From positions 1 to 49,913 of the forward strand of contig RFPC01000009.1 of NCBI GenBank assembly GCA_009926305.1: a stretch of DNA of 49,913 nucleotides. The letters are read 5' to 3'. This DNA comes from a bacterium (GTDB lineage: Bacteria; Bdellovibrionota_C; UBA2361; RFPC01). Below, in pieces: positions 1 to 49,913 of the stretch. Positions within the stretch are counted from its first letter, which is position 1. Every line of letters starts with the position of its first letter. Below the pieces are notes generated by a model. The model saw only the letters and a program-made list of their open reading frames with translations. It had not been told where the DNA came from and did not search any database. Made by a program: the position numbers and the translations under genes.

Positions 1-83
1 AAATGAAGGACGCTCTCCAACAGCACAGACACGTTAAAAGGCACTTGAAGAATTAGTCTCTGGACCAAGAAGGAAGAAACATC

Positions 84-1127
84 ATGATACAAAGATTCGG
101 ACCACTTTTCGCGCTGCTCGTACTTATAGTCGGCGGCCTTATATACAGCTGCTTTTTCATCGTTCCAGAAGGAAAGCAGGCTGTAGTTCTAGAATTCCAA
201 CGGATCATTGAGCCTGCGAAGAAAGACGCAGGACTCTTCTTCAAATTGCCGTGGCGACACGTTGAGCTTTTCGAGAAGCGCATCATCAACTGGGACGGAA
301 GGCCGAAAGAGGTTACCACGAAAGAAAAGAACAATATTATTGTCGATACGACAGCACGGTTTCGAATAGCCGATCCGATACTCCTCCGAAGAACCTTTTC
401 TGATATGGATGAAGTGAACGGACGTCTGGGTAAGGTCATCATTGGTGCAACTAACAAAGTAATTGCCGAAAATGACCTGGTTGAGACCGTCCGCAACACC
501 AATGATATCATTGAACGGTTTGCGCAAGACAAAGCTGACTCCCCAAAAGCTCTGTCCCAAGATAATAGTGAGCTTTCAGGTGATGCGCTTGCAGCCCAAG
601 AGGCACTTGAGCAAATTGCAGATGAAGAAATATCCGGGGATCTTGAGCAAATTGCGCTCGGAAGAGAAGCTCTTACCCAGCGAATAATTGACCAAACACA
701 AGAGGATCTTAAAAAATATGGAATTGACCTGGTTGATATCCAATTAAAGCGTGTTGCTCTTGAAAAATCAGTAGAAGAAAACGTCTTTACGCGAATGATT
801 ACTGAACGAAATAGAATTGTAGCAAAAATCCGCTCGGTTGGAAGTGGTCGACGTGAGGAGATTCGTGGGGAGACCGACGAACAGTTGCAGTCCATTCAAT
901 CCGAGGCGTATCGGGAGGTTCAGTCTATAAAAGGGGAAGCAGAGGCAAAAGCTATAAAGATTTATGCTGATGCCATCTCGAAGAATGAAAAGTTCTATGA
1001 CTTTTATCGAACTGTTGAAGCATACCGCGAAGGGCTCGGTAATGATTCAACGCTCATTCTCTCATCGGATGCGGACTTCATGCAGCTTTTGAAAGATGGG
1101 CCGGAGGACTTCTTCCGAAAAAAGTGA
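84..1127 (+). CDS. hflC: Protease modulator HflC (SPFH/band 7)
   Basis: HflC forms the HflKC complex in the inner membrane, which surrounds and modulates the FtsH protease. An N-terminal membrane anchor (about residues 7-27) leads into the SPFH domain, where the segments VPEGKQAVV and KLPWRHVELFEKRI are typical. A Glu/Ala-rich coiled-coil stalk (about 250-300) follows, then the HflC-like tail with SSDADFMQLLK. At 347 residues it is close to the family length. There is an acidic, Gln-rich stretch around residues 155-195, where E. coli HflC also has a variable insert. An AGGAAG ribosome site precedes the ATG. The usual partner hflK would lie upstream, outside the window. Confidence 0.93.
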   Translation: MIQRFGPLFALLVLIVGGLIYSCFFIVPEGKQAVVLEFQRIIEPAKKDAGLFFKLPWRHVELFEKRIINWDGRPKEVTTKEKNNIIVDTTARFRIADPILLRRTFSDMDEVNGRLGKVIIGATNKVIAENDLVETVRNTNDIIERFAQDKADSPKALSQDNSELSGDALAAQEALEQIADEEISGDLEQIALGREALTQRIIDQTQEDLKKYGIDLVDIQLKRVALEKSVEENVFTRMITERNRIVAKIRSVGSGRREEIRGETDEQLQSIQSEAYREVQSIKGEAEAKAIKIYADAISKNEKFYDFYRTVEAYREGLGNDSTLILSSDADFMQLLKDGPEDFFRKK

Positions 1128-1164
1128 GATTTCAACCAGAGAATGCTCTTGATATCGGAGGTCT

Positions 1165-2124
1165 GTGCTAGATCGAAACGCATCGTATAATGGGGATTCT
1201 GAGGGTGAGATAGCGCTACTCAACAAGCAATTTAGCAGAGAGTGCCCTGCCCTCTCTTTTCAAAAAGGCGTTGATGGCCTAACAAAGCTGTGCATTCGCA
1301 ATGAAGCTCTTGGCGCATTTGAAATGTTCTTAAAGGGTGCCCACATCACCTCCTGGAGACCACGTGGGAAAAATGAGGTATTCTATCTCAGTCGGAAGAG
1401 TCAATTTGAAGCCGACAGCATTCGCGGTGGCGTACCGATAATCTTCCCAAAGTTTGGTGGACGAGAGCTAACACAAAGTCCCCCGCTCGATTCTATGCTT
1501 GCTCATGGTTTTGCAAGACACTTGCCTTGGACGGTGATTGAGGCTTCTGTCAGGAAAGATAACAGCGCGAAGATTATTCTCGAACTCTCTGAAGAGAAAA
1601 TAACAACTGGCTGTTGGCCGGATCAAAAGTTTGCCCTTCGTTTACATATCACACTCTTAGAGCAAGCGCTGCACTGCGAGCTGTCTGTGCTGAATACTGG
1701 TGCCTCCGATCTGATTTTTCGAGGAGGATTTCATCCATACTTTCATATCGGAGATATCTCTTCCGCTGAAATTACTGGGTTTCATAACTTACAATACGAA
1801 GATGCATTTCATAACTTCACTATCAAGTCAGAGCATGAGGCGATCTTGCGGCTTGGGGAACCAATGAATAGAGTATACTTGGGGGCTCCACACACCTTTC
1901 ACATAAGAGACACTTTAGAAAATATTTCATTAAAAATATCAAAGAAGAACTTTCCAGAGGTTGTACTCTGGAGTCCCGAACCCAATTATTGCTTGGAGAA
2001 AGAAGACATGGAGGCCGTCGACTATCGCACGTTTGTCTGTCTTGAACCAGCGATTGCTGCATCAGTTGTATCGCTTACACCCCATACTGAATGGTCAGGG
2101 AAGATGGAGATTGAAGTGCTCTAA
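1165..2124 (+). CDS. D-hexose-6-phosphate mutarotase (aldose 1-epimerase-like, YeaD family)
   Basis: The enzyme interconverts alpha and beta anomers of hexose 6-phosphates in the cytoplasm. Diagnostic segments are GAHITSW near residue 58, IRGGVPIIFPKFGG near 90, the His-containing HGFARHLPWTV near 112, and FHPYFHIGD near 190 with the second catalytic His. YeaD of E. coli shows the same order. The C-terminal RTFVCLEPA also fits. The start is uncertain. The GTG at 1165 lies only two bases after a GGAGGT motif, which is unusually close, and the first 35 or so residues look poorly conserved. It follows hflC by 37 bases and may be co-transcribed. Confidence 0.85.
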   Translation: MLDRNASYNGDSEGEIALLNKQFSRECPALSFQKGVDGLTKLCIRNEALGAFEMFLKGAHITSWRPRGKNEVFYLSRKSQFEADSIRGGVPIIFPKFGGRELTQSPPLDSMLAHGFARHLPWTVIEASVRKDNSAKIILELSEEKITTGCWPDQKFALRLHITLLEQALHCELSVLNTGASDLIFRGGFHPYFHIGDISSAEITGFHNLQYEDAFHNFTIKSEHEAILRLGEPMNRVYLGAPHTFHIRDTLENISLKISKKNFPEVVLWSPEPNYCLEKEDMEAVDYRTFVCLEPAIAASVVSLTPHTEWSGKMEIEVL

Positions 2125-2179
2125 CGGAGATAGATAAAGAGCCCTCCCTATAATCGCAATAATTGCTCGGATGCTACTT

Positions 2180-2803
2180 CTAGACAGCAGCTGAGATGTT
2201 TATCGTCAGAGTTCCAGTGTACGTTCCTGAGTTACTACCAAGAATATCATCAACAGAGATTGATACCTGAAAATTCCCCGTTGATGAAAGTCCGGTAAGG
2301 CAGGATGAAGAACTCGTATTAGCACCACTCAGGTTACTTGGATACGTAACCCCTGCAGTGAGATCAAAGTTGCCACTCGTTCCTGACTGAGCATTCCATT
2401 TCACGACATAAGAGAGAAGAGCAGACTCATCCCCAGACTTCGAAAGAGTGAATGCTGAAGCTGTTCCATTACCAGACGCCGTAATCCGATATTCACCACT
2501 GGAATCATTCGTATAAACACATACATCATCATCCAGAGTAATCTTCGATGCTCCAGTTTGAGTAAAATTACCGAAGTTCAGATCGCTGATATCACTGATT
2601 CGAAATAAGACTGGAATAGTGATATCAACATCTAACGACGCAGAAGAGGATGAAGTTCCAGGGCCGGAAGGATTTGAAAGGGAATAGAGCCAGATTGGAT
2701 GAAAAAGGGCATAAACAGCCGCCATACCCCACAGCATAGCTAGCAGCACTAAACGCACCGTTCTTCGTCGCGGTTTGATCTGGTGGAAATAGTCCCTCTC
2801 CAT
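2180..2803 (-). CDS. Spore coat U/Csu-like pilus subunit (last gene of pilus cluster)
   Basis: A secreted beta-sandwich subunit of 207 residues. A basic N-terminus and a hydrophobic segment (about residues 16-44) act as signal peptide or anchor. The mature region has the pattern shared by all three subunits here: an early beta strand (VLFRISDISDLNFG), the Cys in DDVCVYTND, a second Cys in SSSSCLTG, and the terminal strand GTYTGTLTINI. The two Cys probably form a disulphide. The layout matches SCPU-domain pilins of archaic Csu pili, which are polymerised by donor-strand exchange. The upstream ATG has no convincing ribosome site. A terminator-like hairpin at 3080-3130 separates it from the preceding subunit gene, so it may have its own promoter. 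Confidence 0.7.
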   Translation of the reverse strand: MERDYFHQIKPRRRTVRLVLLAMLWGMAAVYALFHPIWLYSLSNPSGPGTSSSSASLDVDITIPVLFRISDISDLNFGNFTQTGASKITLDDDVCVYTNDSSGEYRITASGNGTASAFTLSKSGDESALLSYVVKWNAQSGTSGNFDLTAGVTYPSNLSGANTSSSSCLTGLSSTGNFQVSISVDDILGSNSGTYTGTLTINISAAV

Positions 2804-2835
2804 AGAGATTTAGATGCGCTCACACGAGGAAAAGT

Positions 2836-2869
2836 CATAATTTTAGCAGGTTATCCTGCTAAAATTATG
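2836..2869 (-). promoter_or_regulatory. Perfect 15-bp inverted repeat, 4-base loop, upstream of last pilus subunit
   Basis: The arms CATAATTTTAGCAGG and its exact complement flank a TTAT loop. On the minus strand the hairpin ends 33 bases before the subunit ATG at 2803 and is followed by ACTTTTCC. It could be an operator, a leader hairpin or a weak terminator. The sequence alone does not decide. Confidence 0.55.
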
Positions 2870-2895
2870 TAATCACTAAACATTCTTGAAGATTT

Positions 2896-2925
2896 TGTCT
2901 TCCTCCCAAAGGAGCGAGGAAGACA
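2896..2925. promoter_or_regulatory. Perfect 10-bp inverted repeat
   Basis: The arms TGTCTTCCTC and GAGGAAGACA are separated by a 10-base loop. This is the second of the hairpins in the spacer ahead of the last pilus subunit gene. No U-tract follows on either strand, so a leader or RNA structure is more likely than a terminator. Confidence 0.45.
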
Positions 2926-2951
2926 TTGGGAGTGAAAGGAGTAAACCGAAC

Positions 2952-2976
2952 TAAGCCAAAACGAAAACGTGGCTTA
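2952..2976. promoter_or_regulatory. 7-bp inverted repeat
   Basis: The arms TAAGCCA and TGGCTTA are separated by an 11-base A-rich loop. On its own this is weak evidence. It gains weight only from its position among three stronger inverted repeats in the same spacer. Confidence 0.3.
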
Positions 2977-3075
2977 CACTTGGCTTTTGTTGTGATAGTT
3001 GCAAGCTCTAAGTAACGGACACAGAATCTCTCTCCAGATCAAAAGTGCTATCCTCTTACTCGAAACAGGTGAAAT

Positions 3076-3130
3076 GGAAAAAGCTCCCTTGAGTCAGTAT
3101 CTTTTCAGACACGCAACTCAAGAGAGCTTT
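3076..3130 (-). terminator. Intrinsic terminator of the second pilus subunit gene
   Basis: Two 15-base arms (3080-3094 and 3116-3130) pair at 14 of 15 positions around a 21-base loop. On the minus-strand transcript the one odd position becomes a U-G wobble, and the stem is followed by a run of five T. It lies about 80 bases beyond the stop codon at 3213. Confidence 0.65.
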
Positions 3131-3212
3131 GGGTAATATGACTGGCGGTGTTGTTAATTTCCTCGTACTCGTACCTGTCCCCTTAGGACCGTTTCCGGTA
3201 CTACACTACCAA

Positions 3213-3833
3213 TCAAGTTCCAGGTAACAGGGTGATGGTTAGAGTTCCTGTATACGTTCCTGCCAGTACATCGAGTATATCTTCGCGGTCAAAATCTACT
3301 GAGAAGTTAGCGTTCGTACCACTTTCAGTACTACACTGCCAATCTCGAGAAGCTGATGTTTGGTTGGAGCCAGTAGATGCCTGTGATCCCCCCTCTGTTC
3401 CTACTTGAGTACGTCCTGTAGTTCCAGTAGCATCGTTCCAATAGACTTTATAAGGAATGTGCTGGTCGGTTGAACCGTTGGAAATTGCAAAAATATTTCC
3501 TGACGAGTTATTACCAGTGTTTACGGCAGTAGTTGTAGCCGTCGAACTTCCTGTAAACTGAATGTTGTAGTTTGCACTCGTTGCGTGGTTCGTATACACA
3601 CAGACATCATCGTTCATTGATAATGCGGGTGAGCTTGTATTGTCTACGTAAGTAGCCTCTGTTAAATCATCAATCGCTGATATGCGATACAAGACGGGAA
3701 TACCAACACTGAGGTCTGAAGTTCCTGTCGATGAATTTTCAGTCGCAGTTGAAGGGTTGGTTGCGGCAAGCGCCGTTCCATTCATGAAAAGTACCATTCC
3801 TAGTACTAAAGTTATTTTCCGTACAGCTTCCAT
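3213..3833 (-). CDS. Spore coat U/Csu-like pilus subunit
   Basis: A 206-residue secreted protein with a clear signal peptide (residues 1-23, ending TALAA). The mature part is Ser/Thr/Asn-rich and follows the same plan as its neighbours: IPVLYRISAIDDL, then DDVCVYTNHA with the first Cys, DWQCST with the second Cys, and the final strand GTYTGTLTITLLPGT. This fits an SCPU-type subunit assembled through the usher encoded immediately upstream at 4165-6714. An AGGAG site nine bases before the ATG supports the start. Its own terminator lies at 3076-3130. Which subunit is major, adaptor or tip cannot be told from sequence. Confidence 0.75.
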   Translation of the reverse strand: MEAVRKITLVLGMVLFMNGTALAATNPSTATENSSTGTSDLSVGIPVLYRISAIDDLTEATYVDNTSSPALSMNDDVCVYTNHATSANYNIQFTGSSTATTTAVNTGNNSSGNIFAISNGSTDQHIPYKVYWNDATGTTGRTQVGTEGGSQASTGSNQTSASRDWQCSTESGTNANFSVDFDREDILDVLAGTYTGTLTITLLPGT

Positions 3834-4164
3834 TCTCTAAGGGCTCCTAGCCAGTTTGTTAATGAGGAAACGTCCCTTCGCTTTCTCATGAAGGTCTATA
3901 CCCCAACCTTCAAGGTAAGGGATCGGAGCAGCTGAATGAACTCTTTACGAATGGTAGCGAACCAACCTCGAGAGGTGCTTGAGGCGACATAAGGTAATGA
4001 TTTAACTATGCTTATCGAGTAGCCACCACAATGAAAAGCACGTTTTTTAGGTAAACCTGCGAAGAACGCGAGTGCTTCTCCGTAGAGAGAATATTTCTGA
4101 AATTACTAGTCATAACTACGAAGTTTCTCCATTTTTTCAGAGTGATAAAGATGACTAGAAAATA
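3834..4164. other. Spacer between usher and second subunit gene
   Basis: This 331-base spacer has no credible coding sequence. It contains an imperfect 11-base hairpin at 3862-3889, an 11-base palindrome ACCTTCAAGGT at 3906-3916, and an 8-base inverted repeat (CTAGTCAT, 4106-4113 with 4151-4158). The last begins six bases beyond the usher stop codon and could help end the usher transcript. A separate promoter for the subunit gene is plausible, but none stands out. Confidence 0.45.
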
Positions 4165-6714
4165 CTACTTACAAATGACATCTCCGAGGTCAGTAAAGAA
4201 GTCTTCTTCTTGATATGAGGGCATCTCAGGTATGCAGGTTTTTCCATTGACTTCTACACTCAATTCTTCATCACCAGCCAGCTCAGCCTGAAAGTACCCC
4301 TCAGAATCAGTAGCAACATATTCACGAGTCCCTTTTAGCCTCTGAAGCGCAATAGGGTTCCCATCCTCATCAACGAGCCGCCCGAGTATAATCGTTATCT
4401 TCACCATTTCCCAGGTTTTCTCGATGACATTACCCGGATAAAAGGTAAGCCTATAGGAAGTGGTATCATAATCGATCAATTCATTTGGATTTGTTGGTCT
4501 GATTGAAACTTTATAAATTTGAAAGGGTGGTACACTAATTGCCGAGCGCTTACCACTCGTAATCGTATCATACCTCTGATTATTCAAAAGAAGCTCAAAT
4601 TTCCTTCCTGGAATGTTCCCCTTTAAATTAGCAATGAACACCGCCTCTTGAGCCATTGGATAGGAGAGTGCCGCTGTCCCACCATTACCAACAATAACAG
4701 CAGTTTCGGCATTAATACCGAAAGAGCTACTCCCTGCACTTCCACCCTGCTGATTTCGGATAAATCCTCGTCCGTACAAGTAATCTCCACCGTAATCGGC
4801 TGTCAGCTGATGGGAATATACCATTCCATTTCCGTCTTCACCGAGATTCCCATTCCGCTTACGCGCTTCAGAGCTAAGAGATAGCCTTGTGTCATACATG
4901 GCTCGCTTTTGTTGTACATAGTTTAATGTCAACAACCCGACAACTTCCTCCTGCTCCTCTCGATCATAATAACCGACTTGAGAATTGAAGCTCCATTCTG
5001 GCGTGAATCGGCGTCTATAACTCAGAGTCCCACTTCTCGCACCGCCTCTTTCCGTTTCAAACACTTGCGCATTGAGGCGAACGAAGTTTTTTCCATCCTC
5101 ATAAACCTGCCATCCAACAGCCGGACCACGCGAGCGCCTCAGCAAGCCATTTCCAACTCGCTCCCCCTGCATTTGGTAATTAAAGCTTAGCGCCCCAATT
5201 CCCTTCCGAAGGCGGACACTATAAAAGGAGCGATCCTGAAACAAGAGTTCTCGCAAACGCTGTCTATCTGCAATGAAGTTCGGTGTTTCTTCTTCTTCTG
5301 GCAACGGGGCCGGAGAAGGATTCGCTAGTCGAGACTTGTTAGAAATCTTGATGGTCTTTGCTCCACTTACGCTGAGAGTCATTGCATTTAAGAAGGTATA
5401 GGAGATATTTCCATTAATACCAGCATCTCCCCGGGTAGAGAGCGAGGAACTCCCCTCGAAAAAGGTATCACGGTAAATTCCGTTCATCTGAGCTTGAGCA
5501 ACAGCTAATCGATCTGTTCCATAAATTGAACCGCCAAGATCAAAGTAATCACTCGCTCTCCACTGTACCCCACCATAAGCAACAGGCGTTTGTTCCAGTG
5601 AAAACTCCTCTCGTGTAACCCCTACTTGAAAGTCATACGAAGGACGTCCACGAATCGTTAAATAACCTGACTTCGTGAAAAATTTCCTATCTGTCGTAAC
5701 ATCACCATTTGTTTCGGTAATTACCACATCAACATCATAACTTCCTTGTGGGAAGCGACTGGTGTCTATCTCTTGTAATCCAAAATCAAGCAGCTGCACC
5801 GTCAACAGACGACCAGCTCGATAGAATTCAACTCGGGCACGAGATGGGACAAAGATTTGCAAAACACTCCCTCGTCCATCCTGGGGATCCAACAAAACTT
5901 TATCGGACGTTTTAGCGCGCAGACCTAAAAACTGTAAGCTATTGGTAAACGTCTGCCCCGTTGTCTCTATAAAGCCTGCTCCGAATTCGAAATCTCCGAT
6001 ATAGCCGTAACTTGATGCCTCAAGCAACTCATAACTTCCATCTTGCCGAGTTGCACCGGTGAAGCGTCCAAAATATCGCCCCTTGCCAATAACAGAACGG
6101 TGAGTAAACGCAGATTGAGTAGTACCACTCACCTCACGAGTTGCTGCAACACCGAGATTTTGCTGAAAAGAAAAACCACCTTCAGGAGAAGGAAGATACC
6201 CTGGTAAACCCATTGTTTCAGCAGTAAAAAACTGCGGCTCGAGTTCAATAACAAGACGGAACGTATAGATATCACAGAGAACTCTTCCAATACCCTCTAT
6301 AGACCGCTCTTTTTCTATCCGCCCAAGAAGAAGGCTTCTTGCATCCTCAAGCCGCTGAGTACGAATATTTGGAAGTTGTTCAAGCGCTCCTATTGGATCA
6401 TCAACTTCACACCAAGCATCGGTGTAATTAGCGAGGATGCCTCCAGTAAATGAGTCTGATGCATATAAGTCAAATAAGGTACGCTCGACACCCTCTTCTT
6501 CTCGATCATCAAAGAGCATATCGTCTTGCTCAGCCTCAGGTTTCTCATCAGTTACTTCCTGAAGTTCATTTAAGGATGGTTTCTCCTGCGCAATAAGCCC
6601 CCGCACCGAGGCCACAGAGAAAATGAATAGCATTAGACTCAATGCAATCCATTTCAGAGGAAGTTTCTTCCTGAACAACCCTAAGTACTGTGGATGTAGT
6701 GTGAGGGAATACAT
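4165..6714 (-). CDS. Outer-membrane pilus usher, TcfC/CfaC-like
   Basis: This 849-residue protein is the outer-membrane pore that receives chaperone-subunit complexes and extrudes the pilus. Residues about 22-42 form the signal segment. An acidic linker and an N-terminal domain follow, and then a long beta-barrel region with alternating aromatic strands. Around residues 290-330 the segment SRARVEFYRAGRLLTVQLLD, followed by GLQEIDTSRFPQGSYDVDV, resembles the middle domain of alternate (CS1/Tcf) ushers. The C-terminus (about 775-849) looks like a carboxypeptidase-regulatory beta domain (GRLVDEDGNPIAL, ATDSEGYFQAEL) with two Cys. It starts eight bases after the AMIN-chaperone gene, with AAGGAG upstream. 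Confidence 0.85.
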   Translation of the reverse strand: MYSLTLHPQYLGLFRKKLPLKWIALSLMLFIFSVASVRGLIAQEKPSLNELQEVTDEKPEAEQDDMLFDDREEEGVERTLFDLYASDSFTGGILANYTDAWCEVDDPIGALEQLPNIRTQRLEDARSLLLGRIEKERSIEGIGRVLCDIYTFRLVIELEPQFFTAETMGLPGYLPSPEGGFSFQQNLGVAATREVSGTTQSAFTHRSVIGKGRYFGRFTGATRQDGSYELLEASSYGYIGDFEFGAGFIETTGQTFTNSLQFLGLRAKTSDKVLLDPQDGRGSVLQIFVPSRARVEFYRAGRLLTVQLLDFGLQEIDTSRFPQGSYDVDVVITETNGDVTTDRKFFTKSGYLTIRGRPSYDFQVGVTREEFSLEQTPVAYGGVQWRASDYFDLGGSIYGTDRLAVAQAQMNGIYRDTFFEGSSSLSTRGDAGINGNISYTFLNAMTLSVSGAKTIKISNKSRLANPSPAPLPEEEETPNFIADRQRLRELLFQDRSFYSVRLRKGIGALSFNYQMQGERVGNGLLRRSRGPAVGWQVYEDGKNFVRLNAQVFETERGGARSGTLSYRRRFTPEWSFNSQVGYYDREEQEEVVGLLTLNYVQQKRAMYDTRLSLSSEARKRNGNLGEDGNGMVYSHQLTADYGGDYLYGRGFIRNQQGGSAGSSSFGINAETAVIVGNGGTAALSYPMAQEAVFIANLKGNIPGRKFELLLNNQRYDTITSGKRSAISVPPFQIYKVSIRPTNPNELIDYDTTSYRLTFYPGNVIEKTWEMVKITIILGRLVDEDGNPIALQRLKGTREYVATDSEGYFQAELAGDEELSVEVNGKTCIPEMPSYQEEDFFTDLGDVICK

Positions 6715-6722
6715 CGCCGGCG

Positions 6723-8069
6723 CTACTCCTTACCCTCAATATTCTCGAGGGGAACCTCAATACGATGTGGCTGAACATTCGTTCCAGCAACTTTCAAGAA
6801 CTGAAGATATCCCTTTTCTGGCACATCAAATTGCACCTCCATCCGTGGAAACAATCTCTGACTGGCAATGGTGGTACATTTACCATCCAATGGGCAGATA
6901 GAAATACCATCGAGGAGAAAACTTTTCTTGCCACTATTTCCGATAACAGCGCCCGAGTCATCATTGCGTACTGTCATCTCTGGCAGCGTATCCGTACGAC
7001 TAGCGAGAACTAAAACGGTTGCTCTCCCTTGAATGGCACCTTCTGCCCACTCCTCCCGATCTAAAGCTACCTTGATATTCTCAAACCCCTCCAAGGCTGT
7101 TACCACAACATGAAACACATCCTCTGCTGCGGAGGGAGGTCCTGTGAGAACAACTCGAACCTGCCTACGCGTCCCAGGCTCCAATGAAAACATCTTCGGT
7201 GAAACCAGCATCTTACTATCAGCAACGCGCTCCTCACTTGAAAGTCCTGGATCTCGAATCCTAAAACTACCCGTAGAGAACGTCAGTGGAACTTGACTGG
7301 TGTTCGAAATAGTAACATTTGCTACCCTCCTATCCCCTCGCGAAAACTCGATCACCGGGGTATCGAGAGCAAATGGGGCTTCAACACCGGTGAGATGCTC
7401 ATCCATTTCATCAGTGAGCTCAGCTACCCTCGGAATTGGAAGTTCACTGTCTATCACAGTTGTGGTTTCCATTCGATTCATCTTCTCATCCGTCGCAACG
7501 ACGGATTGAGCTTTCTCAGTCTCCAAAGTAGCGACTTGAGACACCACCTCATCAGTTGACCGAGGAGCAGGAATCTCTTTCGCATCCTTCACCGCTGAAC
7601 CCCGATCGCTAACCTCATCAAGAGGAGCACTCTCTGAATCGCCTCCAATGACAAGTGAGAAGCTCTTATCCCGGGGTGTTAGCGCATACTTCTTCGGAAT
7701 GGTGTCGAATAAATCGAATACGATTCGGGAGGCCTTCGGCTGGATACCAAAACGGACTGCTGATACACAGGAGGAATCCTTAACCCTCACTACTCGTCCT
7801 CGAGGCAATACCACTCCCTTCAAGTCAACCACCAGTCGCTCATGATTTGCCAGTCGAAAGGAACGTGTACTTAGGGAAGCCGGATGTTGTACCTCCATGC
7901 GGCAAGACTCCCCCACACCTCTTTCAACGATTTGAACATGAATACGATCATGTGTTACCTCTATGACCTCACTATCCGTGCGTACGTCATCTTGAGCACC
8001 TGCTGCAACTGCGAGGAACATGAGAAACACAAACAAAAAACAGCTTCCTTGTTTTCGTTTTTGAATCAT
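6723..8069 (-). CDS. AMIN domain-PapD-like chaperone fusion protein
   Basis: A 448-residue periplasmic protein with signal peptide (residues 1-25, ending AAGA). Residues about 38-140 look like an AMIN domain: RLVVDLKGVVLPRG, then VSAVRFGIQ, then RIVFDLFD. AMIN domains occur in PilQ secretins and AmiC and bind peptidoglycan or target the envelope. An acidic, Thr/Glu-rich linker (140-225) leads to a PapD-type N-terminal chaperone domain: FALDTPVIEFSRGDRRVANV, KMLVSPKMFSLEPGTRRQVR, and VFHVVVTAL in place of the usual YRV strand. A second beta domain with two Cys (CPLDGKC) completes it. It sits between an ordinary chaperone and the usher. The fusion is inferred from pattern and is not a family I know. 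Confidence 0.7.
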   Translation of the reverse strand: MIQKRKQGSCFLFVFLMFLAVAAGAQDDVRTDSEVIEVTHDRIHVQIVERGVGESCRMEVQHPASLSTRSFRLANHERLVVDLKGVVLPRGRVVRVKDSSCVSAVRFGIQPKASRIVFDLFDTIPKKYALTPRDKSFSLVIGGDSESAPLDEVSDRGSAVKDAKEIPAPRSTDEVVSQVATLETEKAQSVVATDEKMNRMETTTVIDSELPIPRVAELTDEMDEHLTGVEAPFALDTPVIEFSRGDRRVANVTISNTSQVPLTFSTGSFRIRDPGLSSEERVADSKMLVSPKMFSLEPGTRRQVRVVLTGPPSAAEDVFHVVVTALEGFENIKVALDREEWAEGAIQGRATVLVLASRTDTLPEMTVRNDDSGAVIGNSGKKSFLLDGISICPLDGKCTTIASQRLFPRMEVQFDVPEKGYLQFLKVAGTNVQPHRIEVPLENIEGKE

Positions 8070-8083
8070 AACTTAACTACCCA

Positions 8084-8125
8084 TGTTTGAAGACAGCTGT
8101 TTGAAGACAGCTGTTTGAAGACAGC
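8084..8125. repeat. Three perfect 14-bp tandem repeats between two chaperone genes
   Basis: The unit TGTTTGAAGACAGC occurs three times without change at 8084-8097, 8098-8111 and 8112-8125. The array fills most of the 55-base spacer between the chaperone stop codon (8125-8127) and the start of the AMIN-chaperone gene at 8069. Copy-number change here would alter the spacing between two co-transcribed genes. Confidence 0.9.
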
Positions 8126-8949
8126 TAGTCTGCAACTCGCTTACCCGGAATAAATTCTCCATCAATGCTCTCTCCCTCTAACGCTGGTAATTCTACCGCC
8201 TCAAATCCCGCTAAAGATCCCGTTCTCATTAAGTATTCAATCTTCCGATCTGCCTTGACAGGAATTTCATAGGTCTGTCCCGCATAAACTCTCTTACGCG
8301 GCGCCTCTTTACAGTCTTCATTGACGCACATTTTCCCTTCCCCAAGTTCGACATGAACATTCCCGACGTTTGTAAAAGTAATCTTGTTTTTTGTCCGCTT
8401 CCACTTTAAATGCCCCAGTGGATTCTTGGGTTGCACAAATACAAGCACCCCCATACCGGTAAGAACACGGATGCTTGCTGTTCGCCCACTGACCGTTTCC
8501 TTCACTTCTTGCCCGAATCCCCTGTCTTGCGGCGTAAAGAGAACGCGATAAACTTTTTCTTTTTCAGTCGGCACCTTTCTTAACAGCATACGAACAGCCC
8601 TCTCTCCAAAGGGCTCGATTGAGAATGTCTTCGGGGACACCAGTATATCCTTAGAAGGCTCAACCTTATCCCCCTGCTCTCCTGGATTTAAGATTACTTC
8701 TACGTGCGCAAGAACATAGGCGGGATTTTCAGAGGAGTTTCCGACAAGAACATTTTGTATCGGTCGCTTTGTTGGAAGAAAAGTAACTATCACGTTATTG
8801 ACCGTGACTTGAGCATGCAAGGGTGTGGCAACCGAGAAAGAAAATATCGTTGTACTGAGGATGAGAAATAATCCAAACTTCAATAGCAATCCTCCACCAA
8901 GGATATTCTTGTTTGTTTTCACCGAACCTCCATGCTCGAACTCTCCCAT
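8125..8949 (-). CDS. Periplasmic pilus assembly chaperone (PapD/FimC-like)
   Basis: The chaperone binds pilus subunits in the periplasm by donor-strand complementation and delivers them to the usher. A hydrophobic signal segment lies at about residues 20-45, ending in LHAQ. The first Ig-like domain has VTFLPTKRPIQNVLVGN and KDILVSPKTFSIEPFGERAVRM, and then VYRVLFTPQ, the strand that in PapD carries conserved Arg and hydrophobic residues. The second domain contains LKWKRTKNKITFTNVGNVHV and a Cys pair. The ATG at 8949 is chosen because GGAGG lies five bases before it; a TTG 12 bases upstream is possible. The small subunit gene ends 20 bases upstream. Confidence 0.88.
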   Translation of the reverse strand: MGEFEHGGSVKTNKNILGGGLLLKFGLFLILSTTIFSFSVATPLHAQVTVNNVIVTFLPTKRPIQNVLVGNSSENPAYVLAHVEVILNPGEQGDKVEPSKDILVSPKTFSIEPFGERAVRMLLRKVPTEKEKVYRVLFTPQDRGFGQEVKETVSGRTASIRVLTGMGVLVFVQPKNPLGHLKWKRTKNKITFTNVGNVHVELGEGKMCVNEDCKEAPRKRVYAGQTYEIPVKADRKIEYLMRTGSLAGFEAVELPALEGESIDGEFIPGKRVAD

Positions 8950-8969
8950 CAATTCCTCCAAATCTATAC

Positions 8970-9434
8970 CTATCCTGGTGTCAACATAAGAGTCAGAGTT
9001 GCAGAATATGAGCCTGGCGTAGCTGCTGATAGATTTGCCTCTGATATCTCTATCCGAAATCCAGCATTAAAAGTTCCCGAACACGAACTGCTTGAAGTGT
9101 TTGCACCACTAAAGTCTTGCACGGTGCCGTAAGAAAGGGTGACATACGTTCCCGATACGCCTGAATCACTGAAAGAAGGAGTATACGGAATGGTGTCACC
9201 AACCTTTTGCAGTTCAAAATCCCCCGAGGAACTTGTTAGCGTGATTGAATAACTAGAGCTATCACTTCGATAAACACAGACAGACGACGTCCCGCTGACT
9301 CCCCCTGTCCCAGACCACGTTCCAAGAGAAATATCAGAAGAGAGGGTGATCATAACATCGCCAAATGCAAGGAATGGAAAACCCAGCAGCAGCGGGAAGA
9401 AAAGCCAGACCGATTTTTGACAAGCTCGCACCAT
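8970..9434 (-). CDS. Small Csu/spore coat U-like pilus subunit, first gene of operon
   Basis: A 154-residue secreted protein with signal peptide (about residues 8-25, ending AFG). The short mature domain has the subunit signature seen twice more downstream: VMITLSSDISLGTW, SSVCVYRSDSSSYSI with the first Cys, SSSSCSGTF with the second, and the terminal strand GSYSATLTLMLTPG. It is the shortest of the three and lacks the long Ser/Thr region of the other two. It is the first gene of the chaperone-usher operon. No strong ribosome site precedes the ATG. Confidence 0.75.
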   Translation of the reverse strand: MVRACQKSVWLFFPLLLGFPFLAFGDVMITLSSDISLGTWSGTGGVSGTSSVCVYRSDSSSYSITLTSSSGDFELQKVGDTIPYTPSFSDSGVSGTYVTLSYGTVQDFSGANTSSSSCSGTFNAGFRIEISEANLSAATPGSYSATLTLMLTPG

Positions 9435-9745
9435 GCAGGAAGTCTAACATGCTGTATCGACTGCCCGAAACCCGATATCTTCCCCAAAATATTGCAGAAT
9501 CATCTGTTCAGATCCTCTCTTTTCACCCTCAAGAAAGCCTCTGGCGATTTGAGGCATAAACCCTATAGTGTGAGGGGGAAAGAACCCTCTCAAGGAGTGG
9601 TGTCATCCAAAATATCTCCTCCGAACAAGCGGGAGAGAACATATTCGCTACAAAGTCGAGGGGATTCTAGAAGGGGGAAGACTATAGCGAGAACGAATAA
9701 TGAATAGCTGCTGCTCGGAGTAGCTGACGCAAGGAGCCATATCGT
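9435..9745. other. Divergent spacer upstream of pilus operon
   Basis: This 311-base spacer separates the pilus operon (minus) from a secreted orphan (plus), so promoters for both must lie here. I see no convincing -35/-10 pair and no strong inverted repeat. Open frames in it are short and have no coding character. Confidence 0.4.
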
Positions 9746-10261
9746 ATGTCAGGACGACCCCATTATCCCCGAACCACCCATCAAAGCCAATCAACCACCA
9801 GCAAGCGTTTGCTTACTCTCTGCGTCTTTCTTGCTTTGACCGCGGGCACTCCCACAGCAGCACTTGCGAGTGATGGAGCAGTGGGGCCAACATCAACGGG
9901 ACATGCTGAAATCACGCTAGAAGTGCAGCATACCCTTACGCCTCTTACCAGCTCTCGAAGTGGGACATTCTCTCCAGCCGCCTTACGCTCGTTCGGTTCT
10001 AGGAATAACGGATTCTCGTTTTTACGGGTCGCTGACAAGCCTCACGAGAAGGCTGACCCAAATATTCAGTGCATCTGGTCAAACAATCCAGGAATTCTTT
10101 ATCAGATTGCCATTCCTCAGCGAGGCGCAAAACCACACCGAATCATCTCACGAATGACAGCAGATATGTTCAAAACAAGAACATGTAAGCCATTAAACCT
10201 TAGTCGATACCCGACTTTGCCAGATGACAAAAACGTAGTGCTTTTTATCCCAGAAACATAG
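9746..10261 (+). CDS. Hypothetical secreted protein
   Basis: A 171-residue protein that I do not recognise. A basic N-terminus followed by a hydrophobic stretch (about residues 21-42, ending AALAS) is a good signal peptide. Residues about 53-63 (HAEITLEVQHT) form a predicted beta strand. The C-terminal half has two Cys (IQCIWSNN and RTCKPLNL) that could pair. An AAGGAG site nine bases before the ATG supports both the gene and its start. It is transcribed away from the pilus operon. A secreted accessory protein of the pilus is possible, but only position suggests this. Confidence 0.6.
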   Translation: MSGRPHYPRTTHQSQSTTSKRLLTLCVFLALTAGTPTAALASDGAVGPTSTGHAEITLEVQHTLTPLTSSRSGTFSPAALRSFGSRNNGFSFLRVADKPHEKADPNIQCIWSNNPGILYQIAIPQRGAKPHRIISRMTADMFKTRTCKPLNLSRYPTLPDDKNVVLFIPET

Positions 10262-10353
10262 TAGTGAACTCAAAGTCGGGAAGCCACCTGCCAGTCTAAT
10301 GGTTCATACACAAGCTCGCTCTATCTGCACTCCGACTAGCTGGGCATGTACCC

Positions 10354-10383
10354 GCGATAAGAGTCACTGCGATAAGAGTCACA
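10354..10383. repeat. 15-bp tandem duplication
   Basis: The unit GCGATAAGAGTCACT at 10354-10368 is followed at once by a copy at 10369-10383 that differs only in the last base. It lies in the 187-base spacer between convergent genes, with no other recognisable content. Confidence 0.8.
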
Positions 10384-10448
10384 GTCTAAGATTCCCTGTT
10401 AACGACAGCACAATCCTTGGAAGGTCATATTTTAAGGCGAAGGAAAGA

Positions 10449-11003
10449 TTAAAAATTTATCTTGCTCCCACCCTCCAAGAGATCTAATCCATCTTCAATG
10501 GGAATGTGCCCAAGCTCTACTTGCCTGATTGCCTCCTCGGTAACGAGAATTGCTTTTTCGACAAGAAGTCTCCCCTCGGGAGCCTCATACTCCTCACAAT
10601 CACGGCCGTGAACACAGTGCAATCGCACAACATCTTTTGGAACTGACTTATCTGCTGCATGCCTATCAGGAGTAGAGCTCTCCAACACCTTGGCATCTTC
10701 CGTAATCGCCATCATGCGGTGCACCGTCCCAGTCGGTAGATTCTGAAAATCGCCCTTGCTCATAACTCGAGTAATAATTTGACCGGATTGAATCATCAGA
10801 GCCCAAATCTGGCCTGAAAGGACGAACCACGTCTCGCTCTTTTGATGGTGGTACTGAAGGCTGAGGCAGCCTTCTCGACCGACCTTGGGAGCTAATATCT
10901 TCAGCGTATACGCATGGTCTGCTTCATACCCCCACACAAGGGTCTCTCGTCCCCATACCCATTCATCTTCAGGAATATTTTCGTGCTTTGAAGAAAATTT
11001 CAT
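10449..11003 (-). CDS. Cupin protein related to mannose-6-phosphate isomerase type II
   Basis: A 184-residue single-domain cupin. The metal-site motif SLQYHHQKSETWFVLSG (about residues 47-63) matches the phosphomannose isomerase/WbuC-type cupin pattern with His-His, Gln and Glu ligands. LPTGTVHRM (about 90-98) supplies the second cupin motif and the fourth ligand. The C-terminal extension of about 60 residues is acidic. The stand-alone cupin is shorter than bifunctional mannose-1-phosphate guanylyltransferase/isomerase enzymes. Its substrate is probably a sugar phosphate or sugar nucleotide. It is 36 bases downstream of the Cys-rich gene and probably in the same operon, whose other members are unknown. 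Confidence 0.7.
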   Translation of the reverse strand: MKFSSKHENIPEDEWVWGRETLVWGYEADHAYTLKILAPKVGREGCLSLQYHHQKSETWFVLSGQIWALMIQSGQIITRVMSKGDFQNLPTGTVHRMMAITEDAKVLESSTPDRHAADKSVPKDVVRLHCVHGRDCEEYEAPEGRLLVEKAILVTEEAIRQVELGHIPIEDGLDLLEGGSKINF

Positions 11004-11039
11004 AGCGTCAGTATGATTACAAATCTGATATTACCGTTA

Positions 11040-11846
11040 CTAGCGAGCTACTGGAAGACTCAGCTGAGAGCATGAGATCCCAAGATATCCGAAGAAATCA
11101 TCGAATTCATGTAACACTTCTTTGGGCCAAGTCTCAATATCAGAGCGAACATCAATAAGTGAATCAACAATATTCTGAACTCGATATGGCTGATGGTCCC
11201 CATCACGATGAGCAAGAACCATCTGGCCCTCAAGAACAGACTGAAAACGAACAATTTGCATTCCTGTTTTTGCGGATGTTTGCACCCGCGCTGAAGAAAG
11301 AAGTGCTTTCGTGAGCATGTCTTCCCCTGATGAGACCCAGAGCCAGTCGGGGCGCTGCTGATTCAGATACTTCCCTCCAGCAACTGTCATGCGGATTGCA
11401 GCCAGGGCCAATCGCCTAATGAGGGCAGCGTGCCTTTGACTTTCAAAGCGAGGACGCGAATCGCCAGAGACATTCTGAAAGCTTGCTTCGATGAGCTCGA
11501 CGATTGGAATCGAAAACCATTCGCCCTTCCAGAGCTCCTCCGCACTTCGCTGAAGAACCCACTGACGGCTCTGCTGAAGGTCATCAACGGCCAGAAAATC
11601 GGTGACTTTCCGCACCCGTGCTCCACTAAAATCGGTAAAGCTTCGCTGTTCGGCGCTGCACCGCAGACAATGCTCAATCGTCCTTCCGCCATCCGCTTCC
11701 ACATCTCTATCACAGACCGAAAAAGCACCATTACATTGCAGCTGAGTGACATCCATACAGAGCGAGTGGAGATAGTGCACCATCATGTAGGTAGTAGCAT
11801 ACGCTGGGGAAAGCTCCCCGTGCGGGGAAAAGATCGTAATCTTCAT
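11040..11846 (-). CDS. Uncharacterised protein with Cys-rich N-terminal motif
   Basis: A 268-residue cytoplasmic protein, not assigned. The N-terminus (KITIFSPHGELSP, then a helix ending in HYLHSLCMDV) resembles the nucleotide-binding beginning of some GT-B glycosyltransferases. It is followed by a Cys cluster: LQCNGAFSVCDRD and HCLRCSAEQ. I recall similar C...C...CxxC patterns in surface-glycan genes, but this is an impression, not a search result. The ATG at 11846 is chosen because it overlaps the upstream stop in an ATGA arrangement and has GAGGTG just before it. The overlap implies coupled translation with the gene above. Confidence 0.6.
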   Translation of the reverse strand: MKITIFSPHGELSPAYATTYMMVHYLHSLCMDVTQLQCNGAFSVCDRDVEADGGRTIEHCLRCSAEQRSFTDFSGARVRKVTDFLAVDDLQQSRQWVLQRSAEELWKGEWFSIPIVELIEASFQNVSGDSRPRFESQRHAALIRRLALAAIRMTVAGGKYLNQQRPDWLWVSSGEDMLTKALLSSARVQTSAKTGMQIVRFQSVLEGQMVLAHRDGDHQPYRVQNIVDSLIDVRSDIETWPKEVLHEFDDFFGYLGISCSQLSLPVAR

Positions 11847-12841
11847 AAACACCTCACAGAAATTGGCAGAGACGAGGCCGACTCATAACGAACTAAGAAA
11901 CGAGATATTCCATCTCCAGCCTCAAAACCTGAATCACTCTCAAAAGGGGCTGCCCTTGGAAGCCTACCCGCTGACTCGAAGCCGAAGCGAGAGACGCGTC
12001 CTCCTGAATTTGGAAGGTGCCCTCTGGAGACTTCATACGAAGCCAGACTGTATCCGGCAGAGCTCTGTGCAAATTCCTCCGCACTCTGAGCCTCACCCTC
12101 TTCGCCCTGCGCTGATGTTTGTCGAACTGCCTCATCAACTGGGTCCGCATTGATTTCGACCACTCGAGTCTCAAAGCCATCTTGCGCAAAAATAGAAATT
12201 TCATCGGAAAGAAGAACATCTTTGCTTTTCAATCCAAGCTCTTGTCCCGCTTGAACAGCGTGATACCGAAGCGTATGAGAGGGATAGCGTATCTCAATGA
12301 CTATCCGAGAACGAGAGAGATCGACCCGAGGTTGACTTGCACCAAGCTGAATTGAAATTCCAAAATCTCCGCTGGGAAGCATCTCTTTTCTCTCATTTTC
12401 ATGAGCCGAATGTTCACCATCTTCTGAATTTTTATTCAGCACCGCAGTGAGATGACTTAAATTCCACTGAGGGCTCGCCCCCTGCTGTCGTTGCACATTC
12501 TCATTTTGAGTTTCACGTAACTCCCGAGCTCTAGGGTCTTTCGTGATAGCACCCTTAGAGATAGACCGCGAGGCGGTCTCTCTTAAAGAACGGAAGAGTT
12601 CGGGGAATACATCAGCAAGATCAACTCCGTCTGGTTGATTGAGCCTCAGACCATCAAAAGACCGTCGTCCTAATAATCGCCCCGCAGCAAAGAGATCAAC
12701 AACGGCCTCTACGGGATGCGGGGCCGTAACACCCTCTGCTAATGGGAAGAAATGAAGTAACACATCTGGAGTGCTCCTTCCCACAGATGCAGCTGCACTA
12801 CCACCACATGGAACGAATCCGGTCCAACTCCACACACTCAT
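11843..12841 (-). CDS. Uncharacterised protein, second gene of coupled operon
   Basis: A 332-residue protein without recognised family. The N-terminal 90 residues (VLLHFFPLAEGV, then VVDLFAAGRLLGRRSF and VDLADVFPEL) look like a beta-sandwich that could bind a ligand or partner. A charged linker follows (about 95-150). A second beta region has DLSRSRIVIEIRYPSHTLRY. No signal peptide or membrane segment is seen. It starts in a TGATG overlap with the gene upstream and ends in an ATGA overlap with the Cys-rich gene, so all three are translated together. The similar style of its first domain and the upstream protein may mean the two form a complex. Confidence 0.55.
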   Translation of the reverse strand: MSVWSWTGFVPCGGSAAASVGRSTPDVLLHFFPLAEGVTAPHPVEAVVDLFAAGRLLGRRSFDGLRLNQPDGVDLADVFPELFRSLRETASRSISKGAITKDPRARELRETQNENVQRQQGASPQWNLSHLTAVLNKNSEDGEHSAHENERKEMLPSGDFGISIQLGASQPRVDLSRSRIVIEIRYPSHTLRYHAVQAGQELGLKSKDVLLSDEISIFAQDGFETRVVEINADPVDEAVRQTSAQGEEGEAQSAEEFAQSSAGYSLASYEVSRGHLPNSGGRVSRFGFESAGRLPRAAPFESDSGFEAGDGISRFLVRYESASSLPISVRCL

Positions 12842-13833
12842 CAGCTTAACACTCCATACGTTCGCCCATCTTGCCCAAAACTGCGCTCTTCAAGAATTTG
12901 ATACCCCAAAGACTTTCCAGAGCGTGTAGTCAGCTTTAAATACGCCTGAAGGGCATCATTACTCCCTTGCATGGGACCAGAAAAATGTCTCCCGTGCGGC
13001 GCACGCTTGGAGGCATCACGGGACCCACTTCGCTTTTGTGCTCCTTGTCCACCCACTGATCGCTCTGTATTCTTTTTCTTATTCAGGTCGTTAATCACTG
13101 ACGCATAAAGAACCTCTGGCGAGATCAGCACCGTTCCATGGGGAGGCAATAGACAGACTTCTTCAGGACTCCGTGTGCCGACGAAAAGTCGACACTTCAC
13201 CACACACTGCACATCGTGCGGATTGATCAGTGCCACCACATGACGAGAATTTGTCGACAGAGTTAACGGAACAGCCCTAGACTCACGCTCGGATAGCCGG
13301 TGAGCAGCGGTGAGAAAAGAGGACCTCAAACGCGATGAGAATTGAATCTCTCCCTGGCACTCACAAGACGTAATGAGCTCTAAATGAGAATGACGAAAAC
13401 CCTGATCGGTCTCGCAACCGTCGAGAAATGCCGACAAGGGGAGCTGCGCTAATTGACCATGTCGAGCGGCAATAGAGCTCTCGCTCACCAAAGTTCCATT
13501 CGAGTTGTAAAATCGCAGAAGACCAGTAATTCCCTCACTCCGTTTGAGCGGTGAGACTATGAGGGTTGAGTTATCAAGCGGCTCTACAGGAGCCCAAAAG
13601 TGAAGGTGGTGGGACTTCTCATGCTCTGCGTCATCTCTCGTCCAGTAACTGAGCCAGTCTCGAGAGGTCCACCCTAACGGCACGCGAGCCAAGTCCTGAC
13701 TGATGCGATCCTGATCGTTGCTCATACCTGTATTGCTGCGGCCCTCTGCCGTGCCGTCCTCCAAAGAAGCATCATCCAAAGAAGTCTTGCTTACAGACAT
13801 CGCTGAACACGTTGCCGCTTCATCCCTTGCCAT
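12841..13833 (-). CDS. Uncharacterised protein, first gene of coupled operon
   Basis: A protein of about 330 residues, not recognised. After a low-complexity acidic N-terminus come beta-rich segments: LLRFYNSNGTLVSES, VALINPHDVQCVVKCRLFVG and LLPPHGTVLISPE. These resemble beta-sandwich domains that carry Asn-Pro loops. A Cys pair lies in SCECQGE. There is no signal peptide. The start is uncertain: ATG 13833 has AGGAG 11 bases upstream, while a TTG at 13905 would add 24 residues and lacks a site. The N-terminus contains an in-frame 15-bp near-repeat (TCCAAAGAAG twice, 13759-13783). The stop overlaps the next ATG. Confidence 0.55.
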   Translation of the reverse strand: MARDEAATCSAMSVSKTSLDDASLEDGTAEGRSNTGMSNDQDRISQDLARVPLGWTSRDWLSYWTRDDAEHEKSHHLHFWAPVEPLDNSTLIVSPLKRSEGITGLLRFYNSNGTLVSESSIAARHGQLAQLPLSAFLDGCETDQGFRHSHLELITSCECQGEIQFSSRLRSSFLTAAHRLSERESRAVPLTLSTNSRHVVALINPHDVQCVVKCRLFVGTRSPEEVCLLPPHGTVLISPEVLYASVINDLNKKKNTERSVGGQGAQKRSGSRDASKRAPHGRHFSGPMQGSNDALQAYLKLTTRSGKSLGYQILEERSFGQDGRTYGVLS

Positions 13834-13921
13834 ACCCTGACTCTCTCCTGTTCCGCCTCTCCCTATTCTACCGAAGGGTGCCACATCAGCTCCTGCACTG
13901 ACCAAGTTGGAGCACCAAACA

Positions 13922-13934
13922 CTGTCTTGGACAG
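13922..13934. promoter_or_regulatory. Short palindrome CTGTC-TTG-GACAG
   Basis: A perfect 5-base inverted repeat around a 3-base centre. It lies 17 bases upstream of the TTG start candidate at 13905 and about 90 bases upstream of the ATG at 13833. The position suits an operator near a promoter. The size is too small for certainty. Confidence 0.3.
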
Positions 13935-13966
13935 GCTAGCAGGAAAATGACAAATTCCGCCAGAGC

Positions 13967-13988
13967 TTGTTTTAACTTAGTTAAACAA
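13967..13988. promoter_or_regulatory. Operator-like A/T palindrome
   Basis: TTGTTTTAACT and AGTTAAACAA are mirror arms around a single T, with one bulged T in the left arm. Such 20-base palindromes are typical of dimeric repressor sites. It lies upstream of the unknown minus-strand operon, near where its promoter would be expected. Confidence 0.4.
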
Positions 13989-14277
13989 AAGATGGGGTTA
14001 CACGCTCACTCGTCCCACTTCTCAGAAATCGACGAGGCAAAGCACCGCAGCAGTACGGATTTCACTACACCGACAATATGCAGACCCTTAGGAAGCTCAT
14101 GTTGAAAGAAGAAATTGTGCCCGCAAAATTGATGGCGAAAGGAGGGGAGCTCTGGGGAGGTTTTTAGCAGTGCCAGTAATCACACTATGCCAGTTATCAC
14201 TCTGGCAAACCGACTGAAGTATGAGCGCCTCAATCGGCAAATACTCTTGGGAGGGCGACTGATGGTTGCTGGGCGTA

Positions 14278-14742
14278 CTAGAGACTGATCTGTACTCGAC
14301 GAGGAGTTTCCTTCCCTTCCTCTTTGTCTCGAGATTCAGTAGTAGACTCTGAAGCGGATTTTTGTGCTTTCTCCTCTTCCACTATCTCTTTGTAGGCCTT
14401 GTAGACCGTTTCAAGTAATCCGATTACCTTCCCAATTCGCTCTGGATCTCGGTGGAGATTCGCTTCTGTGAGGTAGAACAACATGAAATCATAAAGACGA
14501 TCGAGGTCTTTAGCGATCTTCCCACCCTTATCGAAATCAAGCGTATTCATCAACTCTGCAATGATCGCCTGCGACTTACTCAGGAACCTGCAAAATTTTG
14601 CGATATCCTGCTCTTCCAAACCAGCTTTCGCTTGACGGAGGAATTTCAAGGCCCCTTCGTACATCATCAACAGGAGTCGTCCCCTGTCAGTCATGGTTAC
14701 TTGGACCGCTTGGTATTGATTGTGGGCATTTTTTCCGTACAT
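14278..14742 (-). CDS. fliS: Flagellar export chaperone FliS
   Basis: FliS binds newly made flagellin in the cytoplasm and keeps it unfolded for export. The first 120 residues show the family pattern: an N-terminal NQYQAVQV, then the helix LLLMMYEGALKFLRQAKAGLE, then SKSQAIIAELMNTLDFDKGG, and LYDFMLFYLTEANLHRD. All are typical of the four-helix FliS bundle. The C-terminal 35 residues are charged and variable, making it slightly longer than usual (154 residues). No other flagellar gene is nearby, so it is an orphan in this window. It is read in the same direction as the ECF sigma gene upstream, 327 bases away. Confidence 0.9.
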   Translation of the reverse strand: MYGKNAHNQYQAVQVTMTDRGRLLLMMYEGALKFLRQAKAGLEEQDIAKFCRFLSKSQAIIAELMNTLDFDKGGKIAKDLDRLYDFMLFYLTEANLHRDPERIGKVIGLLETVYKAYKEIVEEEKAQKSASESTTESRDKEEGKETPRRVQISL

Positions 14743-15069
14743 GAAACCCCGTCTAAATTACTCCGTGTTCACATAACCAGGAGTGCTATTCGATACTCCC
14801 GGACTTATAGGAGATATCGACGAAGGGGCTGTACGCCTTAAGGATAAAATGGTTTATTCATTATTATCAATAGGTTATATAGTTATTATTGTATCCTTTT
14901 CTTCGAACCTCTTTCTTCTCAGTTCTCTAGAGCGAGTGCCGTAACGGGCGGTTTCTGCGGAACTCTCTCCTGTTTTTCCGAGCACAGGCTGCTCGTTATG
15001 AACATCCTTCCTCAATCGCCTCAAACAGGGGCTTCCGCCTGTTAGATGAACCAATGTGCAAAGATAACA
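14743..15069. other. Spacer between sigma factor gene and fliS
   Basis: This 327-base stretch has no gene. Its fliS-proximal half is very A/T-rich (about 14845-14900) and is the likely promoter area of fliS on the minus strand. Two small inverted repeats lie in the other half: CGAGCA with TGCTCG near 14980-14996, and AACAGG with CCTGTT at 15024-15043. The latter is just beyond the sigma factor stop codon and may be its terminator. Confidence 0.4.
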
Positions 15070-15747
15070 CTAAGCTGCTTGTCGTTCTTCACTCTCCCAA
15101 CCATTTCGAGCGAGAGGAGCAGCAAGAAGCTCACTCGTTGAGTACTCCTGATAATAACGGCTTAACTTCTTCCGAAGCATTAACCTTGCTCTATGAAGAC
15201 GAGATTTAACCGCCGGCACTGTTATACCGAGAACTTCCCCAACTTCCTGATTCGACAAGCCATCAACATCACGCAGAACAAAAATGTACCGGTACTCGGA
15301 CGGGAGCCCTTCTATTGCTTGATTAATAAAACTCCGTAATTCATGTCGTACAGAAAGATAATCCACATCGGAAGCATCACTCCGCTCTCTTACATTATTG
15401 ATAGGAGCTCCTACCTCTACCATCTCTTCGTATGATGATGCAGCGTGCTTACGACGACTTCGAAGCTTCATGAAAGCAGCATTGGAGGTGACTCGGAATA
15501 ACCAGCTTGAGAATGCCGACTTTCCCTGGAATGACTTAATTTTCGTATATAATGTAATGAAAACTTCTTGGACAACATCCTCAGCATCTTGCTCACTTCT
15601 TGTTATTCTCATGGCAAGACGCTGGACTTTCTCTGTATAACGCTCAACCAGCTCAAGAAATGCTTCCTGACACCCAGCTTGACATGCACGCACGAGGTCT
15701 AAATCACTCTTTCTCTCTGCTTGTGTAAAGTTACTCGCCTGTTCCAT
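15070..15747 (-). CDS. ECF-type RNA polymerase sigma factor (RpoE-like)
   Basis: The protein redirects RNA polymerase to a specific promoter set. Region 2 is complete: QEAFLELVERYTEKVQRLA, then DAEDVVQEVFITLY, and FSSWLFRVTSNAAFMKLR. Region 4 is LPSEYRYIFVLRDVDGLSNQ, then EVGEVLGITVPAVKSRLHRAR. Both match group 4 (ECF) sigma factors of the RpoE type. The ATG at 15747 is chosen because AAGGAGG lies exactly six bases upstream; the ATG at 15753 abuts that site. No anti-sigma gene follows, which is unusual for this class. A receiver or other regulator elsewhere may control it. Confidence 0.9.
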   Translation of the reverse strand: MEQASNFTQAERKSDLDLVRACQAGCQEAFLELVERYTEKVQRLAMRITRSEQDAEDVVQEVFITLYTKIKSFQGKSAFSSWLFRVTSNAAFMKLRSRRKHAASSYEEMVEVGAPINNVRERSDASDVDYLSVRHELRSFINQAIEGLPSEYRYIFVLRDVDGLSNQEVGEVLGITVPAVKSRLHRARLMLRKKLSRYYQEYSTSELLAAPLARNGWESEERQAA

Positions 15748-15981
15748 TCCCATCCTCCTTAAAAGACCCGAAGAAATACCTCCACTTCGGGAAAACCTTG
15801 ATGTTGAGCAGTCTGGCAGAGGTAAAAGGAGGGCTTGTCACGGTTTTGTATAAATTCCGCCCCAAATATGTAACTATTGAGAGAGAGTGCAGAAAAAATT
15901 AATTCTTCTAGTGTTTTCATGTGGTTATGATGAATATTTTATTTCATTCACTCGTGAAAATTCGTGAAAAAAAGGAAAAAT

Positions 15982-16272
15982 ATGTCAGAACAACGATTGG
16001 TCATGTGTAAAAAGCTCGGAGCAGAGCTTCCTGGGCTCTCAAAAGCGCCCTTCGCTGGAGAAACTGGTGAGCGGATTTTCCAATGTATCTCTCAACAGGC
16101 CTGGGATATGTGGGAAAAGGACATGCAAATTAAGGTCATTAATGAATACCGCCTGAACATGGGGAAGAAAGAAGACTACGAGATGCTCATTCGCCAAATG
16201 CTGGCCTTTCTACAGCTCTCCGACGAGCAGGTTGCAGAGGTTGAAAATGAGGAGCGGGGAAGAGGCGAGTAA
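15982..16272 (+). CDS. YggX-like Fe(II)-trafficking/oxidative damage protection protein
   Basis: A 96-residue protein resembling YggX, which protects iron-sulphur clusters in the cytoplasm. The conserved Cys is at residue 9 (RLVMCKKLG). GETGERIFQCISQQAWDMW corresponds to the family's PGELGKRIYNEISKEAW region, and INEYRLNMGKKEDYEMLIRQM corresponds to INEKKLNM and following. The ATG at 15982 has AAAGGA five bases upstream; an in-frame GTG at 15964 is less likely. It is read away from the ECF sigma gene and stands alone. Confidence 0.82.
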   Translation: MSEQRLVMCKKLGAELPGLSKAPFAGETGERIFQCISQQAWDMWEKDMQIKVINEYRLNMGKKEDYEMLIRQMLAFLQLSDEQVAEVENEERGRGE

Positions 16273-16362
16273 TTAAGAGAGCATCTCATCCATGCTCTTA
16301 CTGCCAATTCAACTCACTGAGAATCTCGTAAATGAATTCTCTAATTTTGAGAGGGGCTCACA

Positions 16363-16839
16363 ATGAAACGGTTACATCTTCATATCACGGTAGAGAACTT
16401 AGAGGCTTCAATTCGCTTCTATACAGCGATGCTCGGGATAGGTCCCACAAAACAAAAGCCCGACTACGCAAAATGGATGATTGAGGATCCGAGAATGAAC
16501 CTCGCAATTTCAACGAGAGGAGAAAGATCTGGTCTCGATCATCTTGGACTTCAAGTTGACTCCTTGGACGAGCTAGAGACTCTGAGAAAACAGATGAAAA
16601 GTGCAGACCTCTCGCTATTCGATGAGGGAGAAACGACATGCTGCTATGCGAATTCGGATAAATCATGGGTCAAAGATCCTGATGGAATTCCGTGGGAGGC
16701 CTATCACACGATGGAAGATGCTCAGATTTTTTCGCGGAACTCACTATCAGCTGATGCCTCGAACGAAGAAAACTCCTGCTGTTCCCCATCTCTCATGTCG
16801 ATTGGCGCCTCTGGTGGATGTGATAGCACAAAAAAATAA
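16363..16839 (+). CDS. arsI: ArsI/CadI-family glyoxalase-fold protein, probable C-As lyase
   Basis: ArsI cleaves the carbon-arsenic bond of trivalent organoarsenicals using Fe(II). The vicinal oxygen chelate fold is visible, with likely metal ligands His5 or His7, His60 (GLDHLGLQV) and Glu112 (PWEAYH). The diagnostic feature is TTCCYANSDKSWVKDPDG, where Cys93-Cys94 form the arsenic-binding pair. A second Cys pair (ENSCCSPS) near the C-terminus is also common in the family. CadI, a cadmium-induced relative, is the alternative name. arsC starts eight bases downstream. A short inverted repeat (GAGAAT, 11-base gap, ATTCTC) lies just upstream of the gene. Confidence 0.88.
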   Translation: MKRLHLHITVENLEASIRFYTAMLGIGPTKQKPDYAKWMIEDPRMNLAISTRGERSGLDHLGLQVDSLDELETLRKQMKSADLSLFDEGETTCCYANSDKSWVKDPDGIPWEAYHTMEDAQIFSRNSLSADASNEENSCCSPSLMSIGASGGCDSTKK

Positions 16840-16847
16840 GCGGATTC

Positions 16848-17321
16848 ATGAAAAACATTCTAATCCTCTGCACTGGAAATTCGTGCCGAAGCATCATGGC
16901 TGAGGCTATTTTTCATCATCTCGCAGGAAGTCGATTCTCAGTATACAGTGCGGGCAGCCAACCGACGGGGGCTGTTCATCCAGTTGCTATAAAAACCCTG
17001 GAAAAGAACGGCATAGCTGCATCACATTACAAGAGCCAGTCTTGGGATGACTTTCAAGAAATTCCCATCGAGCTTGTTATTACCGTCTGTGACAACGCGG
17101 CCTCAACACCCTGCCCAGTTTTCCTCGGCTCACAAATGAAAGCTCACTGGGGTGTTTCAGACCCAGCACTCGCGCAAGGAACAGAGGAAGAGGTTCAGTC
17201 AGTATTCGATGATGTTTTTCATTCTCTTGAAAGACGAATTACGCTTTTTCTTGAACTCCCCATCGAGCAACTGTCTCGCAAAGAGCTTGAAATAGAGTTA
17301 AACGCAATAGGAAAGCTCTAG
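16848..17321 (+). CDS. arsC: Arsenate reductase, thioredoxin-coupled type
   Basis: The enzyme reduces arsenate to arsenite through the low-molecular-weight phosphatase fold. The P-loop CTGNSCRS supplies nucleophile Cys8 and Arg14. Cys81 and Cys89 (in TVCDNAASTPCPVF) are at the spacing of the second and third redox Cys of S. aureus ArsC, so electrons should come from thioredoxin. SDPALAQG holds the general-acid Asp. The length, 157 residues, is normal with a short C-terminal helix. It is co-transcribed with arsI. No arsR regulator or arsenite efflux gene is adjacent. Confidence 0.92.
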   Translation: MKNILILCTGNSCRSIMAEAIFHHLAGSRFSVYSAGSQPTGAVHPVAIKTLEKNGIAASHYKSQSWDDFQEIPIELVITVCDNAASTPCPVFLGSQMKAHWGVSDPALAQGTEEEVQSVFDDVFHSLERRITLFLELPIEQLSRKELEIELNAIGKL

Positions 17322-17378
17322 GCGGCGAGCAAGGAAGAGACGAGGAGAGAACTCTTTGTGGCAGAAGTCATGGATGCC

Positions 17379-18131
17379 CTACTTCGACAACCGCTTTCTT
17401 AATCGCTGGAGACCTTCTTTACATATCTGACACGCACGAGTTTCAGTAACCCCTAAAGATTCACCAATCGTTTTGAAAGTCTCATCCCCTACAAAGCGAT
17501 GCTCCAAGACAACTTGGTGCCGGTGGGGAAGGTCTCGAATCATAAACTGAAAGCTATCAAGCTCCTCCTGGACTTCTATACTTTCCTCATAAGCAATGCC
17601 CTCAGTTTCGCCTGAGAGAGAAGAAGGTCGCACAACCCTCCATTTCTGAATTGCGTCCTGCGCTTTTTTCGGTTCGAGTTGGCTTTTCTCAATAATACGG
17701 TCGTCATGCAGCGGTAGATGCCTCCCTGAGTCTTTCAAGTGCTCATCTTGGGCTTCCTCTAGTTTCTGATAATTTTTATAAACCGCCCTCCCTCTCTCTA
17801 CCCTGAGCGTATCAATAACTCTAAATTTCAGAGACTTGCCAAGGTATCCCTTCCAACTCCCTTGGTCTGAATCAAAGTTCCTATCAAGAAGTTCATATGC
17901 CTTTACTCGAAAGTCCTGCACCATATCATCCCATTCAGATGGGTTAAGAGAAATGTTTCTACAAAACTGGTCTGCCTGCTTTTCGGCAAAAGGGAGCACC
18001 TGCTCTCGGTAGAATGTCTCGCGGCAATCTGACGTTTCTGAGGAAGGAGAGGATGGACGTTTTGGTAGCTTGACTTGTGAGAAATCCATTTCGGTCGATG
18101 GTTCTCTATTATAACTCGGCATATTCTTCAT
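17379..18131 (-). CDS. Sigma-70 family RNA polymerase sigma factor (FliA/group 3-like)
   Basis: A 250-residue sigma factor. After a 35-residue low-complexity head, region 2 runs from about 42 to 115: QVLPFAEKQADQFCR, EWDDMVQDFRVKAYELL and KSLKFRVIDTLRVERGR. The last part resembles the FliA-type RIIDALR segment. Region 3 is replaced by a charged linker. Region 4 is intact: LPHRHQVVLEHRFVGDETFK, then TIGESLGVTETRACQICKEG. It lacks region 1.1, so it is alternative, either divergent group 3 or ECF-like. It converges with arsC. Its regulon is unknown; an orphan fliS nearby is not enough to call it a flagellar factor. Confidence 0.8.
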   Translation of the reverse strand: MKNMPSYNREPSTEMDFSQVKLPKRPSSPSSETSDCRETFYREQVLPFAEKQADQFCRNISLNPSEWDDMVQDFRVKAYELLDRNFDSDQGSWKGYLGKSLKFRVIDTLRVERGRAVYKNYQKLEEAQDEHLKDSGRHLPLHDDRIIEKSQLEPKKAQDAIQKWRVVRPSSLSGETEGIAYEESIEVQEELDSFQFMIRDLPHRHQVVLEHRFVGDETFKTIGESLGVTETRACQICKEGLQRLRKRLSK

Positions 18132-18526
18132 TCTTATCAGTTAACTCCTCTCGAGGGTACGGCACGATATCATCTCTTAAAATTGAACTAAATGAGTTCG
18201 GCCTAGTTTTAGAGAAAATTGAAAATTCGAATCTTTAAGCAAAATAGATACTTAACAGGCGACCCCCCCTTCTTTCATTTTATTGCCTGAAATACGACAC
18301 GTGCTTTGCGTCCCCAGCCCATCACGCATACTCCGTATCGAACTGAAGCGCCCTGGCCTTGTTCACCGTATTCTTAACCCGTAACAGCCCTGATCTCCTA
18401 CGTAGATGAGGAGAGGTAAGAGCGCTTTGTGCTATCTGATTCAGGTCATTTGCTCAGTGAGATGAGAAAATGACTACAGGCTACGAGGATGCAAGACAAC
18501 TCGATCAGAACAACCTTAGAAGAGAA
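18132..18526. other. Spacer between glutathione peroxidase and sigma factor genes
   Basis: This 395-base stretch contains no credible gene. It must hold the promoter of the sigma gene at 18131 and the 3' end of the glutathione peroxidase transcript. The only clear structure is the 12-base inverted repeat at 18445-18474. Confidence 0.45.
18445..18474 (-). terminator. Hairpin downstream of glutathione peroxidase gene
   Basis: The arms GTCATTTGCTCA and TGAGAAAATGAC pair at 11 of 12 positions with a 6-base loop. It lies 53 bases past the stop codon at 18527 on the minus strand. There is no U-tract, so it may be a stabilising 3' hairpin rather than a classic terminator. Confidence 0.4.
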
Positions 18527-19114
18527 TCACCCTGAAGACTTCAAAGCCGCTTCGATACTCTCAATCACGGTCCTTGATTCAGGCTCTGCTCGAGATGGGA
18601 AACGAGCCAAAACGATACCCTCACCTGAGACAAGAAACTTCTCGAAGTTCCATCCAACCTCTCGAATCGGATTCGTAGAGTGGGTAAGAAAGGTGTAAAG
18701 CTCGCTCTTCTCACTCCCCCTTACGACAGACTTTGCGAACAGAGGAAAGGTGACCTGGTAGCTCCTGCTGCAGAATGCCTTTATCTCCTCATTTGTCCCA
18801 GGCTCCTGCTCTCCGAAATCATTACTTGGAAAACCAAGAACAACAAATCCAGTCGGTGAATACTTTTCATAGACCCTTTGGAGTCCCGCAAGTTGCGAAG
18901 TATAACCACATCGAGAAGCCGTATTCACTACCAGTGCCACATGACCTTGGTAATTACTGAGGGGAACCAGATTGCCATCGATATCCGTGACCGTAATCTG
19001 ATGAAAGGCTCTCTCTTGTGCACCTCCGAGGCAGGGAAAGAAAAACAGCGATCCAAAGAGGAGCAAGATGATCACTTGCCAAGAACGTTGACAGAAGACT
19101 CGTTTTCTATTCAT
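18527..19114 (-). CDS. Secreted glutathione peroxidase-family protein
   Basis: The protein reduces hydrogen peroxide or lipid peroxides. Residues 1-32 form a signal peptide with a long hydrophobic core. The peroxidatic residue is Cys69 in VVNTASRCGYTSQ, so it is a cysteine, not selenocysteine, enzyme. GFPSNDFGEQEPG supplies the Gln, but with Ser in the place where many homologues have Cys. VGWNFEKFLV supplies the Trp and Asn of the tetrad. Like most bacterial enzymes of this class it is more likely thioredoxin- than glutathione-dependent. Export to the periplasm is unusual. It is transcribed divergently from the M48-like gene. Confidence 0.88.
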   Translation of the reverse strand: MNRKRVFCQRSWQVIILLLFGSLFFFPCLGGAQERAFHQITVTDIDGNLVPLSNYQGHVALVVNTASRCGYTSQLAGLQRVYEKYSPTGFVVLGFPSNDFGEQEPGTNEEIKAFCSRSYQVTFPLFAKSVVRGSEKSELYTFLTHSTNPIREVGWNFEKFLVSGEGIVLARFPSRAEPESRTVIESIEAALKSSG

Positions 19115-19325
19115 CGCAGGGTTCTATTTATCACAGGGTTCGATTCATCCAAGGCAACCCTCGTTAGTTGAAAACAATGGCATATCCTTACGATGAAGCG
19201 ACCTAAGGCACTATATAATACCCTATTTCAACACGTTACCCCTCTTTCGGATCTTCTCTGAAAGTATCGGAGGTCTCTCGCGACTATCAAGCTGTCAGCA
19301 TGGAAATCGAAAGGAGGCGAAAACC

Positions 19326-20540
19326 ATGAAAACTGCAGTTGCACACGACACGAACCATGCCGGTACCCCCAACCTCATATCCGCCAATCACACGTCCACT
19401 GAGACCGAAGGGTTAACCTACGCTCGAGCCCGTCTCCTTATTGGTATTACCTGCGTCGGGTGGATGGTAGTGGCTAGCTGCCTCGCGCTCATCACTGGAC
19501 TTCCATTCATGACGCTTTCAGGCGTAGGTGCCTCCGTAGAGAGGGTGTTCGTTGAACTTTTTCTCTTTTTCGGCGTTGTAAGCTTCTTCCTCTTTCCCTT
19601 CGAATTTGCTGGTGGCTATCTTCTTCCTCTCGCTTATCGCAGAGTACCATCCGATTTGATTCAATTTCTCAAAAGACTCGGAAGAGCAAGCCTCTTCCAT
19701 GTCCTGCTCTACGCATTGTTCGGCACTTCCATTATCGTAACTGCGAGAGCTGTTGGTCCTTTAGGAGCTTTCGTACTCTTTCCTGTCTTCGGATTCTTAC
19801 AGCTCGCTCTTCAGGGAGCACTCTTTTCGCTTTTCACTCCCAGTCAGAAAAGAGGGTCCGCACAATCTCGACATGACTTTGTTCCCGTTGAATTCATAAG
19901 CGACCCGGGAGAATCATTTACTGGTGGGATTATCGGATTACCGGGGAATGAGAAAATTGTTATTCCAGAGCGATGGATTGCGACCCTGAGCGAGCAAGAG
20001 CTCAGTGTCATGATTGCTCGAAGGAGAATTGCGATTCTCTCGGGGGCTCGCATCAAAGGAATTATGGCAAGTATGCTCTGGATGATAGGGGGTATAGCAA
20101 TCAGCCTTGTTCCCCATGAAAGCTCACTGCTCACGGTCTCAGGCGTTGCCACTATGAGCCTGTGGTTTACTCTCTGGAGTTTCGTGGGACTCCTTCTCTT
20201 ACCGAGCCTGAGCCGAGCTGGAGTATATTTTGTAGACGACAAAAGCGCAGAGAGTGAGAAGCAGGACACTGCACTACAGACGGCCCTCGTGAAAGCTGAT
20301 CAGTTAGGAGATGCGGAGTATGAGCGGAGTCGAATGGTTGAATCCGTCTTTCATCCGATCCCGAGTCCGATACGGCGCATTCAAGCCTTGACTGGACAAG
20401 CGATGAGTCGTCGACTACCAACATGGAACGTCAATCGGCTCACGCTTTTCCTCTCATGGAGCGGTTTAAGCCTGCTTTCTCGCTCAGTACATTGCAACTG
20501 TGGAAGACCTCATCTCTGGATACTCCTGCCAGTCGATTAG
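19326..20540 (+). CDS. Membrane protein resembling an M48 peptidase without the zinc site
   Basis: A 404-residue inner-membrane protein with about six hydrophobic segments. Around residues 200-240, GIIGLPGNEKIVIPERWIATLSEQELSV mirrors M48 peptidases just before the zinc helix. Where these have AHExxH, however, the sequence reads MIARRRIAI, with neither His nor Glu. Further on, ERSRMVESVFHPIPSPIRRI resembles the M48 C-terminal region (ES.F..HPS...RI). The C-terminus LSRSVHCNCGRPHLWILLP looks conserved rather than frameshifted. The protein is therefore probably a non-catalytic relative, with a scaffolding or regulatory role. AAGGAGG lies eight bases before the ATG. I could not name a family. 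Confidence 0.65.
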   Translation: MKTAVAHDTNHAGTPNLISANHTSTETEGLTYARARLLIGITCVGWMVVASCLALITGLPFMTLSGVGASVERVFVELFLFFGVVSFFLFPFEFAGGYLLPLAYRRVPSDLIQFLKRLGRASLFHVLLYALFGTSIIVTARAVGPLGAFVLFPVFGFLQLALQGALFSLFTPSQKRGSAQSRHDFVPVEFISDPGESFTGGIIGLPGNEKIVIPERWIATLSEQELSVMIARRRIAILSGARIKGIMASMLWMIGGIAISLVPHESSLLTVSGVATMSLWFTLWSFVGLLLLPSLSRAGVYFVDDKSAESEKQDTALQTALVKADQLGDAEYERSRMVESVFHPIPSPIRRIQALTGQAMSRRLPTWNVNRLTLFLSWSGLSLLSRSVHCNCGRPHLWILLPVD

Positions 20541-20626
20541 AGAAAACTCTATAAGGCGGCGGTGAGAGCAGGCTACGCCAGTTATGATTGATTCTCTCCT
20601 CTCTTCTTTGCAATACTGCGCATATC

Positions 20627-21535
20627 ATGGCTGATACCACCGATAAAAAAAGCATTACAATTGTTGGAGCAGGGAATATGGGGAAAGCGCTCGCTGCTTC
20701 TCTCTTTTCTTCCTCGACTCGAGATATCCCTATTGAGCTGAATCTGATCGACCCAATGTTTAGAGCGGTTCCAGATGTTGGAGATCAATGTATCTCCTCC
20801 CTAAAAGACACACTAGCCGCTGCTGCTACCGATCCAGAAAGTACGATAGCCAGCTACTCTTCTGTCGAAGACTTTGTCACACACAACGTCAGTAACAAGT
20901 CTGATATAGTTGTCATCGCTGTCAAGCCGCAGCTTGCTGCAGAAGTTCTGCCTACTCTTTCCCCCATAACTGATAAAGAGAGTACGGTCATATCATTAAT
21001 GGCAGGTGTTGCCTGTGCTCGGATTGATCAACTCCTTCATGCGCCGAGATTAGCAATTATTAGAGCCATGCCGAATCTTGCAGTCCAGTATGGTGGTGGA
21101 ATAACGACCATCTTCTTCACGGGTGAGACGCCATCTAAAAGCGTACAAGAGGCTCGCTGGCTGCTTGGTCTCGGTGGGAGAATAATTGTAGCGTCTGAAG
21201 AAAGACTTGTTGATGCTGCAACTGCCATCTCTGGCTCTGGACCAGGATTTTTGTTTCACCTTCTCGAAGGCGCATTCCAAGAAATATGCGCTCTTGGATT
21301 TACGGCTGCTCAAGGCAAAGAGCTGATTCATGAAACATTAAAAGGCTCAGCTCTTCTCTATGAAAATGCAGAAATCTCGCTTCCTGAGCTTGAAGCACAG
21401 GTGACATCACCCCAAGGGACGACGGCTGCTGGAGTAGAGATACTGAAAAGAGACACTGCACAAGCTACTATCCAAGAATGTCTCAGACGAGCAATGCAGC
21501 GTAGCATCGAGCTTGGAAAAGAGCATAAGGATTAA
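20627..21535 (+). CDS. proC: Pyrroline-5-carboxylate reductase
   Basis: The enzyme carries out the last step of proline synthesis, reducing pyrroline-5-carboxylate with NAD(P)H. The Rossmann motif IVGAGNMGKALAAS opens the protein. Further matches are VVIAVKPQLAAEVLP, the IRAMPNLAVQYGGGITTI loop and the dimerisation region AISGSGPGFLFHLLEGAFQE. The C-terminal VTSPQGTTAAGVEIL is the ProC signature. The ATG at 20627 begins just before the nucleotide-binding strand, as expected; an in-frame TTG at 20588 would add 13 residues. The length of 302 residues is slightly above average. The receiver gene converges ten bases downstream. Confidence 0.93.
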   Translation: MADTTDKKSITIVGAGNMGKALAASLFSSSTRDIPIELNLIDPMFRAVPDVGDQCISSLKDTLAAAATDPESTIASYSSVEDFVTHNVSNKSDIVVIAVKPQLAAEVLPTLSPITDKESTVISLMAGVACARIDQLLHAPRLAIIRAMPNLAVQYGGGITTIFFTGETPSKSVQEARWLLGLGGRIIVASEERLVDAATAISGSGPGFLFHLLEGAFQEICALGFTAAQGKELIHETLKGSALLYENAEISLPELEAQVTSPQGTTAAGVEILKRDTAQATIQECLRRAMQRSIELGKEHKD

Positions 21536-21544
21536 CCGACACAA

Positions 21545-21943
21545 TTAATGTACATGTAATGTATCAGTCGATAGCTCGGCTAACCTCATCAATGTATTTT
21601 CTACCTCGTCTGGATCAGCCGTTTTTGCGATGTAATCTGCTGCTCCCCATTCACGCACAGTCACGTCTAACTCTGTAGAACACCCCTCACTCATCACGAC
21701 GATAGGTAAACTGCTGCAAGAAACCTCCTTCACGAACTCTAGAGTATTGATGCAAGAAAGATGTGCATCTACCATGACAACGTGTGCCCCGCCTGCCGCA
21801 ATCTGATGAACGGCTTCACTTGCTGTCGCCACATGAGTGACAAGAACCTCGTAATACTCATTCCAAATATCAGAGGAATCCTTCAATAGCTCTGAATACC
21901 CAGGACTATCATCAACTATTAATAGCCGTATCTGCTTTCGCAT
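21545..21943 (-). CDS. Single-domain response regulator (CheY-like receiver)
   Basis: A stand-alone receiver of 132 residues with no output domain. The acidic pair Asp11-Asp12 (LLIVDDSPGY), the phosphoacceptor Asp59 (VVMVDAHLS), the switch Ser in IVVMSEG and the Lys in YIAKTADPDE are all present. Such proteins act by binding a partner, as CheY or Spo0F do. It is read divergently from lexA and converges with proC. No histidine kinase lies beside it, so its input is unknown. Confidence 0.85.
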   Translation of the reverse strand: MRKQIRLLIVDDSPGYSELLKDSSDIWNEYYEVLVTHVATASEAVHQIAAGGAHVVMVDAHLSCINTLEFVKEVSCSSLPIVVMSEGCSTELDVTVREWGAADYIAKTADPDEVENTLMRLAELSTDTLHVH

Positions 21944-22108
21944 AGAAACTCAGGATGTCTAAAAATCGTTAGGGAACACACTGTTGCAACTATCGGACGT
22001 CTCTCGGGAAAGGTTTAGAGTAGAGCTGTACAAGTCCTCCCTGGGGCTAACCAATAGTCTTTGGTGAAATTATTTATGAAAACCCCTTGCGCTTCTAGTT
22101 ATTTTCGA

Positions 22109-22123
22109 TATACCAATAGTATA
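22109..22123. promoter_or_regulatory. Palindrome in the lexA promoter region, candidate SOS box
   Basis: TATAC and GTATA are inverted around the spacer CAATA. A possible -35 (TTGCGC, 22087-22092) and -10 (TATACC, 22109-22114) at 16-base spacing overlap it, as an autorepressor site would. A 9-base direct repeat TAGTTATTT (22096 and 22122) is also present. The same palindrome is not seen upstream of recA, so the assignment is weak. Confidence 0.3.
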
Positions 22124-22169
22124 GTTATTTGGGGTTCCAACAGGCTACCACACAGACCCACTACAACGT

Positions 22170-22943
22170 ATGAGAGCTGGGCATCTTGAGAGTGAATTTA
22201 TGAAGAATAGAAAGAATGCCACAAAACAGAGTCAGAGTGCCGTAAAAGCGAAATCAAGTGGCTCTAGGGCTGCTGAGGGCTCTAGGGCTGCTGAGGGCTC
22301 TAGGGCTGCTGAGGGCTCTAGTTCTGACACGTTCAAAAGCAGCACCCTTGCCCCTGTACAACGACAAACTCTTGAATTTCTGAGAAATTTTCTCGCCGAG
22401 AATGGATACGGTCCAACCCTCAAGGATATCGCCCACCACATAGGAGTCAAATCACTCTCTACTGCACACTTTCACCTGGAGCGATTGGAGAATAAGGGAT
22501 TCATCCGCCGAGGGGATGACGGCATGATTGAACTTATTGATATTTCTACTCCTCAACTCGCTCCGACCTCAGTTCCACTTGTCGGAACGATTGCAGCTGG
22601 GTTACCGATAGAAGCAATTGAAAATACAACGATGGTAGAAATTCCAGCCAGTATGATTGATAGCCGTGGAGAAGTTTACTGTTTGGAGGTAAGCGGTGAC
22701 TCAATGATCGATGCTCATATTTGTGACGGAGACTTAGTAGTTATCAAAAAACAAGAATATGCAGAGAATGGTCAGATAGTAGTTGCCTTACTAGAAGATG
22801 GTTCTGCAACACTTAAAACGTATCGACGGCTCAAGAGTGGAAAAGTAATGCTGATTCCAGCCAACGCGTCGATGAATCCAATGACGCTCGATGATGTTGC
22901 CGTACAGGGACGCCTGATCGGAGTGATTCGAGAACTTCACTAA
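22170..22943 (+). CDS. lexA: SOS repressor LexA with extended, repeat-containing N-terminus
   Basis: LexA represses DNA-damage genes and cleaves itself when stimulated by RecA filaments. The winged helix domain is at about residues 60-120 (VQRQTLEFLRNFLAENGYGP, then LKDIAHHIGVKSLSTAHFHL). The C-terminal S24 peptidase domain has the cleavage bond Ala143-Gly144 (GTIAAGLP), the nucleophile Ser178 (SGDSMIDAHI) and the general base Lys216 (SATLKTYRR), so autocleavage should work. Unlike typical LexA (about 200 residues), roughly 55 residues precede the helix domain. They include three tandem Gly-Ser-Arg-Ala-Ala-Glu units. An ATG at 22200 is an alternative start; neither ATG has a good ribosome site. 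recA follows downstream. Confidence 0.93.
   Translation: MRAGHLESEFMKNRKNATKQSQSAVKAKSSGSRAAEGSRAAEGSRAAEGSSSDTFKSSTLAPVQRQTLEFLRNFLAENGYGPTLKDIAHHIGVKSLSTAHFHLERLENKGFIRRGDDGMIELIDISTPQLAPTSVPLVGTIAAGLPIEAIENTTMVEIPASMIDSRGEVYCLEVSGDSMIDAHICDGDLVVIKKQEYAENGQIVVALLEDGSATLKTYRRLKSGKVMLIPANASMNPMTLDDVAVQGRLIGVIRELH
22260..22321 (+). repeat. In-frame 18-bp tandem repeats inside lexA
   Basis: The unit GGCTCTAGGGCTGCTGAG occurs three times perfectly (22260, 22278, 22296) followed by eight bases of a fourth. Each unit adds six residues (GSRAAE) to the LexA N-terminal tail, and the reading frame is kept. The identical copies point to recent slippage or recombination, so the copy number is probably variable between strains. 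Confidence 0.92.
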
Positions 22944-23110
22944 CATTAATCAGTTAGATTATCATCCACTGTAGGCTTATTACTCGTCATGACCCCAAGT
23001 ATCAAAAGGAAAGTGAAGGAACCATCCACAGCGTACACTGCGATTATTTAAAGATATCAAAGAGACGACTTCCATGAGCGGAGTCCTCTCACATCGAGAA
23101 GGAAAGTAAA

Positions 23111-24220
23111 ATGCCAAAAACAAACAATAACAACGACAAAGACAAGGGCCTTGAAGCAGCTCTGGGCCAACTGGAAAAAAAGTATGGTAAAGGCGCCATC
23201 ATGAACCTCGCAAGTGACGCCATCGAGGAGCTCGAGTCTATACCTACTGGGAGCCTCGGACTGGATATTGCTCTCGGTGCCGGCGGACTTCCAAAAGGTC
23301 GGATCTGTGAAGTCTATGGGCCAGAATCATCAGGGAAGACGACTCTCGCACTCCATCTCGCCGCCGAATGTCAACGGCAGGGAGGCACCGTTGTATTTAT
23401 AGACGCTGAACATGCCCTCGATGTCTCTTATGCTCGAAAACTAGGTGTCGATACAAGCAAGCTTTTAGTTAGCCAACCTGACTGCGGGGAACAGGCACTT
23501 GAAATCTGTGAAGCCCTTATTAGTTCAGGGTCTGTAGACCTCGTTGTAATCGATTCCGTAGCGGCTCTTGTGCCTAGAGCAGAGATAGATGGCGAAATGA
23601 CTGATCAGCAAATGGGTCTTCATGCCAGGCTTATGAGTAAAGGTCTCCGCAAACTTACTGGACTCACTGCCAAGTCCAATGCCACCATCCTCTTCATTAA
23701 TCAGATAAGAATGAAAATCGGTGTCATGTTTGGCTCACCAGAAACCACAACAGGAGGAAATGCCTTAAAGTTTTATTCCTCCGTTCGATTAGACATTCGA
23801 CGAATCGGCGCTATTAAAGATAACGCTGAAGTCACTGGAAACCGAACAAGAGTGAAGGTTGTAAAGAATAAGATTGCTCCACCATTTAGAGAAGCTGAAT
23901 TTGATATCATCTTCAATGAAGGTATTAGTCAAAATGGAGAGCTCCTTGATCTTGGTTCTCAACATGGCATCGTTGATAAAGCCGGAGCGTGGTACTCGTA
24001 TAAAGGAGAAAGGCTAGGTCAAGGAAGAGAAGGCGCAAAGCTTTTTCTAAAAGAAAATCCAGAGGTAGCAACAGAAATTCGCGGTTTGATTCTCAGCACT
24101 CTTGGAATCACTGGTGGCGCCGAAACTGAAGAGGTGGCAACTGAAGCGAATAGTGAATCGAAAAAAGAGAAGAAAGCACCAAAGCTTCAAGAGGTATCAA
24201 AGGCAGCAGCTTCGGCTTAA
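23111..24220 (+). CDS. recA: DNA recombinase RecA
   Basis: RecA forms filaments on single-stranded DNA, promotes strand exchange and stimulates LexA cleavage. The sequence is canonical: [18 protein letters not shown] at the N-terminus, Walker [25 protein letters not shown], Walker [15 protein letters not shown], then the L1 region with [20 protein letters not shown], and L2 with [28 protein letters not shown]. The C-terminal tail is acidic and Lys-rich, as usual, and ends at 369 residues. GAAGGAAAG precedes the ATG. It lies 167 bases after lexA, probably with its own promoter. A long hairpin follows. Confidence 0.98.
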
Positions 24221-24242
24221 GCTAAAGGAACTCTCATATCCA

Positions 24243-24297
24243 GAGAAGGCACCGCAGGGCATATTTTGAAAGAACCAACTCCCTGCAGTGCCTTCTC
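24243..24297. terminator. Long hairpin between convergent recA and aminotransferase genes
   Basis: Two 17-base arms (24243-24259 and 24281-24297) pair at 16 of 17 positions around a 21-base loop. The single mismatch is C-A on the plus strand and a U-G wobble on the minus strand. It lies 22 bases beyond the recA stop. No T-tract follows on either side. Confidence 0.6.
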
Positions 24298-24367
24298 CGC
24301 TAATAATTAAGCACCTTTCTCACGCACAGGAGTCAGCATGACTTTCGCTAACTGCATTCCCTGGCAG

Positions 24368-25570
24368 CTACGAATACGCGTTGTAAACTGCAAGACCCCC
24401 TTGAAGAACCGATATCGCTCTGCGTAGTGAAGATTCCTCCAAGACAAACGCAAGCCGAATTTCCGACCTCCCCTTTCCAGGCAAAGCATAAAAGCCCTGC
24501 GCGGGCGCAACAAACAACGTCTGCCCATCTTGCTCGTATTCTTGTAGGAGAAACCGTGCGAAATGTTCTGCATCCTCAACAGGGAGCTTCGCAAGCAGAT
24601 AGAATGCTCCCTGAGCTCTCGAGCAGAATACTCCCTCGATATTCTCAAGCGCATGGATCATGCAATCCCTGCGGTTTTCATAGGTCTTCCGGGCATCATG
24701 AAGATAGCTCGCCGGCACTTCTTTCAGCATGTGAATAGCAGCTAACTGCTCTATCGTCGGAGCAGAGAGTCGAGCCTGTGCAAGATATAGAATTTTCTCG
24801 CGTAGGTCTGGTGAAGGAATATACAGCGCTCCTATTCTCGCTCCACATAGACTAAATCGCTTTGAAAGACTATCGAGCACCACCAGATGAGGATCATCGC
24901 TCGCTAATGAAATACCTGAACTTGGCTCCCGTCCATCAAATACAAGCTCCCGATAGGTCTCATCGAGAATGAGAAACAGATTATGCCGACGGCATAACTC
25001 AAGAAGTCTAGTGAGCTCACTCGTGTCATAGAGAACCCCCGTTGGGTTGTTTGGATTGCAAAGAAGAATCGCCCGTGTACGCGACGTTAAGTGTTTTGTA
25101 ATGATTGCATCATCAGGAATTGCAAACTCTTCCTCAAAACTGCTCTCTAGCGATATAAGTCGAACTCCAGTCTGAGCAGCGAAGCCAAGATAGTTCGCAT
25201 AAGTAGGGTCGAATGTCAGAACCTCATCTCCAGGATCGCAGCAAGCAGTAAATAAAAAAACTAAACCCTCACTTGCTCCCATGGTAATTAAATAACGCTC
25301 TGGGGAAGTATCCACGTCTAAAATGGTATTGACCCACCTCGCCCACTCTGCCCGAAGTTCGTAAAGCCCCTCTGATGGTGCATAAGAAATATGTGAACTG
25401 GCAAATCGCGCAACCCCGTCAGAAAAAGCCTGAGGACAGCGCACATCGGGCTGACCAATATTGAGATAAAATGGGGTAACTCCTTTTTGCTCAGCAGCAC
25501 TCGCCAAATAACTCAGCCGACGAATAGGCGATGGTGGGGTATTACATGACCGCAAAGAAATGTGTACCAT
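24368..25570 (-). CDS. PLP-dependent aminotransferase, class I/II
   Basis: A 400-residue fold type I aminotransferase. Recognisable parts are FYLNIGQPDVRCP near residue 33, YAPSEGLYELR near 68, ITMGASEGLVFLFTACCDPG (the PLP phosphate-binding region), CNPNNPTGVLYDTSEL, DETYRELVF, and the Schiff-base Lys in VLDSLSKRFSLCGARIGAL. The C-terminal Arg for the substrate carboxylate is in SEIRLAFV. The closest functional type is aspartate/aromatic aminotransferase-like, with substrate unknown. A longer-than-usual insertion before the C-terminus contains QGFYALPGKGRSEIR. It is divergent from trmB with only 30 bases between the two ATGs. Confidence 0.88.
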   Translation of the reverse strand: MVHISLRSCNTPPSPIRRLSYLASAAEQKGVTPFYLNIGQPDVRCPQAFSDGVARFASSHISYAPSEGLYELRAEWARWVNTILDVDTSPERYLITMGASEGLVFLFTACCDPGDEVLTFDPTYANYLGFAAQTGVRLISLESSFEEEFAIPDDAIITKHLTSRTRAILLCNPNNPTGVLYDTSELTRLLELCRRHNLFLILDETYRELVFDGREPSSGISLASDDPHLVVLDSLSKRFSLCGARIGALYIPSPDLREKILYLAQARLSAPTIEQLAAIHMLKEVPASYLHDARKTYENRRDCMIHALENIEGVFCSRAQGAFYLLAKLPVEDAEHFARFLLQEYEQDGQTLFVAPAQGFYALPGKGRSEIRLAFVLEESSLRRAISVLQGGLAVYNAYS

Positions 25571-25600
25571 ATCTCAACCTTACGAACGTTATACTAAAAT

Positions 25601-26329
25601 ATGACTCACCGAGAGCACCGAACATCTTCACGACACGTAACATCGAAGCAAACGTTTGCCTCTCGAGATGTGGAACGCATCTTGAGCAGGTACTCAGTCG
25701 GCTTTCGAAAGCCAATTCCCCTTCATACCACAAACTCGTTTCACACAGCGCTTGCAGCCTATGAAAGCAGTGGGAAGTCTTCTCTGATTTTAGATGCAGG
25801 TTGCGGGACAGGAGTCAGCACAGAATTTTTAGCCCGCACATTTCCAAAAAGCTTCGTCCTTGGGGTTGATAAGTCAGCGAAAAGACTCGAACAAGGGGCT
25901 AATAGTCGGAATCTGACGGAAGAAATTCCAAGAGATGGCGGCTCGTCTATTCCCTCAAATTTTGCGATCTTTCGAGCCGAACTAATGGCATTTTTGCAAC
26001 TCGCCTATGAATATCAACTTCATTTTGATTCGATATTTTTCCTCTATCCCAATCCATGGCCCAAAAAATCTCATATGAAACGGAGAGTTCACCTATGGCC
26101 TGTAGCGCCTCTCTTTCCAAAATTGACGGCTCAGATCGTATGTCGGACGAATTGGCCAACGTTTGCTATAGAGTTTGCGCGGTCCATGCGAATTCTTGGC
26201 TTTTCTGAGATTTATGTCGAAAGAAATTATTCAGTAGACATTCCTCTGAGTCTTTTCGAGAAAAAATACGTAGAAAGCGGACATAAAATTACTAATGTAA
26301 AGGGATACCGAATACCTAATACTCCTTAA
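25601..26329 (+). CDS. trmB: tRNA (guanine-N7-)-methyltransferase, TrmB family
   Basis: The enzyme methylates G46 in the variable loop of tRNAs using S-adenosylmethionine. The SAM motif I is LILDAGCGTGVSTEFLAR (about residues 62-79), followed by VLGVDKSAKRL. The family signature is FLYPNPWPKKSHMKRRVH (about 147-164), which parallels the PDPWPKKRHHKRR motif. The first 45 residues contain the Arg/Ser-rich tail seen in many TrmB proteins. The sequence departs from typical TrmB after the signature (LWPVAPLFPKLTAQI, then VCRTNWPTFAIEF), which may indicate a divergent subfamily. It is transcribed divergently from the aminotransferase gene. Confidence 0.8.
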   Translation: MTHREHRTSSRHVTSKQTFASRDVERILSRYSVGFRKPIPLHTTNSFHTALAAYESSGKSSLILDAGCGTGVSTEFLARTFPKSFVLGVDKSAKRLEQGANSRNLTEEIPRDGGSSIPSNFAIFRAELMAFLQLAYEYQLHFDSIFFLYPNPWPKKSHMKRRVHLWPVAPLFPKLTAQIVCRTNWPTFAIEFARSMRILGFSEIYVERNYSVDIPLSLFEKKYVESGHKITNVKGYRIPNTP

Positions 26330-26399
26330 TGCGCCCAATACTCCAGATTTTCTGCTTTTCAGCCGACCTTTCCTTTCAGAGAGCTAACTTATTGGTACC

Positions 26400-27449
26400 G
26401 TGGCGATTCCCTTCCTAGGAGAAGCCTCCTCCAGTAGGAGAAGCGTCAAGATTACTCCCGTGCGAGTACCACTTCGTAGCGAGACCATCATGAGCTATCC
26501 CACTCCCTCCCCTGAATCAAACTTTACTCACTCAGTCCTCAATGCACTCCGAGCCGCAATGAATGGAGAAGATACGAGGCTACTGACCCGAACTCTTCTG
26601 AAATTGCCTGCGGAAACTGCGGTAAGTATAGAGAATACAACTAGACATCTCCCCTATATCGAGGAATTACTCAGCGGGTTTCAACAAGAAGAAACTATCA
26701 TTATCTGCTTTGATGAAACTGATTCTTTGATTCGAGACCTGTATGAAGGTCAAATAAACTTATTGCAATCAAAAGCTCGTCATGCAAAACGGCTACTAAC
26801 CGTTCTCGCCCATCGATCTGAGGGATTCGAGCAGGCCGCTCGCGAATTGGCTGCATTCTATGTAAGCCACTTTCGAGCGAGAGAAAGCTATATCAACGGA
26901 TTACTTTACTATGCAGATAGTTTTGGTCTCAAAGAAATGTATGAGCACTGGCACTCACACCTGGTCGGAACGCTTGATCTGATTGAAGATTCTAAAGAAC
27001 TCCTGGTCGAGGTTTCAGACATTGAGGAGTTTTCAGCGTATCTTCTCCAGCGCATATATGACTCATGCGTTCTGATTCCTGCTAGCCTTCAGTGCCAGGC
27101 ACACGATATGCGTCACATCCTCTCACTCAACAAGGATCACTTCTCATTTGATGATGCGAATCTCTTTTCTGAGGAGGAGAAAAGTGAATGGATTCAGCTA
27201 GGCCTTAATGCAGAACAAGCGGGTTATTGGAGAGCATATGATATCTCTCCCCTAGAGTTTTCTGACTGGATCTCTTTAGGATTCTTCGAGGCACGCATAG
27301 CTGGAGCATGGAAAGCTCGTGGTTTTGACCCAGAAGCAGCTCACTTATGGGCAATACAAGGATTCGATGCGTCAGAGGCGTTTCTCTGTCGATATGGGGG
27401 GATTACGTCTCCTGAAGAAGCAGAAAGAATGCGGAGTGAACTTCACTAA
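26400..27449 (+). CDS. Uncharacterised protein with C-terminal W/G helical repeats
   Basis: A 349-residue protein, not recognised. The middle (about residues 50-210) is helical and acidic. The C-terminal 90 residues contain four or five degenerate units of about 17 residues, each with Trp, Gly and Ala at fixed positions: EWIQLGLNAEQAGYWRAY, DWISLGFFEARIAGAWKA, then RGFDPEAAHLWAIQGFDASE. This points to a short solenoid. The start is a GTG at 26400 or, more plausibly, an ATG at 26490, which would remove 30 residues; neither has a good ribosome site. It converges with the transporter operon, with only seven bases between stop codons. Confidence 0.55.
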   Translation: MAIPFLGEASSSRRSVKITPVRVPLRSETIMSYPTPSPESNFTHSVLNALRAAMNGEDTRLLTRTLLKLPAETAVSIENTTRHLPYIEELLSGFQQEETIIICFDETDSLIRDLYEGQINLLQSKARHAKRLLTVLAHRSEGFEQAARELAAFYVSHFRARESYINGLLYYADSFGLKEMYEHWHSHLVGTLDLIEDSKELLVEVSDIEEFSAYLLQRIYDSCVLIPASLQCQAHDMRHILSLNKDHFSFDDANLFSEEEKSEWIQLGLNAEQAGYWRAYDISPLEFSDWISLGFFEARIAGAWKARGFDPEAAHLWAIQGFDASEAFLCRYGGITSPEEAERMRSELH

Positions 27450-27456
27450 ATATTCA

Positions 27457-28968
27457 TCAATTTCCACTACACTGCACCGCTTTAGAACGATTCATCCGGG
27501 AACGAGTAAAGGGCGTAATAAGGCACAAAAGTGATAATGTCAAAAGCCCTAAGGCAAGTGGCTTCGTGAAGAAAAACTCTATACCTCCCATTAAAATCGA
27601 ACGGCGAAAGTTTGTTTCAAGAAGCGATCCTAATACGAGTCCTAAAATAATTGGAGCAGCAGGTATCCCTTGACGCTTTGCGAGCCAGCCTAATCCTCCT
27701 GCAATCAGGCATACCCAACAATCAATCATCGCATTCCGAATGGTGAAACTACCGGTCATCGCAAGGCATAAAATAATGGGATAGAGAACCTTTGGAGAGA
27801 TGCGAGTAACAGCAACAAAAAGTGTATTTCCATACATACCGCATAAAAATATCATGACATTCGCTAATAACACTGCGATAAAAATTCCATATACTAATCG
27901 TGGCTCTGTGGTCATTAACTCAGGTCCGACAGCCAGACCATGAAGAGCAAGTGCTCCCAACAAGACAGCATCCGTAGCACTTCCTGGAATTCCCAAAGAA
28001 ACAAGGGGCACCAAAGCACCGCCTACTGAACTACTATTTGCTGCCTCACTCGCTATTACTCCGGTCAGTGCACCGTCTCCATATTCCTCTTTATCCTTGG
28101 CATAAGTCGCTGCCTGACCATAGGCGAGAAATGAAGCAACGGCACTCCCTGCACCAGGAATGACACCGATGAAAGTGCCCATAACTGAAGACTGAAAAAG
28201 GGGGCGGAGGATCAGCCGCCTGTTATCCCAGATAGATCTTACCTGTGATACCACTCGCTCAAGCCGTGCCGGAGCGGCTAGGACCAATTGATTTTCTTCA
28301 ATTCTGGAGAAAATTTCCCCTAAAGCAAAGAAACCGATCATTACTGGTATGAAAGATACCCCATCGTATAACTCAATCAGTCCAAACGTCATTCGCTCCT
28401 GGCCAGTAATTGGATCCGTTCCAATTGTGCTCAATAAAAGTCCAAATGAAAGTGCGATGAAAGCCTTGCTCATTGAACCCTTATGAAATCCAATAACGGT
28501 GCAAAGCCCGAGGAGAGCGAGTGCAAAATATTCTGCCGGACCAAACATAAGCCCCACCTTGGCTATCGGTGCCGTAAAGAGAAGCAACACAATTCCACCT
28601 ATTAACCCCCCTAAAGCAGAAGAGAATACTGCATAAGAGAGCGCTTTATCTGCCAGCCCTTTCTTGGTTAAAACATATCCATCCATGGCAGTAACGACCG
28701 ATGACGGGGTTCCAGGGGCATTAAGAAGGATTGCTGTTATCGAGCCACCATAATTACTCGCCTGATACACTGCGACGAAAAACACGAAGGCTACTTCTGG
28801 CTCCATACGAAAGCTCAACGGGACTAAGAGCGCTACTCCCATAGAAGGACTTAAGCCAGGTGTCGCTCCGATAAGAATCCCGAGGAAGACTCCTAACAAA
28901 ACAAATAGAAATCCAGAGAGCGAAAAAACAACGTCGATACCACCAATGAGACCTGATACGTCTACCAT
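27457..28968 (-). CDS. tctA: Tripartite tricarboxylate transporter, large permease TctA
   Basis: The 12-helix permease of a tripartite tricarboxylate transporter in the inner membrane. The N-terminal GILIGATPGLSPSMGVALLVP motif and the later VIPGAGSAVASFLAYGQA motif are the duplicated family signatures. Also typical are SNYGGSITAILLNAPGTPSS and VSLGIPGSATDAVLLGAL. The length of 503 residues is normal. It overlaps tctB by seven bases, so the two are translated together. It ends the operon acyl-CoA dehydrogenase-tctC-tctB-tctA. Substrates of the family include citrate, other carboxylates and phthalate; the substrate here is unknown. Confidence 0.95.
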   Translation of the reverse strand: MVDVSGLIGGIDVVFSLSGFLFVLLGVFLGILIGATPGLSPSMGVALLVPLSFRMEPEVAFVFFVAVYQASNYGGSITAILLNAPGTPSSVVTAMDGYVLTKKGLADKALSYAVFSSALGGLIGGIVLLLFTAPIAKVGLMFGPAEYFALALLGLCTVIGFHKGSMSKAFIALSFGLLLSTIGTDPITGQERMTFGLIELYDGVSFIPVMIGFFALGEIFSRIEENQLVLAAPARLERVVSQVRSIWDNRRLILRPLFQSSVMGTFIGVIPGAGSAVASFLAYGQAATYAKDKEEYGDGALTGVIASEAANSSSVGGALVPLVSLGIPGSATDAVLLGALALHGLAVGPELMTTEPRLVYGIFIAVLLANVMIFLCGMYGNTLFVAVTRISPKVLYPIILCLAMTGSFTIRNAMIDCWVCLIAGGLGWLAKRQGIPAAPIILGLVLGSLLETNFRRSILMGGIEFFFTKPLALGLLTLSLLCLITPFTRSRMNRSKAVQCSGN

Positions 28969-29411
28969 AACTGATACATACCCTCGGGCAACGGAACTCG
29001 CAGTAGAAGCTTAAAAACCACCTCTAACGTAAAGAGCCATCCAGTAATTGCAGCAAGATAATACCACCATGAACGCTCTCCCAGTGCAAAAAGACCTAAA
29101 AAGAGCAGCCATAGTGATGCCACCACAAAGCCAACATACGCCGTAATGCATAACGTTATGGTCACGCCAATCAGTAGCAGCACCACACTCTTGGCTCCTG
29201 TAGAATCGCGAATCATGACCATATTTTTTTGGGGGTTATTCATCGCTCCTCGAAACATGGCTATGACCATCGCGAATCCCATAAGAAGCGGCATCATCAG
29301 CGCACTCGCAACACCCGCTGTGTCATGCCTCAGCACCTCAACCACTGGGAAAAGCGCAAATGCGAAGAGACTGGCCCACAAAATACAGGAAGCGACTGGT
29401 ATTTTCTTCAA
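28962..29411 (-). CDS. tctB: Tripartite tricarboxylate transporter, small permease TctB
   Basis: A 149-residue membrane protein with four predicted helices, the usual size for TctB. The pattern of a first helix (CILWASLFAFALFPVVEVL), a polar loop, then two adjacent helices (VVLLLIGVTITLCITAYVGF, then VVASLWLLFLGLFALG) and a last helix fits the family, which has little sequence conservation. The assignment rests mainly on size, topology and position between tctC and tctA. Its stop overlaps the tctA start. Confidence 0.88.
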   Translation of the reverse strand: MKKIPVASCILWASLFAFALFPVVEVLRHDTAGVASALMMPLLMGFAMVIAMFRGAMNNPQKNMVMIRDSTGAKSVVLLLIGVTITLCITAYVGFVVASLWLLFLGLFALGERSWWYYLAAITGWLFTLEVVFKLLLRVPLPEGMYQLW

Positions 29412-29453
29412 TCCGCATTCTCCTTGTGAAGTCTTTTTAGAACATCCACTGTT

Positions 29454-30461
29454 TTATCCTCTTGGAAGCGTATTAAGGAGTTTAGCATCCCTTTCTATTT
29501 GCAGGGCTACCAAATCATCAAAAGGCTTCCCACTCTCAAAAATCACCTCGGCTCCTGATTGCTCGATAAAATTCCGCCATACGACAGACTCTGTTGATTT
29601 CTTAATGAGACCTAATATCTGCTCACGGATACTATTGGGGGTATCATGATGAATGGCTAAGCCTCTCCATAAACTTGAACCCGTTAGCTCTCCTACTCCG
29701 CTTTCCTCAAACGTTACTGCCGCTGGAAATTGTGGAAGACGCTTTGGGGAAGCGACCGCTAAAATCTGAAGATCATTCCTTCCCATAACATCTTGAGGAT
29801 TGCCGACATAAACATCTGCATGTCCTCCGAGAAGAGCCCCAATTGCCTCCCCACCACTCTTGTATGGAATCCATGTGCCACGTGAACCGATAGCATTCCA
29901 AAATCGTACCGCAAATAAATGGTCAGTTCCGCCAATAGCTGGCCCTACCCACAAGACTCGTGATTCAGGCTCTCTCATCACATTTTTCAGATCGTCTAGC
30001 TTCAGGTACCTTCCCTGACGCTTCACAATCAAACACTCGTAGTCATCAACGAGCCTGACGAGCATGGCGAGCTTATGTAACTGTTGCGTCCTCTTACTCT
30101 GGACAGCCTTAGAGATCACAGAGCTGGTAAGAGCAAAGATCGTATGGCCATCGGCTGGCTGACGGAGCACATACTGAATCGCAACCAATCCCCCCGCTCC
30201 GCTTTTATTCTCCACAATAACTGGAGTGCTGATTCCTTCACTTTCTAAACTCTCTTCTATAATTTGGGCTAGTTTTCGAATTGTTACATCAATCAATCCT
30301 CCTGGGTTCGTATAAACGACGAAACGTATTGGTTTCGTCGGATATTGTTCCGCTTGCCCAAGATGAGGAAGTACAAAAAAGAGCATCGCCACAAAAATGA
30401 ACGTCGACGCCTTTCGATGCGTTTTGAAATAATGGGATTTGCGCTCGGTATTCTCTCGCAT
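29454..30461 (-). CDS. tctC: Tripartite tricarboxylate transporter substrate-binding protein TctC
   Basis: The periplasmic binding protein that feeds the TctAB permease. After the ATG at 30461 a basic N-terminus and hydrophobic segment end in GQAEQYPTKPIRFVVYTNPGG. The last part is the classic family start (YP.KPI..VVP..PGG). Further matches are VIVENKSGAGGLVAIQYVLR and the Bug-family core segments VGNPQDVMGRNDLQILAVA and FPAAVTFEESG. The ATG lies only four bases after the dehydrogenase stop, and the longer in-frame extension upstream would overlap that gene. No good ribosome site is seen, so translational coupling is likely. Confidence 0.9.
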   Translation of the reverse strand: MRENTERKSHYFKTHRKASTFIFVAMLFFVLPHLGQAEQYPTKPIRFVVYTNPGGLIDVTIRKLAQIIEESLESEGISTPVIVENKSGAGGLVAIQYVLRQPADGHTIFALTSSVISKAVQSKRTQQLHKLAMLVRLVDDYECLIVKRQGRYLKLDDLKNVMREPESRVLWVGPAIGGTDHLFAVRFWNAIGSRGTWIPYKSGGEAIGALLGGHADVYVGNPQDVMGRNDLQILAVASPKRLPQFPAAVTFEESGVGELTGSSLWRGLAIHHDTPNSIREQILGLIKKSTESVVWRNFIEQSGAEVIFESGKPFDDLVALQIERDAKLLNTLPRG

Positions 30462-30465
30462 GAAA

Positions 30466-31656
30466 TCAAAATCTAGCGTTATCAATTGGAGTAGAATCTC
30501 GACACAGATCCTTCGTAATATTCTTTTGATGCGCCTCCAGTGTGCCTCCGCCAATCTCTAGCAACTTCGCATCTCTCCATAACCTCTCAACGACATACTC
30601 TCCGACATATCCATAACCACCAAGCACTTGAATCGCTCGATCTGCAATTCGCTTTCCCACTGGCGCTGCAAAGAGCTTTACTCCATCCGAATCAAGTCGT
30701 GCACCCGAAGCATTGAGATCCAGTGTTCGGGCTACCTGGTAAACATACGAACGCGCTGCCTGAAATTCTGCAAAACTATCGCCGATATACTGCTGGATTT
30801 GACCGAATTGACTGATTTCTTTGCCAAATGCTTTTCGTTCAGACGCATAGCGAACCATAACCTGCAATGCTCTTCGAGCAATGCCGAGACTCATTGCCGC
30901 CAGCCCTAATCGTTCTATTTCAAGATTCCGCATCATGTGCAACAACGCTTCTCCTTCATTCCCAACGAGGGCATCTGAAGCGAGCTGGCAATCATCAAAG
31001 CAGAGTTCTGCGGTATTTGAAGCTCGCATTCCTAGCTTCTCAGTAATACGCTGCCCAACCGAAAAGCCTTTCAGGCCACCTTCAACAATGAAGCTTGATA
31101 GAGCGATTCTACCTTGCTGATCTTCACCCGTTTTCGCGTACACAAAGAGAACATCACAAGGAGTCTTCTGCTGATCGATAACACCATTTGTGATCCACAT
31201 TTTCCGTCCATTCAGAACGTAACCATCCTCAGAACGCTGCGCTAACGTTCGCATACCAAGAACGTCGGTGCCTGCTTCTGGCTCCGACATGGCCATCGCA
31301 CCAATCCATTCACCAGAACACAATTTCGGAAGATACTTCTTTTTTTGCTCAGCACTTCCATTGATTCCAATATTATTCACGCAGAGCAACGAGTGCGCGA
31401 GAAAGGCGAGACACAATCCAGGGTCTGAAGCGGATAATTCCTCATGTGCCATAACAATGGAGAGTGGGCTCAAGCCCGAACCACCAAACTCTTCATCTAC
31501 AGACGCTCCAAGCAGCCCGATATCTCCGAGCTTACGAAAGAGTTCAATATTGAAGCTCTCTTTCATATCCGCATTTTGCGCCTGAGGCTCTACTTCTCGC
31601 TTCACAAACTCACGAACGGTTTCCTGAAGCATGCGCTCTTCTTCTGAAAACATCAT
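30466..31656 (-). CDS. Acyl-CoA dehydrogenase, isovaleryl-CoA dehydrogenase-like
   Basis: A flavoenzyme that oxidises acyl-CoA to enoyl-CoA. FAD-binding and family motifs are AMSEPEAGTDVLGMRT, GYVLNGRKMWITNG, EKLGMRASNTAELCFDD and QVLGGYGYVGEYVVERLWRD. At the usual catalytic Glu near the C-terminus the sequence reads LEIGGGTLEAH, with Gly there. The Glu needed instead is present in NLEIERLGLAAMSLG. This swap is typical of isovaleryl-CoA and long-chain types. The ATG at 31656 is chosen for a GGAG nine bases upstream; 31653 and 31695 also exist. It heads the tct operon. Confidence 0.88.
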   Translation of the reverse strand: MMFSEEERMLQETVREFVKREVEPQAQNADMKESFNIELFRKLGDIGLLGASVDEEFGGSGLSPLSIVMAHEELSASDPGLCLAFLAHSLLCVNNIGINGSAEQKKKYLPKLCSGEWIGAMAMSEPEAGTDVLGMRTLAQRSEDGYVLNGRKMWITNGVIDQQKTPCDVLFVYAKTGEDQQGRIALSSFIVEGGLKGFSVGQRITEKLGMRASNTAELCFDDCQLASDALVGNEGEALLHMMRNLEIERLGLAAMSLGIARRALQVMVRYASERKAFGKEISQFGQIQQYIGDSFAEFQAARSYVYQVARTLDLNASGARLDSDGVKLFAAPVGKRIADRAIQVLGGYGYVGEYVVERLWRDAKLLEIGGGTLEAHQKNITKDLCRDSTPIDNARF

Positions 31657-31812
31657 AACTCTCGACTCCAGTTCATTCGGACCAAATGCTAGCATGAAGC
31701 ATGATAACCGTCGAGAAACTAGGAAATCCTAGTAGACATTTTGCCATAGACCGCGCCCAGAACTTAAGTGTCCAAGATTATCTTCCGACTCTACCTCTCA
31801 GGAGCAGTCACA

Positions 31813-32325
31813 ATGAGGGTACTGATAGTAGAAGATGACCCTACTACGGGGCATCTGATGAAATATGTCGTAGGTCGACATGCGGAGTACGACCATGCCG
31901 TTGATGGTGAAGAAGCGTTCGATAAGTTCTGCGATGCATTTGAAGCCAACGAGCCATTCGATCTCGTCTTTCTTGACCTCATGCTTCCCGTTGCTGATGG
32001 GCAAGAGGTTCTTCAAGCGATTCGTGCATACGAGGAACAAAATGGCATCATTCAGACTGAGGGAGTTCCGGTGGTTATCACCTCTGCCCTAGAAGACAAT
32101 TCAGAGGTGTACCAAGCCATGGCTGCTGGGGCGATTGACTATCTGATGAAGCCCGTAAAAACCGAGAAATTGATTGAACTCCTGCAACGAGTTGAGCGGA
32201 GTGTAGTCTCAAAGCCCCCAGGTGAAACTCTAGCAAGTCCTTCCACAAATGAATTCACGATGAGCGGAGAAAAACCCAAAACAAAAACACCCGGTGCCCC
32301 AACAGAGGGCTATGAAGAGTTTTGA
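31813..32325 (+). CDS. Response regulator, receiver domain with short tail
   Basis: A 170-residue protein made of one receiver domain and a disordered C-terminal tail. The acidic residues are in LIVEDDPTTG, the phosphoacceptor Asp in LVFLDLMLPVADG, the switch Thr in VPVVITSALED and the conserved Lys in YLMKPVKTEKL. The tail after about residue 125 is Ser/Thr/Pro/Lys-rich and could mediate binding. No DNA-binding domain is present. The start has AGGAG eight bases upstream. It converges with the histone gene. The signalling partner is not in view. Confidence 0.88.
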   Translation: MRVLIVEDDPTTGHLMKYVVGRHAEYDHAVDGEEAFDKFCDAFEANEPFDLVFLDLMLPVADGQEVLQAIRAYEEQNGIIQTEGVPVVITSALEDNSEVYQAMAAGAIDYLMKPVKTEKLIELLQRVERSVVSKPPGETLASPSTNEFTMSGEKPKTKTPGAPTEGYEEF

Positions 32326-32530
32326 ATATCCCCTGAACCCTAGTTAAAAAGGGCTAGAACTTAGACCTCGCCTGACTGAAAAACTCAGAGTAGACAACGC
32401 CCTCTGTCTGAAGGGGAGTCCGATACCGTGGGATGGTCGATTCAGAACGCCCGCACGCATTTAAAGCACAACACGATGCTTAACAATACCACTGGCAATG
32501 TTCGTTCTGATACAGTCCGAAGACCGAAAT

Positions 32531-32562
32531 GGTGCAGGGGGGACTTTCGGTTCCCCCCCACC
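32531..32562. terminator. G/C-rich hairpin between receiver and histone genes
   Basis: GGTG (32531-32534) pairs with CACC (32559-32562), and after a 2-base bulge GGGGGGA (32537-32543) pairs with TCCCCCC (32552-32558), leaving an 8-base loop. It lies 35 bases beyond the histone stop on the minus strand and about 200 bases past the receiver gene. No T-tract follows. It probably protects or ends the histone transcript. Confidence 0.45.
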
Positions 32563-32597
32563 AAAGTACCTACCCACTCAAGGGCAGGGCAAGCTTA

Positions 32598-32813
32598 CTA
32601 AGCAGCTTCCTGTGCTGAGTAAGGAGCTTGGAAATCGCGATCCATTACTGTCTTTCGACCATCCTTACGAGCATTTTCGATAGCCTCGTTGCAAAGCGTC
32701 TGAACAATCTCTGTTAAACGAGCTGGAACGTTTCCAGACGTATTCATACCAGCTGCATCCTTGATGTAGTTCTTTAGCTTCGAAACTACTACTAGTACTT
32801 CCTTATCACTCAT
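32598..32813 (-). CDS. Bacterial histone-fold protein
   Basis: A 71-residue protein that I identify as a single-domain bacterial histone. The order is helix 1 (VLVVVSKLKNYIKDAAG), loop (MNTSGNVP), the long helix 2 (ARLTEIVQTLCNEAIENARK), then loop 2 and helix 3 with DGRKTVMDRDF. The RKTVM.RDF motif carries the conserved Arg-Thr/Asp pair of histone folds (RKTV..RDL in archaeal histones). Bdellovibrio and Leptospira have similar proteins that dimerise and bind or bend DNA. The tail after residue 61 is short and neutral. GGAGG lies seven bases before the ATG, suggesting strong expression. Cellular role is inferred from the family. Confidence 0.85.
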   Translation of the reverse strand: MSDKEVLVVVSKLKNYIKDAAGMNTSGNVPARLTEIVQTLCNEAIENARKDGRKTVMDRDFQAPYSAQEAA

Positions 32814-33037
32814 GGGTTTGCCTCCGTGATTCTCAATTTAGGTGGTAGAGAATTACCTGACACTGAAAGAGAAAGAAATAGGCTTGGCCTAAATAGCTGA
32901 AATCACGGGCATGATAATTATCTTTTTCGGCTCTTCTGCGATAAAATGGCACCTCATCCGCCTCCGAACCCCAAGAACCAACAAAGAAGGAGGTGGTATT
33001 CGAAAGTCCTGCCAATCGTGCTACACGTTGGAGGATC

Positions 33038-34243
33038 ATGAAAAAGGACCTCATCGCAATCTATTCAGCTGAAGGCGTATCTGCTGGGCACTCCCCAGAT
33101 GGTAATTTACTGCATCATCTTCAAAGCGGAAAACCACAACTCAGTGAGCTTATTGAAGAGCAAGGAGTGGTCTACAAAGCTGCACAGGTAAATGAATCAC
33201 TCAATAGTGAGATGCAAGAATGGGCAAGTCATTCGAAACTCCGCTTACGGGCGGACCGGGTTGCACAACTCGGAGCATTCGCTACCCATAAAACCATAAG
33301 AAACTTCCATGATTCACTTCAGCATATTCCTAACATCTCTCTGTTGGTGGGCAGCTCACGTGGCCCGACCTCCAGCTTGGAATCAGCAATGAAGAACTTC
33401 CTCTCCAACGGAAGAGTATCTGCGCTTACTTCTCCAACAACGACACTTGGAGCGCTGGTCTCATGCATTAGTGGAGAGAATATCGTACCGATGAAATCTT
33501 TCGGACTCTCTGCAACGTGTACTTCTGGTCTAGCTGCCATCATTCAGGGAGCTGCTCTTTTGAACTCTGGTCAAGTGGATGTTTGTATCGCAGTGGGAAC
33601 AGAAGCCCCTTTGACCCCCTTTACTCACGCTGCTTTACGGGCTGCTAATGTGCTTACTTCCAATTGGAATCAACCCTTTCCATGCATGCCGCTGAGCACA
33701 AATTACCCAGAAAACAGTGGCATGATGCTCGGAGAAGGCGCTGCTTCATTCCTCTTAGCAAAAAACGATCAGCCACATTTTAGTACTCAACCTCTGGCGA
33801 TTATCAGTGGATTTGCAACTGCTATTGAAACTACGCCCTCCCCCACTGGTATCACTCTCGAGGGTCAAGGACTGCAGCAGTCGATGAAAGAAGCGATGAA
33901 TATGAGCGGGGGAATTATTCCAGACGTTATTCTGTGTCACGCACCTGGGACTATCACGGGCGATACTGCGGAAGTAAACGCTATTGAGAAAACGTTTCAT
34001 CAAGAGACTCTACCTGCAATTTATTCCCCCAAATGGCTGCTTGGTCATACGCTCGGAGCCTCGGGTTCACTCTCGCTACTCCTTGGACTTGAACTCCTAA
34101 GAAGCGAAGAGCTCCCTATTTTGCCCTATGATTCACCACATAATAAGAGAATTATGGCTAAGTCTGGGAGGATCAGGAATATAATGATAAATTCAAGCGG
34201 ATTCGGAGGGTTCAATACCTCTATCATGATCTCGAAGTATTGA
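33038..34243 (+). CDS. Beta-ketoacyl synthase of the biotin operon
   Basis: A 401-residue condensing enzyme of the KAS I/II type. The nucleophile Cys is in FGLSATCTSGLAAIIQGA, the two active-site His are in CHAPGTITGDTAEVNAI (Ala at the usual Gly-Thr position) and KWLLGHTLGASGSLS. MMLGEGAASFLL and INSSGFGGFNTS are also typical. It sits 58 bases upstream of bioB and is read with the whole bio operon. No bioC, bioH, bioW, bioI or bioZ is seen in the window, so it may help make the pimeloyl precursor. That role is inference. GGAGG lies only three bases before the ATG, which is close. Confidence 0.82.
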   Translation: MKKDLIAIYSAEGVSAGHSPDGNLLHHLQSGKPQLSELIEEQGVVYKAAQVNESLNSEMQEWASHSKLRLRADRVAQLGAFATHKTIRNFHDSLQHIPNISLLVGSSRGPTSSLESAMKNFLSNGRVSALTSPTTTLGALVSCISGENIVPMKSFGLSATCTSGLAAIIQGAALLNSGQVDVCIAVGTEAPLTPFTHAALRAANVLTSNWNQPFPCMPLSTNYPENSGMMLGEGAASFLLAKNDQPHFSTQPLAIISGFATAIETTPSPTGITLEGQGLQQSMKEAMNMSGGIIPDVILCHAPGTITGDTAEVNAIEKTFHQETLPAIYSPKWLLGHTLGASGSLSLLLGLELLRSEELPILPYDSPHNKRIMAKSGRIRNIMINSSGFGGFNTSIMISKY

Positions 34244-34301
34244 CGTTACGAGGCAGGTAGTGATGGGGTAATAGACATCGCGTATTCTCAGGAGAGCATT
34301 T

Positions 34302-35345
34302 ATGAGCATTCAATCAGGAACAGGAGAACGAGATAACAATTGCATGAGTGCGAATGGCGAACAGAGCAAAGAGCTTATTCGGCATGATTGGACTCGCGAT
34401 GAAATTCAAGCACTATATGATACTCCATTTCTAGAACTCGTATACCAAGCTGCTTCCATTCACAGACAGTTTCATAATCCTGGCGAGGTTCAGGTCTGCT
34501 CCCTACTCTCTATTAAGACCGGGGGCTGCCCTGAAGATTGTGGATACTGCTCTCAGTCGGTGCACCATGAGACTGCTGTTGAGGTTCAGCCACTCCTTGA
34601 AGTAGATGAAGTCATCGAGGCAGCTACTCGAGCAAAAAAAGCTGGAGCAACTCGATTTTGCATGGGTGCTGCTTGGCGAGAAGTGCGGGATAACAGAGCT
34701 TTTGATCGGGTGCTTGAAATGGTTCGCGTTGTCCACGATATGGATCTTGAAGTTTGTTGTACACTTGGAATGCTCACCGAAGAGCAAGCTGTTAAACTCA
34801 AAGCTGCTGGTCTCCATGCATATAACCACAACATTGATACCTCGCCTGAGAATTATGGTTCTGTTTGTTCTACAAGAACGATTGAAGACCGCCTCAATAC
34901 GCTGGAAGCTGCGCGAAGCGCAGGATTGACCGTATGTTGTGGTGGCATCCTAGGTCTTGGAGAGAGTAATCAGGATCGAGTGGGAATGCTTCATACCCTC
35001 GCGACTCTCCCGACCCACCCTGAATCAGTACCGGTCAATACTCTCGTAAAGATAGAAGGCACGCCGTTTGCGGGGAACCCTGATGTTAGCGTCTGGGACT
35101 TCATCAGAACTATCGCTGTAGCGCGAATTACTATGCCGCAGGCGATGGTGAGGCTAGCAGCAGGAAGACTTTCGCTCTCTGCTGAAGCGCAATCCCTAGC
35201 GTTTCTTGCTGGAGCGAATTCTATATTTGCTGGTGAAAAACTCCTCACCACTCCGAATCCTGACTTTGATGAAGATATGAATTTTTTGAATCATCTGGGT
35301 CTCACTGCAAAAGAGCCGGACTGCACCCCAAGTCATGATTGCTAA
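34302..35345 (+). CDS. bioB: Biotin synthase
   Basis: BioB inserts sulphur into dethiobiotin as a radical-SAM enzyme, the last step of biotin synthesis. The cluster motif CPEDCGYC gives Cys76, Cys80 and Cys83 for the [4Fe-4S] centre. Downstream, [33 protein letters not shown] and [11 protein letters not shown] carry the Cys residues and Asn/Asp that in other BioB proteins bind the second cluster and substrates. [12 protein letters not shown] closes the family pattern. The N-terminus is about 20 residues longer than usual and polar. AGGAG lies seven bases before the ATG. Confidence 0.97.
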
Positions 35346-36519
35346 GCTCCTCTCGAAAGAACTGGAAAACCGAGAGTCAAGAAACGAACTTCGGAAGTTG
35401 AGAATACTTCCTTCGCACCATGTGGACTTTTGCTCAAATGACTACCTTGGGCTCATACGCTCAGGTGATCTTGAACGCTCCATTCAAGAGGCAATTACCA
35501 CTGCCTGTCCAACAAGTAGTCGGTTGGCTGGCGCCGGCAGTTCGAGGCTTATCGCTGGAAACAATCAGCACGTCCAAGCATTTGAAGAATGGCTCTCTAC
35601 TTTCTACGGAGGCGAAGCCGCGCTTATTTTCACCTCTGGCTACAACGCAAACCTCGGATTGATTTCCGCTCTGGGTACTCTTAACGATTTAGTCTTTCTG
35701 TATGACGAACAGATTCATGCATCCATGAGAGATGGATTTCGGCTCAGTCGCGCAAAATCACATCACTTTCAACATAATGACTTGGATCACCTAGAAAATC
35801 TCCTACAACGTCAAAAAAAAGAGGTAATTGTTTTCGCTGAAGCTGTATATTCGATGGAAGGAGATAGAGCACCTTTAGTTGACATGGTTGAACTTATCGA
35901 ACGGTATGGAGCAAAGCTTATTGTCGATGAGGCTCACGCTGTTGGGCTTTACGGAGCTTCAGGAGAAGGACTTGTTCAGTCCCTAGGACTTAGTGACCGA
36001 GTATTTGCTCGAGTCTGTGGTTGGGGAAAAGCGCATGGCTCTCAAGGAGCCGTCATTATTGCGGAACAACAAACAAAGGAATTTCTTATTAACTTCTCTA
36101 GACCGTTTATTTATTCAACTGGCATATCTCATCTTATGCTTATCGCAGCTGAGTGCTCTTACAGGATTGTTCAAAGGGCGCGCACCGAGAGAGCCAAGAT
36201 GAAACGCCTGATTGACGAATGGAACACACATCCGTCGAACGACCTCATTACTATTTCAAACAATGCTACTCCCATTCAGATACTACAACCGACCCAACCA
36301 AGAGCTGAAGCGACAGCTCTCATCCACAAGCTCAGCTCTATCCTACTCGCTCACAAAATGAATGTAGTTCCCATCTACTCACCAACTGTCTCAAGAGGGA
36401 GTGAACGTATTCGAATATCACTTCACGCCTTTAATTCTCCCGCGGAAGTGCGTACTCTATTACAACTGGTGGACAACATTGCAATGAGTACAGATATAAT
36501 AGCAGAAGGAAGCGCATGA
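35335..36519 (+). CDS. bioF: 8-amino-7-oxononanoate synthase
   Basis: BioF condenses a pimeloyl thioester with alanine using PLP. Motifs are [39 protein letters not shown], and [16 protein letters not shown]. In place of the usual T.SKA.G..GG the PLP-Lys segment is [25 protein letters not shown] follows. The length of 394 residues is normal. The start overlaps the end of bioB by 11 bases, and the stop overlaps bioD by four, so translation is coupled. It supplies the substrate for BioA. Confidence 0.96.
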
Positions 36520-37145
36520 AAATTGCAGATCAAAAGCGGATCTATATCGTCGGAAACAATACCGGGGTTGGAAAGACTATTGTAAGCGCGATTCTTACCG
36601 AAGCCTTTCAAGCTGATTATTGGAAGCCAATACAGGCCGGAGACCTTGAGCACTCGGATTCGAATATTGTCTCTCGACTGGTGAGCAACGATAAATCAAA
36701 AATCCATCCCGAGGCATACCTCCTCCAAGAGCCAATTTCTCCACACGCGGCGGCCGAACGAGAAGGAATAGAAATTAAGATTGAATCTATTGTAGCGCCT
36801 GAGACCTCCAGACAGCTGATTATCGAAAGTGCTGGTGGTATTCTCAGTCCCATTAATAGAAAGAAGACGATGCGAGACCTTGCGGTTCACCTCAAGTCAC
36901 CAGCTCTGATTGTATCACGCCACTATCTGGGTTCTATCAATCACACACTCCTTACGATCGAAGCGCTGAAAGACAGGCAAATTCCGATTCTCGGGGTGAT
37001 ATTCGTCGGAGATCCTGAGCCAGAAAGTGAGACGGTCATCGTTGGGATGGGAAGAGCAAAAATGTTGGGGCGGGTAAGCTGGGAAGATGGATTTTCGCCG
37101 AGTCTTGTTTCTCAGTATGCACGGCTTCTGAAAGAGGTTCTCTAA
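36516..37145 (+). CDS. bioD: Dethiobiotin synthetase
   Basis: BioD closes the ureido ring of 7,8-diaminopelargonic acid with ATP and CO2. The P-loop IVGNNTGVGKTIVSAIL (usual GTDTGVGKT) is at residues 11-27. KPIQAGD corresponds to the KPVQTG substrate motif and contains the catalytic Lys. LIIESAGGILSPINRKKTM corresponds to the EGAGG loop, with Ser replacing the usual Gly. VSRHYLGSINHTLLTIEAL is also typical. The length of 209 residues is slightly short. It overlaps bioF by four bases (ATGA), and bioA starts one base after its stop. Confidence 0.95.
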   Translation: MKIADQKRIYIVGNNTGVGKTIVSAILTEAFQADYWKPIQAGDLEHSDSNIVSRLVSNDKSKIHPEAYLLQEPISPHAAAEREGIEIKIESIVAPETSRQLIIESAGGILSPINRKKTMRDLAVHLKSPALIVSRHYLGSINHTLLTIEALKDRQIPILGVIFVGDPEPESETVIVGMGRAKMLGRVSWEDGFSPSLVSQYARLLKEVL

Positions 37146-37146
37146 C

Positions 37147-38481
37147 GTGAAGCGAGAGCCCATTGAAATGCACCTCCGCAGGTCTCTGATTCAACGAGAT
37201 GAAGATGTTCTCTGGCATCCCTTTTCCCACCATTCTTTAGAGCCTGCTCGGATGGCGATCAAACGTGGTGAGGGTACATGGCTTGTCACAGAGGATGGAA
37301 GACATCTGCTTGATGCCGTTAGCTCCTGGTGGGTGAACCTACATGGTCACAGTAATCGGTATATTGCGGAAGCCATTGCTGAGCAGGCTAACAAGCTAGA
37401 GCACTGTATTTTTGCCGGTTTTACGCATGAGCCAGCCATTGAGCTCTCTGAGTTAGTGCTTGAAGCTCTTCCACCAAACCAAAAGAAGATCTTTTTCTCG
37501 GATAACGGCTCAACTGCTGTTGAAGTTGCTCTAAAAATGGCTATTCAAGCTGATCTCATACGGACTAAGGGTGAATCAAAGCGAAAAACAATAATTGCTC
37601 TTGAAGGCGGCTACCATGGGGATACCTTTGGTGCGATGTCAGTAAGCGGACGCGGAGCCTTTACCGCTCCGTTTTTTGATTATCTCTTCGACGTTAAACA
37701 TCTCCCCATACCAACCGTTGAGAACTGCTCGCAGCTCTGTCATGCACTGGAAGCATACTGCAAAGATGGCTCAGTCTTAGCATTTATTTATGAGCCTCTC
37801 GTCCAAGGAGCAGGCGGAATGAATATCTATCGAGCTGAAGAACTCAATACTTTGCTTTCCATTGCAAAGCGCTATGGAGTCATATGCGTTGCTGATGAAG
37901 TCATGACTGGCTTCGGGCGAACTGAGGCTCTATTTGCTAGCTCATTGCTTGAAATTCAGCCTGACATTATGTGCCTCTCAAAGGGGATTACAGGAGGCTT
38001 CCTACCCCTTGGAGCTACAAGTTGTACCCAGGAGATTTATGAATCATTTGAACATCCAGACCGTCAAACATTCTTTTTTCATGGACATTCATATGCGGGA
38101 AATCCATTGGCATGCGCTGCTGGGATAGCGAGCATAAAACTTCTACAATCCTCTCACTGCACCCAACAGAGAGCGAGTATTATGAAGAGTCATCAGCAAG
38201 CGATTGAGTCTTTCAGGAATGCTCCAGGGATTGGGGGAGTCCGTTCGCAAGGAACCATCTTTGCGCTCGATATCGAAACGGCTCAGGCGACAAACTATCA
38301 AAATCCTCTACGAGACCGCCTCTACTCGTTTTTTCTCGAAAGGGGACTCCTTATCCGTCCTCTCGGCAATGTACTCTACTTAATGCCACCTTATTGCATC
38401 ACTCCGAACGAACTCACTCTATGTTATGATGCTCTCCTCGATGCTGGAAGGCACTTCTCTTCCGATAACTCTACTTACTGA
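37147..38481 (+). CDS. bioA: Adenosylmethionine-8-amino-7-oxononanoate aminotransferase
   Basis: BioA transfers an amino group from S-adenosylmethionine (or, in some relatives, lysine) to 8-amino-7-oxononanoate. Typical segments are DVLWHPFSHHSLEP, then SSWWVNLHGHSN, then FAGFTHEPAIELSE, FSDNGSTAVEVALKMA, ALEGGYHGDTFGAMS and VADEVMTGFGRTEALFAS. The PLP-Lys lies in PDIMCLSKGITGGFLPLGAT. FFHGHSYAGNPLACAAG is the adenosyl-region motif. The 444-residue length is normal. The GTG start lies one base after the bioD stop. This is the last gene of the biotin operon. Confidence 0.96.
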   Translation: MKREPIEMHLRRSLIQRDEDVLWHPFSHHSLEPARMAIKRGEGTWLVTEDGRHLLDAVSSWWVNLHGHSNRYIAEAIAEQANKLEHCIFAGFTHEPAIELSELVLEALPPNQKKIFFSDNGSTAVEVALKMAIQADLIRTKGESKRKTIIALEGGYHGDTFGAMSVSGRGAFTAPFFDYLFDVKHLPIPTVENCSQLCHALEAYCKDGSVLAFIYEPLVQGAGGMNIYRAEELNTLLSIAKRYGVICVADEVMTGFGRTEALFASSLLEIQPDIMCLSKGITGGFLPLGATSCTQEIYESFEHPDRQTFFFHGHSYAGNPLACAAGIASIKLLQSSHCTQQRASIMKSHQQAIESFRNAPGIGGVRSQGTIFALDIETAQATNYQNPLRDRLYSFFLERGLLIRPLGNVLYLMPPYCITPNELTLCYDALLDAGRHFSSDNSTY

Positions 38482-38545
38482 TACACGTAAGACTTTCGTT
38501 CAGAGTAAAATTCAAAAGAGCCTTGATAGGACTCTTGATTGATAG

Positions 38546-39199
38546 CTAATACTCCACCGGAAATGGATCTAAACTTCGCCACAGATACCATGTCGCTACC
38601 GTTCGCCAAGGACGCCACCGTTCGCCATATTCAAGGGCATCGGAGGGCATAATGCGTGATTGATCTGGCAGATAGTGTCGCTCTATTGCACGTAATAATC
38701 CGATATCTTGCACCGGGAATATATCAGGCCTTTGAAGTTGAAAAATAAGAAACATCTCTGCTGTCCACTGCCCAATTCCCTTTACAGCAGTGAGATTCTG
38801 AATAAGTTCCTGATCATCAAGCGAACGAAACGTTTGAGGTCGTAGCAGTCCACTATCAAAGTGCTCTGCTAAATCCTTTATGTAGCCGATCTTCTGTCGA
38901 GAAAGTCCACTATCTCGTAATGTTTGCTGGTCAATAGAAAGTACTGTTGACGGAGTGATACTCCTTGCCAGAGCAGATTCAAACCGTTTCCACACAGCAG
39001 CTGCTGCTTTCACCGAGATTTGCTGCCCGATGATTGCTCGAAGAAGGGTTTGAAAAGCAGTTCCCTTCGAGCGTAGGGTTACATCAGGGTACGCAGTAAT
39101 CAGGTCTGCGAGTATCGGATCTTCACGCCGTAATTCTCTACACGCCCTCTCCCAGTAAGAAGGCACGCTCTTCTTTCTTGCTGCTCGTTGATACCCCAT
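38546..39199 (-). CDS. DNA-3-methyladenine glycosylase, HhH-GPD superfamily (AlkA type)
   Basis: The enzyme removes alkylated bases as the first step of base excision repair. It lacks the N-terminal beta domain of E. coli AlkA and consists of the helical core (217 residues), as in many bacterial AlkA/MAG proteins. FQTLLRAIIGQQISVKAA is the core helix pair. The helix-hairpin-helix is LTAVKGIGQWTAEMFLIF. The catalytic Asp is in DIFPVQDIGLLRAI. WRPWRTVATWYLWRSLD is the typical C-terminal helix. It converges with bioA 64 bases away; a small hairpin (38515-38534) lies between them. Confidence 0.92.
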   Translation of the reverse strand: MGYQRAARKKSVPSYWERACRELRREDPILADLITAYPDVTLRSKGTAFQTLLRAIIGQQISVKAAAAVWKRFESALARSITPSTVLSIDQQTLRDSGLSRQKIGYIKDLAEHFDSGLLRPQTFRSLDDQELIQNLTAVKGIGQWTAEMFLIFQLQRPDIFPVQDIGLLRAIERHYLPDQSRIMPSDALEYGERWRPWRTVATWYLWRSLDPFPVEY

Positions 39200-39385
39200 G
39201 CTCTTTTAATCATAGGGGTGGGAACACCTATGGGGCAACAGATTCGGAGAGAAATAATCGCTTATAAAATTAATGTACACTTGGGGAAGCGAACTCTCGA
39301 TGCTTTCTCACTGAATCGATCGCCGCTTCCTGAAAAGAAAAATTTTAGTCTATGGCAAACCGCTTCTGATCTGACCTAATCCGCT

Positions 39386-39859
39386 CTAGTTTCTCACTGT
39401 TATGGTGAATTCTTCAGATCTACCAGCATCTCTACCAGCGAGGTTGTCACCTTCTATGCCTAATGGTCCAGAATACGAGTGGGGACCAGATGGTCCAGGC
39501 GAATCGCCAGCTTCTCCAACAACTCTATCTTTTTCTTTATTTCCAAACTGGTTTGGTTCGCTCCCAGCTTGTAATGTCATTGAACCATCTCGATGATAAA
39601 TAACTGTAGTAGAGACGGAATCCGCTGAGAGTGCGCCAGAAAGATCCTCTGATACAGCTTCTTCTGGTACAGTGTTCTTTATAACCACGCCATCACTGGC
39701 AAGTACGGTATCATCACGATATTGTTGCAGGTCGGTTCCTGAAAAGTCGGTTCCTGGAAAGGAGGCCGAAGAGAGGTCTGCTGCTGTGTTTTTTGCTTCT
39801 CTGTTTTCTGCCGCTGTGTTTGTTTTTTGTCCTGTTTTGTCACTATAATCAATGGTCAT
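39386..39859 (-). CDS. Acidic, probably disordered protein of unknown function
   Basis: A 157-residue protein rich in Ser, Gly, Asp and Glu, with no recognised domain, signal peptide or membrane segment. Residues 60-110 contain two beta-prone stretches (TVLASDGVVIKN, then TTVIYHRDGSMTL), and the rest looks disordered. An in-frame 15-bp duplication (GTCGGTTCCTGAAAA and a near copy, 39732-39761) encodes FSGTD-type repeats. The ATG at 39859 is chosen because GAGG lies a few bases upstream; the frame extends 25 codons further without a site. It is divergent from the HDOD gene. Confidence 0.5.
   Translation of the reverse strand: MTIDYSDKTGQKTNTAAENREAKNTAADLSSASFPGTDFSGTDLQQYRDDTVLASDGVVIKNTVPEEAVSEDLSGALSADSVSTTVIYHRDGSMTLQAGSEPNQFGNKEKDRVVGEAGDSPGPSGPHSYSGPLGIEGDNLAGRDAGRSEEFTITVRN
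39732..39761 (-). repeat. In-frame 15-bp tandem duplication
   Basis: Two copies of GTCGGTTCCTGRAAA lie side by side within the acidic protein gene and encode a repeated Gly-Thr-Asp-Phe-Ser type unit. It is another short duplication of the kind seen in several places in this window. Confidence 0.65.
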
Positions 39860-40018
39860 AACTACCTCTCTGACAATGGAAAGATGTTCGTTCTTTCTAT
39901 CTACCAGTAAGATGCAGAGCCGATCCTTAAGCAATCAAAACACCCTCTATCTTGGAACTCGACATAAAAATAGTAATAAATTCAGCTAGAAACTGCGTTC
40001 TAGACTAACTGTTCTACA

Positions 40019-40052
40019 ACGCTATTTGTAACGGTTCTGGTACAAATAGCGT
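40019..40052. promoter_or_regulatory. Perfect 12-bp inverted repeat between divergent genes
   Basis: ACGCTATTTGTA and its exact complement TACAAATAGCGT flank a 10-base loop. It is followed at once by a second inverted repeat (AAGAGC 40054-40059 with GCTCTT 40068-40073). It lies 100 bases upstream of the HDOD gene and about 160 bases upstream of the divergent acidic gene, so an operator or leader hairpin is more likely than a terminator. Confidence 0.5.
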
Positions 40053-40151
40053 AAAGAGCCTTTCGCAGCTCTTGCTCTGTGAATCCAGCTTCATCTTTTC
40101 CCTTAAAATGCCGACCTTTATTTAGAGAACGCTAAAATTATAGGACTTCAT

Positions 40152-41648
40152 ATGCCCATTCGGAGAAGCACCAGAACGAGAGTCAAAAAGATACGCCTCT
40201 CTAACCCTGGCAAGCTGAAACCCTTTGCAAAGGGCGTACTCGCTCATCTCGAGCATGGCTGGGTTCCTGTTCATCCCACACTTCTCAAAGGCATCCAACT
40301 TAATATTTCAAACGGTCATTACTCGAACCATCCAGGGGTTCTCATTGAGGATGTACAAAAAGATCCTGGCCTTTTCTTCACTATCGTAAAGAGGCTCCGT
40401 CCTTTTTCAAGTATTGAGCAAAGTGGTTTTGAACCGCTTCTTCTTCTCTCACAACTTGAGCAAGCCCAACTTGAAGAAGTATTCCTGTTTAAGCCTGGCA
40501 GTGCCTCAATTCATCGATTTGGCGAAACCTCACAAAGTCAAAGCCTTATGTGGAAACTCTGTATGAGCTCCTCAAAGGCTGCTCATCGGATTGCCCAACA
40601 CCTTGGCTTATCTCCATCTATTGCCTATACAGGGACTCTCTTTCGCCAGTTCGGTCTTTATCTCCTCTGTTGGAACTATGCAAAGCTTTTTTCTCAAGCG
40701 CTTGCCCGTCACCGTAACAACGGAGTCGACTTTGACCAAGAGATAACGACTTATTTTCAGATGCCTCATCATCAAATAGCAGCGCGATTCGCGCGCCAGT
40801 ACGAACTGAATCGCGAAGTGAAACAGGCTTTGATTATTAGAAAGGATCACGACTACGACACTCCAGAGGAACGTGAGGCATATGCCCCTCGGATGAATGA
40901 CGTTTGTCAAATTGCAGAGCTGTTCTCTCGAGCATACTACTATGCCTCCTTTCCAGATGCTGAAGCACTTTGGGATTCTAAATACAAACTGATCGCTTCC
41001 CATTTTCCGAGCGATTTTTTTGATTCACTTCAGGAAGAGATAGCAATATTTGACGATTTCGAATCCGAAGCAACGGACTTTGGGGACTTAAAGCTGGCAG
41101 AGCACGATCGCTCAGATAGAGAGACAGCTAAGAGCTTTATTCCGCCATCGAATCCACATCTGGCACGATGTCCAGAACATGTTCAGCGTGCCTTCATTGA
41201 AGTTCACCGAGAACTCGAAAGGTCTGAAACGGCTCTGTATGCAATCAAAGCCCTTCTCGAAAAAGGGATTCCCGAAACTGGAATCTCACGAGGATGTCTT
41301 TTTATCGAAATCGACGGGACGGTGAGGCCCGCTTTACGTTTTGGTGAAGTCTCCCTTCCAGAGTACAGCAAACTTATCAAAAATCCCCGAATGGGAATCT
41401 TCGAGACAATCCCCCAAAAAGGCCCGTTCATAAGGGAAGTTAGAGGAGTAACCGGAGAGTCGGTAATCCAAGTTCGAGGTGGAATGGATGATAAGGAAAT
41501 AAAGGGGGTTCTTTACTTAGAAATAGATAAAGAAAAACGAAAGGTAGATGCTGATCCAAAACTTTCATTTCGAATCATTCGAGCGAGCATCGCTGAGTGC
41601 CTAAAACATCTCGACCAAGATGACCTCTGGCGTATCAGCTTCTACTAA
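40152..41648 (+). CDS. HDOD-domain protein with C-terminal GAF-like region
   Basis: A 498-residue signalling protein. Residues about 35-270 look like an HDOD domain, a non-catalytic HD relative: GWVPVHPTLLKGIQLNIS, then GVLIEDVQKDPGLFFTIVKR, SSKAAHRIAQHLGLSPSI and GTLFRQFGLYLLCWNY. After a charged linker, residues about 340-490 (HVQRAFIEVHRELERSETAL, CLFIEIDGTVRPALRFG, IKGVLYLEIDKEKR) resemble a GAF domain. Such proteins act in bacterial signal networks as partners of cyclic-di-GMP or two-component systems. No ligand is predicted. The gene is preceded by the palindrome at 40019-40052. Confidence 0.65.
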   Translation: MPIRRSTRTRVKKIRLSNPGKLKPFAKGVLAHLEHGWVPVHPTLLKGIQLNISNGHYSNHPGVLIEDVQKDPGLFFTIVKRLRPFSSIEQSGFEPLLLLSQLEQAQLEEVFLFKPGSASIHRFGETSQSQSLMWKLCMSSSKAAHRIAQHLGLSPSIAYTGTLFRQFGLYLLCWNYAKLFSQALARHRNNGVDFDQEITTYFQMPHHQIAARFARQYELNREVKQALIIRKDHDYDTPEEREAYAPRMNDVCQIAELFSRAYYYASFPDAEALWDSKYKLIASHFPSDFFDSLQEEIAIFDDFESEATDFGDLKLAEHDRSDRETAKSFIPPSNPHLARCPEHVQRAFIEVHRELERSETALYAIKALLEKGIPETGISRGCLFIEIDGTVRPALRFGEVSLPEYSKLIKNPRMGIFETIPQKGPFIREVRGVTGESVIQVRGGMDDKEIKGVLYLEIDKEKRKVDADPKLSFRIIRASIAECLKHLDQDDLWRISFY

Positions 41649-41699
41649 CAGGGAATCCTAATAGAAATACATGCTCTCAATTTCAAACAGAGGACGAGC

Positions 41700-41718
41700 G
41701 AACTCCACATCGGAGTTC
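41700..41718 (+). terminator. Hairpin downstream of HDOD gene
   Basis: GAACTCC and GGAGTTC pair perfectly around ACATC, 51 bases after the HDOD stop codon. A second small inverted repeat (GGGT, GAGTA, ACCC) follows about ten bases later. No T-tract is present. Confidence 0.4.
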
Positions 41719-41813
41719 AGATATAGGCTGGGTGAGTAACCCACCTGGTGCACAAAGAGCACTATCCCTCTTACTCAAAAGATGAACAGTATGAGGAGAA
41801 CACTGCTCACTTG

Positions 41814-41930
41814 TTATTCAGAAGCTTTTTTTGCTTTCTCTGCTCTGACCTTTGCCGGCTTTGGACGAGATTTACCATAACTGCCGCGCTTCGTTTTTCC
41901 CTTTTTCGATCTCAGATCACCTCTACCCAC
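41814..41930 (-). CDS. Small ribosomal subunit protein bTHX
   Basis: A 38-residue basic protein in a short open frame. The N-terminus reads GRGDLRSKKGKTKRGSYG, then KSRPKPAK. It follows the pattern of Thermus Thx (G+GD++T++GK..+G+YGK.RP), where it sits at the top of the 30S head. The frame runs from GTG at 41930 to TAA at 41814-41816. The ribosome site AGGAGGT, complementary to the 16S tail over seven bases, lies four bases before the GTG. A third of the residues are Lys or Arg. The C-terminal VRAEKAKKASE extends past the Thermus protein. The gene stands alone between the HDOD gene and apaG. Confidence 0.85.
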   Translation of the reverse strand: MGRGDLRSKKGKTKRGSYGKSRPKPAKVRAEKAKKASE

Positions 41931-42010
41931 AGTACCTCCTTTCTATACATGATGGTTCAGTGTTATGGTATGTAACGTACCTGATCTACAAACAAAGGCA
42001 AGGCTAAGCC

Positions 42011-42544
42011 ATGAAAGATGTAAGAACGGAGAAAACAGGCGTCGAGAAGCGAGAGCAGGAGGATGCCATCCAACAGAAACAGGATATCAAAGGGCAGGCT
42101 CTCCGTGATGATGAGAGCTATGAAGAAGACAATTACGATGAGCATATCGGAGAAGATGATGACTCATTGGCACCTGAAATCATCATCTCTGTCAGCACAG
42201 ACTTTTTACCGGACCAGAGTGAGACAACAAAAGCACTCTTTGCATTCTCTTACACAATCCGAATCGTCAATGAAGGAAAAGTAACCGCTCAGCTTTTGAA
42301 TCGTCACTGGAGAGTCTTTTCTGGTGGACGCCAGATTGCTGATGTCAAAGGCGAGGGGGTAGTTGGAGAACAGCCGATCCTTCAACCAGGTGAAGCTTTT
42401 GAGTATGAAAGTGGCACGTTGATCCACGATCCAATTGGTGCGATGGATGGAACATTCACATTCGTTGACGAATTCGGTGTTTTCTTTGACGTCAACATAC
42501 CAGAATTTTCCTTGATACATTTAGATGATCTGACAGTACATTAG
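42011..42544 (+). CDS. apaG: ApaG-domain protein with acidic N-terminal extension
   Basis: ApaG (CorD) is a 125-residue Ig-like protein linked to metal homeostasis and diadenosine tetraphosphate metabolism. Residues about 55-177 match it: IIISVSTDFLPDQSETT, FAFSYTIRIVNEGKVTAQLL, NRHWRVFSGG, and GVVGEQPILQPGEAFEYESG, followed by GAMDGTFTFVDEFG. The first 55 residues form a Glu/Asp/Lys/Arg-rich tail not found in the usual protein. Its function here is unknown. The last codons and the stop lie inside a 16-bp tandem repeat array that continues downstream. Confidence 0.9.
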   Translation: MKDVRTEKTGVEKREQEDAIQQKQDIKGQALRDDESYEEDNYDEHIGEDDDSLAPEIIISVSTDFLPDQSETTKALFAFSYTIRIVNEGKVTAQLLNRHWRVFSGGRQIADVKGEGVVGEQPILQPGEAFEYESGTLIHDPIGAMDGTFTFVDEFGVFFDVNIPEFSLIHLDDLTVH

Positions 42545-42610
42545 CGGGACAGTACATTAGCAGGACAGTACATTAGCAAGACAGTACACGAGCAGGACAC
42601 TACTCGGGTA
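42531..42610 (+). repeat. 16-bp tandem repeats overlapping the apaG stop codon
   Basis: The unit GGACAGTACATTAGCA starts at 42531 (first copy TGACAGTACATTAGCG), and is repeated at 42547 and 42563 perfectly, at 42579 with three changes and at 42595 with about five. Degenerate traces continue to about 42626. The apaG TAG stop (42542-42544) is in the first unit. Because units are 16 bp, a second copy would change reading frame if the first stop were lost. Confidence 0.88.
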
Positions 42611-42801
42611 AGACTGCTCTCTCGTAAGACTCTGAAGTAAGAGAATAGAGACGAACGCCTGAAGAACGCTCTGACGGTGAAAGAAGTCTCTCTTTATCCG
42701 ATAGAAAACCTCCTACTGAGCACTTTCGCTCTCTGAAAACGAGAATTACACTGGTCTCCATGCCGATAATTTAATCGCATATCATCTCGGCTATCTGTAT
42801 C

Positions 42802-43230
42802 ATGAGAAAATATCCGGTCACATTAGAGAAAGAACGCGAGCTACTTGAGCGTATGCTCAAACTCGGAATATTCGAGGATGACATAGACGAATCATTTATC
42901 CGTGGGAGTGGCAGCGGAGGGCAAAAAATTAATAAAACTTCCAATTGTGCTCGCCTTTATCATGCTCCGTCTGGAATTGAGGTGCGCTGCCAAACCTCGC
43001 GATCCCTTGCAATGAACCGCTTTTTGGCAAGAAGAATGCTCTGCGAAAAATTTGAAGAACAGAGTGAAGGCGAGAAGAGTAAAAAAGAAAGGGAAAGAGA
43101 GAAGATTCGAAGACAAAAACGAAAACGCTCTAAACGAGCAAAGGAAAAGATATTAGCGGAGAAGCGTGTGCAATCTGATAAAAAGTCGGGGCGAAAGAAA
43201 ATTAAGATGGACTCAGATGATACAGATTAA
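42802..43230 (+). CDS. Peptide chain release factor-like protein (C12orf65/ArfB-like)
   Basis: A 142-residue codon-independent release factor homologue. The GGQ motif is in GSGSGGQKINKTSNCARL, and the next block YHAPSGIEVRCQTSRSLAMN corresponds to C12orf65 (mtRF-R), not ArfB. The GGQ catalyses hydrolysis of peptidyl-tRNA on stalled ribosomes. The C-terminal 55 residues are extremely rich in Lys and Arg, with a coiled-coil pattern (EEQSEGEKSKKEREREKIRR), like the ArfB tail that sits in the empty mRNA channel. No stop-codon recognition domain is present. The gene converges with the FHA gene, overlapping by four bases. Confidence 0.85.
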   Translation: MRKYPVTLEKERELLERMLKLGIFEDDIDESFIRGSGSGGQKINKTSNCARLYHAPSGIEVRCQTSRSLAMNRFLARRMLCEKFEEQSEGEKSKKEREREKIRRQKRKRSKRAKEKILAEKRVQSDKKSGRKKIKMDSDDTD

Positions 43231-44093
43231 AAGTCAGCAAGGCGAAATAATTGCTCTGTATCGGTGCTAACCCCCTCCACCGAACATACTGATACGGAGT
43301 CTTGAATTTGCTCCGCTGTTCTTCCATCAAATAAGAGGGTCTCGCCAGCCATATCGAGACAGCCAAATAATGCAAACGCTATGTTCAGCGGGTCGCCAAT
43401 TAAATTCATTTCACCGCCAGATGCGTTCGCTCCAGTGGTCGCCTGAAGACCTGTCCCTGATGAAATCACTCCTCGAAGCACGAGGTCTCTGCCCGATTTC
43501 ACCTCGAGCTTCTCATAGATACGCTGAAATGCCCTGATTGCTCGAAGGGACTGATTTTTGCCATCTCCACCCATCCAAAGCGCCACAGTCTTCTCTCCGA
43601 TCTGACGATCGATTATTCCGTCAAATTCTTCAATAGTATCCTTTAGCGTGGTCTCTCTCTCAGAATCTCCCTCATGCTTATCGTTCACTGATATTTCAAA
43701 TACGAGGACAGATACTGCTATGGGTCTCATTTGAGCTGTCATGGCTCTTGCACGAGTGGAACGAATTTCCTCAGGTTCATAGTCCGATGCAAGTTCAATT
43801 ACTATTCGAACTTTCCCTATTTGAATTTCTTCAGAAGAACTCACATCACGCATCCCGTGTATGCGTACACCATTAACAAAAGTCCCATTCAGACTCTCAA
43901 AATCCGTAATCACAACACCACTTCTTGAGGCACTCAAGGAAGCATGAACCCGCGATACTCCAGGCTCTGAGATGACGAATTCATTCCCTTTATCTCGCCC
44001 AAGACGAATCTCATCCTGATCACAAAGAATGATTCGCTCTTGCATCCCATTCGATTGGGTAACCAATGCAACTGCTACCTTTTCTCTTGCCAT
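43227..44093 (-). CDS. FHA domain protein with degenerate nucleotidyl cyclase-like C-terminus
   Basis: A 288-residue protein. Residues about 25-100 form an FHA domain that binds phosphothreonine: IRLGRDKGNEFVI, then VSRVHASLSASRSGVV, and LNGTFVNGVRI, with the key Gly-Arg, Ser-Arg-His and Asn residues. Residues about 125-285 resemble a class III nucleotidyl cyclase: VSVLVFEIS (usually FADI), GIIDRQIGEKTVALW (usually IGDKVMA), and NLIGDPLNIAFAL (usually IGD.VN.AARL). Both metal-binding Asp are replaced by Glu, so catalysis is doubtful. A role as a signal-reading scaffold is possible. Confidence 0.75.
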   Translation of the reverse strand: MAREKVAVALVTQSNGMQERIILCDQDEIRLGRDKGNEFVISEPGVSRVHASLSASRSGVVITDFESLNGTFVNGVRIHGMRDVSSSEEIQIGKVRIVIELASDYEPEEIRSTRARAMTAQMRPIAVSVLVFEISVNDKHEGDSERETTLKDTIEEFDGIIDRQIGEKTVALWMGGDGKNQSLRAIRAFQRIYEKLEVKSGRDLVLRGVISSGTGLQATTGANASGGEMNLIGDPLNIAFALFGCLDMAGETLLFDGRTAEQIQDSVSVCSVEGVSTDTEQLFRLADF

Positions 44094-44159
44094 GATTTCA
44101 TCCTTTCTGTTCAGCCCAAGAATCTTCTAATACTTAACATCTCTCCTCAACCTATAATC

Positions 44160-44498
44160 TCAACGACCATAGACAACAAGTGAATCACTGCCATATATAC
44201 CACCTAAAATTGAGAAGCGTTCTCGATCGCAATAAAAGACTTCCTCTAAATCCGCCTGCTTTACTGCATCCCCAATCGCATTGCTATTCCATATAGTTCG
44301 GGCACCAGGCAAGCGAGGAATAGATACAGTGACTATCCCTGAATCACTACGTCGTTCCCCTATCGGCGTGCTTTGCATATTTGTGCAGTAGGGCTCTACC
44401 GTATTTGTATAGAGAAATCCTCGAAAACATCCTGAAAAAAACAAAACAGCGACTATGAGTATTATCGTCCGGATGGAGAAGAGCATAATATGCATCAC
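44160..44498 (-). CDS. TRL-like family lipoprotein
   Basis: A 112-residue secreted protein. A hydrophobic leader (about 8-23) ends in FFSGC, an acceptable lipobox, so Cys24 may carry lipid. The mature part matches the TRL-like pattern: RGFLYTNTVEPYCTNMQSTP near the start, an Ile/Trp segment (GARTIWNSNAIGDAVKQADL), then a final ILGGIYGSDSLVVYGR. The function of the family is not known. It starts eight bases after the stop of the next TRL gene, so the pair is probably one transcription unit. Confidence 0.7.
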   Translation of the reverse strand: MMHIMLFSIRTIILIVAVLFFSGCFRGFLYTNTVEPYCTNMQSTPIGERRSDSGIVTVSIPRLPGARTIWNSNAIGDAVKQADLEEVFYCDRERFSILGGIYGSDSLVVYGR

Positions 44499-44505
44499 TT
44501 ACCGA

Positions 44506-44817
44506 TTAATCACCGTAGGCGATTGTCTTGCGTTCGGAATAGAGTCCAAAGAGATACGAACGATAAGCCACATCAAGATGCATGATGGTCGTAATACCTC
44601 CATTCCTCGCAGCAGCATCCGTCCCAGCATCCCCCCATGCAAATAACCATAAAACTGACTGGGATGAAGAGGTTCCGACTTTTGAGCCGAGCTCAGTTCT
44701 ATTCACATCTTTATCAAGCGGCGCCTTGACATCGACATAGGCACATCCCGCTACTGCCACCAGTCCCCAAACAAGACACGCATATAAAATTCGCTTCGCC
44801 TTCACACTGCTCATCAT
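44506..44817 (-). CDS. TRL-like family lipoprotein
   Basis: A 103-residue protein with lipobox VAVAGC (Cys25), so it should be anchored in a membrane. The segment LGSKVGTSSSQSVLWLFAWG, followed by DAGTDAAARNGGITTIMHLD and LFGLYSERKTIAYGD, is the pattern of TRL-like proteins (G.a...s.l...awGDaG...Aa..ggi..i...d, then a short final repeat). It is related to, but clearly distinct from, its neighbour. Role unknown. Because it is a lipoprotein, an envelope-related function is expected. Confidence 0.72.
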   Translation of the reverse strand: MMSSVKAKRILYACLVWGLVAVAGCAYVDVKAPLDKDVNRTELGSKVGTSSSQSVLWLFAWGDAGTDAAARNGGITTIMHLDVAYRSYLFGLYSERKTIAYGD

Positions 44818-45085
44818 ACTCGTGGGCCCTCACTCTCTTGCTGCTACCATGCTCTAGCGTCCCATACCATCTCACGGAGAGAAAGAGCATAAGTCAGGAT
44901 TAGAAACATGCTGAAGACAGTAACCACTATTTTCTTTGCCAGCCAGAACATACTTCAGCCCGTATTGGATGTTTGGTATACTTCTGACCAGATTCGCGCT
45001 TCAGAATGCCCTGTTACAACGAGCATCCTGCAAATGTCTTGAACTGCTCGAGATCCGAAGCTGCAATTATGGGAGGCGTCAAGTC

Positions 45086-46435
45086 ATGGTACGCGAGAAG
45101 GCGATACAACAGGAGGAGAATAAAATCGAATCTTTAGGTTCCACGGAATCACAGGACTCTACTCTCTCCCCTGCTTCTGCTTCTGGATCTCATGCCTTTG
45201 AACACCTAATCCTGACATTTCTTGAAAGCTCTTCAAAAATTATCTCGGAAGAAATTCGCTTTAAGCACTTAAGACTCCTGCCGAGGGGCCTGTTTATCGA
45301 AGAGAGCGTGATAGAAAAAATAGAATTGCTATTATGCGACTGGCATCCCCTGCTGCCAGAGTCAAAAAAAATGATTTCGGCTGAAAAGCTGAAAAAATAC
45401 TATCGAAATTCACTGAGTTCAGTACCGAAGTATCTTCTTGACGGGAAGGCGCTATTATTTGGCTATGAACTATGTCTGGCAAAAGGCACAGCCACGTTCC
45501 GCGATATTCCTGTCTTCAACGGCTCGCTCCTTGAAACTTCTTCATTTATCCACATGCGGGATCCCATTCTTTTTAATACCCCAGATATAACGACTGAGAT
45601 AGGCAATGCCGGTTTAAGAATGCTTGTTTCATCGAGAAAACATCCTGTGAAACTTGATAATACTTCGCTACAACAGCTTGCTCTGACCTTGCAACGCTCC
45701 CAGGCAATTCCCAAAAAATATAGAGAAATCAAGCAGTCTTTGCGGCAAGCAGTCCCTGCATTTCGTGAAATCTGGGAACAAGCAAGGGTGATTCGTTCTA
45801 AACAGTCAGTTCTCATACCCAAAGAGCTTAGTGATGAGAAAGATGCCTGGTATCTGAGCTATAAAGACTTAATCTTTGTCCAAAGAAAAGAGGGGCAACT
45901 CGCCAAGGCTTATGGCCTTCGAGGGAAAAATCTGCATGAATTCCTCGTACATGAACTCTATGCTCTGAAAAATGATAAGCGACGATTCAAAACTGGAACT
46001 TTACACCTCGGCTCAAAAACCAAAGGTTACGGGGAGGTTGAACTGGAGAAAACTCATTACCAAATCCATCCAATATTCGTGAGAACATTCTTACTCCGCC
46101 TCGGATTTCACAGAGATATCACTGAAAAATTACCCCCTCGTTTTACTTTGGGTGATGCTCTTAAACAACTGATTGCAATTGTAGAGTCCTCTATCTGGAT
46201 TGATGCTCGCGATGTGCCCCGCCACTATGCTGAGCAACAAACACCAGATACCAACTATCGTGCTCATGGAAAATGGATCTTTGCTATCAATAGAAAGCGA
46301 GAAATTCTCTCACTCTTTGACAAAACCGAGCGGACTCCCAAACGGCGGCCCCAAAACCACACCAGCCTAAAAACGAGCAACAAGAAGAAGAAACACCCGA
46401 AGCGACGCCTTCATGCTGCCAAGCCTGATAATTAG
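45086..46435 (+). CDS. Uncharacterised protein
   Basis: A 449-residue protein that I could not assign. The first 30 residues are acidic and Ser-rich. The middle is helical with Leu-rich stretches, and the last 45 residues are very rich in Lys, Arg, Asn and Pro, suggesting RNA or DNA binding. Segments such as PVKLDNTSLQQLALTL, EIKQSLRQAVPAFREIWEQA and FLLRLGFHRDITEKLPPRFT are not diagnostic. There is no signal peptide or membrane segment. The ATG at 45086 is preferred because GGGAGG lies nine bases upstream; the frame stays open another 50 codons. It lies just upstream of phoB. Confidence 0.6.
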   Translation: MVREKAIQQEENKIESLGSTESQDSTLSPASASGSHAFEHLILTFLESSSKIISEEIRFKHLRLLPRGLFIEESVIEKIELLLCDWHPLLPESKKMISAEKLKKYYRNSLSSVPKYLLDGKALLFGYELCLAKGTATFRDIPVFNGSLLETSSFIHMRDPILFNTPDITTEIGNAGLRMLVSSRKHPVKLDNTSLQQLALTLQRSQAIPKKYREIKQSLRQAVPAFREIWEQARVIRSKQSVLIPKELSDEKDAWYLSYKDLIFVQRKEGQLAKAYGLRGKNLHEFLVHELYALKNDKRRFKTGTLHLGSKTKGYGEVELEKTHYQIHPIFVRTFLLRLGFHRDITEKLPPRFTLGDALKQLIAIVESSIWIDARDVPRHYAEQQTPDTNYRAHGKWIFAINRKREILSLFDKTERTPKRRPQNHTSLKTSNKKKKHPKRRLHAAKPDN

Positions 46436-46562
46436 TTGAATTTACCCATAAACTTTGGAAAGGTCGCTCTACCGCCTCGGGGAAATAAACTTCCCTCTTG
46501 TTTTGTGATAGATTCCCAGGGAAACCGTTGGTGTGTCTGCTGACTACAGTAGGAAATGATTG

Positions 46563-47261
46563 ATGGCAAAAGAAAAGATTTTAGTGGTCGAAGATGAAGA
46601 TGATCTGAGAGAGCTCATCAGATACAACCTCGAGCAAGAAGGGTTTACGGTTATCGCAACCGACTCTGGCGAAGAAGCCCTAACTCTTGTGGCCACGAAT
46701 CCGCCAGAGCTTGTCTGTCTCGATCTGATGTTGCCCGGAATGAATGGTCTTGATGTATGTCGCACATTGAAAGGAAATAGTTCTCTATCCTCTATTCCGG
46801 TCTTGATCATCAGCGCAAAGGGTGAAGAGACAGACATCGTCACTGGACTTGAGTTGGGAGCTGATGACTACATCACGAAACCCTTCAGCCCCAAAGTGCT
46901 CATCGCTCGAGCTCGAGCTATTCTCCGACGGAGAGGGTCAGCACCAACTCCGCAATCGAACTCTGACGAGCAATCTGTTCTCGTTCACGGCTTAAAGATT
47001 GACGCTCGAAAGCATGAGGTACACTTACATGAAAAGCGACTCATGCTCACGGGCACCGAATTCCGAATCCTGCACTTTTTATCACAGAATCCTGGCTGGG
47101 TGTTCACTCGCCAACAACTCGTTGAGAACTTACATGGCGATAATTATCCTGTAACAGAGCGATCAATCGATGTGCAAATAGCTGGGCTCAGAAAAAAGTT
47201 AGGGCCATCCTCTGATTATATCGAAACAGTGCGAGGGATAGGTTATCGGCTTAAGGAGTAA
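46563..47261 (+). CDS. phoB: Phosphate regulon response regulator PhoB-like (OmpR family)
   Basis: A transcription factor with a receiver and a winged-helix domain. Receiver motifs are ILVVEDEDDLREL, the phosphoacceptor Asp in LVCLDLMLPGMNGLDV, the switch Ser in VLIISAKG and the Lys in DDYITKPFSPKVL. The effector domain has LTGTEFRILHFLSQNPGWVF, then RQQLVENLHGDNYPVTERSI and VDVQIAGLRKKLG, followed by YIETVRGIGYRL. The length of 232 residues and the phoR partner downstream fit PhoB. Targets would be phosphate-starvation genes, though no Pho operon is in the window. Confidence 0.92.
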   Translation: MAKEKILVVEDEDDLRELIRYNLEQEGFTVIATDSGEEALTLVATNPPELVCLDLMLPGMNGLDVCRTLKGNSSLSSIPVLIISAKGEETDIVTGLELGADDYITKPFSPKVLIARARAILRRRGSAPTPQSNSDEQSVLVHGLKIDARKHEVHLHEKRLMLTGTEFRILHFLSQNPGWVFTRQQLVENLHGDNYPVTERSIDVQIAGLRKKLGPSSDYIETVRGIGYRLKE

Positions 47262-47268
47262 GTTTCCT

Positions 47269-48684
47269 TTGGAAGAAAGAAAAACTTTCACAAATACGAA
47301 GAGTGGATCCCACATGGCAAGGCCTCAGATGCAATCTCGGCTACGCAACCCAGTGCTTACTGGAGTAATACTGCATCTCTCTATCTTCATCTTTGTCATT
47401 TTTGCGGCGGATGCGAATCCTGCTCTTACCGCATCAATCATCACGCTTCTTTCCTTGATGTTCTTCCTGTTATGGAGAAAGGAGAAAAGGAGTCTTTCTT
47501 CAGAACCGATGGAGCAAACTGCTGAACAAACAGATCCTGATGACTCCCATCTGAATTCTCCACTTTTAGACGAGCTAAAATCGGCCTTAGAAGCAAGAGA
47601 TGAGAAAGATGCGGTGCTATCAAGTATGAGCGAGGCGGTAATAGCGGTTAATGCGGATTATACCCTCCTCTCTATAAATGCTTCAGCGAGAAAGATGCTG
47701 AATCTTCCAGATAATATTTCTCCTGGATTACGTCTACAAGAAGTGGTTCAAGAGGACGCCTTTCATAGAATTGCAAAAATAGTCTTAGAAACAGGGGGTC
47801 AGATTGAAAACGAGATAAGACTGGAAGACGATCAACAGAGGCTTCTTTTCATCCATGGAACCCCACTGCTCAATAAACAGAAATTAAGCAATGGTGCGGT
47901 AATTGTATTCCGCGATATTAGTCGCATTCGAAAACTGGAGACCATTCACCAAGAGTTTGTCGCTAATGTTTCCCACGAATTAAAGACACCAATTACCTCT
48001 ATTAAAGGATTCGTTGAAACACTCCTGAATGGTGCACTCGCTAATAGAGCAGATGCTGAGCGCTTTCTTGCTATTGTATCGAGACAAGCTGATAGACTCT
48101 CCACTATTATTGAGGACCTTCTTGCGCTCTCGAGGCTTGAACGACAGGGACGAGACCATGAGCTCTCACGGGAAGACATTCTTGTAGCCACCCTATTTGA
48201 GCGTTGCTACCAGGGATGCCTATTTAAACTAGACGAAAAACAAGTTCGATTGAATGTAAACTTCGATCACGACCTCTTTGTAAGTCTTAATCTTAATCTC
48301 ATGGAGCAGGCTCTCATGAACCTGCTGAGTAATGCTATTAAATACAGTAGTCCCGACAGTGAGATTCTACTGGAGGCGCGCCGAGCGGGACAAACCGTAT
48401 CATTCTCCGTCTCAGATAGTGGAATAGGGATCGCTGAGGAAGACCTCCCAAGAATTTTTGAGCGCTTTTATCGTGTCGATCGAGCTCGATCACGTCAAAT
48501 GGGTGGGTCTGGACTAGGGCTTGCTATCGTCAAACATATAGCGCAGGTCCACGGCGGTAGTGTTCATGTAGAAAGCGCCATACATCGAGGCAGCCGCTTT
48601 GAGATAGTTCTTCCGCTCGCTACGCGAAAAGAAAAATGGCAAGAGTATGAGGTGGCTACCTCTCCTCATGCTCCTCCAAGATAG
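47269..48684 (+). CDS. phoR: Sensor histidine kinase PhoR-like
   Basis: A 471-residue inner-membrane kinase. Two hydrophobic segments (about 28-44 and 50-66) anchor the N-terminus. A PAS domain follows (about 118-220: VLSSMSEAVIAVNADYTLLS and VIVFRDISRIRKLE). The dimerisation and phosphoacceptor helix is NVSHELKTPITSIKGFVETL, with His at about residue 236. The ATP domain has NLLSNAIKYSSP (N box), SDSGIGIAEEDLPRIFERFY and GGSGLGLAIVKHIAQVHGG (G boxes). This layout matches PhoR. The TTG start at 47269 is supported by AAGGAG ten bases upstream; ATG 47314 is the alternative. It forms an operon with phoB. Confidence 0.92.
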   Translation: MEERKTFTNTKSGSHMARPQMQSRLRNPVLTGVILHLSIFIFVIFAADANPALTASIITLLSLMFFLLWRKEKRSLSSEPMEQTAEQTDPDDSHLNSPLLDELKSALEARDEKDAVLSSMSEAVIAVNADYTLLSINASARKMLNLPDNISPGLRLQEVVQEDAFHRIAKIVLETGGQIENEIRLEDDQQRLLFIHGTPLLNKQKLSNGAVIVFRDISRIRKLETIHQEFVANVSHELKTPITSIKGFVETLLNGALANRADAERFLAIVSRQADRLSTIIEDLLALSRLERQGRDHELSREDILVATLFERCYQGCLFKLDEKQVRLNVNFDHDLFVSLNLNLMEQALMNLLSNAIKYSSPDSEILLEARRAGQTVSFSVSDSGIGIAEEDLPRIFERFYRVDRARSRQMGGSGLGLAIVKHIAQVHGGSVHVESAIHRGSRFEIVLPLATRKEKWQEYEVATSPHAPPR

Positions 48685-49894
48685 TATCAATGAACTGCTG
48701 AAGAGAGAGACCTACTTGCTCTCGAAGTATTTGTAACAGTCGCTCTCGATCAAATTCTTGAGCATGATTTGCAATAAAAACAATACCTTCTTTTCGAAGG
48801 TTGAGGTGACATGAAGAATCCTTTACTACCATTCCGACAGTTTCAAGAATAGAGGTTTGAATAAAAACTTCCTCAGGATGAAGAGCAGTCAAAAAATGGA
48901 GATAGGGAGCCTTATTTTCCTTATATGGATTTCTTAGTGTGTCTTCTACTACACTGAAGGCCTCCGATAAATCAGTTGAAGAAGCCAATGCTTGAGCACA
49001 GTACTTCGCTACGAGGTCGTTTCGATGCTCAAGCGCTAAAACTAACTGTTCCGAAATGATCGTGGTGTCTTCAACTTGCCGTAAAACTTCTGCACTTGCT
49101 AACTGGGTATGTGGATCATAAGAACCACGCAATCTGCTCATTAATCCGAGCAAGCCCTGCTGAGATATCTCTTGAGCAACAAGTGCACTGGATGCAATCT
49201 CGCGCACTCTCTCAATTCCACTTTCAAGTCCTTTTAATAAAGCGCTTTCACTAATTCCCTTTGAAACGACGTAGAATCGTAAATCCAGCGAAGCATGATT
49301 CAGAAAGAGATGATCTAAATATTCCTGCGTTTCGATCGGATTCTGGGACACTTCGACGAAAATATCTAGAAGCTTAGCCCCTTCTTGTCCCCCACACTGC
49401 GACAAAAGGGCACAAAGCTGACTCTCTACTACTGCGGGCTCATGCCTTGCTAACATTTTACAGAGACTCTTCCCATCAGAAAGAGATAGAGTAGTTACGT
49501 GATCTATCAAATTTCTTATTTGGGCTGCTTTCATCAATATGTCGGGGGTTTGTTCCACGCTCTCGTTTATCGTTGACAACATTCCCTGTTTCAGCGTGCT
49601 CTCCCCTAATTGCCCATACATCGATAAGAGCGTCAAAATTGGAGGCTTGAGCTTATCATCCGGAAACTGAGTCAATGCAATCAAAGCCGCACTCCGTAGT
49701 GCATCACTATCCTCAGCCGAAAATAAACGGTTATCATTATCTTCGTCCTGTCTTTCTTCCGTAATACTGGAGCGAAACTCAGTAGGAATTGTATTCGGGC
49801 TTTTATATATTTGCTGAAGAGTCTCACGAATGGATTCTCTCTCCTGCTCTTGTGCTGGCTCAGACAATCCAAGGATTCTTCCTAAAGCATATAT
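48656..49894 (-). CDS. HEAT-like repeat protein, 5' end missing
   Basis: A partial gene whose N-terminus is cut off by the end of the contig. The visible 412 residues are almost all helical and Leu/Ala-rich, with paired helices of about 30-40 residues in tandem: DALRSAALIALTQFPDD, IERVREIASSALVAQEISQQ, PHTQLASAEVLRQVED, and LVAKYCAQALASST. This fits a HEAT/ARM-type solenoid, used for protein interactions. The frame continues through the adaptor sequence, but the residues Met-Tyr-Lys-Arg-Gln at its apparent start are not real. It overlaps the 3' end of phoR by 29 bases on the opposite strand. Confidence 0.75.
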   Translation of the reverse strand: MYALGRILGLSEPAQEQERESIRETLQQIYKSPNTIPTEFRSSITEERQDEDNDNRLFSAEDSDALRSAALIALTQFPDDKLKPPILTLLSMYGQLGESTLKQGMLSTINESVEQTPDILMKAAQIRNLIDHVTTLSLSDGKSLCKMLARHEPAVVESQLCALLSQCGGQEGAKLLDIFVEVSQNPIETQEYLDHLFLNHASLDLRFYVVSKGISESALLKGLESGIERVREIASSALVAQEISQQGLLGLMSRLRGSYDPHTQLASAEVLRQVEDTTIISEQLVLALEHRNDLVAKYCAQALASSTDLSEAFSVVEDTLRNPYKENKAPYLHFLTALHPEEVFIQTSILETVGMVVKDSSCHLNLRKEGIVFIANHAQEFDRERLLQILREQVGLSLQQFIDTILEEHEER

Positions 49895-49913
49895 CTGTCT
49901 CTTATACACATCT
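49895..49913. other. Nextera transposase mosaic-end sequence (library adaptor)
   Basis: CTGTCTCTTATACACATCT is the exact reverse complement of the 19-base Tn5 mosaic end used in Nextera libraries. It is at the extreme right end of the window. It is not genomic sequence, and marks the end of an assembled contig. Confidence 0.97.

Follow-up and report, generated by a model that had tools for sequence, protein, structure and literature searches.

A single gene in the window, by which we mean the whole stretch of 49,913 nucleotides analyzed here (contig RFPC01000009.1, from a bacterium of the Bdellovibrionota_C), encodes a protein of 448 amino acids in which an AMIN domain is joined through a linker to a two-domain pilus chaperone. 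This fusion is recurrent, being found in two operons of one order, and in the open-access papers searched the combination of AMIN and chaperone is undescribed for chaperone-usher systems.

An AMIN domain joined to a pilus chaperone

The fusion gene lies on the minus strand at positions 6723 to 8069 and runs from an ATG beginning at 8069 to a TAG ending at 6723. Reading the sequence gave a signal peptide at residues 1 to 26 (7992 to 8069), with KRK, a hydrophobic core, and AGA-QD, and we infer that the protein is secreted and periplasmic. The signal peptide is followed on the same strand by the AMIN domain at residues 40 to 151 (7617 to 7952; Pfam core at residues 55 to 132), identified by Pfam, an independent profile, and an AmiC/PilQ-like fold; by a linker at about residues 152 to 230 (7380 to 7616), recognized by its composition and matching no family; and by the PapD-like two-domain chaperone at residues 231 to 445 (6735 to 7379), identified by Pfam PapD_N, a profile match, and a structural model. 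The linker is acidic, with a calculated pI of 4.2 for residues 151 to 224 versus 8.7 for the basic AMIN half, and the second chaperone domain carries a cysteine pair, C392 and C398. A 14-base unit, which is possibly a slippage-prone spacer, is present in three perfect tandem copies at 8084 to 8126, between the first chaperone gene and the AMIN-chaperone gene.

The AMIN domain was reportedly defined in a 2008 paper. In the window protein, the Pfam AMIN model (PF11741) matched residues 55 to 132 with an E value of 2.3e-8 and a score of 34.5 bits, compared to a cut-off of 20.5, and the core motifs R..V.D and R.G....R.V.D were retained. An independent AMIN profile, built only from non-fused proteins (36 of them), gave 73 bits for the window protein and 66 bits for its homologue in a second genome, G011, but matched none of four single-domain chaperones. 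Three proteins were also shuffled 300 times each, and no shuffled sequence was matched. When a profile made from both fused proteins was used, its first part matched AmiC (4bin) at 2.4e-8 and its last part matched CfaA at 6.5e-5. The NCBIfam models for AmiC and the TcfA chaperone matched the window protein weakly. Fold models were built for the AMIN and chaperone halves separately, and these were the models used, since a mixed alignment of full-length proteins wrongly placed chaperone strands in the AMIN region. The AlphaFold model of residues 27 to 150, made from 39 aligned sequences, was all beta, with a pLDDT of 86 and a pTM of 0.80. Its top matches in the PDB were AmiC 4bin (E value of 2.7e-4) and then PilQ 4aqz, 4av2, and 3jc8, with small heat-shock proteins as the next, weaker-scoring matches. 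An extra Ig-like domain, as an extension of an ordinary chaperone, was ruled out for the N-terminal half by this fold search, in which the AMIN domains of AmiC and PilQ ranked best. These results confirm that the N-terminal half is an AMIN domain. It is like the AMIN domains of AmiC and the PilQ secretin in its sequence motifs, fold, and predicted periplasmic place, but those are joined to an amidase or a secretin whereas this one is joined to a chaperone.

For the C-terminal half, PapD_N (PF00345) matched residues 245 to 326 with an E value of 1.7e-6 and 28.4 bits against a cut-off of 23, and profile matches were obtained to CfaA (1e-16), CsuC (5.5e-13), and EcpB (1.4e-9). The AlphaFold model of residues 225 to 448, made from 31 sequences, had a pLDDT of 88 and a pTM of 0.82 and ranked CfaA, CsuC, and EcpB first in the PDB (4y2o, 6fq0, and 5dfk). 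Profile and model thus agree that the two-domain Ig-like chaperone fold is present in this half. The initial annotation had proposed an AMIN-like domain at residues 38 to 140 and a PapD-like chaperone at residues 225 to 430; both identities and both sets of boundaries were correct, with the AMIN match above the Pfam cut-off and the predicted N-terminal fold that of AMIN.

The pilus operon and its relatives

The same annotation had placed the fusion as the second chaperone gene of a pilus operon, as was borne out by the gene order, which on the minus strand is tip-type pilin, ordinary chaperone, AMIN-chaperone, usher, and two pilins. The tip-type pilin (8970 to 9434) lacks the N-terminal donor extension when aligned with other pilins. 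The first, single-domain chaperone (8125 to 8961; PapD_N at 1.4e-6) has an intact donor strand and YR motif. Directly downstream of the fusion gene is that of a TcfC/CooC-like outer-membrane usher of 849 amino acids (4165 to 6714; TcfC at 1.7e-16 and CooC_C at 1.9e-15), followed by two pilins with N-terminal extensions, one SCPU-like (3213 to 3833; weak SCPU match at 0.013) and one DUF4402/SCPU-like (2180 to 2803; DUF4402 at 2.3e-5). Alpha-type fimbrial subunits were not found, the window pilins instead matching DUF4402/SCPU, which are of the archaic type. Because the usher is alpha-like, this system combines alternative and archaic features, and we class it, from these family matches, as a mixed alpha-like/archaic-like chaperone-usher system. 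On the plus strand, a divergent secreted pilin-like protein with a pilin-type N-terminal extension is encoded at 9746 to 10261, and its membership in the operon is uncertain. A divergent secreted protein with the same type of extension occupies the same place in G011 (L057, 12371 to 12808), and BLASTP between the two proteins found no similarity.

The initial annotation had suggested looking for the same two-domain architecture beside ushers in other genomes, and such a case was found in G011 (CAIXSY010000265.1), which belongs to another family of the same order. This homologue is 472 amino acids long and 28% identical to the window fusion, with Pfam scores of 1.1e-7 (32.3 bits) for AMIN and 1.5e-4 for PapD_N. 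Its gene is directly upstream of the usher gene and overlaps the usher start by 4 bases, within an operon that is permuted to AMIN-chaperone, usher, two pilins, tip pilin, and chaperone. Since the same architecture is present beside an usher in G011, an assembly or gene-fusion artifact was ruled out. The tip-type pilins of G011, G032, and G030 also lack the N-terminal extension and also adjoin a single-domain chaperone. Ushers of the TcfC type were present in 4 of the 46 genomes of the class (G000, G011, G030, and G032), with the fusion in two of these four. The fused genes may go back to one fusion event or to several: AU tests did not reject a single clade for either the fused chaperone domains (p of 0.18) or the fused AMIN domains (p of 0.17), in trees with long branches, one of which leads to the window chaperone domain. 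In G030, the N-terminal domain of the usher appears to be present three times in tandem, with the usher divided between two contigs (L125, 3659 to 5410, and L040, 1 to 1671).

A third genome, G003, from the same family as the window, encodes an orphan protein of 461 amino acids. One half is a chaperone, whereas the N-terminal half is AMIN-like but lacks the key AMIN residues, and no usher was found in this genome. With an unbiased profile, the N-terminal part scored only 6.6 bits and was rejected as an AMIN domain; a high hhalign probability was circular, the G003 row being inside the profile, and was left uncounted. We read the G003 orphan as a degenerate version of the fusion. Proteins of approximately 400 amino acids consisting of AMIN, a linker, and a beta domain were seen in many genomes of the class (L006, L093, L094, and L095), while in the window's own genome AMIN occurs only in the chaperone fusion.

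The window and G011 provided the only two clear cases of the fusion; no other was found in samples totaling about 1,200 other genomes. In a set of 383 relatives, which included about 337 genomes from beyond the class, no other match spanned both halves, and the PapD_N matches outside the class were in frames of 206 to 332 amino acids. Samples of three phyla taken via G312 (369 genomes), G352 (390), and G072 (134) also gave no match covering both halves, with single-domain chaperones present in 23 genomes of the G312 sample. A plasmid search yielded one single-domain chaperone, from Sphingomonas. A scan of contigs by signal peptide and linker patterns found only G011 but says little about rarity, since these patterns were poor. 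A link between AMIN and chaperone-usher systems was not found in the open-access papers searched, which supports the earlier statement that this architecture is absent from described systems.

Subunit grip in the chaperone half

The alternative (alpha/class 5, FGA) and archaic chaperones CfaA, EcpB, and CsuC are two-domain Ig-like proteins encoded adjacent to an usher, as is the window fusion, and EcpB has a cysteine pair in its C-terminal domain, as the fusion does. Unlike these three, the fusion carries AMIN and a linker ahead of its chaperone domains, and its donor positions and Arg89 equivalent are changed compared to those of CsuC. Chaperones of the PapD type have large hydrophobic residues at alternating positions of the G1 donor strand. 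In the favored register of the alignment, the CsuC donor positions Val110, Phe112, Met114, and Tyr116 correspond to G344, I346, G348, and A350 of the window fusion, a reading that depends on the alignment and falls in a segment modeled with low confidence (pLDDT of about 55). At the same four positions, the operon's first chaperone has I, V, T, and M, and the G011 fusion has L, V, T, and L. CsuC Arg89 belongs to the anchor for the subunit carboxylate in domain 1 (PMC4654587). Arginine is present at its position in the G011 fusion and in nearly all of 31 aligned chaperones, but is replaced by His320 in the window fusion. In the window fusion, both the donor strand and one of the arginines that anchor the subunit thus look eroded, and its grip on subunits looks weakened. 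Since the G011 fusion retains the donor residues and, like the first chaperone of the window operon, the YR motif, it may be a normal chaperone.

Proposed role of the fusion

We favor a reading in which the fusion is an auxiliary chaperone or dock of the pilus operon, stationary on the usher side and bound to peptidoglycan or to a wall partner, and we give this a probability only slightly above one half (roughly 0.55). The AMIN half would bind peptidoglycan or a wall-associated partner, and the flexible acidic linker would join it to a chaperone half of the alternative/archaic type, which would thereby be kept near the usher. The ordinary chaperone of the operon would bring pilins to the stationary fusion, which would pass them to the usher and so fix the site at which the pilus is built. 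It is plausible that the AMIN half holds the chaperone at the cell wall in this manner, and we infer by analogy that this half binds peptidoglycan, that the fusion touches the usher, and that it affects pilus assembly or position. Because the same operon contains a complete ordinary chaperone and the related operon of G032 has that chaperone alone, the fusion seems to have been added for the sake of docking or positioning. Given how eroded its donor strand and arginine look, the window protein may serve as a fixed dock or an auxiliary factor instead of an ordinary chaperone on a leash.

To our knowledge, described chaperone-usher pili have a freely diffusing periplasmic chaperone, and we know of no usher that is tied to the wall. 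In Pseudomonas aeruginosa, the AMIN domain of PilQ binds peptidoglycan and is needed for the polar placement of the type IV pilus machine (PMC5285504), which suggests a shared principle of wall-bound positioning of a pilus machine, although that AMIN domain sits in the outer-membrane pore and the window AMIN in a chaperone beside the usher. The AMIN domain of Campylobacter jejuni FliO influences bipolar flagellation and is a lineage-specific addition. In FliO and PflA, as in the fusion, AMIN has been added to a component of an envelope machine responsible for a surface filament (PMC12248157), but these are flagellar proteins, whereas the fusion is a chaperone-usher component. A wall-binding chaperone, if true, would give chaperone-usher pili a means of anchoring or positioning such as type IV pili and flagella have, and would make their pili the third class of surface filament known to have recruited AMIN. 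A broader, tentative proposal, which we regard as less likely than not, is that some systems have a third kind of core component. This would be a derivative of the chaperone that is anchored to the wall and does not shuttle, and it would dock pilin complexes at the usher and determine where on the cell pili are built.

The best-surviving alternative, although improbable in our estimate, is that the fusion is a fully working chaperone for the major pilins that AMIN merely keeps near the wall, with the ordinary chaperone serving the tip pilin. Such a division would fit the gene order in both operons, where the fused gene is followed by the usher and major pilins and the gene for the single-domain chaperone lies next to that for the tip pilin, and would fit the donor residues and YR motif kept in G011, but not the Gly or Ala at three of the four donor positions and the His in place of the anchoring Arg in the window protein, nor the G032 operon, in which one ordinary chaperone suffices for both major and tip pilins. 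It is less probable still, and unlikely, that AMIN serves as a protein-docking module for the usher or another periplasmic complex and not for peptidoglycan; the AMIN-bearing proteins PilQ, FliO, and PflA all sit in multiprotein envelope machines, yet the isolated AMIN domains of P. aeruginosa PilQ and AmiC bind peptidoglycan (PMC5285504). A decaying paralogue with no essential role, which the long branch, the eroded donor strand, and the degenerate usherless orphan of G003 might suggest, is very improbable given the intact reading frame, the retained AMIN motifs and disulfide cysteines, and the fact that a distant relative has the fusion in the same place.

Elsewhere in the window, the end of the contig at 49895 to 49913, read on the minus strand, starts with AGATGTGTATAAGAGACAG, which we take to be the Nextera transposase adaptor, and because of this match the final 19 bases probably do not belong to the genome. 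A biotin synthesis cluster (bioB, bioF, bioD, and bioA-like), judged from translations alone, is located at 34302 to 38481.
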